DNA of 35,961 nt from Acidithiobacillus ferrivorans (GTDB lineage Bacteria; Pseudomonadota; Gammaproteobacteria; Acidithiobacillales; Acidithiobacillaceae), in assembly GCA_020723125.1 (NCBI GenBank), contig DYJM01000010.1:1-35961 (forward strand), read 5' to 3'. Within the stretch, counting starts at the first letter, position 1. Each line of letters opens with the position of its first letter. Positions 1 to 35,961 of the stretch are shown piece after piece. Made by a program: the position numbers and the translations under genes. The notes beneath the pieces are model-generated. The model was not told where the DNA came from, did not search any database, and worked only from the letters and a program-made list of their open reading frames with translations.

Positions 1-1374
1 ACCCACTTCGATAATCTCAAAATCAATTCCCAGCATCGGCGCATTGTCATGGCGGCGGGGCTCGGAATTTTTCTGGATGGTTATGATCTTTCCATCATTG
101 CCGTGGCCTTGTTGCTACTCAAACCGCAATGGCATCTGGGGGCCGTTCAGACCGGTCTGTTGGGTGCCGCCACTCTCGCGGGGGCAGCTTTGGGCGGGCT
201 GATCGGTGGCCGTATTGCCGATCGCTATGGTCGCAAAATCCTTTATTTGGTGGATGTTGCCACTTTTTTTATTGCCGCCGTCCTTTCCGGCCTCGCCTGG
301 GATGTCAGCTCCCTCATTGTATTGCGCTTCATATTGGGTATTGGCGTCGGTATGGACTACCCTTTGAGTTCCAGCTACATCGCTGAATTCATGCCCAAAA
401 TGCAACGGGGCAGCGGCCTTTCCTGGGCTTTTACCCTATGGATGATTGGGGCAGCCGTTTCCGCTGTCATCGGGTTGCTGCTTTTGCAAACCGGCCCTGA
501 AGCCTGGCGCTGGATGTTCATCAGTGGTGCCTTACCCGCACTTGCTGTCCTCTGGTTACGCCGCAATCTCCCGGAAACCCCGCGCTGGTATATTGCCCAC
601 AACCGTCCTCAGGACGCCTTACGGGTTCTGCGCCAAATTTCTCCGGAAGCCGACAGTCAGGCACTGCATGCGGCAATTGCTGCCCAGAAACAGGATGAAC
701 AACCCATTCGCGCCTGGGCAACCCTGTTTCAACCCGCCTGGATGCGCCGGACCTTATTGATATTGATTCCCTGGATGATGATGGATATCAGTGGATATGG
801 TCTGATTATTTATCTGCCTACCCTGCTGGGCAGTTTTGGCGTGCATTCTCATACTGCCGCGCTCCTGTGGAATGTCATTTTCGATCTGGTTGCGCTGGGT
901 GGAATTGCGCTTCTGGCCTTGACTACCCGCAAAATTGGTCGTCTTCTGCCCCAGAATATTGGCTTTGCTCTGGATGTGCTGTTTTTGGGCACGCTCGGAC
1001 TGGTGGCGCTGGTCGCACAACCGCCCCTCTGGTTACTGGCCATCACCTTGTTTGGTTACACCTTTTTCAATAATTTTGGCCCCGGATCCACCACCTGGTT
1101 TTTACCGGTGGAATTGTTTCCCACCGATTTGCGAGCTTCGGCACATGGTTTGGCTACCGCCTGTTCACGCGTTGCTGCAGCTACTTCTGTATTCCTTCTG
1201 CCCTCAGTACATGCTGCAGTCGGGGATGGCTGGCTTATGTTGATACTGGCTTTTACGGCGCTCATCGGCTTGATCGTGACCATGCTCCTGGGTCGCAACC
1301 TGGAACCCGGAAATCGCAGCCTGGAGGAAATCAGCGAAACAGACCCGGAAGCGGCTCTGCAACCTGCAGCATAG
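1..1374 (+). CDS. MFS transporter, PHS/sugar-porter-like (5' partial)
   Basis: This is a twelve-helix-type inner-membrane secondary transporter of the major facilitator superfamily. The reading frame is open from base 1 (THFDNLKINSQHRR before the first ATG at 49), so the true start lies upstream and the ATG at 49 sits inside TM1. Visible MFS hallmarks are GGRIADRYGRK in the loop after TM2, GIGVGMDYPLSSSYIAEF in TM4, and a C-half motif NNFGPGSTTWFLPVELFPTDLRA. The last motif resembles the GPNTTTFxxPxExFPTRxR signature of phosphate:H+ symporters (PHS family, Pho84-like), so phosphate or a phosphorylated compound is a plausible but unproven substrate. It lies directly upstream of the C-P lyase operon, which lacks its own ABC transporter, but that operon has its own promoter. 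A paralogue lies at 18745-20286. Confidence 0.88.
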   Translation, partial: THFDNLKINSQHRRIVMAAGLGIFLDGYDLSIIAVALLLLKPQWHLGAVQTGLLGAATLAGAALGGLIGGRIADRYGRKILYLVDVATFFIAAVLSGLAWDVSSLIVLRFILGIGVGMDYPLSSSYIAEFMPKMQRGSGLSWAFTLWMIGAAVSAVIGLLLLQTGPEAWRWMFISGALPALAVLWLRRNLPETPRWYIAHNRPQDALRVLRQISPEADSQALHAAIAAQKQDEQPIRAWATLFQPAWMRRTLLILIPWMMMDISGYGLIIYLPTLLGSFGVHSHTAALLWNVIFDLVALGGIALLALTTRKIGRLLPQNIGFALDVLFLGTLGLVALVAQPPLWLLAITLFGYTFFNNFGPGSTTWFLPVELFPTDLRASAHGLATACSRVAAATSVFLLPSVHAAVGDGWLMLILAFTALIGLIVTMLLGRNLEPGNRSLEEISETDPEAALQPAA

Positions 1375-1377
1375 TCA

Positions 1378-1406
1378 TTGCCGGCCAAACTCATGTTTGA
1401 TATGAT
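1378..1406 (+). promoter_or_regulatory. Sigma-70-type promoter of the phn operon
   Basis: TTGCCG (1378-1383), a 17-bp spacer and TATGAT (1401-1406), with a TG extended -10 (TGA just before TATGAT). Transcription should begin near 1412-1414, a short distance before phnG. The position, spacing and extended -10 are seen directly; activity is inferred. Confidence 0.6.
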
Positions 1407-1423
1407 CTGGTCATCTATACAAG
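1407..1423 (+). promoter_or_regulatory. Operator-like site over the phn transcription start (candidate PhnF site)
   Basis: CTGGTCATCTATACAAG lies immediately after the -10. Its reverse complement, CTTGTATAGATGACCAG, has a left half close to the HutC/PhnF-type operator TGGTATAGACCA and an ACCA right half displaced by about three bases. Its placement over the predicted start site would suit repression by PhnF, the last gene of the operon. The symmetry is imperfect, so this is a candidate only. Confidence 0.35.
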
Positions 1424-1435
1424 ATGAAGATTGCT

Positions 1436-1906
1436 ATGCCCAACAGCCCAAAGCCCACCCTGCATTCAGTAGTGCAACGCCCAGACTGGATGCGGGAACT
1501 GGCTGTAGCCAGTCTGGAAGATTTCCAGATGATTTCAGCCGTGGTGAAAAGCTGGCCAAATTATCAGATACTGGAAGGCCCGGAACTTGGCAGCATCATG
1601 ATTCATGGACGCATTGCCGGAAACGGCTCACCCTTTCCGGTGGGAGAATGCAGCATCACCCGCTGTATGGTGGAAGATGCCCAGGGCCATACCGGATATT
1701 CCTGGATATTGGGGCAGGCAACTGAAAGAGCATTGTGGGCCGCCCGTTGGGATGCCTTGCTGCAAGATTCCGCCCGTTTTCAAGATCTGTGGCATCAGGC
1801 AATTCAGCCCTTGCAACAAAAACGCCTACGCAACGAACAGGCCGTCGCGGATAAAATGCAGCGTACCCAGGTTCAGTTTTTCAGCATGGAAAACATGCGC
1901 GCATGA
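1436..1906 (+). CDS. phnG: C-P lyase core subunit PhnG
   Basis: PhnG is a subunit of the PhnGHIJ carbon-phosphorus lyase core complex, which with PhnI couples alkylphosphonate to the ribose of ATP with loss of adenine. The protein shows the family pattern GECSITRC near the middle followed by a GYSWILGQ stretch and a helical C-terminus. Its length of about 156 aa is typical. The ORF track starts at 1424, but that ATG has no ribosome-binding site. The ATG at 1436 (MPNSPKP) has GAAG a few bases upstream and is preferred. It is the first gene of the operon and its stop overlaps the phnH start (ATGA), implying translational coupling. Confidence 0.92.
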   Translation: MPNSPKPTLHSVVQRPDWMRELAVASLEDFQMISAVVKSWPNYQILEGPELGSIMIHGRIAGNGSPFPVGECSITRCMVEDAQGHTGYSWILGQATERALWAARWDALLQDSARFQDLWHQAIQPLQQKRLRNEQAVADKMQRTQVQFFSMENMRA

Positions 1907-2475
1907 ACAGCAGGCAAAACCAGCAGGTTTTCAGAACCCTGTTAAATGCCATGTCCGCACCCGGTAAAACTTTTGCGTTCGACACAGCAGAATGGTCTGA
2001 CAGACTGTCTTCAGCCCCCTTATCTCCTGCCTGTGCAGCTATTTGCCTGAGCTTGCTAGACATGACCAGCCCGGTCAGTCTTTTCCAGATGCCTGAATCT
2101 GTAGCGCCCTGGCTACGCAGGCACTGCCGGGTCCCCATAAGTTCGCCAGAACAGGCTGTATTTGCCCTTGGCATGGGTAAGCACTGGGACTGGGACCGAA
2201 ACCTGCTGAATATCGGCAGTGAAGAAGAACCGGAAAAAGGCGCCACCCTGATTCTGGAGCTGGACAGCCTGGACGGTGGAGCGCCTCTGCAGTTGACTGG
2301 TCCCGGCATTGCCAGCAGCCAGACAGCCGCACCCCGGCTCGCATCCGGATTCGTGAACTTCTGGCATAAGCAGCAGGGCCTTTATCCGCGCGGGATCGAT
2401 CTGATCTTATGTTGCGGGAATGAATGCCTGTGCCTGCCCCGCTCCATCAGCATTCATGCCGATAGGGAGAATTAA
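1903..2475 (+). CDS. phnH: C-P lyase core subunit PhnH
   Basis: PhnH is a structural subunit of the cytoplasmic PhnGHIJ core complex needed for phosphonate breakdown. Recognisable family features are the N-terminal FRTLLNAMSAPGK motif, GPGI around residue 128, and the C-terminal YPRGIDLILC and LPRS stretches. The length (190 aa) is normal. It overlaps phnG by four bases and is followed by phnI after three bases, so the stoichiometric core subunits are translated as a unit. Nothing is missing or disrupted. Confidence 0.93.
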   Translation: MNSRQNQQVFRTLLNAMSAPGKTFAFDTAEWSDRLSSAPLSPACAAICLSLLDMTSPVSLFQMPESVAPWLRRHCRVPISSPEQAVFALGMGKHWDWDRNLLNIGSEEEPEKGATLILELDSLDGGAPLQLTGPGIASSQTAAPRLASGFVNFWHKQQGLYPRGIDLILCCGNECLCLPRSISIHADREN

Positions 2476-2478
2476 GTC

Positions 2479-3585
2479 ATGTCCTATGTAGCCGCCAAAG
2501 GCGGTGCCCAGGCCATTCACGCCGCCCACCAACTGGTTGCCGAAAGAAATGCACCTAATCCTGACGACCTGCAGGCGCAAATCGCCCGGCACCTGCATCT
2601 GGGCATTGATCGCATCATGGCCGAAGCCTCGCTGTACGACCGGGATATTGCCGCAAAAGCCCTTCTGCAAGCGCAGGGCGACAGTATCGAGGCGGTATTT
2701 ATCGTCCGCGCCTATCGCGCCACATTAAGTCGTTTTCTGGATGCGCTTCCCCTCAATCTTGGCCAGGCCCATTTGCAAAGACATATATCTGCTGCCTTCA
2801 AGGACGTTCCCGGCGGCCAGCAACTGGGAGCCACCTATGATTACTCCCATCGTCTGCTCGGTTATTTCCAGAATCTGCCCGCGCAGGACGAAGCAGAAGC
2901 TTCCCCCGCCACCTCCGGCACCCATCCAAAAGCCACACTGAACAAAACCGGCGTCATGGAACTTCTCGAAACAGAAGGTCTGATTGAAAAAAACTCTGGC
3001 GAAGCAGCAGATGCCGAAAATCGGGACATCACCCAAATCCCGCCCGGTTTCCCAGCCAGTCGTGCCCAGCGCCTGCAGACATTGGCGCGGGCCGATGAAG
3101 GTTTTGTGCTCGGCATGGCCTACTCTACCCAACGCGGCTATGGGCAAAATCACCCCTTTATTGCCGAATTGAGCCATGGCTCCGTCAATGTCGAAATCTG
3201 CCCGCCAGAACTGGGCTTCAGCCTCTGCATAGGCAGCATAGAAATGACGGAATGTCAGATGATCAACCAATTCCAGGGAGACTCTCCGGACACTGCTACC
3301 TTTACCCGAGGCTACGGACTGGTTTTCGGACACAATGAACGCAAGGCCATCGCCATGGCGTTGCTCGATCGTGCCTTGCGCGCCCGGGAACTTGGCGAAA
3401 AGGTGGAAGCGCCTGCACAGGATGAAGAATTCGTGCTCAGTCATTGTGACAATGTGGAAGCCACCGGTTTTGTGGAACATCTGAAACTTCCCCACCATGT
3501 GGATTTTCAGAGTGAAATTTCGACATTACGGGCTTTGCGCGCCCAATCACCCGGCACAACGGTAAAACACGATGATGCCCTATAA
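2479..3585 (+). CDS. phnI: C-P lyase core subunit PhnI (phosphonate-ribosyl transferase)
   Basis: PhnI is the nucleosidase-like subunit of the C-P lyase core. With PhnG, PhnH and PhnL it displaces adenine from ATP by methylphosphonate to give a ribose-1-phosphonate 5-triphosphate (family knowledge). The N-terminus MSYVAAKGGAQAIHAAHQL and the central ELSHGSVNVEI, TFTRGYGLVFGHNERKAIAMALLDRAL and HCDNVEATGFVEHLKLPHHVDFQSE blocks are strongly family-typical, and 368 aa is the expected size. A proline- and alanine-rich stretch around residues 140-165 looks like a loop. The 3' end overlaps phnJ by 14 bases. Confidence 0.95.
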   Translation: MSYVAAKGGAQAIHAAHQLVAERNAPNPDDLQAQIARHLHLGIDRIMAEASLYDRDIAAKALLQAQGDSIEAVFIVRAYRATLSRFLDALPLNLGQAHLQRHISAAFKDVPGGQQLGATYDYSHRLLGYFQNLPAQDEAEASPATSGTHPKATLNKTGVMELLETEGLIEKNSGEAADAENRDITQIPPGFPASRAQRLQTLARADEGFVLGMAYSTQRGYGQNHPFIAELSHGSVNVEICPPELGFSLCIGSIEMTECQMINQFQGDSPDTATFTRGYGLVFGHNERKAIAMALLDRALRARELGEKVEAPAQDEEFVLSHCDNVEATGFVEHLKLPHHVDFQSEISTLRALRAQSPGTTVKHDDAL

Positions 3586-4399
3586 CTTTGCCTATCTCGA
3601 TGAAAACAGCAAGCGGGCCATCCGCCGCAGCCTGCTCAAAGCGGTTGCCATTCCCGGCCACCAGATTGCCTTTGCCAGCCGGGAAATGCCGCTGCCCTAT
3701 GGTTGGGGAACCGGAGGCATCCAGGTAACCGCCGCCATTATCGGGAAGGATGACATTCTCAAAGTCATCGATCAGGGCGCCGATGACACCACCAATGCCG
3801 TTTCCATCCGGCAATTTTTTCAGACGGTAGCCGGAATCGCCACGACGACCGACACCCGGCAGGCCAGCATCATCCAGACCCGCCACCGGATCCCGGAAAC
3901 AGCACTGCGCGCCGACCAGATCATCGTCTATCAGGTCCCCATGCCTGAGCCACTCTTCAAGCTGGAACCACGCCGCACGGAAACCCGCGTTTTGCACGCC
4001 ATGGCCGATTACAGCCTGATGTACTTACAACTTTATGACCATATTACCCGCTATGGTCGCGTGGCTATCGGCTATGATTACCCCGTCATGGTGCATGACC
4101 GCTATCTGATGTCGCCCTCCCCCATTCCGGCTTTTGATGTTCCGAAAATGCACATGAATCCCGCCCTGCAACTTTTTGGTGCCGGCCGCGAAAAACGCCT
4201 CTACGCCGTTCCTCCGTATACCCGTGTCGTACCTCTGGCCTTTGCGGATTACCCCTTTACTCCGCTGCAGGCGCAAGCGCCCTGTGCGCTCTGTGGATCG
4301 ACCAGCTCCTACAAGGACGAAATCATTCTCGATGACAGCGGCAAAAGACAGTTTGTCTGTTCCGACACCGACTATTGCGGGAAAACATCATGCAAGTGA
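3572..4399 (+). CDS. phnJ: C-P lyase PhnJ (radical SAM alpha-D-ribose 1-methylphosphonate 5-phosphate C-P lyase)
   Basis: PhnJ is the catalytic radical-SAM subunit that cleaves the C-P bond, releasing the alkane and ribose 1,2-cyclic phosphate 5-phosphate. Its hallmark Cys pattern CX2CX21CX5C is intact at residues 238, 241, 263 and 269 (CALCG ... FVCSDTDYC); three of these hold the 4Fe-4S cluster and the other takes part in thiyl chemistry. Gly29 in AIPG matches the glycine that carries the radical in E. coli (Gly32). The block REMPLPYGWGTGGIQ and KVIDQGADDTTNAVSIR are near-universal. At 275 aa it is slightly short at the C-terminus compared with the E. coli enzyme. It overlaps phnI (14 nt) and phnK (10 nt), so it is predicted to be active. 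Confidence 0.97.
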   Translation: MMPYNFAYLDENSKRAIRRSLLKAVAIPGHQIAFASREMPLPYGWGTGGIQVTAAIIGKDDILKVIDQGADDTTNAVSIRQFFQTVAGIATTTDTRQASIIQTRHRIPETALRADQIIVYQVPMPEPLFKLEPRRTETRVLHAMADYSLMYLQLYDHITRYGRVAIGYDYPVMVHDRYLMSPSPIPAFDVPKMHMNPALQLFGAGREKRLYAVPPYTRVVPLAFADYPFTPLQAQAPCALCGSTSSYKDEIILDDSGKRQFVCSDTDYCGKTSCK

Positions 4400-5172
4400 A
4401 CACTCAACCCGCGCTGATGGTCCGCGATCTGCATTTTCAGTACGGCAAGCAGCCAGTGATTCGTCAGCTGTCTCTGGAATTATATCCTGGCGAGGTCCTC
4501 GCCATTGTTGGCGAAAGCGGTTCGGGCAAATCCACCTTGCTGAACCTGCTTTACGGCACCTTGTCGCCCACTCAGGGCACAATACAGGCCAGCACTCCGG
4601 ATCTGGGCCTGTATCCTGTCTCTGCACTCAGCAGACAGGCACTCCGGCATCTGCAACGCACGGCCTGGGGTTTTGTCTGCCAGAACCCCCGCGATGCCCT
4701 GCACATGGAAATCAGCGCCGGCGGCAATATCGTTGAAAGACGCATGATCATGGGCCTGCGCCATTATGGGCAATTGCGCGAGGAAGCCCTGTACTGGCTG
4801 CAAAAAGTGGAAATTGACCCGGCCCGCCTGGATGATTTACCCGAAACTTTTTCTGGCGGCATGTTGCAGCGCCTGCAGATTGCCCGCACACTCATCAGCC
4901 AGCCCGCCCTGCTCTATCTGGACGAACCCACCAGCGGTCTGGATGTTTCCGTACAGGCCGCCTTGCTGGACCTGCTCCGCAAACTGGTGATTGCGGAAAA
5001 TATGGCGGTAGTGCTGGTTACCCATGATCTGGCAGTAGCCCGCCTCCTCGCCCAGCGCATTGCGGTCATGCGTCAGGGCGAAATCATCGAAGAAGGGCTG
5101 GCCGATCAGGTGCTGGATGATCCGCAACATCCTTACACCCAACTTTTGGTCAGTTCGGTGCTCCCGGCATGA
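4390..5172 (+). CDS. phnK: C-P lyase ABC-type ATPase PhnK
   Basis: PhnK is an ABC-family ATPase that docks on the PhnGHIJ core rather than acting in transport. Walker A GESGSGKST lies at residues 41-49, the signature SGGMLQR at 155-161 and Walker B LLYLDEP at 174-180, followed by the H-loop VTHD. The ORF track begins at a TTG (4375) inside phnJ. The ATG at 4390 (MQVNTQPAL) follows CGGGAAAA and gives the usual N-terminus, so it is preferred. Length 260 aa. It is joined to phnL by an ATGA overlap. No membrane partner is present, consistent with the non-transport role. Confidence 0.93.
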   Translation: MQVNTQPALMVRDLHFQYGKQPVIRQLSLELYPGEVLAIVGESGSGKSTLLNLLYGTLSPTQGTIQASTPDLGLYPVSALSRQALRHLQRTAWGFVCQNPRDALHMEISAGGNIVERRMIMGLRHYGQLREEALYWLQKVEIDPARLDDLPETFSGGMLQRLQIARTLISQPALLYLDEPTSGLDVSVQAALLDLLRKLVIAENMAVVLVTHDLAVARLLAQRIAVMRQGEIIEEGLADQVLDDPQHPYTQLLVSSVLPA

Positions 5173-5867
5173 ATATTCTGGAAATCGAACAACTCAGCAA
5201 AAAATTTGTGTTGCATCTGCGTGGTGGTTTGAATCTGCCTATTTTGCGCCGTATACAATTGAGCATTGCGGCCGGTGAATGCGTCGCGCTGGTCGGCGCC
5301 TCAGGTAGTGGAAAATCATCCCTGCTGAGAACAATATATGGGAATTATCGGGCAGAATCCGGTGCCATCCGCCTGCGCAACGGGCAGAATATGGTGGATA
5401 TTTTGCAAAGCAGCCCCCGCGAAATCATCGCGTTGCGGCGACAGGTCATGGCTTATGCCAGCCAGTTTCTGCGGGTCATTCCCAGAGTCTCCACCCTGGA
5501 GCTGGTGGCGCAACCGCTGACCGATCAGGGCATCAATACACAAACGGCCATAAAACGCGCCACTGAGATATTGCTGGAATTGAATCTGCCGCAACACCTG
5601 CACGCCCTGCCTCCCGCCACCTTTTCCGGGGGCGAACAGCAACGGGTGAATCTGGCCAGAGCTTTTATCGGTCAACACCCCCTGATTCTGCTCGATGAAC
5701 CGACAGCTTCCCTGGATGGTCGCAATGCCACAGCGGTCAAAAACAAGATTCTTCAAGCCAAAAAAACCGGGCGGGCGGTGCTGGCGGCATTTCACGACCC
5801 CGACTTTATCGCTCAGGTGGCTGATCGCCAATATTCCATCCCATCCCTTTCGGAGCCTGTCCCATGA
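5169..5867 (+). CDS. phnL: C-P lyase ABC-type ATPase PhnL
   Basis: PhnL is the second ABC ATPase of the C-P lyase system, required with PhnGHI for forming the ribose-phosphonate intermediate. Walker A GASGSGKSS is at residues 43-51, the signature SGGEQQR at 153-159 and Walker B LILLDEP at 172-178, with an FHDPD switch-histidine segment near the end. At 232 aa it is the usual compact size. Four-base overlaps join it to both phnK and phnM, so it is part of one translationally coupled transcript. Confidence 0.93.
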   Translation: MNILEIEQLSKKFVLHLRGGLNLPILRRIQLSIAAGECVALVGASGSGKSSLLRTIYGNYRAESGAIRLRNGQNMVDILQSSPREIIALRRQVMAYASQFLRVIPRVSTLELVAQPLTDQGINTQTAIKRATEILLELNLPQHLHALPPATFSGGEQQRVNLARAFIGQHPLILLDEPTASLDGRNATAVKNKILQAKKTGRAVLAAFHDPDFIAQVADRQYSIPSLSEPVP

Positions 5868-7003
5868 AAACCCTGACCTTCAGTAATTTCCGTATGGTTC
5901 TGGAAGATCGCATTGTTCATGGCGCTCTGACCCTGGATGAAAACGGCAAAATCACAGCGCTGGAAGAAGACCCGCATCCCCGACCCGGCAGTGAAGACGG
6001 ACAGGGCGACTGGTTGTTGCCCGGACTGGTGGATCTGCACACCGACAATCTCGAACGCCAGGTACAGCCGCGCAGCAACGTGCGCTGGCCTTCCCGTTCC
6101 GCTTTTCTGGCCCATGACAGCCAGTGTGCGGCCGCAGGCATCACCACCGTGGCAGATGCCCTTTGTGTCGGAGATGCCGGCTTTGAAAGCCAGCGTATCC
6201 AAACCCTTCGCGATGCGCTTGTAGATCTTACTTTTCTGGATGAACAAGGGTTATTACGTTCCGACCACGTGCTGCATCTGCGCTGTGAACTCCCCACACC
6301 CAATATGCAACAATTGTTTGAAACGGCAATGGCGCAAGCCCCCGTTCACATGATCAGCATCATGGACCACACCCCCGGTGTCGGTCAGCATGCCAATCTC
6401 GACAAATTCCGCGAAGGACGGCGTGGTGATGGATATAGCGAGGCCGAACTGGACCAGATGATTGTGGAAGCCCAGCAGCGTCGGGAAATGCATAGTGAAA
6501 TCAATCGTCATTATCTTCTCGAAAAATTGCACGGGATGGGTTTGCAAATCGCCAGCCATGACGACCGCACCGCCGAAGAAGTTCGCCGAAACGCCGCAGA
6601 GGGTATTCGCATTGCCGAATTCCCGGTGACCCTGGAAGCGGCACAGGAAGCCAGAAAACTCGGCATGGCCACCGTTGCAGGGGCGCCCAACGTGGTGCGC
6701 GGTGGCTCCCATTCCGGCAATGTCGCCGTGCGCGATCTGGTTGCCGCCGGACTGGTGGATGTGCTCGCCTCGGACTACGTCCCCCACGCCATGCTGGAAG
6801 CGGTCTTTGCTCTGACTCGCATGGGCCTGATCAAGCTCCCTGAAGCGGTGCAGATGGTCAGCCTCGCCCCGGCCCGCATGCTCGGGCTGGAAGATCGTGG
6901 CGCGCTGCAAATCGGCATGCGCGGCGACCTGCTCCGGGTGCGCGATTTCGACAACCATCCTTTATTGCGTGCAGTCTGGAAAGCCGGAGAAAGAATTGCC
7001 TGA
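5864..7003 (+). CDS. phnM: Alpha-D-ribose 1-methylphosphonate 5-triphosphate diphosphatase PhnM
   Basis: PhnM is an amidohydrolase-superfamily enzyme that removes pyrophosphate from the ribose-phosphonate triphosphate before C-P cleavage. The N-terminal metal motif appears as LLPGLVDLHTDNLE (HTD at residues 59-61). Further family blocks are SIMDHTPGVGQ, IASHDDRT, EFPVTLEAA, GAPNVVRGGSHSGN and LASDYVPHAMLEAVF, giving the second-shell metal and substrate residues. The length (379 aa) is normal. It overlaps phnL by four bases and is followed within a few bases by a DUF1045 gene. Confidence 0.95.
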   Translation: MKTLTFSNFRMVLEDRIVHGALTLDENGKITALEEDPHPRPGSEDGQGDWLLPGLVDLHTDNLERQVQPRSNVRWPSRSAFLAHDSQCAAAGITTVADALCVGDAGFESQRIQTLRDALVDLTFLDEQGLLRSDHVLHLRCELPTPNMQQLFETAMAQAPVHMISIMDHTPGVGQHANLDKFREGRRGDGYSEAELDQMIVEAQQRREMHSEINRHYLLEKLHGMGLQIASHDDRTAEEVRRNAAEGIRIAEFPVTLEAAQEARKLGMATVAGAPNVVRGGSHSGNVAVRDLVAAGLVDVLASDYVPHAMLEAVFALTRMGLIKLPEAVQMVSLAPARMLGLEDRGALQIGMRGDLLRVRDFDNHPLLRAVWKAGERIA

Positions 7004-7007
7004 ATCC

Positions 7008-7694
7008 ATGCGTGTCGCCATTTATTACGTACCAGAAGCCGATGATCCCTTGTGGATAGCAGGCAGCCATTGGTTGGGTTGGGATTCCGAAACGGCGCAG
7101 ACCAGACAGCGGCCCTCGATTCAAGGCCTTGCAGAAGCTTCACGACGCGCCAGTCGTTATGGCTTCCATGCCACCATCAAAGCCCCCATGCCCTTGCAGG
7201 GCAAGCTGGACGATCTGGTTGCAACACTGGAACAACAGCTCGCAGATACTCCGGCTTTTTTCCTGCCTCCCCTGCAATTGGTTCAGGATGAAGGCTTTGT
7301 TGCCCTGCGGCTCAGTCAGCCCTGTCCTGAACTGCACGCATTGGCAGATGCCTGCGTGCGCAACCTGGAACCCTGGCGGCGGCCCTACACTGACGAGGAA
7401 ATTTCGGCAAGAAGCCAGAAGTTAAAGCTTCCCCGGCAGCGCGAATACCTGGAACGATGGGGCTATCCGTATGTATTTGAAGAGTTTGTTTTTCACATGA
7501 CGCTCAGTGACCAGCAACCGGACGCGCGCTTGCTGACAATCGCCAAAGAGTATTTTGGTGACATCCCCAGGCGGCCACGCCGCTTGCAGAGCCTCGCATT
7601 AGCCTGTGAAACAGACCCGAACGCACCCTTCACCCTTTTGCGTCGTCTGCCCCTCGCTCCGGCGATACCCGCCCCCCAGCAAAATAAATCATGA
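7008..7694 (+). CDS. DUF1045 putative 2H-phosphoesterase of phosphonate metabolism
   Basis: This 228-aa cytosolic protein belongs to the DUF1045 family often found in C-P lyase operons. It carries the two HxT signatures of the 2H phosphoesterase superfamily, FHATIK (His54/Thr56) and FHMTLS (His163/Thr165), which act on 2',3'- or 1,2-cyclic phosphates in relatives. No phnP is visible in this operon, and the gene sits between phnM and phnN, exactly where the cyclic phosphate product of C-P lyase must be opened. Replacement of PhnP is therefore the leading inference. Start: ATG 7008 gives the usual MRxAIYY N-terminus. A TTG at 6996, with GGAGAAAG seven bases before it and overlapping the phnM stop, is a credible alternative. 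Confidence 0.85.
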   Translation: MRVAIYYVPEADDPLWIAGSHWLGWDSETAQTRQRPSIQGLAEASRRASRYGFHATIKAPMPLQGKLDDLVATLEQQLADTPAFFLPPLQLVQDEGFVALRLSQPCPELHALADACVRNLEPWRRPYTDEEISARSQKLKLPRQREYLERWGYPYVFEEFVFHMTLSDQQPDARLLTIAKEYFGDIPRRPRRLQSLALACETDPNAPFTLLRRLPLAPAIPAPQQNKS

Positions 7695-8239
7695 AGCCCC
7701 TGCTGGTTCTGGTAGTGGGTCCTTCCGGTGCGGGCAAGGATTCAGTTATTCGCGGCGCAGAAGCCACATTGAAAAATGACCCACGCTTTTATTTCGCCCG
7801 GCGAATGGTTACCCGCAATACTCCACAGGCTGGAGAAATCAACATCAGTGCCGAAGCGTTCAGACAACGCGCTGAATCCGGCTATTTTGCCAAAACCTGG
7901 GATGCGCACCAGCTATCCTACGGCCTGCCCCGGTCGGAATTGCAGCCCCAAAACGCCGTTGTGCAAATCATCATTGCCAATGTTTCACGCACCGTATTGA
8001 ATGACCTGCTTGCGGAATATGGTGGACATGTTTTATATATCACCGCTTCATCAACCGAAATTCGCCGCCGCCTGGAAAAACGTCATCGTGAAAGTGCTGC
8101 ATCCATCAACGACCGCCTGCGTCGTCACATACCCCTGTCTGAGCAGTTGCCCATGACCACCATCCGCAACGATGGATTGCTGGAAGAGGCCATCAAACAA
8201 TGTGTGCACAGCCTCATCGGTTTGGTGGAACGCCCATGA
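7691..8239 (+). CDS. phnN: Ribose 1,5-bisphosphate phosphokinase PhnN
   Basis: PhnN phosphorylates ribose 1,5-bisphosphate with ATP to make PRPP, returning the C-P lyase ribose to nucleotide metabolism. It is a guanylate-kinase-like P-loop protein: Walker A GPSGAGKDS at residues 10-18, RRMVTRNT in the nucleotide-binding region, and the lid RRRLEKRHRES. The length (182 aa) is standard. An ATGA overlap joins it to the DUF1045 gene and another joins it to phnF. Confidence 0.93.
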   Translation: MKPLLVLVVGPSGAGKDSVIRGAEATLKNDPRFYFARRMVTRNTPQAGEINISAEAFRQRAESGYFAKTWDAHQLSYGLPRSELQPQNAVVQIIIANVSRTVLNDLLAEYGGHVLYITASSTEIRRRLEKRHRESAASINDRLRRHIPLSEQLPMTTIRNDGLLEEAIKQCVHSLIGLVERP

Positions 8240-8988
8240 TCAGCACCAGCAAAGTGCAGTTCGTCCCCGGAATCACCATCTGGAAACAAATTGTCGATGA
8301 TCTGCAGGCCCGCATAGATTCCGGTGAACTTGTCGAAAATCAGAAACTGCCCGGCGAGGCGGATCTGGCCAAGGCTTACGGAGTCAATCGCCATACCATG
8401 CGCCGCGCCCTGCAGGAACTCGCGGCCATGGGCAAGGTGCGCATACAGCATGGTCGCGGCAGTTTTGTCGCCAAGCATGTGTTTGACTATGAACTGGTCG
8501 AAAGGCCGCGCTTTTCGGAATGGGTCAAAAAGTACAATAAACCCGGCAAAAATGACATTCTGGAGGCGGCCATACTGAATCTGGCCGAGCTGCCTGAATT
8601 GGCGCGCATTCAGCAATATGGCGTCTTCCCGCAATACCCCCAGGTTGCGATGATCAAAACCCTTGGCCGGGTCGGCGAAGAGCCCATTTCCATTGCCAGA
8701 CATCTTTTTTTCGGGGAAGCTCTGCTGGCCCTGGTGGATGATCTGCACGCCGGACGCGGTATCACTGAATCCCTGCGCCAGCATGGCATACAGGATTATA
8801 CCCGCATGCGCTCCACCATTTCGGCCACCATGTCCGGCCCTCAGGAGCGGGGTCTACTGAAAGTCGAAAAAGGGGAAATCATTTTTGTCTGCGAAAACGT
8901 CAATGTTGATACGAGTGGCGTCGGCATAGAATTCTCAACGGTCATTTATCCGTCTTCACGGGTGCGGCTGGTTTATGAGCCGGGTTGA
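8236..8988 (+). CDS. phnF: GntR/HutC-family regulator PhnF
   Basis: This is a 250-aa transcription factor with an N-terminal GntR winged helix (about residues 12-82: IWKQIVDDLQARIDSGEL, LPGEADLAKAYGVNRHTMRRALQEL, GRGSFV) and a C-terminal UTRA ligand-binding domain (about 100-245). PhnF proteins usually repress phosphonate operons. The preferred start is ATG 8236, which overlaps the phnN stop, rather than the upstream in-frame ATG at 8200 used in the ORF track. Being last in the operon with an operator-like site at the operon start suggests autoregulation. Its last 47 bp are also the 3' end of yihY on the other strand. Confidence 0.9.
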   Translation: MISTSKVQFVPGITIWKQIVDDLQARIDSGELVENQKLPGEADLAKAYGVNRHTMRRALQELAAMGKVRIQHGRGSFVAKHVFDYELVERPRFSEWVKKYNKPGKNDILEAAILNLAELPELARIQQYGVFPQYPQVAMIKTLGRVGEEPISIARHLFFGEALLALVDDLHAGRGITESLRQHGIQDYTRMRSTISATMSGPQERGLLKVEKGEIIFVCENVNVDTSGVGIEFSTVIYPSSRVRLVYEPG

Positions 8989-9874
8989 GCGTGTTCCGGT
9001 CAGAATAAACACCCGCTTCAGCCATTTCCGCGCCGAATAAAATACTGGCCCAGGCCATATACAACCAGAGCAGAAACACCGGAAAAGCGCCCAGCGCCCC
9101 GTAAACTGTTTCAAAAGTCGAGAAGCGTAAATAGGCGGAGAGACCGAATTTGTCCAGCTCAAACAAAAAGGCTACCGTCATCCCCCCCAGCAGCGCATCC
9201 CGCCAGCGCGGCGCTGCCGCCGGCAAAATCTTGTAGAGCAGCAGCATCATCACCGTCACCACCAAAAAAGTCAGAACATGACTGAAAAACGGTGGCAGCA
9301 CGGGAATGTGACCCAGATATTTCAACAAGGGTTGCAAAGGGCCCAGCAGGGGCAGGAGCAATGCCACACTCAGGGGCGCTACGACCAGCATGGCGAGATA
9401 ACGCAAAACCCGGCACCACCAGCAATGGGGTGCAACCCCCCAGATGGCATTCAGATGCCGCTCTACCGCATGCAGCAGAAACACCGCCGTCAACGACAAA
9501 CCAATTACCCCCAGCCACCCCAGTTGCGTTCCCTTGGCGGCCAGTAAATTCACTTCATGAAGAATGGCATAACCCGTCTGCGGAACAAAGCTGCGCAATA
9601 TCAGGTGATCCACCTGTGTGCGATGCATCACACTGAATCCCACCAGATTCCACATGCTGAATACCAGCACTGCCAGCGGAATCAAACCAAATAAAGTCGT
9701 ATAGGACAGCAGACCAGCCCGATCAATGCAGTCATCTTTCCAGAAGCCATGCCAGGCCCGATACCAGCGAAAACCGAAACCAAGCACAAAACCCTTACGG
9801 GCAGGAGGCTGTGGGCGCGAACCATCTTCCTTTTTACCAAAACACTGCTGGCCTTCTTTATGATCAGTACTCAC
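8942..9874 (-). CDS. yihY: YihY/BrkB-family inner membrane protein
   Basis: This is a polytopic membrane protein of the YihY/BrkB family (formerly misassigned as RNase BN), with about six TM segments. Family landmarks are DRAGLLSYTTLFGLIPLAVLVFSM, LNAIWGVA, a central PLSVALLLPLLGPL helix and the late VYGALGAFPVFLLWLYMAWASILFGAEMAEA. Its function is unknown in general. The ORF track starts at 9898, but GTG 9874 has a perfect GGGAGG seven bases upstream and overlaps the hda stop (GTGA), so GTG is chosen (310 aa). The 3' end overlaps the convergent phnF by 47 bp, with no terminator between them. Confidence 0.88.
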   Translation of the reverse strand: MSTDHKEGQQCFGKKEDGSRPQPPARKGFVLGFGFRWYRAWHGFWKDDCIDRAGLLSYTTLFGLIPLAVLVFSMWNLVGFSVMHRTQVDHLILRSFVPQTGYAILHEVNLLAAKGTQLGWLGVIGLSLTAVFLLHAVERHLNAIWGVAPHCWWCRVLRYLAMLVVAPLSVALLLPLLGPLQPLLKYLGHIPVLPPFFSHVLTFLVVTVMMLLLYKILPAAAPRWRDALLGGMTVAFLFELDKFGLSAYLRFSTFETVYGALGAFPVFLLWLYMAWASILFGAEMAEAGVYSDRNTLNPAHKPAAPVKTDK

Positions 9875-10608
9875 AAAGACGCCTCCCTGTCCAGACAATG
9901 ACGAATAAATGGAATGGTCAGTTGGCGTTGCTGCTCCCAGCTGCGCGCATCCAGCATCTCCAGCAAGGACTCCAGCACGGCCATATCCCGCGATTGATGG
10001 CGCAGCACATACCGGGCAACGTCCCGGTCCATGCGCAAGCCGCGACGCCGGGCCATGGTCTGCAAAATATGCAGCCGCTGCAGATCATCGGGTAATTGCA
10101 GAGCCATTGGCATACAGGCGCTGAACCGGCTCGCCCAATCCGGCAGCGTCCAGTCCAGTTGCCGGGGTGCTTCCCGACCCGCCAGCAGCAAAGGCCGGGC
10201 GCGATGAAAACGTTCATTGTAAAGGTCATACAAAAATTTTTCTTGATCCACCTGACCGGCCCAGGCGTCCACATTATCCAGACAGAGCAAAGGGGCATCC
10301 ACCAGACTGGAAAAAGTTTCCGGCAGCGCCAGATCCACAAAGGACTGCATCATTTCGGCGCATTCAATATAAGGTATCCAACCTGCATCGCTTTGGGCAG
10401 CACCCTGTAATAAATGGCTTTTACCCACCCCTCCCGGGCCATGCAAATAAAGTCCAAACACGGGTGCTGGCCGTACCAGCAGACTCCGAACGGCATTCAA
10501 TGCGGCGGTGTTGGGTTCTGGACAAAAATCATCAAGCGTTGCGCCACTTCGCAACCCCAAAGGCAGGCGCATCTGACCATTGGCGAGCATCAGCAGCGCC
10601 TGAACCAC
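9871..10608 (-). CDS. hda: DnaA regulatory inactivator Hda
   Basis: This is a AAA+ protein homologous to DnaA domain III that, bound to the DNA polymerase clamp, stimulates hydrolysis of DnaA-ATP and so limits re-initiation of replication. Near the N-terminus QMRLPL (residues 12-17) matches the clamp-binding motif of Hda. Walker A GPGGVGKS is at 57-64 and Walker B is LLCLDNVD. There is no C-terminal DnaA-box-binding helix-turn-helix, which separates it from DnaA. The start may be GTG 10608 or ATG 10590; both keep the clamp motif. It is co-transcribed with yihY (GTGA overlap) and divergent from sodB. Confidence 0.9.
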   Translation of the reverse strand: MVQALLMLANGQMRLPLGLRSGATLDDFCPEPNTAALNAVRSLLVRPAPVFGLYLHGPGGVGKSHLLQGAAQSDAGWIPYIECAEMMQSFVDLALPETFSSLVDAPLLCLDNVDAWAGQVDQEKFLYDLYNERFHRARPLLLAGREAPRQLDWTLPDWASRFSACMPMALQLPDDLQRLHILQTMARRRGLRMDRDVARYVLRHQSRDMAVLESLLEMLDARSWEQQRQLTIPFIRHCLDREASL

Positions 10609-10669
10609 AAATATCGTAAGCCTTCAGAGCTTACCCAGGAAAAACTGTCATGGCTTGGCATGACCCCAG

Positions 10670-10698
10670 AAGCTAGGCAAGAGACCCTTGGCTGTCAA
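10670..10698 (-). promoter_or_regulatory. Predicted hda-yihY promoter
   Basis: Reading the minus strand: TTGACA (10698-10693), a 17-bp spacer and TAGCTT (10675-10670). Transcription would start near 10664. An inverted repeat GTCATG-N6-CATGAC (10647-10664) lies right at the predicted start and could be an operator. The elements are seen directly; function is inferred. Confidence 0.5.
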
Positions 10699-10760
10699 GC
10701 AGATTCTTATCCATTTCCCCACCCTCTGAAACCGCGCGAATAAGCTTCTTCACAGTCAGA

Positions 10761-10774
10761 CGACCAGCAGGTCG
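10761..10774. repeat. Inverted repeat next to the sodB -35
   Basis: CGACCAGCAGGTCG (CGACC-N4-GGTCG) ends two bases before the sodB -35. The string CGACCAGCAGG occurs again in the sodB leader, around 10825-10835, running into the ribosome-binding site. This may be an activator or repressor site; no known regulator is assigned. Confidence 0.35.
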
Positions 10775-10775
10775 T

Positions 10776-10804
10776 TTGCAGCCTCCTCTGCCACTGACTA
10801 CAAT
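10776..10804 (+). promoter_or_regulatory. Predicted sodB promoter
   Basis: TTGCAG (10776-10781), a 17-bp spacer and TACAAT (10799-10804). The start of transcription would be near 10811, giving a leader of about 36 nt with GGAGAG before the sodB ATG. Confidence 0.6.
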
Positions 10805-10846
10805 CACAGGGATTCATTCCCAACCGACCAGCAGGAGAGTAAAGCA

Positions 10847-11464
10847 ATGTCTGAATATAACGTACGTGAAGAATTGAAGCCCAGCGGTCTTGACGGCATT
10901 TCCGACGCCCAGATCAACGATCACTGGGGCTTGTACGTCGGCTATGTCAACCAGAGTAACGCCCTGCACAAAGAACTTGAGGAAATGCGTGCGGCCGGCA
11001 AAACCGCTTCCCTGACCTACGCTGACCGCCGCCGTCGTTTTGGTTTTGAATACAACGGCATGGTCCTGCACGAATACTACTTCGCCCAGTTGAAACCCGG
11101 CGTCAGCATGGATCAGGCTCCCGGTTTCAAGGCTGCTGTCACCGAACAGTTCGGCAGCGCCGAAGCCTGGCACGAAGACCTCATGGTTGCCGCCAAAAGC
11201 CGCAGCGTTGGTTGGGCCATTGCCTATTACGACGGCACTACCGGCCAGATCAACAACCATTTCGTCCAGTTGCACGAAGATGGCAATATCAGCGGCTTTG
11301 TCCCTCTGGTCATTGTGGACGTGTTTGAACATGCCTACATGGTCGACTGGAAAGCCCTGGGGCGTGGCGATTACCTGGCAGCACTCCACAAAAACATGAA
11401 CTGGAGTGTCATTGAAGCACGCTTCCAGGCAGCCAAAAGCGGACAGATTTTCAAGCGCTTCTGA
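10847..11464 (+). CDS. sodB: Fe/Mn superoxide dismutase
   Basis: A cytoplasmic superoxide dismutase converting superoxide to hydrogen peroxide and oxygen. Likely metal ligands are His26 (NDHWGLYVGYVN), His75 (GMVLHEYYF), Asp158 and His162 (VDVFEHAY). The N-terminal half lacks the classical HHxxHH arrangement and instead resembles the divergent NHFxLYxGYV subfamily, so Fe versus Mn preference cannot be read from sequence. Length 205 aa, no signal peptide. The start ATG follows AGGAGAGTAAAGCA, a clear ribosome-binding site. It is monocistronic, with its own promoter and a strong terminator. Confidence 0.93.
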   Translation: MSEYNVREELKPSGLDGISDAQINDHWGLYVGYVNQSNALHKELEEMRAAGKTASLTYADRRRRFGFEYNGMVLHEYYFAQLKPGVSMDQAPGFKAAVTEQFGSAEAWHEDLMVAAKSRSVGWAIAYYDGTTGQINNHFVQLHEDGNISGFVPLVIVDVFEHAYMVDWKALGRGDYLAALHKNMNWSVIEARFQAAKSGQIFKRF

Positions 11465-11516
11465 GCGGTTAGCGGGGTAACCCTGACGCCCAGTGACTTG
11501 CAGCGTCTGAATGAGA

Positions 11517-11541
11517 GAGCGGCCCGGCCGCTCTTTTTTTT
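11517..11541 (+). terminator. Intrinsic terminator of sodB
   Basis: GAGCGGCCCGGCCGCTC forms a GC-rich hairpin directly followed by eight T residues. The last T residues are also the first bases of the purM -35 box. Confidence 0.9.
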
Positions 11542-11568
11542 GACAGCAGCCAGCCCCCCTCATAACAT
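11540..11568 (+). promoter_or_regulatory. Predicted purMN promoter
   Basis: A consensus -35 TTGACA (11540-11545), a 17-bp spacer and TAACAT (11563-11568). The predicted start of transcription is near 11575, about 20 nt before the preferred purM GTG. The -35 is built into the T-tract of the sodB terminator. Confidence 0.6.
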
Positions 11569-11595
11569 GACCCGAAATTGATGGAGGAACTTGCT

Positions 11596-12633
11596 GTGGA
11601 CAGCCTCAAACCGCTTAGCTATCGCAGTGCAGGAGTCAACATTGACGCAGGAAATGCGCTGGTTGACCGGATCAAGCCCCTCGCCCGCAGCACCCACCGC
11701 CCCGGAGTGCTGGGTGGTATTGGCGGCTTTGGTGGACTTTTTGAATTGCCCAGCGGTTATCGCGAACCGGTACTGGTATCCGGAACCGATGGCGTCGGCA
11801 CCAAATTGCTGCTGGCCCTGGAAGCCCAGCAGCATGATGGTATAGGCATTGATCTGGTAGCCATGTGTGTCAACGATATCCTGGTTTCCGGCGCTGAACC
11901 CCTCTGGTTTTTGGATTACTACGCCTGCGGACAACTGGATACTACTGTTGCCGAAGCCGTTATCGCCGGTATTGCCGAAGGCTGCCGTCAGGCGGGCTGC
12001 GCACTGCTGGGCGGCGAAACCGCCGAAATGCCCGGTATGTACCCCGGCGGTCATTATGACCTGGCGGGCTTCGCGGTCGGTATCGTCGAAAAAAGCGAAA
12101 TATTGAATAGTGATGCCTGTCAGGAAGGGGATGCGCTGATTGGCATCACCTCCTCAGGCGCCCACAGCAATGGCTACTCCCTCATCCGTGAAATTCTGGT
12201 TCGCAGTGGTGCCCATGCGCATATTCAGTTAAATGGCGAAGCCCTGGTCGAACTTCTGCTACGTCCCACCCGGATTTACGTACAGGCCGTCCAGAAGCTG
12301 CGCAAAGTTGTCAACGTCCACGCCCTCGCCCACATTACCGGCGGTGGCCTCACCGAAAACCTGCCCCGCTCCCTGCCCGCCCAGCTGAGCGCTCACATCA
12401 ATCCTCGAAACTGGCAAGTTCCGGCACTTTTCCAGTGGTTGCAGGAGCAGGGTCAGGTCAGCACCGAAGAAATGCGGCGGGTGTTCAACCTCGGCATTGG
12501 CATGGTCGCCATGGTCCCCTGGGAATCCCGGCAAAACGCCCTGGAATCCCTGCAGGCCAGCGGTGAAGAAGCTTACGTTATTGGCCAGCTCGCCCTCCGC
12601 CAGGCCGATGAAGGGGTCGTTTTTCTTGACTAA
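11596..12633 (+). CDS. purM: Phosphoribosylformylglycinamidine cyclo-ligase PurM
   Basis: AIR synthetase, which closes the imidazole ring with ATP in de novo purine synthesis. Family blocks are [99 protein letters not shown] and the C-terminal FNLGIGMV. The ORF track begins at TTG 11578. GTG 11596 is preferred because GGAGG lies eight bases upstream and the protein then starts just before the conserved LSY block (345 aa). The 3' end overlaps purN. Confidence 0.95.
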
Positions 12634-13285
12634 GAAACTGGTGCTGCTGATTTCCGGTCGCGGCAGCAATTTACAAAGCATCCTGCGGGCCTGTCAGACC
12701 GGACAAATAGCCGATACGAAAATCGCCGCAGTCATCAGCAATCGGGCCGAAGCCCCCGGATTGATGGTGGCACAGGCAGCGGGTATCCCCACCGAAGTCA
12801 CAGACCATCGTGCCTTTCCCAGTCGCGCTGAATTTGATGCTGCGCTGCAGCAGCAGATTGACCGCTACGCTCCGGATCTGGTGGTACTTGCCGGTTTCAT
12901 GCGGCAACTGACAGATGCTTTTGTGGAACACTATCTGGGCCGGCTGGTCAACATTCACCCTTCCCTGCTGCCCGCCTTTCCCGGTCTGCACACCCATGCC
13001 CGCGCCATCGCTCAAGGTGTCTGCTGGCACGGTGCCAGTGTCCATTTTGTCATCCCGGAACTGGACGCCGGTCCGGTCATCATTCAGGCAGCCGTACCTG
13101 TCCATACGGATGACGATCCTGCCCGACTGGCGGCAAGAGTTCTTGCTGCCGAACACGAAATTTATCCCCGGGCATTGAACGCCGTTCTGAGCGGCTGGTG
13201 CAGCCTTAAGGAAGGCCGGGTGATTTGGTCAACACCTGTTCCTTCCTGCGCAGATACGGCCATCAATCCGGTTATTACAAGATAG
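12626..13285 (+). CDS. purN: Phosphoribosylglycinamide formyltransferase PurN
   Basis: GAR transformylase (10-formyl-THF dependent) of purine synthesis. The N-terminal [13 protein letters not shown] is the phosphate-binding loop. Catalytic Asn and His are in [11 protein letters not shown] and the catalytic Asp in PELDAGPVI. The start is probably TTG 12626 (TTGACTAAG), which overlaps the purM stop by eight bases; ATG 12608 is the alternative. The C-terminal 25 or so residues ([17 protein letters not shown]) extend a little past the usual end. The purM-purN order is common in gammaproteobacteria. Confidence 0.94.
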
Positions 13286-13304
13286 TCATCACCTAAAAAG
13301 CCCG

Positions 13305-13973
13305 TCACTGTCCATTCAGACATCGCACTGAACCGGAAACCTCCACAGACAGCGCCGATTCACCAGGCGCACTGGCCACGGGAGCACGCGCCGCCATCAT
13401 CAGCACCGGCCCGGGAGAACTGCGTAAGGTATTAATCTGTACGGAATTCAGCACGCTTTGCGCATAACCAAAATCCCTGCAAAAGTTGTTCGCACGCTGC
13501 TTAAAGCGCTGAATGGCCTGATGGGCTGCTGCCGATGCAGCGCTTTCACGGGCACCTTCGGTAGGAGCGGCCTGCATGGAAACCAGCTCCAGACGGGATT
13601 GTAAATCTCCCAGAAGCTGATCCAGCCGGGACGATTGTGGAGCGCTGACCTGCAGAGTCTGCTGTACGGTCCAGCCATCGGGCTTGCCATTCACATAATC
13701 ACGTTGCGTATGATAATTCATCGTCTGCGCCTGAACATGATCGGCTTGCTCGGTCTGCTGCAAGGCCCAACGCATTTTTGCGTTCACTTTTTGCGCCAGC
13801 TCTGCAGCATTTGCCCCGGTGGCACTGGCCTGCAACTGCGCAACCATGAGCGTATTGGGCACATGATAAGATTGCTGCACGCTGAGATTTATTTCCTGGG
13901 CAGCCGTACCCGCTGAAGCCGTCAGTGAAACAGGGAATAATCCCCACAGCAAAATTTTCATTGAATTTTTCAT
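13305..13973 (-). CDS. Exported SIMPL-domain (DUF541) protein
   Basis: A secreted or periplasmic protein with a SIMPL/DUF541 domain, a family of unknown biochemical function sometimes linked to oxidative stress. The preferred start is ATG 13973 (MKNSMKILLWGLFPVSLTASAGTAAQE), which gives a signal peptide with a likely cut after ASAGTAA or so; GAGAAG precedes it. The ORF-track start at 14030 adds a tail without signal-peptide character. A pair of cysteines (NNFCRDF and the C-terminal VRCLNGQ) could form a disulfide. It is downstream of a cytochrome b561-like gene on the same strand. Confidence 0.75.
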   Translation of the reverse strand: MKNSMKILLWGLFPVSLTASAGTAAQEINLSVQQSYHVPNTLMVAQLQASATGANAAELAQKVNAKMRWALQQTEQADHVQAQTMNYHTQRDYVNGKPDGWTVQQTLQVSAPQSSRLDQLLGDLQSRLELVSMQAAPTEGARESAASAAAHQAIQRFKQRANNFCRDFGYAQSVLNSVQINTLRSSPGPVLMMAARAPVASAPGESALSVEVSGSVRCLNGQ

Positions 13974-14030
13974 TCGGCTTCTCGCTCCATTCAGTGGCTG
14001 ATGCATGCAGTCGTTTGGCAATGGTAACAA

Positions 14031-14633
14031 CTAACCACCCAGGCGAAAAATGTCGAGAATGCGATCGCGGCGCAGCAAATGCACAACAAACATCCCCACA
14101 TGTCCTATCCAGTAAGCCCACACCAGATTGGACAGGGCTTTATGCAGGGGAATCAGCGTTTGCAGCACCGCTCCGGGGGGCGTACCTCCCTGGGGCAAAA
14201 AGAAAAAAATCACCGTACCGGTAAGAGCCATCCAACTGACCAGAAGCAGACCGAGCCCATGGATCAGGGCAGCAAGTCCAGAAGCTGGACCGGGAGATTG
14301 AAGTTTTCCGCGCAAAAGTAAGCGAAAGTCATTAAAAACCGGTTGCCAGGGACCCAAGAACGGGAAAAGTTGCTGGCGGATTTGAGCTGAAGTCGCAATC
14401 CACAGCCACTGCCAGAGCAGGAAAAGTGCAGTAGTCAAACCCACCCAGGCATGAAAGCTGAACAGTAACTGGGTGAAACTGGCATAATCTGCATGTTGCC
14501 AATCGGGTGTCATCCACAAGGAAGAAAACAGTTGAATGGTTACACCGACAGCAATGCCGGCATGAAGCCAGCGCGCCTCCGGTGGCCACAGATTTTCCCT
14601 ACCAGCGTCAGAGTCAGAGCTATTTCTTATCAA
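14031..14633 (-). CDS. Cytochrome b561-family membrane protein
   Basis: A small four-TM b-type cytochrome (200 aa) of the cytochrome b561 / Ni-hydrogenase cytochrome b class, likely passing electrons between the quinone pool and a periplasmic partner. Candidate heme-ligand histidines lie in the membrane segments: RWLHAGIAVGV, FSFHAWVGL, ALIHGLGLLL and IGHVGMFVVHLL. The start is TTG 14633, supported by AAGGAG eight bases upstream. It precedes the exported SIMPL protein with a gap of 57 bp, suggesting one transcript. The partner and exact function are unknown. Confidence 0.75.
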   Translation of the reverse strand: MIRNSSDSDAGRENLWPPEARWLHAGIAVGVTIQLFSSLWMTPDWQHADYASFTQLLFSFHAWVGLTTALFLLWQWLWIATSAQIRQQLFPFLGPWQPVFNDFRLLLRGKLQSPGPASGLAALIHGLGLLLVSWMALTGTVIFFFLPQGGTPPGAVLQTLIPLHKALSNLVWAYWIGHVGMFVVHLLRRDRILDIFRLGG

Positions 14634-14770
14634 AGAGATAACTCCTTAATTTGCCATGCGTCAGACATGAAAACATAACCCACATCCATTTTAAGAACCT
14701 TCGCCATTGCGCCGGCAATCATACCAGAGTGCCTCCAATAAAAGGCAATAGCTTGTCCACAGCCATTTCC

Positions 14771-14799
14771 TTGACTATCTTTTATTCAGAGTGTTTACT
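14771..14799 (+). promoter_or_regulatory. Predicted ppsA-gpmI promoter with operator-like inverted repeat
   Basis: TTGACT (14771-14776), a 17-bp spacer and TTTACT (14794-14799). A perfect inverted repeat TCAGAGT-GTTT-ACTCTGA (14786-14803) covers the -10, a position typical of repressor sites. The rest of the divergent gap to the cytochrome b561 gene (14634-14770) shows no gene. Confidence 0.5.
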
Positions 14800-14822
14800 C
14801 TGATTTATCTGGAGAAAATCCT

Positions 14823-17228
14823 ATGACTGCGAAGTACATACGTTTTTTTAATGAGATTCGCATAGAAGATGTGCCCTTGGTCGGTGGTAAAAATGCTTCT
14901 TTGGGAGAGATGTATCGCCAACTCACGCCGCAGGGAGTAAAAGTACCCAATGGCTTTGCCATTACCGGCGACGCCTATCACCATCTGCTGGATCAGGCCG
15001 GTGCCTGGCCCAAACTGCATGAAGCACTGGACGGCCTCAACCCCGATAATGTCCACGATCTGGCCATGCGGGGTGCCAAGGCCCGGGAAATTGTCTACAG
15101 CGCGCCCCTTCCCGAAGATTTGCAAACCGAAATTTTGGCCGCTTATGCCCAATTACGTCAGGAATACGGAGACACCCTGTCTTTGGCCGTTCGTTCATCT
15201 GCCACTGCAGAAGACCTGCCTACGGCCAGTTTCGCTGGTCAGCAGGATACTTATCTGAACATTTCCGGTGAGGCCGCTTTGCTGGATGCCTGTCGGCGCT
15301 GCTTTGCCAGCCTGTTTACCGATCGGGCCATTCATTATCGCGTTGATCAGGGCTTTGATCATTTCAAGGTGGCCCTATCGATTGTCGTCATGAAAATGGT
15401 GCGCTCCGATCTCGCCACCAGCGGCGTCATGTTTTCGCTGGACACTGAAACCGGTTTTAGAGATGCCGTCTTTATTACGGCATCCTGGGGGCTGGGTGAA
15501 AATGTCGTCCAGGGAACCGTCAATCCCGATGAATATTATGTCTTCAAGCCCGCCTTCCAGAAGGGGAAAAAGGCAGTTTTGCGCAGGGTCCTGGGCAGCA
15601 AAAAAATCAAGATGATATACACCGAAGGAGACACCCACCACGGGACCCGCAATGTACCGACACATCGCGATGAACAGGAACGCTTTTGTTTGAAGGATGA
15701 GGATATATTCATCCTCGCCGATTACGCCATCAAAATTGAAAATCACTACAGCCAGAAAATGGGCGAAGGCCGACCCATGGACATGGAGTGGGCAAAAGAC
15801 GGACTGGATGGTGCCATTTACATGGTGCAGGCCCGACCGGAGACCGTTGCCTCGCAAAAGAAGGGACAAATTCTGGAGGAGTATATTCTGGGTGAACGCG
15901 GAAAACGTCTTGGCAGCGGCCGGGCCGTGGGCAGTAAAATTGCTGCCGGACCCGTCCGGATTATTCGTAGTCTTGAACATCTCGCCGAGTTTCGCCCCGG
16001 TGAAATACTGGTAGCAGACACCACCACCCCAGATTGGGAGCCGGTCATGAAAAATGCAGTGGCGGTCATCACCAATCGCGGTGGACGTACCTGCCACGCT
16101 GCCATCATTGCCCGTGAACTGGGGATACCGGCGGTGGTCGGCGCAGAAACAGCCACCGAAATACTGCATGACGGCGAACCGGTCACGGTTTCCTGTGCGG
16201 AAGGGGACATGGGCTATATTTATGCAGGTCAATTGCCGTTTACCGTTCAGCATACCGATCTGGCCGCACTCCCCCGACCCAAAACCAAAATCATGATCAA
16301 TCTGGGCAACCCGGAAATTGCTTTCCAGACGGCCAATCTCCCCAGCGATGGGATTGGTCTGGCGCGGATGGAATTCATCATCAGCAATACCATCAAGGCG
16401 CACCCCATGGCTTTGCTCTATCCGGAAAAGGTCAAAGACCCGCAGGAGCGTCTGGCCCTGGCAAAGCTCACCCAAGGCTACACACGGCCCCAGGATTTTT
16501 TTGTGGAACGGCTATCAGAGGGCGTCGGCACCCTGGCTGCCGCCTTTTATCCCAAACCGGTAGTGGTACGTATGTCTGATTTCAAAAGCAACGAGTATGC
16601 CTCATTGCTTGGGGGTCGCGGCTTCGAACCCGAGGAAGACAACCCCATGCTGGGCTTTCGCGGCGCTTCCCGCTATGCACATCCAGCGTACAAAGAAGGT
16701 TTTCATCTGGAATGCCTGGCCATGAAAAGAGTGCGCGAAACCATGGGCCTGGATAATGTCATTTTGATGCTGCCTTTTGTACGCCGCGTGCAGGAAGCCG
16801 ACGACGTTCTTGCGCAAATGACAGAATTTGGCCTGAAGCGCGGCGAAAATGGCCTGAAAATTTATGCCATGTGCGAAGTCCCCAACAACGTGCTTTTGAT
16901 TGATGCGTTTGCCCAGCGCTTTGACGGATTTTCCATTGGCAGTAATGATCTCACCCAACTCACGCTCGGAGTGGATCGGGATTCGGAAATTGTCGCCTTT
17001 GACTACGACGAGCGCGACGAAGGCGTGAAAACCATGATCCGCCTCGCTGTGGATGGCTGTAAACGGCATGGCATCCACTCTGGAATTTGTGGTCAGGCGC
17101 CTTCAGACTATCCGGAAATGGCTGAGTTTCTGGTCGATATTGGCATTGAATCCATGAGCCTCAACCCCGATTCCGTACTGAAAACCACCCTGCATGTTCT
17201 GGAACTGGAAAAGCGAGAAGCCCCTTGA
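14823..17228 (+). CDS. ppsA: Phosphoenolpyruvate synthase
   Basis: PEP synthase (pyruvate, water dikinase) converts pyruvate and ATP to PEP, AMP and phosphate, feeding gluconeogenesis. Domain order is an N-terminal ATP-grasp domain (ENVPLVGGKNASLGEM-type start, AVRSSATAEDLPTASFAGQQDTYLN), a central phosphohistidine domain with GGRTCHAAIIARELGIPAVVG (catalytic His425), and a C-terminal PEP/pyruvate TIM barrel with GSNDLTQLTLGVDRDS and GICGQAPSD (catalytic Cys756). At 801 aa it is full length. The ATG is preceded by GGAGAAAATCCT. Its stop overlaps the gpmI TTG. Confidence 0.97.
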   Translation: MTAKYIRFFNEIRIEDVPLVGGKNASLGEMYRQLTPQGVKVPNGFAITGDAYHHLLDQAGAWPKLHEALDGLNPDNVHDLAMRGAKAREIVYSAPLPEDLQTEILAAYAQLRQEYGDTLSLAVRSSATAEDLPTASFAGQQDTYLNISGEAALLDACRRCFASLFTDRAIHYRVDQGFDHFKVALSIVVMKMVRSDLATSGVMFSLDTETGFRDAVFITASWGLGENVVQGTVNPDEYYVFKPAFQKGKKAVLRRVLGSKKIKMIYTEGDTHHGTRNVPTHRDEQERFCLKDEDIFILADYAIKIENHYSQKMGEGRPMDMEWAKDGLDGAIYMVQARPETVASQKKGQILEEYILGERGKRLGSGRAVGSKIAAGPVRIIRSLEHLAEFRPGEILVADTTTPDWEPVMKNAVAVITNRGGRTCHAAIIARELGIPAVVGAETATEILHDGEPVTVSCAEGDMGYIYAGQLPFTVQHTDLAALPRPKTKIMINLGNPEIAFQTANLPSDGIGLARMEFIISNTIKAHPMALLYPEKVKDPQERLALAKLTQGYTRPQDFFVERLSEGVGTLAAAFYPKPVVVRMSDFKSNEYASLLGGRGFEPEEDNPMLGFRGASRYAHPAYKEGFHLECLAMKRVRETMGLDNVILMLPFVRRVQEADDVLAQMTEFGLKRGENGLKIYAMCEVPNNVLLIDAFAQRFDGFSIGSNDLTQLTLGVDRDSEIVAFDYDERDEGVKTMIRLAVDGCKRHGIHSGICGQAPSDYPEMAEFLVDIGIESMSLNPDSVLKTTLHVLELEKREAP

Positions 17229-18748
17229 ATATTCAACCCGTGCTCTTGGTCATTTTTGATGGTTTCGGCCTGAACCCCAATCGGGCCTACAACGGCTGGG
17301 CACAGGCCCACACGCCGCATCTGGATCATTATTTTGCCAGTCACCCCCATACCGCCCTGCAGGCATCCGGGCGGGCTGTGGGCCTGCCCGACGGACAATT
17401 TGGAAATTCAGAGGTCGGTCATTTGACTTTGGGTTCGGGGCGCATTCTGCTTCAGGACATGGTCCGCATATCGGACAGTCTGGCGGATGGCAGTTTTTCC
17501 AGGATTCAGAATTGGCAAAAAATCTTGCAAAATACCCGGCGCCTGCATCTGGTCGGGATGGTCTCCGATGGTGGCGTGCATTCTCATATCGACCATTTGC
17601 TGGAGATTCTCCCTCTGCTGGTACAGGCGGGTGTAGAACCGATTATCCACATGATTACGGATGGGCGGGACACCGCCCCGCAATGTGCAGATGTTTTCGT
17701 CCAGATTCTGGAAAAGCGCCTGCAGGAACTGGGCAGCGGCAAAATTGCCAGCGTCTGTGGCCGCTATACCGCCATGGATCGTGCCAGTCATTGGGATCGC
17801 ACCAAAAAAGCCTGGGCCGTCTTGCTGAAAGGTGAGGGACTTCAGTCAGCAACCGCCCTGTCGGCTGTTCAGGAAGCCTGGCGACGCGGCGAAGGAGATG
17901 AATTTGTTCAACCCACCGTCATCGGCAAGCCCCAGGAAAACCGGATTGCCGCCGATGAACCCGTATTCTTTTTCAACTTTCGCTCTGACCGCATGCGGCA
18001 ACTGAGCGCCGCCGTGGCCATGCCCGAATTTGAACATTTTGATCGCGGTTCAGAAAAGGCCAGAACCGCCCTTTGCATGACTTCCTACAATGACGACTAC
18101 CCCTTTCCGGTCCTGTTCCCGCCGGAAATCCCGACAAAAGTTTTGGCGGAAGTCATCAGTGACGCCGGCCTGCAACAATTCCACTGCGCAGAAACGGAAA
18201 AATATGCGCATGTCACCTATTTTTTTAACGGTGGCCGCGAAGAACCCTTTGCGGGGGAGGATCGCGAGATCATTCCATCGCCACAGGTAGCCACCTATGA
18301 TCTCCAGCCCGAAATGAGTGCGGCAAAAGTCGCAGATCGTATCATTGCAGCACTGGAAAGCGACCAATATCACTTTGTTATTGTCAATTTTGCCAATGGT
18401 GACATGGTCGGTCATACCGCCAAAATCCCGGCCATTCTTCGTGCGGTAGAAACGCTTGATCTCCAATTTCATCGGATTACCCAGGTAGCCCTTCAGCACG
18501 GTTTCAAAATCATCCTCACGGCTGATCACGGCAATTGCGATGAAATGGTGGATCCAGTGACCGGTGAGCCTCATACCCAGCACACGGTCTATCCCGTCCC
18601 CATGCTCCTGATTGGCCACGAAGGTGTAAAGTTGGGAATTGGCCGGGGCACCGCCGATATTGCGCCAACGATTCTTGATCTCATGGGACTTTCCCAGCCG
18701 TCCGAAATGACGGGGAAAAGCCTGATTCTCCGGGACAAGCTGCGTTGA
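17225..18748 (+). CDS. gpmI: 2,3-bisphosphoglycerate-independent phosphoglycerate mutase
   Basis: A cofactor-independent, Mn-dependent phosphoglycerate mutase interconverting 3- and 2-phosphoglycerate, an alkaline-phosphatase-superfamily enzyme. The metal Asp is in LLVIFDGFGLN (Asp12) and the phospho-Ser in GNSEVGHLTLGSGR (Ser62). Later blocks include HMITDGRDTAPQ, CGRYTAMDRASHWDRT, NFRSDRMRQL, NFANGDMVGHT and LTADHGNCDEM. Full length at 507 aa. The start is TTG 17225, overlapping the ppsA stop as TTGA, with GAGAAG just upstream. Together with PpsA it makes the pyruvate-to-3PG direction of lower gluconeogenesis. Confidence 0.96.
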   Translation: MNIQPVLLVIFDGFGLNPNRAYNGWAQAHTPHLDHYFASHPHTALQASGRAVGLPDGQFGNSEVGHLTLGSGRILLQDMVRISDSLADGSFSRIQNWQKILQNTRRLHLVGMVSDGGVHSHIDHLLEILPLLVQAGVEPIIHMITDGRDTAPQCADVFVQILEKRLQELGSGKIASVCGRYTAMDRASHWDRTKKAWAVLLKGEGLQSATALSAVQEAWRRGEGDEFVQPTVIGKPQENRIAADEPVFFFNFRSDRMRQLSAAVAMPEFEHFDRGSEKARTALCMTSYNDDYPFPVLFPPEIPTKVLAEVISDAGLQQFHCAETEKYAHVTYFFNGGREEPFAGEDREIIPSPQVATYDLQPEMSAAKVADRIIAALESDQYHFVIVNFANGDMVGHTAKIPAILRAVETLDLQFHRITQVALQHGFKIILTADHGNCDEMVDPVTGEPHTQHTVYPVPMLLIGHEGVKLGIGRGTADIAPTILDLMGLSQPSEMTGKSLILRDKLR

Positions 18749-20286
18749 ATCCAGATCCAAGCGCCGACATTCACGCAAGTACTGCCAATGCCGCTGGATT
18801 AAAAAACTCTACTGCGTCACCTGTGGATTCTTCGCACCTTATTCATCCCGATCATGCCGCAATGACCGCCATACTCGACAACAGCCCGATGTTGCCGATC
18901 CACTATCGGATTTGGGCCTTGTCCACAGGGGGCACTTTATTGAGTGGAGTTTCCATGTTTTTGCTGGGCGTCACCCTGCCACTGGTAATTCCCCGCTTTC
19001 ACATGCCTGCCAGCAGTGTCGGTATGGTAGCCGCCATGCTCATGGGGGGAACCGTCATCGGTGCCCTGTTGGGCGGACATATTGCCGATCGTTGGGGGCG
19101 CAAACCGGTCATGATCAGCGATATGATTTTGTTGATCATTGCCGCCACATTAGCGGCACTTGCGCCCAATGCCACCATTCTGACCCAGGCGGAACTGTTG
19201 CTGGGTATCGGTGTCGGCATGGACTTTCCGGTCGCCAGCAGCTATCTGGCAGAATTCATGCCTCAGGGACGCCGGGGCAGAATGATGGCTGCTTCCATCG
19301 CTATTCAGTCCGTCGGCATGTTGGCGGGCGTCGCCTTGGCCATTCTCCTGCTGCAAAATGCCCGGCCGGGCGAAGATACCTGGCGTTGGTTACTGGCCGC
19401 AGAAATTCTGGTGGTGCTTCCCTATCTGATCGGCCGCCTGAGCCTGCCGGAAAGCGTACGCTGGTGCATGGGACATGGCCGCAATGCCCAGGCCGCCAAA
19501 ATTCTCACCCGCTTTGTACCCAACCAGAAAAAACAATTGCTGCAGATTGCCCAACGCCTGGGTAGAAAACATCATCATGTTGCCAAAATTCTGCCAGGTC
19601 ATCGCCTGGGTATCGCCACGTTATTTGCGCCGGAATATCGTCGGCGGACCCTGCTGGTGACTCTTCCCTGGTTTTTTATGGATGTTGCCACCTATGGAAT
19701 AGGTTTATTTACCACGATTCTGCTCGGCAGTATGCGCAGCGATCTGCCCGCATTTAGCTCTACCTTGGGACGGGATCTCAGCAACGCATTGGATAGTGGC
19801 AAGGTGGACCTGTTCCTGCTACTGGGTTCGCTGTTGTCGCTCTGGGCAGTTCCCAAACTGGGACGTATTCATATGCAACTCATTGGGTTTTTCGGCATGA
19901 TCCTGGGAATGACGCTTCTGCTGATTGCTGCACATCAGCATGCAGAAAATGTCATTCAAAAATATTTCATGATCCTCGGCGGCTTTATGCTTTTCAATTT
20001 ATTCATGACCATGGGTCCCAATGCCACCACCTTCATTTTACCAACCGAAATGTATCCTACCCAGGTACGCGCCTTTGGTGCCGGTTTTGCCGCAGCAATT
20101 GCCAAAATAGGCGCCACCATCAGTGTGTTTTTATTGCCACTCATTCAGGCAAACTGGGGCCTTTCAGCCGTATTGCTGCTCATGATTCTGGTAAGCCTGC
20201 TCGGCCTGGGAATGACCTGGACCTTCCGGGTCCATGGCCATGGCAAAACCCTCGAAGAACATCATGGCCCGGAAGTACCACAATAG
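18745..20286 (+). CDS. MFS transporter, PHS/sugar-porter-like
   Basis: A twelve-TM MFS carrier with an N-terminal hydrophilic tail of about 50 residues. Motifs are GGHIADRWGRK, LLGIGVGMDFPVASSYLAEF, and MGPNATTFILPTEMYPTQVRAFGAGFAAAIAK, the last close to the PHS (phosphate:H+ symporter) signature. It is clearly paralogous to the partial MFS protein at the window start. The longest start is TTG 18745, overlapping the gpmI stop (TTGA). ATG 18862 is an alternative that removes most of the tail. An insertion of about 30 residues (RSDLPAFSSTLGRDLSNALDSGK) lies between TM7 and TM8. Substrate unknown; co-transcription with glycolytic genes hints at phosphate or a phosphorylated or organic compound. 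Confidence 0.87.
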   Translation: MNPDPSADIHASTANAAGLKNSTASPVDSSHLIHPDHAAMTAILDNSPMLPIHYRIWALSTGGTLLSGVSMFLLGVTLPLVIPRFHMPASSVGMVAAMLMGGTVIGALLGGHIADRWGRKPVMISDMILLIIAATLAALAPNATILTQAELLLGIGVGMDFPVASSYLAEFMPQGRRGRMMAASIAIQSVGMLAGVALAILLLQNARPGEDTWRWLLAAEILVVLPYLIGRLSLPESVRWCMGHGRNAQAAKILTRFVPNQKKQLLQIAQRLGRKHHHVAKILPGHRLGIATLFAPEYRRRTLLVTLPWFFMDVATYGIGLFTTILLGSMRSDLPAFSSTLGRDLSNALDSGKVDLFLLLGSLLSLWAVPKLGRIHMQLIGFFGMILGMTLLLIAAHQHAENVIQKYFMILGGFMLFNLFMTMGPNATTFILPTEMYPTQVRAFGAGFAAAIAKIGATISVFLLPLIQANWGLSAVLLLMILVSLLGLGMTWTFRVHGHGKTLEEHHGPEVPQ

Positions 20287-20363
20287 CCTCATGCACCCAA
20301 ACCTGAATACGGCAGTTGGTCTGGGAGCTTTGCCGCAACTTTGGCCCGCGCCCTGCTAATTGC

Positions 20364-20753
20364 CTATTCCCGTCGCATTTCCACGCGGCGCTGCCAGGCC
20401 AGAATGGCGTCAATCACTTCCTGATCAAAGTCACGGCTTTCATGCTCCTTGATCAATTTGCGTACCCATTCCACCTGGCTACTGATTTCAAAGGTTTTCC
20501 GTATATCTGCAAAATACGGATCATTTTCGAGGTAACAGTTTTCCTGCAAAGTACTCCGCTTTATTTTCAGCGGCTTAGCCAATTCTGATTGGCAAATGAC
20601 CAGTTTGGAGCGAATTTCAGTGACGGTATATTTTTGAACCCCCTTAATCGTGCCACTATAAGGTACATGTTCGACGACCCAGAATACGTCACCGATTTCA
20701 GCGTCCGCAAAATCCAGTTGTTTATGATAAGCGTCATTTTTGGCAATAAGCAT
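20364..20753 (-). CDS. Hypothetical protein, 129 aa
   Basis: I do not recognise this protein. It is soluble and charged, with no signal peptide or TM segment. An N-terminal beta-rich part (GDVFWVVEHVPYSG, VQKYTVTEIRSKLVICQ) is followed by a helical C-terminal half (VEWVRKLIKEHESRDFDQEVIDAILAWQRRVEMRRE). Translation is well supported: AAGGAG lies seven bases before the ATG and overlaps the end of the upstream DUF423 gene, so the two are likely co-translated. Single Cys residues at CQSEL and ENCYLE show no metal motif. Confidence 0.65.
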   Translation of the reverse strand: MLIAKNDAYHKQLDFADAEIGDVFWVVEHVPYSGTIKGVQKYTVTEIRSKLVICQSELAKPLKIKRSTLQENCYLENDPYFADIRKTFEISSQVEWVRKLIKEHESRDFDQEVIDAILAWQRRVEMRRE

Positions 20754-20757
20754 AACA

Positions 20758-21180
20758 TTACTCCTTCACTTGCATGGATGCCCGCCAAAGGCCGACAGCA
20801 AGAAGCAACCAGGCGACAATCCATGCTGTGCCTCCCAAGGGGGCAAAAATTGCCCAGAATGACTGGCCGGTAATGACCAGCAAATACAGCCCCCCGCTGA
20901 AAAAAAGCACACCCAGAGCCATCAACAACGCCGAAGCACAAAGCAGCCTTCCTTTACCCCATAATCGAATCAAAATACCCAGCAGAACCAAGCCCAATGC
21001 ATTATAAATCTGAAAACGCACGGCAATATCGTACACATGCAAACTTTGCCTGCTCACCTGCCCAGCGACCAGATGGTCACCAGCCGCACCGGCAATAATA
21101 GCCAGCCCCACCAGCAAAGCACCTAACGCGGAAATTTGTCCTCCCCTGCGCGCGCCATTTTGATTACTGCATTCCGCCAT
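20758..21180 (-). CDS. DUF423-family membrane protein
   Basis: A small integral membrane protein of the DUF423 (YgdD-like) family, four TM helices, 140 aa, function unknown. Family-like features are LGALLVGLAIIAGAAGDHL near the N-terminus, a Y-rich FQIYNALGLVLLGIL helix and LFSGGLYLLVITG-type and FAPLGGTAWIVAWLLLA segments. The start is taken as ATG 21180 (MAECSNQNG) because AGGAGAAAGG lies directly upstream; the ORF-track start at 21237 has no such support. It heads a two-gene operon with the 129-aa hypothetical. Confidence 0.82.
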   Translation of the reverse strand: MAECSNQNGARRGGQISALGALLVGLAIIAGAAGDHLVAGQVSRQSLHVYDIAVRFQIYNALGLVLLGILIRLWGKGRLLCASALLMALGVLFFSGGLYLLVITGQSFWAIFAPLGGTAWIVAWLLLAVGLWRASMQVKE

Positions 21181-21256
21181 TCCTTTCTCCTGGTTCTGTA
21201 CCTCGCAGTTTCCGGGCATATCCCGCCCACCAGCCATGTGCAGCCAAATCTATTCT

Positions 21257-21286
21257 CTTATAGCCTACCTTCATGCCCTGATTCAA
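21257..21286 (-). promoter_or_regulatory. Predicted promoter of the DUF423 operon
   Basis: On the minus strand, TTGAAT (21286-21281), an 18-bp spacer and TATAAG (21262-21257). On the other strand an extended -10, TGCTATGCT (21318-21326), could serve the divergent epimerase gene, but I see no convincing -35 for it. Confidence 0.45.
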
Positions 21287-21358
21287 ACTTTCTGCAGCAT
21301 CGGAGCAGGCATAGCTGTGCTATGCTCTGGCTGATAATTTGTGGAGGAGTATAAGCGC

Positions 21359-22402
21359 ATGGCAACACATAAAATCTGTATTCTTGGAGGCACTGGTTTT
21401 GTCGGCCGCCATCTGGCGGAGCGCCTCAGTCAGGATGGGCAGCAGATTCGCATTCTGACCCGCAATCGGGAGCGTAACCGCGAAAACCTGCTGGTTCTGC
21501 CGCAGGTAGAGGTTGTTGAATGTAATGTGCATGACCCTATTGCGCTGGAGCAACAACTGAAAGGACGGGATGTAGTCATCAATCTGGTGGGCATCCTTAA
21601 CGAAAGCCATCCGGGGCGCAGCGATTATCCGCCCGAGCGCCACGGTGATTTTGAAAAAAACCATATTGAGCTCCCCCGCCTGGTCGCTAATCTTTGTGGA
21701 CATCTGGGTATTCCCCGGCTCCTGCATATGAGCGCCCTCGGTGCCAACCCCGTTGCCCCCAGTGCCTACCTGCGCTCCAAAGGCATCGGCGAAGAAATCA
21801 TCCGTCAAGCTGGGGAAAACAGCGCCCAAAAAGGTTATTTCAATTATCTGAATGGTCCGAAATTACTCTGGGGACGCGGTCTTAAAGTGACTTCATTTCG
21901 TCCTTCGATCATATTTGGTGAAGGGGACAGCTTCTTCAATCGCTTTGCTCAACTGCTGCGCAATATTCCTTTCTTTTTACCCATGGCTGGCACTGAGGCC
22001 AAAATGCAGCCGGTGTGGATTGAAGATGTAGTGAGTGCATTTGTGCAGTCCATAGACGACGAAAAGACGTATGGCAAGGCTTTTGATCTCTGTGGTCCCA
22101 AGGTCTATACCCTGGGCGAGCTGATCGCCTATACCCAAAGCCTGATTGGCACGCATCGCAAGGTGATTCCCCTCTGTCCCCTGTTGGGTAACCTGCAGGC
22201 AGGGATCATGGAAAAACTGCCCGGCAAAATGCTCACCCGCGATAATTTGAAATCATTGTCCGTAGATAACATTTCCAGCAAAAAGGATTTGCAGGAAGTA
22301 TTCAATATTCAGCCAACAGCCATTGAAAGTATCGTACCGACTTATCTGGGCGGCAAAGGTCAGCATACCGAACGCTTATCAGCAATCCGTAACCGCCGCT
22401 AA
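21359..22402 (+). CDS. Atypical SDR / NDUFA9-like NAD(P)-binding protein
   Basis: A 347-aa Rossmann-fold protein of the atypical short-chain dehydrogenase group related to the complex I 39-kDa subunit NDUFA9. The nucleotide-binding loop GGTGFVGRHLAERL is at residues 10-23. DVVINLVGILNES, MSALGANPVAPSAYLRSKGIGE (a YxxxK-type pair), TSFRPSIIFGEGDSFFNRFA and MQPVWIEDVVSAF are typical. In bacteria such proteins are linked to quinone or respiratory-chain biogenesis and lipid metabolism, but the substrate here is not known. ATG 21359 is preferred because GGAGGAG precedes it. Monocistronic; divergent from DUF423. Confidence 0.85.
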   Translation: MATHKICILGGTGFVGRHLAERLSQDGQQIRILTRNRERNRENLLVLPQVEVVECNVHDPIALEQQLKGRDVVINLVGILNESHPGRSDYPPERHGDFEKNHIELPRLVANLCGHLGIPRLLHMSALGANPVAPSAYLRSKGIGEEIIRQAGENSAQKGYFNYLNGPKLLWGRGLKVTSFRPSIIFGEGDSFFNRFAQLLRNIPFFLPMAGTEAKMQPVWIEDVVSAFVQSIDDEKTYGKAFDLCGPKVYTLGELIAYTQSLIGTHRKVIPLCPLLGNLQAGIMEKLPGKMLTRDNLKSLSVDNISSKKDLQEVFNIQPTAIESIVPTYLGGKGQHTERLSAIRNRR

Positions 22403-22527
22403 AACTGCAGCAGATAACCCTTCCCTGGTGGGCTTGGATGCTTTCTTACGGGCGAGGGACTTTGTCAGGGACGATCAGGCTGCCAGCTTATGCCACTGAA
22501 GCTCTTGGTAGATTTGCCATTTACAGC

Positions 22528-22947
22528 TTAGTGGGTAGCGGCACCCTGGTCGCCCTGCCCAAATTTTTCAATGAGCTCCTCAGCGAGTTCACTGGAGACT
22601 TCACCGAGAATCGCCGTCATCCCGGCACGAGCACGGGTATCACCCTGCGCTGCGGCGAGGCTGAACAACTCGTAAGCGCAGGATAAATCCTTGCGCAACC
22701 CCTGGCCTTGATAAAACAGCAAGCCCAGATTGAATTGCGCGGGTGCATCATTCTGGTCTGCCGCCGCACTGTACCAGCGCGCAGCTTCCCGATAATCCTG
22801 AGGGACCTCAGCCCCTTCGGCGTATTTCACGCCCATATTGAACTGGGCTACGGGATCTCCGGCCTGGGCACGGGCGCGGAGATCATCCAGATCATTGCGG
22901 ATGCCAGCCAGAGCCATGAGATCAAGGGTTTCACCATTTTTTGCCAT
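22528..22947 (-). CDS. Sel1-repeat (TPR-like) protein
   Basis: A 139-aa soluble protein with two or three Sel1 repeats, helical hairpins used for protein contacts: AQFNMGVKYAEGAEVPQDYREAARWYSAAADQ followed by AQFNLGLLFYQGQGLRKDLSCAYELFSLAAAQG. The start is ATG 22947 (MAKNGETLDL) rather than the longer ORF at 22989, which runs into opgH. It starts five bases upstream of the opgH stop's far side, so it is very probably co-transcribed with opgGH. A role in organising or regulating glucan synthesis is only an inference. Confidence 0.82.
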   Translation of the reverse strand: MAKNGETLDLMALAGIRNDLDDLRARAQAGDPVAQFNMGVKYAEGAEVPQDYREAARWYSAAADQNDAPAQFNLGLLFYQGQGLRKDLSCAYELFSLAAAQGDTRARAGMTAILGEVSSELAEELIEKFGQGDQGAATH

Positions 22948-22951
22948 AGGG

Positions 22952-25036
22952 TTATTGTCCTGCCTGATTGATCGGATCCTGATCGTCACTCTCCAAACCC
23001 CAGGCCGTCAAGCGTTCCCGGTCATTCATGGACCAGACAGCCCGGTGCAGAGACAGCATGGAGTTGCGATCACTCAAGAGGATATTACGCTCGCGATTAC
23101 TGAGTTGCTGGGGGCCTTGTTCCAGAGCCTTGTGGCAAAGACTGGCAGCACGCGGCCATAATCCGGTGCGATTGCGCTGCAAGGCGCTGTGAATGGCATT
23201 AAAGCGAGGGTCAACTACGACCTGCACAAAAGCATCTCCCTCAATGTGCGGATGATAGGCCACACTGTCACTATCCAATGACTGCAATTCTTCGGGGACG
23301 ATGACCTCCTCGGGAATCACAAACAGGCGCTGCTGGCGTGCCCAGCGTCCCAGCCCAGGGCGACTGGTCCATGCGCCCAAAGGCACGGCGGCGACCAGAC
23401 CACCCAAAATTGGAACCAACCAGACAAAATGCCAGAAACCCAAAAAGGGGTACAGAGCAACTGCCAGCACCAGTCCCAGTGCGGAACACCAACCAAAAAA
23501 ACGCAGGGCTACTGACCAGCTGGTTTCCTGGTCACCACGCACCTGAGCTCCCCAACGTACGCCCTTCCCCATGAGGGTTTGAATGACAAACTGACTATGA
23601 AAAGCCATCCGGATAGGGGCCATCAAAACCGAAAACAAACTCTCGACCAGCATGCTCAGAATAAGATGAAACAATCCTCCAAACTGCCGGCGGCGACCAG
23701 GCTGACGGGCTACCCAAAGAACCGCCATCCACTTGGGCGAAAGCAGTAAAACTGCCGTCACTCCAAACAACCAGAACGGCAAAGGATCAAGGTTACTTCC
23801 CCAATGAAAAGGGGTGACCGTATCATCATTCCCTCCACCAGCCCAATGCAGGGAACCCAACGCGCCAAGAATCAAAAACAGTCCCCAGAGCGGTGCCGCC
23901 AGAAAAGACATGGCCCCGTTGATGAACAGGAAGCGGTGGGCAGAACGCAAGCCCTCCCCGGCCAATAAGCGCAGATGTTGCAGATTGCCCTGCGCCCAGC
24001 GCCTATCCCGTTTCAAATCATCAATCAGGGTGGGGGGAACTTCTTCATAACTCCCTGTCAGACTGGGTACAAACCACACTTCCCAGCCATTTCTGGCCAT
24101 CAGTGCCGCTTCGACAAAATCGTGACTGAGCAAGGGCCCACCCAGAGGGGGCCGGCCGGGTAAAACGGGCAAGGCGCAATATTCGGTGAACGGTGCAGTT
24201 CGTAACATGGCATTATGACCAATGTAATGTCCGTCACCCAACTGCCAGAAACGCAATCCGGCGCTGAAAATCGGGCCATACAGATGCTGCGCAAATTGTT
24301 GCAGACGGGCATACAAGGTTTCCCGATTGACGGCCACCGGCTGGGTCTGAATGATACCCACCTGCGGATTTCCTTCCATCATTTCCAACATGCGATAGAG
24401 GGTTTCACCGTTCATGACGCTATCAGCGTCCAGCACGACCATATATTCGTAAGCACGACCCCAGCGTCTGCAAAAATCAGCGACATTGCCACTTTTGGCC
24501 TTATTGTTTACCGGACGCCGTCGATAATGAATTTTGCCAAAAGCATCCAGAGACTCACAAAGCGCCGACCAGACCAGTTCTTCCCGTAACCAAATATCAG
24601 GATTGCGGGTATCACTGAGCAGAAAAAATTCAAAATGGGCCAAGGCCCCAGCCCGCTGCAAGGATTTGAAAGTGGCCTGTAGCCCGGCAGCCACCCGCTC
24701 CACTTCTTCATTATAAATGGGCATGAGAATCGCCACTTTATTCTGCGGAAGGGGCTCAGCCAGGCGGAGTTCGGGGCTACCGGGGGCGGTATCAGTGCGC
24801 CCGCTCATCAGCAGAATAAAGCCAACCAGCGCTGTCCAGAAGCCTGCAGAAATCCAGGCAAACAGCATGGAAAATATGATGAGGGTAGGTATTTCCAGCC
24901 AGAGCGGCAAGCGATCGGCAAGAACCTGATCCAGCATCAGGCCTGCACTACAGGCCGGCAAAATAATAAAAGCACTTAACCAGTAACGTCGGTACCGGCT
25001 GATGGTTTCCCACTGCCGGGCCATGGCCCGTGCCAA
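22952..25036 (-). CDS. opgH: Glucans biosynthesis glucosyltransferase OpgH (lacks N-terminal domain)
   Basis: This inner-membrane family 2 glycosyltransferase makes the beta-1,2-glucan backbone of osmoregulated periplasmic glucans from UDP-glucose. After two TM segments comes the GT domain: KVAILMPIYNEE, VVLDADSVMNGETL (DxD-type), QTQPVAVNRETLYAR, LSHDFVEAALMARNGWEVW and RDRRWAQGNLQH (QxxRW-like), then further TM helices. At 694 aa it is about 150 residues shorter than E. coli OpgH (847 aa), missing the cytoplasmic N-terminus. That part seems to be the separate ORF just upstream. The start is TTG 25036, one base after the upstream TGA, with GGAGAAG six bases before it; ATG 25024 is an alternative. 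Confidence 0.92.
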   Translation of the reverse strand: MARAMARQWETISRYRRYWLSAFIILPACSAGLMLDQVLADRLPLWLEIPTLIIFSMLFAWISAGFWTALVGFILLMSGRTDTAPGSPELRLAEPLPQNKVAILMPIYNEEVERVAAGLQATFKSLQRAGALAHFEFFLLSDTRNPDIWLREELVWSALCESLDAFGKIHYRRRPVNNKAKSGNVADFCRRWGRAYEYMVVLDADSVMNGETLYRMLEMMEGNPQVGIIQTQPVAVNRETLYARLQQFAQHLYGPIFSAGLRFWQLGDGHYIGHNAMLRTAPFTEYCALPVLPGRPPLGGPLLSHDFVEAALMARNGWEVWFVPSLTGSYEEVPPTLIDDLKRDRRWAQGNLQHLRLLAGEGLRSAHRFLFINGAMSFLAAPLWGLFLILGALGSLHWAGGGNDDTVTPFHWGSNLDPLPFWLFGVTAVLLLSPKWMAVLWVARQPGRRRQFGGLFHLILSMLVESLFSVLMAPIRMAFHSQFVIQTLMGKGVRWGAQVRGDQETSWSVALRFFGWCSALGLVLAVALYPFLGFWHFVWLVPILGGLVAAVPLGAWTSRPGLGRWARQQRLFVIPEEVIVPEELQSLDSDSVAYHPHIEGDAFVQVVVDPRFNAIHSALQRNRTGLWPRAASLCHKALEQGPQQLSNRERNILLSDRNSMLSLHRAVWSMNDRERLTAWGLESDDQDPINQAGQ

Positions 25037-25037
25037 T

Positions 25038-25541
25038 TCAGACTTCTCCGGTCAGAATACGGCGGCTCGTCAATACCTTGCTGCGACTGAACAATGTCTG
25101 CCACAGGCGCGATGCAGCAGCCAGCCAGGAACGGTTCATGGGAAGAGAGGCCATACTGCTGCGCTGAATGGCAGGCGCTACCTGCTGCTGCAGCCAACGG
25201 CATGACCGGGCATCCTGGGCCGCATTTGCCGTCATGCGCAGGGAAAGATCGAGGCGGGCATCCAGCTCATCCCCATTTCCCAGAGTCGCCAGTGCCTGAT
25301 GCAGACTGGCAAAAGCCCGGGCATAAAGCGCATCCTGACGGGTTTCCACGCCTTGCAATTGGTTGATCACCTGACCACGTATCCATAAACGCTGGGCATC
25401 AGTTAGCGCCAGGCGCGCCAAATACCGCTCCATACGAGCAAGAACGGGTGCGCTATTTGCGACGACCAGGGCCTCTGCTGTACAACCTGCCAACCACTCA
25501 CCCGCAGGATTGACGCTGTAGCTTGATTCATCTTTGAACAT
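25038..25541 (-). CDS. 167-aa ORF resembling a detached OpgH N-terminus
   Basis: A soluble, mostly helical protein between opgG and opgH in the same direction, started at ATG 25541 with AAAGGAG eight bases upstream. Its C-terminus (ASRLWQTLFSRSKVLTSRRIL) resembles the E. coli OpgH segment VGRFWDRLRGRDVTPRYLARL, which sits just before the first TM helix. The next ORF begins with ARQWETISRYRRYWL, comparable to the following E. coli segment. 167 plus 694 aa matches the full-length family size. Loss of one T near GTCTGAATTG would fuse both frames. It is therefore either a real gene fission with coupled translation or a frameshift. Confidence 0.7.
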   Translation of the reverse strand: MFKDESSYSVNPAGEWLAGCTAEALVVANSAPVLARMERYLARLALTDAQRLWIRGQVINQLQGVETRQDALYARAFASLHQALATLGNGDELDARLDLSLRMTANAAQDARSCRWLQQQVAPAIQRSSMASLPMNRSWLAAASRLWQTLFSRSKVLTSRRILTGEV

Positions 25542-25546
25542 TACAC

Positions 25547-27082
25547 CTACTCCTTTGCCGCATGCAGAAGATAAGTCCAGGTATTGGTCATAACCTGATT
25601 ATCGAGGGTTAAATAACAACGCACATTACTGGGTGAAGCCGTTTGCGGCTGTATGACCGCAATCACCCGCCAAAAATGATCCTTAGCATCCCATTCCAGC
25701 TTCTGGCTCAAAATCTGAGCCCCGTTTTCAGCCGTGAGATGGGCTTTAATAGGCATATTCCCGGGTAATTTCGTCAGAGCACCACCGCCAAAATCAATAA
25801 CGACCGTACGCGCACCGGCGGTTTTCGGGTCATCGCCAAGATAGGTTCCGACGGGATGGGCCAAAGGAATCAGGCCATGGTTATCCAGAAAGAAACGCAA
25901 GTTGTAGGCAAAATGCAGGGGCGTTTTCGGAGCGGGTTCCTGATCCGGAACCCAGAAAACATCAATATTGTCCATGTCCCGGTTATTGGTAGGCAGCTCA
26001 ACGAGACGTACCTGACCCTTTCCCCAGTCTCCTACCGGTTGTACCCAAACACTGGGACGACGCTGGTATTGGGTTTCAATACCCTGATAAGCGGAAAAAT
26101 CACGATCTTCCTGAATCAGACCGAAGCCTACCGGGTGATCCATGCTGTAGGTCGTAGTCTGGATTTGCAGGGGATTATCAATAGGGCGGGTCAACCATTC
26201 GCCATTACCATTGGCCATGACCAGATCGCTGGAATCATGCTGGGCAGGATGCCAGTCGCCGGCGGTAATCCCACGACCATGACCGTGCCAGTACATGCTG
26301 GTCAAAGGCGCCAGTTCAAGCACCTGTACGGGTTTACGCAAATAGATGGTGGCCTGCACCTGTACCGTCGTACTGTCACCGGGGTGGATGGTGAAGCGAT
26401 AGGCACCCGTGGCTACAGAACTATCCATGAGGGCATAAACCACCATATCCTGCGCCCCGGCCTGCGGTTTTTCGAGCCAGATCTCCTTGAAATAAGGAAA
26501 TATTTCACCTGAGGGCTGGGCCGTATCAATACCCAGACCGCGTGCTGAAGTACCATAAACGGCATGTTTACCCACCGCACGAAAGTAGGTTGCACCCAGA
26601 AAGGAAATAAATTCGTTATAGTACGGCGGAGTATTCAGGGGCGCCAACAAGCGGAATCCGGCATAACCCAGGTCACTCGGCAGATCAGCGGGAACCTTTA
26701 AATTACCAAAACTGAAGTCTCCGAGATTAAAAGGGATGGGTCGCACCTTGCCATTGACCACTTCGCGGATGACTTCAGGCTGATGAAACCAGGAACCGGG
26801 CAGGTAAAATTGTGCCTGAAAAGGCGTATTCCCGTTCTGCCACAGAGGTTTTGTGTCCTGAATCTGACTGTACTGTTCAGGGCTTAGATTTTTGAGGAAG
26901 GCAGGAATCGGCAAAGGCTTGGGATTATAATGCTTGTCTACCAGTGCCTGGGCCTTGGACTCTACGGTCCGCATGTTAAAATCAGCTGCAGATGCAACAG
27001 CGCCAAAAGCCCAGCCGGTCAGACTGAGCAGAAGGGCAAAAGCAAGCTTCGAGAAAGAGGGATGACGGTTAAAATAGTTCAT
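25547..27082 (-). CDS. opgG: Glucans biosynthesis protein OpgG
   Basis: A periplasmic protein required for branching and release of osmoregulated periplasmic glucans. Starting at ATG 27082 (MNYFNRHPSFSKLAFALLLSLTGWAFGAVASAADF), it has a clear Sec signal peptide with an AxA cleavage site before ADF; the ORF-track start 13 codons upstream would spoil this. Family motifs include LSPEQYSQIQ, FRLLAPLN, ISFLGATYFRAVG, YGTSARGLGIDTA, PLTSMYWHGHGRG, HPVGFGLIQEDRDFSAYQ, RRPSVWVQP and DNIDVFWVP. Length 511 aa. No strong ribosome-binding site is visible before the chosen ATG. It is the first gene of opgG-ORF-opgH-sel1. Confidence 0.94.
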   Translation of the reverse strand: MNYFNRHPSFSKLAFALLLSLTGWAFGAVASAADFNMRTVESKAQALVDKHYNPKPLPIPAFLKNLSPEQYSQIQDTKPLWQNGNTPFQAQFYLPGSWFHQPEVIREVVNGKVRPIPFNLGDFSFGNLKVPADLPSDLGYAGFRLLAPLNTPPYYNEFISFLGATYFRAVGKHAVYGTSARGLGIDTAQPSGEIFPYFKEIWLEKPQAGAQDMVVYALMDSSVATGAYRFTIHPGDSTTVQVQATIYLRKPVQVLELAPLTSMYWHGHGRGITAGDWHPAQHDSSDLVMANGNGEWLTRPIDNPLQIQTTTYSMDHPVGFGLIQEDRDFSAYQGIETQYQRRPSVWVQPVGDWGKGQVRLVELPTNNRDMDNIDVFWVPDQEPAPKTPLHFAYNLRFFLDNHGLIPLAHPVGTYLGDDPKTAGARTVVIDFGGGALTKLPGNMPIKAHLTAENGAQILSQKLEWDAKDHFWRVIAVIQPQTASPSNVRCYLTLDNQVMTNTWTYLLHAAKE

Positions 27083-27437
27083 GGAGGCCAATGAGCAAAT
27101 CCCGTGCCAATATATTAACAATATGTTTTTATTAGTTTTTATTAAAATTTCTGGATTTTTCTGTCGCTTAATCCCGACAGCCCATTCCCAAATTGCTCAT
27201 AAAATACGCCCGGATATATCGTGTCAGTCATCAAAAACTTTTTGGATAACATTCAACATATTGAAAATATTAATTTATCATGAATCCCTGTTAAACTGGT
27301 CCGACCGAAGGAGAGGAAAGACGGGACCCATAACTAGAATCCTGTCGTCGCTGAAAAGCAACAGGGTAATTTATAGCCTGAAATTCTTCACAAAATGCTT
27401 TTAATGAACTTTTCAATTATATGATAAGGATGGACTT
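27083..27437. other. AT-rich divergent intergenic region with possible structured leader
   Basis: This 355-bp gap between opgG and the flavoprotein gene is conspicuously AT-rich next to opgG and contains the small palindrome ATATTAACAATAT (about 27112-27124). Nearer the flavoprotein gene is a GC-richer island (27298-27367): GGTCC ... GGACC can pair around a purine-rich loop with GAAGGAGAGGAAAGA, and CCTGT ... ACAGG forms a second hairpin. It matches no riboswitch class I can recall. AAGGA seven bases before ATG 27438 is the ribosome-binding site. No ORF here looks real. Confidence 0.4.
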
Positions 27438-28865
27438 ATGAGCAATTATCAAGTAGACATCACCATTATTGGTAGTGGACCAGGCGGATATCGTGCTGCA
27501 GTTTTGGCGGCTTTACGTGGCCAAAAAGTCGCCATCATTGAAAGTGCTACCTGGGGCGGAACCTGCCTCAACCGTGGTTGTGTTCCCAAAAAGGATTGGC
27601 ACGAAACGGCCAAATGGATTGAACAAAGCCGGCATTTTGCCAAACGCGGTGTCATCGGCACTGACCTGAAAGGAGACATGGCTCAAGCCTGGGAACACCA
27701 GCGTCAGGTAGTCGAGTCCGTTCGCAGCAGTTATGTGGATTACCTCAAACGTCTGGGGGTGCAACTGTTGGAAGGAACCGGCAGCTTTGTAGATGCCCGG
27801 CATGTTAGCGTTGACGGCCCAACTGGCAGCAGCCAGATACAAACGCGGTACACGATTATTGCAACGGGATCCACCCCTGCCCTTCCCGAGGGCATCCAGA
27901 CCATTCCTGGAAAAGTGCTCACCAGCGATATGCTCTACGACGACAGGGCTCCGGCGGGCAAGCGCGTCATACTTATTGGCGGGGGTGTGATTGGTACTGA
28001 GTTTGCCTATATTTTCACGCAACTCGGTAAAAATGTGCAATGGCTGGTGAACTCCGCCTCACTGGTCCATACCCAATTTTCACCACAAGCCAAGGATACC
28101 CTGAAAGCCGCCCTCAACGCCTTGGATATTAAGGCCGTAGAGCATTTTCGCGTAGCACGAATTGCCGAGGATGATCAGGGCGTGACGGTTTTTGCAGAAG
28201 ACGGGCAATCCGTACAGGGCGACTGGGTACTATTGGCAACCGGGCGTAAGGCTTTCACCCAAGGCTTGGGTCTGGAAAATACGGCTGTGGAACTTGATGA
28301 AAAAGGCTTTGTACAAGCAGATGAACACCTGGAAACCGCAGAACCGGGTATTTTTGCCCTGGGGGATGTAGTGGGCCCGCTCATGAATGCCAATCAGGCC
28401 ATGAGCGACGCCCAAATCATCATTCACAACCTGCTCAGTGAAGAAAAACAGGAGCGGAATCCAGCCTGGGTACCGGAACTGGTTTATTCAGCGGTCGAGC
28501 TGGCGCGCATTGGCCTGGATGATGACACAGCAGAAGACGAAGGTTATGAACCAGCCGTAGGCTTCGCGGCCTTTGAAACCTCGCCAAGGGCATTGGGTCA
28601 GGACGACACGGCGGGCTTTGTGCGACTGCTCGCCGATATGGACAGTGGTGAGCTGCTGGGCGGCGAAATTGTCGGCCGGGATGCCGGGGAACTCATTCAC
28701 CTGCTCGCCAACAGTGGCAATCGCGAAGAAGCGCTGCGCCGCATTGCCGAAATTCGTGTCAACCATCCATCCCGCGCTGAAGAACTGGTCAATGCCACCG
28801 AAACACTGGCAGCCCGCTGGGGACTGGAAGAACAGATTTTTGGATCTGCGGAATCATCTGACTAG
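27438..28865 (+). CDS. Dihydrolipoamide dehydrogenase-like flavoprotein
   Basis: A 475-aa FAD/NAD(P)-dependent pyridine nucleotide-disulfide oxidoreductase. FAD-binding GSGPGGYRA starts at residue 13, the redox-active disulfide is GGTCLNRGCVPKK (Cys43, Cys48), NAD-binding GGGVIGTEFAYIF lies mid-protein, and FALGDVVG is the second FAD motif. The C-terminal dimer interface keeps the catalytic pair as HPSRAEE (His-Pro ... Glu), slightly off the usual HPTxSE. There are no pyruvate- or oxoglutarate-dehydrogenase E1/E2 genes beside it, so its partner (lipoamide, glycine cleavage, or another disulfide) is unknown. Function as a general disulfide reductase is possible. Confidence 0.85.
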   Translation: MSNYQVDITIIGSGPGGYRAAVLAALRGQKVAIIESATWGGTCLNRGCVPKKDWHETAKWIEQSRHFAKRGVIGTDLKGDMAQAWEHQRQVVESVRSSYVDYLKRLGVQLLEGTGSFVDARHVSVDGPTGSSQIQTRYTIIATGSTPALPEGIQTIPGKVLTSDMLYDDRAPAGKRVILIGGGVIGTEFAYIFTQLGKNVQWLVNSASLVHTQFSPQAKDTLKAALNALDIKAVEHFRVARIAEDDQGVTVFAEDGQSVQGDWVLLATGRKAFTQGLGLENTAVELDEKGFVQADEHLETAEPGIFALGDVVGPLMNANQAMSDAQIIIHNLLSEEKQERNPAWVPELVYSAVELARIGLDDDTAEDEGYEPAVGFAAFETSPRALGQDDTAGFVRLLADMDSGELLGGEIVGRDAGELIHLLANSGNREEALRRIAEIRVNHPSRAEELVNATETLAARWGLEEQIFGSAESSD

Positions 28866-28867
28866 CC

Positions 28868-29062
28868 CAAAAACGACAGATGCCGTGGGTGCTTTGCAGC
28901 GACTTTTGTTCTGAGCCGTTGTTGTTCTTGGCGAAATCCTGCGCCCGTCAGGAGAGCTGTTTGAGCCCGCAGGGCGAGTTCTCTCCTGACAGCAGGATGA
29001 GCCTTAGAACAACAGGCAAGGAACAGTGGAGCAAAAAGCGCCCACGGCAACTGCCGTTTTCA
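28868..29062. repeat. Palindromic ~195-bp repeat element, copy 1
   Basis: This region is nearly identical to the reverse complement of 35739-35935, with about four differences in the central ~150 bp and more divergence at the ends. The element is a long imperfect palindrome: terminal arms (GCCGTGGGTGCTTT ... AAAGCGCCCACGGC), GTTGTTCT ... AGAACAAC, ATCCTGC ... GCAGGAT and GTCAGGAGAG ... CTCTCCTGAC pair around a GCCCGCAGGGC tip. It fills the gap between the convergent flavoprotein and CopD-like genes. ORF 28880-29374 in the track is an artefact of it. It may be a MITE-like element, a bidirectional terminator, or both. Confidence 0.85.
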
Positions 29063-29089
29063 GGATTGGATTTCAAAAAACAGTCATTA

Positions 29090-29566
29090 TCACCAGGGCG
29101 TGCCAAACACGCCCCATATCCCCACCAGAATGACAATGAAGGACAGCACAAGATTGGTGCTGGCCAGCATTCGCACCTGACCCAGGGCTTTGGAACCCGC
29201 CTGCCAGTCCTCATCACATACCGCCCGGCGCAGCCGTTTGAGTGGTGCAAAATAAGTATGCAGAACAATCATCACCATGATCGTGCCCAATATCACCATG
29301 ATCCATTCGGGGATGGTAAGAGCGGCAAATCCCCCGTAGAAAACGAACACCATGCTGTAACCCGTGAGCAATAACAGGAAAGCCGCGAGCAACATCCAGA
29401 AAAAGAAACGGCGCAGCAACACATGCATCAAGGCAATACGCGTACTGTTCTGCGTGATTTCTTTTTTCAGGGTCGGGGCCAGCACCATCGTCACAAAAAA
29501 CAGGCCGCCAATCCAGACAATCACCGCGAGTATATGCACAAACTGCTCAATCCAGAGGGTATTCAT
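29090..29566 (-). CDS. CopD/DUF2269-like four-TM membrane protein
   Basis: A 158-aa integral membrane protein with four predicted TM helices. The first helix FVHILAVIVWIGGLFFVTMVLAP resembles CopD-domain proteins (HxxAxxxWxGG). Others are FFFWMLLAAFLLLLTGYSMVF, EWIMVILGTIMVMIVLH and STNLVLSFIVILVGIWGVFG. Histidines in helices 1 and 3 could bind heme or copper, but this is not shown. The start is ATG 29566, overlapping the esterase stop (ATGA); the longer ORF in the track is out of context. It is the last gene of the activator-esterase-membrane protein operon. Confidence 0.75.
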   Translation of the reverse strand: MNTLWIEQFVHILAVIVWIGGLFFVTMVLAPTLKKEITQNSTRIALMHVLLRRFFFWMLLAAFLLLLTGYSMVFVFYGGFAALTIPEWIMVILGTIMVMIVLHTYFAPLKRLRRAVCDEDWQAGSKALGQVRMLASTNLVLSFIVILVGIWGVFGTPW

Positions 29567-30246
29567 GATTTTTTCAAATTTCCTTGCATGACTATGCTGT
29601 CCAAAAATTTCCGTGCGTCCACGAGCTCTTCCGCACAAATACTGTGATCCATGGGATAAATATGGGTACTGAGGGCGTAGCCCTGGGATTCCATGATGCC
29701 CCGGGCAATTTCCATGTATTCCAGAGGCAGAACGGCATCGGAACGACCATGTCCCCAGAAAATCGGAGTCCCCTGGGAGGCCTGGGGAAGCGTCTGGCGA
29801 AGCGGTAAATAGGCACTGAAAGCCAGCACAGCCGCCGCCGGACAAGCATGATGAAAAGCCAAATAAAGCGCCATCGCCCCGCCCTGGGAAAACCCGCCCA
29901 GTATCAAGTGTTGAGTGCCTGCCTGCTGCTGTTCATGCTCCATCAGCGCGGCGAGGCGATTCGCCATGTGTTCCATTCCCGCTGCATCTTCGCCAGAATC
30001 CCGACCCAGCCCATAAATATCATACCAGGCCCGCATTGGCCGCCCGCCATTGAGGGTGACCGGACGTACTGGGGCATCTGGGAGAACCCAGCGAAACTGT
30101 TTTTCCGGATCGACAAAGTCTGCGAGGGGAGCAAGGTCTTCCTTGGATGCGCCCAGGCCATGCAGCAACATGATGCAGGGGGCCTCCTGCTGCGCTGCAG
30201 CTCGGAACCACAATCCTTCGGGCCAGATATTTTCATTCATGGTCAT
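29563..30246 (-). CDS. Phospholipase/carboxylesterase-family alpha/beta hydrolase
   Basis: A 227-aa cytosolic serine esterase of the phospholipase/carboxylesterase group (like YpfH or acyl-protein thioesterases). It has the oxyanion region [12 protein letters not shown], nucleophile elbow GFSQGG (Ser120), acid [10 protein letters not shown] (Asp170) and base MDHSIC (His201), so the catalytic triad is complete. No signal peptide. It overlaps the sigma-54 activator by 14 nt upstream and the CopD-like gene by four downstream. Natural substrate unknown. Confidence 0.88.
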
Positions 30247-31564
30247 GTGCCTTCTTCAAGGCATCCAGCTTGCGATAAAGAGTGCGCTCACTGACACCCA
30301 GCCGGACGGCCAGACTGCGTCGATCCCCGCCAAAAGCACTCCGCGCCCACCGTAAATACTGGGCCTCCAGATCAGCCAAGGGAACAATGGCATCCACGCC
30401 GGAAATTTTGGCATGAATATCCTGTTTGGGCGGCGTGCCTTGCTCTTGCAGGGCCAGGGGCAGATGCTGGGGGAGTATCCAATGTTCATCGGCCAGCAGT
30501 GCCGCGCGTTCGAGAATGTTACGCAACTCGCGGATATTGCCCGGAAAAGTGTATTGACCCAGTAACTGTAGGGTATCAGCGTGCAGTTGCAGCCCCTTGG
30601 CTGCCGGGATGCGCTGCAAAATGGCTGCAGCCAGCAAGGGAATATCATCCAGACGATCCCGCAACGCCGGCAAAGCAATGGGGAACGTGTTGATGCGATA
30701 ATAAAGATCCTGACGGAAACGCTCCTCTGCGACCATTTTTTCCAGATGACGGTGCGTTGCTGAAATCAGTCGAAACCGGGAACGAATCGGTTCAACCCCC
30801 CCTACCCTGCGAAACGTGCCGGTTTCCAGCAGCCGCAACAATTTCACCTGCAGGTTAAGAGGAATGTCACCCACTTCGTCCAGAAACAAGGTTCCCCCAT
30901 TGGCGGCTTCCACCAAACCGGTTTTTCGGGAATGGGCCCCTGTAAATGCACCTTTTTCATGACCAAACAATTCGCTTTCAAAAAGTGTTTCCGGCAAACC
31001 GGAGCAATCGACGGTGATGAAAGGTCCGTGACTGAGATGACTGGCCTGGTGTACCGCCGCTGCAGCCAGTTCCTTGCCGGTTCCGGATTCCCCCAGAAGG
31101 AGCACTGCCGCATCACCGGGAGCCACCCGTCGAATCAGGCGCACCACCTCCCGCCAGGCCTCCGATTGGCCGACCATGGCTGGAGTCGCCCGTGACGAGT
31201 CAGCGGAAATGACATTCACCAATTCGAGAAAATAAACCACCTCTGCGCGTTCATTACGAATGGGATACACATCAATCTGAGCATTGCCCACCGCATGAGT
31301 GTGAATGACATGTTGATCCAACCCGGATTGCTGGCAGGCATCCAGAGGACAGTGGTTGCGGCCTTGCTGGCAGGAAAAACCGGCTTCAGCGAGAATTTCC
31401 GCACAACGCCGACCCTGGAGGGGTTTGCCATCTCCGAAAGCGCGCCGATAGGCTTGGTTCGCCGCCAAGACGGTGTAGTCCCGGCACAAAAGCACTGCTG
31501 GCGTACTGAAGCAGTCCAGTAGTGAAGTCATTTCCGGTCGTAATTGTTTCAGTAAATCAGTCAT
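30233..31564 (-). CDS. Sigma-54-dependent activator, PAS-AAA+-Fis
   Basis: A 443-aa enhancer-binding protein. An N-terminal PAS-like sensor (about 12-120) is followed by the AAA+ domain with Walker A GESGTGKE (158-165), the sigma-54-contact loop GAFTGA (205-210) and Walker [10 protein letters not shown] (225-233), and ends in a Fis-type helix-turn-helix ([25 protein letters not shown]). The PAS part has a tight cysteine set (Cys54, Cys65, Cys72, Cys77 with His71), suggesting metal, Fe-S or thiol redox sensing. The start is ATG 31564, just after GGGAGGTTT; the longer ORF start is unsupported. It is divergent from a -24/-12 promoter in front of the cyd genes, its likely target. Confidence 0.92.
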
Positions 31565-31624
31565 AAACCTCCCGCCACGGTACCTGCGCGCTGACAATTG
31601 TAGCAGTCTCTGCCAGATCGTCCA

Positions 31625-31638
31625 TGCCATTTTTGGCA
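31625..31638. promoter_or_regulatory. Inverted repeat TGCCA-N4-TGGCA, candidate enhancer site
   Basis: TGCCATTTTTGGCA lies about 160 bp upstream of the predicted sigma-54 transcription start, at a distance normal for enhancer-binding-protein sites. It is also about 60 bp upstream of the activator start, so autoregulation is possible. Confidence 0.4.
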
Positions 31639-31682
31639 GTTCAGCGGGGCAAGCTTATTGGGGTGGCGTATCTATAAAATTA

Positions 31683-31727
31683 ACTGTAATTATAACAGTA
31701 TAAATAACATCATGAATTAATGATGTT
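31683..31727. promoter_or_regulatory. Pair of AT-rich inverted repeats upstream of the sigma-54 promoter
   Basis: ACTGT-N7-ACAGT (31683-31699) and AACATCAT-gaatta-ATGATGTT (31706-31727) sit about 100 and 75 bp upstream of the predicted start. Either could be a regulator or IHF-type site. The second is followed by a T-run and could also act as a weak terminator. Confidence 0.35.
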
Positions 31728-31765
31728 TTTTATAAGCAAGATATCAAGATACAAAATCCTGAAAA

Positions 31766-31781
31766 TGGCACAGAGTTTGCT
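31766..31781 (+). promoter_or_regulatory. Sigma-54 (-24/-12) promoter of the cyd operon
   Basis: TGGCAC-AGAGT-TTGCT matches the sigma-54 consensus TGGCAC-N5-TTGCW at every conserved position and spacing. The start of transcription should be near 31792, about 27 nt before the preferred ATG of the MBL-fold gene. The divergently encoded sigma-54 activator supports function. Confidence 0.82.
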
Positions 31782-31818
31782 GATGTTCTGCTGTCCGGCA
31801 GCAAAAAAGGTGACGAAG

Positions 31819-32544
31819 ATGATATTTCGACAATTATGTCATTCTCCGAAAGGCGAACTCAGTTATTTAATGGGCGATCCTGTTACCCGGGAAGCGGTCA
31901 TTATAGATCCCGTACCTGCACTGCTGGAAAATCTCGAACTCTTTGTTCAGGAACGGGGGCTAATTCTCAAATACATACTGCAGACCCACCATGATGCCGA
32001 GCTGATGCGTGCAGCGGAACATCTAAAGACATCTACCGGGGCGCGGGTACTGGCTCATGAAAGCAATACAAACAGTCAGATTGATCTGCGTTTGCGCCAT
32101 GGTGATCGCCTTTATTTTGGCGAAGAAAGCCTGCAGGTTTTGCATACTCCCGGACAAAGTCCCTGCGCCCTCACTTACCATTGGGAGGATCGCCTGTTTA
32201 CTGGAAAAACCTTATTGGTCAACAGTACTCTGCCCTGCCCCAGCAGCGATGACGCGCAGATTTTATATCAAAGCATTACCCAACGATTAATGACATTTCC
32301 AGGGGAAACCCTGGTCTACCCAGGTCTCGAAACCAAGGGACGACGCCTGACCAGCATCGAAGAAGTCCGCCGCAAAGACAACTGGTTCCATAACCAAAAT
32401 GGACATCGGGAAATTTTTCAAAGGTATTCCCGCCTGTTCACCAATAGCACCAGTAAAAGCAGTAAGGCAGTAAAAGAACTCGGAACACCTGATGAAGAGG
32501 TGCACCGTTACACGCCGGACCGGAACAACCCGGTTTCATTGTAG
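31819..32544 (+). CDS. ETHE1-like MBL-fold protein lacking metal ligands (probable pseudoenzyme)
   Basis: A 241-aa protein whose sequence follows persulfide dioxygenase (ETHE1) closely: MIFRQL, SYLMGDPVTREAVIIDPV, LKYILQTH, HGDRLYFGEESLQVLHTPG, RLFTG and TLVYPG. Yet the ligands are changed. THxHADH is THHDAEL (residues 56-62), TPGH is TPGQ (Gln113), FTGD is FTGK (Lys130) and PxHD is PGLE (Leu170). Only His57 of the Fe-binding His/His/Asp set remains, so dioxygenase activity is unlikely. The ORF-track start at 31720 lies upstream of the sigma-54 promoter. ATG 31819 is downstream of it and gives the family N-terminus. cydA follows 10 bp later. It is more likely a binding or regulatory protein; the C-terminal tail (200-241) is unlike ETHE1. 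Confidence 0.85.
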   Translation: MIFRQLCHSPKGELSYLMGDPVTREAVIIDPVPALLENLELFVQERGLILKYILQTHHDAELMRAAEHLKTSTGARVLAHESNTNSQIDLRLRHGDRLYFGEESLQVLHTPGQSPCALTYHWEDRLFTGKTLLVNSTLPCPSSDDAQILYQSITQRLMTFPGETLVYPGLETKGRRLTSIEEVRRKDNWFHNQNGHREIFQRYSRLFTNSTSKSSKAVKELGTPDEEVHRYTPDRNNPVSL

Positions 32545-32554
32545 GAGGATGTTC

Positions 32555-34189
32555 ATGGATATGTTAATCAATCCCACGGTGGTCGAGCTGTCGCGTCTGC
32601 AGTTTGCGCTGACAGCCCTGTATCACTTTCTGTTTGTACCCCTGACTCTGGGCCTGTCATTTCTGCTGGCCACCATGGAGTCGGTTTATGTCATCACGGG
32701 GAAACCCATTTACAAGGAAATGACCCAGTTCTGGGGCAAGCTTTTCGCCATCAATTTTGCGCTGGGTGTGGCCACGGGCCTGACCATGGAATTTGAGTTC
32801 GGTACCAACTGGTCCATGTACTCCCATTTCGTCGGAGATATTTTTGGTACGCCTCTGGCTATTGAAGGCCTGATGGCGTTTTTCATGGAATCCACCTTTG
32901 TGGGCATCATGTTTTTTGGCTGGGACCGGATCAGTGCCAAGGCCCATCTGGTCGTGACCTATCTGGTGGCGCTGGGCTCCAACCTTTCCGCATTGTGGAT
33001 TCTGATCGCCAATGGCTTCATGCAGGACCCCAGAGGCGGAACCTTTGATCCCAATACCATGCGCCTGGAATTCAGCAGCTTTGTCCAGTTGATTTTCAAT
33101 GAAGACGCTCAGGCGAAATTTGTCCATACCTCCATCGCCGGTTTTGTGACCGGATCCATGTTTGTCATGGGGATCAGTGCCTTCTATCTGCTCACCAACA
33201 AGCGCAAGGATATTGCCCTGCGTTCATTTCGTATTGCCGCCGTTTTCGGAGTGATTTCCACCATTGGTGTGGTGACGCTGGGCGATGCACTGGGCTTCAT
33301 TGACGTCAAAGCCCAACCCATGAAAGTGGCGGCCATGGAAGCCATCTGGAATACAGACTACAACACGGCCTCTGCGCCCTGGAATCTGATTGCTTTCCCG
33401 GATAAGGCTGCAGGTAAAAACCTTTTTGAAATTGGCATTCCCTATGTGCTGACGCCTCTGCTGACCCACTCGGAGGACACCGTCATCCCCGGTATTCATC
33501 AATTGGTGGATGAAGCCAAGCCCAAAGTAGTTAATGGCATCAAGGCCATGGTTGCCCTGAAGGAATATAATCATGACCACAGTAACGTGCAGGCTTTGGC
33601 GACCTTCAAACAGTATCAGGCAGACATGGGCTATGGCTTTCTGGCCATGCAGTACGCCCCTGATCAGGACCTGAAAAAGGTGGATGCCAGCAATCTCGCC
33701 AGCGTCGTGGACAAAACGGCTCACGAGACGGTTCCCAATGTCTGGGTAGAATTTTGGGCATTCCGTATCATGGTGGCTTTAGGCTTTATCATGCTCGCCA
33801 TTTTTGCCTTTGCCGCCTATTTCAGCCTCAAAAATGAGGTGGAAAAGCATCCCCTGCTCCTGAAAGTCGCCTTATGGAGTATTCCATTACCCTGGTTTGC
33901 CTGTGAATTTGGCTGGATTACGGCAGAAAATGGTCGGCAACCCTGGACGGTTTACGATATGTTGCCCACCTTTGTGTCAGCTTCCAGTCACAGCGTCGGC
34001 TACATGATTTTCTCCCTGATCGGTTTTGTACTGCTTTACAGCTCGTTCATCGCCGCAGAAATGTATCTGATGTTCAAATACGCGCGTCTTGGCCCGCAAG
34101 CCAGTCATCATGGTCATGACAAAGCGCCTGCGGGGGGTGGCATGGCCGGTCAGCCCGCTTTTGCCAAGCCCAGTCTGGCCAAGAAATAA
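32555..34189 (+). CDS. cydA: Cytochrome bd ubiquinol oxidase subunit I
   Basis: The catalytic quinol-oxidising subunit of the bd oxidase, with about nine TM helices and hemes b558, b595 and d. Expected ligands are present: His24 (RLQFALTALYH), His191 (KFVHTSIAGFVTGSM) and Met406 (FWAFRIMVALGF). Glu104 and Glu112 in AIEGLMAFFMES and GRQPW (460-464) are also there. The extended Q-loop around 310-400 resembles E. coli CydA, i.e. the long form rather than the short cyanide-insensitive type. The start is ATG 32555 with AGGAGG six bases upstream; the ORF-track start at 32492 lies inside the MBL-fold gene. Length 544 aa. Confidence 0.96.
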   Translation: MDMLINPTVVELSRLQFALTALYHFLFVPLTLGLSFLLATMESVYVITGKPIYKEMTQFWGKLFAINFALGVATGLTMEFEFGTNWSMYSHFVGDIFGTPLAIEGLMAFFMESTFVGIMFFGWDRISAKAHLVVTYLVALGSNLSALWILIANGFMQDPRGGTFDPNTMRLEFSSFVQLIFNEDAQAKFVHTSIAGFVTGSMFVMGISAFYLLTNKRKDIALRSFRIAAVFGVISTIGVVTLGDALGFIDVKAQPMKVAAMEAIWNTDYNTASAPWNLIAFPDKAAGKNLFEIGIPYVLTPLLTHSEDTVIPGIHQLVDEAKPKVVNGIKAMVALKEYNHDHSNVQALATFKQYQADMGYGFLAMQYAPDQDLKKVDASNLASVVDKTAHETVPNVWVEFWAFRIMVALGFIMLAIFAFAAYFSLKNEVEKHPLLLKVALWSIPLPWFACEFGWITAENGRQPWTVYDMLPTFVSASSHSVGYMIFSLIGFVLLYSSFIAAEMYLMFKYARLGPQASHHGHDKAPAGGGMAGQPAFAKPSLAKK

Positions 34190-34201
34190 GGAGGCAACAC
34201 A

Positions 34202-35335
34202 ATGGATCTCTATATTGGACTGAAAGTATTGTGGTGGGTGCTGCTGGGCGTCCTGCTCATGGGCCTTGCCATCATGGTGGGCATGGATATGGGTGTCGGT
34301 ACCCTGCTGCGCTTCGTCGGTAAAAATGACGGCGAACGCCGCCAGGCCCTGAATGTGGTGGGTCCCCATTGGGACGGTAATCAGGTCTGGTTCATCCTGG
34401 GCGGCGGGGCCATTTTTGCGGCCTGGCCAACCCTGTATGCCACTTCTTTCTCGGTTTTTTACATTGTCATGATCCTGCTGCTGTTCAGCATGATTTTGCG
34501 TCCGGTGGCTTTTGAATACCGCTCCAAAGTGGCCTCCAGCAAGTGGCGGGAGTCCTGGGACTGGGTTTTCCTGGTCTCCGGCTTTTTGCCCATGTTTGTC
34601 TACGGGGCAGCTATCGGTAATATTCTCGAAGGCGTCGGCTTTCATTTCGGTTGGGATGGTCAGTATTACCAGACGGAGTCTTTCATCTGGTATCTGCTGA
34701 ACCCCTTTGCCATTCTCAGCGGTTTATTGGCAGTCAGTATGTCGGTATATCAGGGCGGGGCCATGTTGATGCTGCGCGGTACCGACCCCATTGCTTCTCG
34801 CGCCCGGAATTACGCCAGCGTTGCCGGTATCATCGCCATTGTGCTGTTTATCATTGGTGGCTTCATGATTTCCGGCATGACCGGGTATAGCCTCATCAGC
34901 GGGGATCCGGGAATGCCCGCCAACGCCGTCAGTGGTCAGGTGGTGCATGCGGTTTCTGGTGCCTGGCTGGATAATTATGCGGCACAGCCCATCTTGTGGA
35001 TTATTCCGTTGCTGGCTATCGCCGGGATGTTGCTCGGTGCAATGATGCTGCGCGCCAACAAACCCATTCTCGGCTGGTGGTTGGGAGCCATTGCCTGGAT
35101 TGGCATTTTAGGCACGGTTGCAGCTTCCATGTTCCCATTCCTGATGCCTTCGTCTGACAATCTCAACCAGAGTTTGACGGTATGGAATGCTTCGGGAAGT
35201 CGTTACAATCTGATCTGGATGACCATTTTCACGCTCATTTTCGTGCCTACGATTCTGGCCTACACCACCTGGTGTTTTCGGGTCATGCGCGGCAAGGTCA
35301 ACCCGCCCAACCCCGCCGATGACCATGCTTATTAA
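34202..35335 (+). CDS. cydB: Cytochrome bd ubiquinol oxidase subunit II
   Basis: The second core subunit of the bd oxidase, pseudo-symmetric to CydA, with eight or nine TM helices and 377 aa. Family motifs include VGMDMGVGTLLRFVGKND, VVGPHWDGNQVWFILGGGAIFAAWPTLYAT, LRPVAFEYRSK, LLNPFAILSGLL and the C-terminal NASGSRYNLIWMTIFTLIFVPTILAYTTW. The start has AAGGAGG seven bases upstream. It is 12 bp after cydA and 15 bp before the extended cydX. Confidence 0.96.
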   Translation: MDLYIGLKVLWWVLLGVLLMGLAIMVGMDMGVGTLLRFVGKNDGERRQALNVVGPHWDGNQVWFILGGGAIFAAWPTLYATSFSVFYIVMILLLFSMILRPVAFEYRSKVASSKWRESWDWVFLVSGFLPMFVYGAAIGNILEGVGFHFGWDGQYYQTESFIWYLLNPFAILSGLLAVSMSVYQGGAMLMLRGTDPIASRARNYASVAGIIAIVLFIIGGFMISGMTGYSLISGDPGMPANAVSGQVVHAVSGAWLDNYAAQPILWIIPLLAIAGMLLGAMMLRANKPILGWWLGAIAWIGILGTVAASMFPFLMPSSDNLNQSLTVWNASGSRYNLIWMTIFTLIFVPTILAYTTWCFRVMRGKVNPPNPADDHAY

Positions 35336-35350
35336 GGGAGCAACTCAGTC

Positions 35351-35554
35351 ATGAAAAATCTTTTCACTTTTGTCGGGATGGCCCTCATCTTGGCGTTATC
35401 CCTGTTTCTGGCGGTCATTACCGGCGACTATGGCCCCTGGTATTTCGCCTGGTTGGTGGGTACGACCATGATCGTGATGATCGCCGTCGCCGGTGCGGTC
35501 ATGTATGAAAAACAGGATGCGGAAAGTCAGGACAAAACCGGACATTCACATTAA
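35351..35554 (+). CDS. cydX: Extended CydX-like small subunit
   Basis: A 67-aa membrane protein. Residues 30-52 (WYFAWLVGTTMIVMIAVAGAVMY) carry the WYFAWxLG signature of CydX, which normally begins at its second residue. Here 28 extra residues (MKNLFTFVGMALILALSLFLAVITGDYG) form an additional TM helix. The soluble tail EKQDAESQDKTGHSH is also CydX-like in composition. AAGGGAG lies ten bases before the ATG. There is no start codon directly before WYFAW, so the extension is real or begins at Met10 at the latest. Its role is presumably stabilising the oxidase heme centre, by analogy. Confidence 0.8.
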   Translation: MKNLFTFVGMALILALSLFLAVITGDYGPWYFAWLVGTTMIVMIAVAGAVMYEKQDAESQDKTGHSH

Positions 35555-35565
35555 GGAGCAAGACC

Positions 35566-35655
35566 ATGCATCTGGAGGATTATATTTTCTTTTTACCCAT
35601 TGTGTATTTTTTCATCGCCGTCATCGCGTATTTTTATACACGCAAGCGGTTTTGA
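35566..35655 (+). CDS. 29-aa single-TM protein, candidate extra bd-oxidase subunit
   Basis: This ORF is too short for the ORF track. MHLEDYIFFLPIVYFFIAVIAYFYTRKRF has one hydrophobic helix and a positively charged TRKRF end, so the C-terminus probably faces the cytoplasm. AAGGAG lies seven bases before the ATG, 11 bp after cydX, and the operon terminator follows. The size equals that of the E. coli fourth bd-I subunit (CydH/YnhF, 29 aa), but I see no clear sequence similarity. The role as an oxidase subunit is inferred from position and form. Confidence 0.7.
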   Translation: MHLEDYIFFLPIVYFFIAVIAYFYTRKRF

Positions 35656-35669
35656 GTCGAGTCCGTGAT

Positions 35670-35716
35670 CGGGACTTTGTCCCGGTCAAAAAAGCCCGGT
35701 TTATCCGGGCTTTTTT
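35670..35716 (+). terminator. Tandem hairpins and intrinsic terminator of the cyd operon
   Basis: CGGGAC-TTT-GTCCCG (35670-35684) is followed by AAAAAAGCCCGG-tttat-CCGGGCTTTTTT (35688-35716). The second has A and T runs on both sides, so it could terminate in both directions. Confidence 0.9.
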
Positions 35717-35738
35717 ATTGTAGAAAATAGATCACCAC

Positions 35739-35935
35739 CTAAAAAGGGCAGTTGTCGTGGGTGCTTTTTGCTCCATTGTTCCTTGCCTGTTGTTCTAAGG
35801 CTCATCCTGCTGTCAGGAGAGAACTCGCCCTTCGGGCTCAAACAGCTCTCCTGACGGGCGCAGGATTTCGCCAAGAACAACAACGGCTCGAAACAAAAGT
35901 CGCTGCAAAGCACCCACGACAACTGCCCTTTTTAG
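35739..35935. repeat. Palindromic ~197-bp repeat element, copy 2
   Basis: The perfect terminal inverted repeats are 29 bp long, running from CTAAAAAGGG at the left to CCCTTTTTAG at the right, and contain AGGGCAGTTGTCGTGGG. Inside, GTTGTTCT, ATCCTGC and GTCAGGAGAG each pair with their complement, so the whole element can fold on itself around 35837. It is the inverted counterpart of 28868-29062. ORF 35701-35922 (-) in the track is an artefact of it. It lies just beyond the cyd terminator. Flanking TA bases could be an IS630/mariner-type target duplication, but this is unproven. Confidence 0.88.
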
Positions 35936-35961
35936 AACTCAACGCAAATAAATGTTTTTAC

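Follow-up and report, generated by a model that had tools for sequence, protein, structure and literature searches.

Which part is played by a relative of persulfide dioxygenase (PDO) that has lost its catalytic metal site and stands at the head of a respiratory operon? The question is raised by a contig of Acidithiobacillus ferrivorans (DYJM01000010.1), of which positions 1 to 35,961 were analysed; this whole stretch of 35,961 nucleotides is referred to as the window. An open reading frame on its forward strand (31819..32544) encodes a PDO/ETHE1-like protein of 241 amino acids, starts with MIFRQLC and stops 10 bases ahead of the cydA start codon at 32555. A first-pass annotation had described an ETHE1-like protein with a destroyed metal site heading a cytochrome bd operon and had proposed a binding or sensing role for it. 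Our analysis suggests that such metal-less or “dead” PDOs of acid-loving sulfur bacteria probably have a new, non-enzymatic job in respiration, and the oxidase operons containing them look, from their sequences, to be controlled by a sulfane-sulfur-sensing activator.

The position at the head of a bd operon was confirmed by the genes directly downstream, the products of which belong to the CydA and CydB families of cytochrome bd quinol oxidase. These are cydA (subunit I, 544 amino acids; 32555..34189, + strand; Pfam PF01654, 5.3e-164) and cydB (subunit II, 377 amino acids; 34202..35335, +; PF02322, 3.5e-93; TIGR00203 above cut-off). They are followed by a gene for a small membrane protein of 67 amino acids (35351..35554, +), which is conserved 3′ of cydB and shows a borderline match to CydX/YbgT (PF08173, 7.6e-06), and, as read from the letters, by a possible membrane peptide of 29 residues (MHLEDYIFFLPIVYFFIAVIAYFYTRKRF; 35566..35655, +) as the last gene of the operon. 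An intergenic repeat with a shared reading (MPWVLCSDFC.../MSWVLCSDFC...) is present in the window in two copies of opposite orientation (about 28880-29000 and 35770-35930).

Loss of the iron site and retention of the protein

The best matches of the protein in the PDB are structures of ETHE1 or PDO (9rhq, 3.4e-33; 4ysb, 5.5e-33; human ETHE1 4chl, 9e-21). ETHE1 structures are also the top matches of its AlphaFold2 model, with 4ysb being the closest (TM 0.72/0.77). The confidence of this model is mostly above 85 across most of residues 1-170, averages 58 at residues 131-140, and the model is unreliable beyond about residue 190. The ETHE1-like backbone recognized in the first pass is borne out by these matches, and the metallo-beta-lactamase fold of the PDO type is present.

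For the active site, residues are numbered according to the A. caldus enzyme AcPDO, a numbering nearly identical to that of the window protein. The iron of AcPDO is bound by H57, H113 and D130 and surrounded by a second shell of H59, D61, H62 and H171; hardly any activity is left in variants of H113 and D130, and R139A, D141A and H171A are inactive (PMC6060420). Only one of the three ligands, H57, is left in the window protein, where Q113 replaces the histidine and K130 the aspartate, and a 2-His-1-Asp iron site (H57, H113, D130) is therefore missing. The second shell is lost as well (D59, E61, L62, L170), the essential R139 and D141 of the substrate-site network are replaced by P139 and P141, and the glutathione-binding residues are absent, too. 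The canonical site residues are present in all 30 intact PDOs compared. The alterations listed in the first pass (THHDAEL, Gln113, Lys130, Leu170) are all real, and the HxHxDH motif has indeed lost its later positions, although not its first histidine. Judged by these residues, the protein is a pseudoenzyme that should not oxidise persulfides, and it presumably carries no metal in vivo.

A biochemical counterpart may exist in A. caldus. In A5904_1112, a protein of 243 amino acids, only the residues corresponding to H57 and H62 are left of the site, and SDO activity was not detected between pH 3 and 10 (PMC5584763, 2017). This protein is likely an ortholog of the window protein, because its length and motif fit the copy L070_G017 (243 amino acids, THHDETH) and its numbering adjoins ACAL_1111/1110, the cydA and cydB genes of A. 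caldus (PMC3440390). The pI does not match in this identification, with 8.3 computed here and 7.09 published.

Intact orthologs of the same “cyd clade” were found in 22 genomes of Acidithiobacillaceae, comprising Acidithiobacillus and other genera of the family, and the site is lost in every one of the 22 aligned copies. A genus-level scan revealed at least one intact metal-less copy in 15 of 17 genomes and an intact cyd-clade copy in 13 of them. The gene is directly followed by cydA in 20 of the 22 intact copies, and a FisR-like regulator gene lies divergently on the opposite flank of those 20, where the contig extends that far, giving the order FisR-like <-> PDO-like - cydA - cydB across the clade. 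Substitutions thus recur next to cydAB, as the first-pass annotation had asked to be checked. Pairwise dN/dS values of 0.08-0.18 are comparable to those of the neighbouring regulator and esterase genes, and the PDO-like gene evolves fast compared with cydA. Given these values and the intact orthologs with recurring loss, a decaying pseudogene was rejected for the window copy, and selective loss as opposed to random decay, claimed earlier, is upheld. Relatives with intact ligands next to a decaying window copy were not what we found; two genomes (G001 and G002) hold broken copies.

The pattern of conservation within the protein separates the old pocket from the rest. Positions 59, 61, 113, 130, 141 and 170 differ strongly between species, and 61, 130 and 141 rank among the most variable of the protein (94th entropy percentile for 61, 90th for 130). 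H57, the first histidine of the HxHxDH motif and itself an iron ligand, is invariant in 22/22 cyd-clade copies and is replaced in pet-linked and some cyo-linked paralogues (described below). Nine residues occur in at least 85% of the dead copies and in at most 20% of canonical PDOs. Cys116 is invariant in all 36 metal-less copies of the main set and occurs in none of the 30 canonical PDOs; it is absent from the two most divergent FisR-linked copies (L217, of a sister family, and L216) and was therefore rejected as a universal hallmark. The pocket sites vary while T56, H57, C116 and R175 are among the positions that stay fixed; the dead PDO is thus retained for something other than its former pocket. 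This variability does not support the idea, taken from the first pass, that the metal site has given way to a conserved pocket for sensing, nor does it support sensing of glutathione status: with the former ligand positions variable and the glutathione-binding residues gone, recognition of glutathione or GSSH in the old active site appears unlikely.

Promoter, dyad and putative regulator of the oxidase operons

A sigma-54 promoter of the -24/-12 type (TGGCACAGAGTTTGCT; 31766..31781, +; exact match) starts 53 bases 5′ of the start codon of the PDO-like gene. Such promoters are found at -46 to -62 in 23/23 cyd-clade loci, a frameshifted one included, and at copies outside the family, while six of seven cyo-linked loci show the weaker form TGG-N9-TTGC. 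None was found at three canonical PDO genes. About 100-145 bases upstream of the promoter sits the dyad TGCCAN4TGGCA, which is common to the cyd and cyo operons and represents a putative site of the FisR-like activator (TGCCATTTTTGGCA; 31625..31638 in the window, no strand assigned). It is exact at 12 of 23 cyd-clade loci (one mismatch at seven) and at three of seven cyo-linked loci (one mismatch at another three), and four Gallionellaceae-type copies have it with a 3-base spacer. An exact dyad appeared in at most 1.5% of mononucleotide shuffles, and a pattern search of the own genome returned the window locus as the only exact dyad near a perfect sigma-54 site. The -24/-12 promoter and the upstream dyad shared by the cyd and cyo operons are new here. 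Another, AT-rich perfect dyad (AACATCATGAATTAATGATGTT, 31706-31727) was rejected as activator site as it was not found in orthologs or relatives. A second perfect match to the sigma-54 promoter is located at 27094-27109 (-), near the start of an opgG/mdoG-like gene (25547-27121).

The regulator gene divergent from the PDO-like gene (30233..31564, -) encodes 443 amino acids with an N-terminal sensor domain (C54, C65, C72, C77), a sigma-54 AAA+ domain (PF00158, 4.5e-67) and a Fis-type HTH (PF02954, 1.5e-05). C54, C65 and C72 match the C53-C64-C71 spacing of FisR and are conserved across the family. The protein is 49% identical to a regulator of Cupriavidus metallidurans beside pdo-sqr, where the regulator gene is transcribed divergently from a PDO gene and an SQR-like gene comes next; in the window, the neighbour is a dead pdo and no sqr was seen beside the activator gene. 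By domains and cysteines, the activator is FisR-like, which is a further new finding. In FisR, sulfane sulfur leads to a Cys53-Cys64 tetrasulfide (PMC9495516), and sulfane sulfur may be the signal here as well, in which case the dead PDO is probably induced by it. The earlier suggestion of a link to sulfur status gains support from this regulator and its sigma-54 promoter. As the dyad is common to both oxidase operons, one regulator may serve both. In A. ferrooxidans, cydAB and cyoABCD are both expressed at a higher level on sulfur than on iron (PMC2754497); a regulator is not named in that literature.

Paralogues, degenerate relatives and exceptions

A separate metal-less clade is found directly 5′ of cyoA-cyoB-cyoC, the genes of a bo3-type quinol oxidase (Pfam COX2 with COX_ARM, COX1, COX3). 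A third has two members, one in another context on a short contig and the other, from A. ferrivorans, preceding a petI-like bc1 operon (L106:7551-13716) with the order 152-aa unknown gene, cytochrome c, short-chain dehydrogenase, Rieske protein, cytochrome b and cytochrome c1. Neither the sigma-54 promoter nor the dyad was found at this bc1-linked locus, and no FisR gene lies beside cyo-linked or pet-linked copies. A dead PDO seems to be missing at the other cyo paralogues in the genus, which are about 61-67% identical. These paralogues before cyoABCD and before a bc1 operon are reported here for the first time. The cyd, cyo and pet clades form one Acidithiobacillaceae branch (support 100/99), and therefore one loss followed by duplication explains the dead PDOs of this family.

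Ligand-altered PDOs were also detected by the genome scan in Sideroxydans and Sideroxyarcus MAGs, in one further gammaproteobacterial MAG and in NAT125 (L161), which is sister to the Acidithiobacillaceae branch (97/94). They adjoin a FisR-like gene with cydAB nearby, where the contig extends that far; next to the canonical PDOs from the same scan, cydAB was not detected. In Sideroxyarcus, the dead-PDO gene is followed by a COX1-family gene resembling ccoN, and a class-wide search with this copy gave five matches outside the family (E <1e-52). The Gallionellaceae-type copies are placed elsewhere in the tree and, bearing long branches in mind, their sequences may reflect an independent loss; in two of them the three iron ligands are complete and the losses are confined to second-shell residues. 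A survey of 20 additional FisR-like loci of the class revealed a very degenerate PDO-like gene before cydAB (L217), a partial one behind cydB (L232) and an intact PDO with SQR (L233), and at L216 a PDO-like gene lies beside a FisR-like gene with no cydAB found nearby. Degenerate PDOs at FisR-like loci elsewhere, most of them with cydAB, are likewise new here. Several FisR-like cydAB loci elsewhere have no dead PDO. In Pseudoalteromonas (L190:2475-7293), a related FisR-like regulator gene is divergent from cydP-cydAB-cydX without a PDO gene, and L083:7525-12359 has the gene of a canonical PDO (THLHADH) after that of a Crp-type regulator, near a different, CIO-like cydAB (24-36% identical).

Within Acidithiobacillaceae, several exceptions suggest how the arrangement may be lost. 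G012 and G014 have dead PDO, FisR gene and promoter intact, and a convergent thiC-like gene takes the place of cydA downstream (L059 and L061:9583-12075, respectively); cydA has no match in G014 and only one in G012, at a contig edge. Their two copies differ at 18 sites (dN 0.018, dS 0.049, ratio about 0.37), and constraint in the absence of a following cydAB looks weaker, as far as so few changes tell. G002, G004 and G005 keep FisR and lack the corresponding cydA and cyd-clade copy, a distribution which had suggested strict co-loss; this was dropped in view of G014 and G012. Since these two keep the dead PDO without cydAB, and G004 and G005 have FisR followed by the thiC-like gene, the loss looks stepwise, with cydAB going before the dead PDO. 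In G001 (A. concretivorus), the cyd-clade copy is split by a one-base frameshift, either a recent loss or a sequencing error (L062:9056-9779), with cydAB intact, and in G002 a frameshifted cyo-linked remnant lies between the sigma-54 promoter and cyoA (L282:4694-6344). Given these two cases, the dead PDO is dispensable in some lineages.

Possible roles and comparison with known systems

The explanation we prefer, tentatively and at slightly less than an even chance, is a non-catalytic accessory protein of quinol oxidases, encoded in a sigma-54 operon under FisR-like control by sulfane sulfur; a role at the oxidase is suggested because dead PDOs recur at quinol-oxidase operons. This PDO/ETHE1 descendant has lost the residues of its mononuclear iron centre and glutathione site and with them, presumably, persulfide oxidation. 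The activator would sense sulfane sulfur through its C54-C65(-C72) cysteine set and bind TGCCAN4TGGCA upstream of the PDO-like gene, so that PDO-like gene and bd quinol oxidase would be switched on together when sulfide or sulfane sulfur builds up. The same layout of promoter, putative activator site, dead PDO and oxidase is present at cyoABCD. The dead PDO would then serve the oxidase as an adaptor or help in its protection or assembly, and Cys116, which is nearly universal and may have a function of its own, could be involved in this. In favor of this reading we count the ligand loss in 22/22 cyd-clade orthologs, the inactivity of A5904_1112 (PMC5584763), the dN/dS values, synteny, the spread of one branch to cyo and pet operons, the shared promoter and dyad, the FisR-type cysteine spacing, the seemingly weaker constraint in G012 and G014, the higher levels of both oxidases on sulfur in A. 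ferrooxidans (PMC2754497), and the distribution of Cys116. Against it count the copies without cydA behind them (G012/G014), the broken copies (G001/G002), the missing Cys116 in L217 and L216, the cyo paralogues and FisR-like cydAB loci without dead PDO, and the Gallionellaceae-type copies with all three iron ligands. Its far-reaching form, a new sulfane-sulfur-responsive accessory family which binds bd, bo3 and perhaps bc1 complexes, carries or senses persulfide on Cys116 and, controlled by FisR, ties the function of the oxidase to sulfur status, is unlikely on present data.

That G014 keeps the gene without cydAB, and that G002 has a remnant in front of cyoA, speaks against a strict requirement and would be compatible with a partner of FisR or a relic. 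A dead PDO which binds the FisR-like activator or titrates its signal, and so tunes its own operon, is a minor possibility: the two genes adjoin, usually divergently, in Acidithiobacillaceae, Gallionellaceae and other gammaproteobacteria, the pairing holds at L216 and G012/G014 even where cydAB is not found nearby or downstream, and the FisR-like gene of Cupriavidus pairs with an intact pdo. However, cyo-linked and pet-linked copies have no such neighbour, and G002 has retained FisR in the absence of any intact dead PDO. Fast evolution relative to cydA, the variable active site, the broken copies of G001 and G002, extreme degeneration in L217 and the stranded copy of G014 would also suit an evolutionary relic or leader ORF, left at a FisR promoter and maintained chiefly because it serves the oxidase genes in their expression or translational coupling. 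We consider this rather unlikely, in view of dN/dS values (0.08-0.18) similar to those of the regulator and esterase neighbours, the nine residues typical of dead copies, and retention at a second oxidase operon.

Two further explanations keep a function in the former active site. The persulfide or sulfide sensor proposed in the first pass could draw on the retained scaffold, on H57 in the cyd clade and on the FisR-like nature of the regulator, but the variation of old ligand and glutathione-binding positions between species renders it quite improbable. A rearranged site, built for instance from H57 and C116, neither of which varies in the cyd clade, could still make the protein an enzyme or a metal protein. 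This is very improbable: SDO activity is absent from the likely ortholog of A. caldus (PMC5584763), pet-linked and some cyo-linked copies have another residue in place of H57, and AcPDO is nearly inactive without H113 or D130 (PMC6060420).

With the accessory protein as preferred reading, the locus would connect sulfane-sulfur sensing directly, at the genetic level, with the terminal oxidases of bioleaching acidophiles, in which bd and bo3 oxidases are known to be higher on sulfur. What had been one inactive protein of A. caldus becomes a pseudoenzyme found across the family at a conserved genomic position, and with a predicted activator site and promoter at hand, the regulon can be put to the test. 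The open-access literature, which leaves most subscription papers outside its reach, gave no report joining FisR, dead PDO and oxidase operons.

One of the closest known systems is A5904_1112 of A. caldus, very likely the ortholog, with the same residues lost and no activity in the published assay; it differs in being published as not co-localised with sulfur genes, and cyd, bo3 oxidase and FisR-type control are unmentioned (PMC5584763). The type I PDO/ETHE1 enzymes (AcPDO, human ETHE1, M. xanthus 4ysb) share sequence, fold and most scaffold motifs with the window protein, but the latter is left with one of the three Fe ligands and has neither the second shell nor the residues for GSH binding; its last 50 residues are unlike theirs and of low model confidence. 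The Cupriavidus FisR system with sqr-pdo resembles the locus in having a FisR-type sigma-54 activator, with cysteines spaced as C53/C64/C71, whose gene diverges from that of a PDO, whereas the window has a dead PDO, and cydAB instead of sqr. Pseudoalteromonas and others have a related FisR-like activator beside bd oxidase genes, but without a dead PDO in between. In Acinetobacter baumannii, a FisR system and a sulfide-tolerant CydAB belong to one sulfide response; there, FisR is described for the sqr-pdo1 operon and without the regulatory cysteines, and a dead PDO is not described in the cyd operon (PMC7315123).
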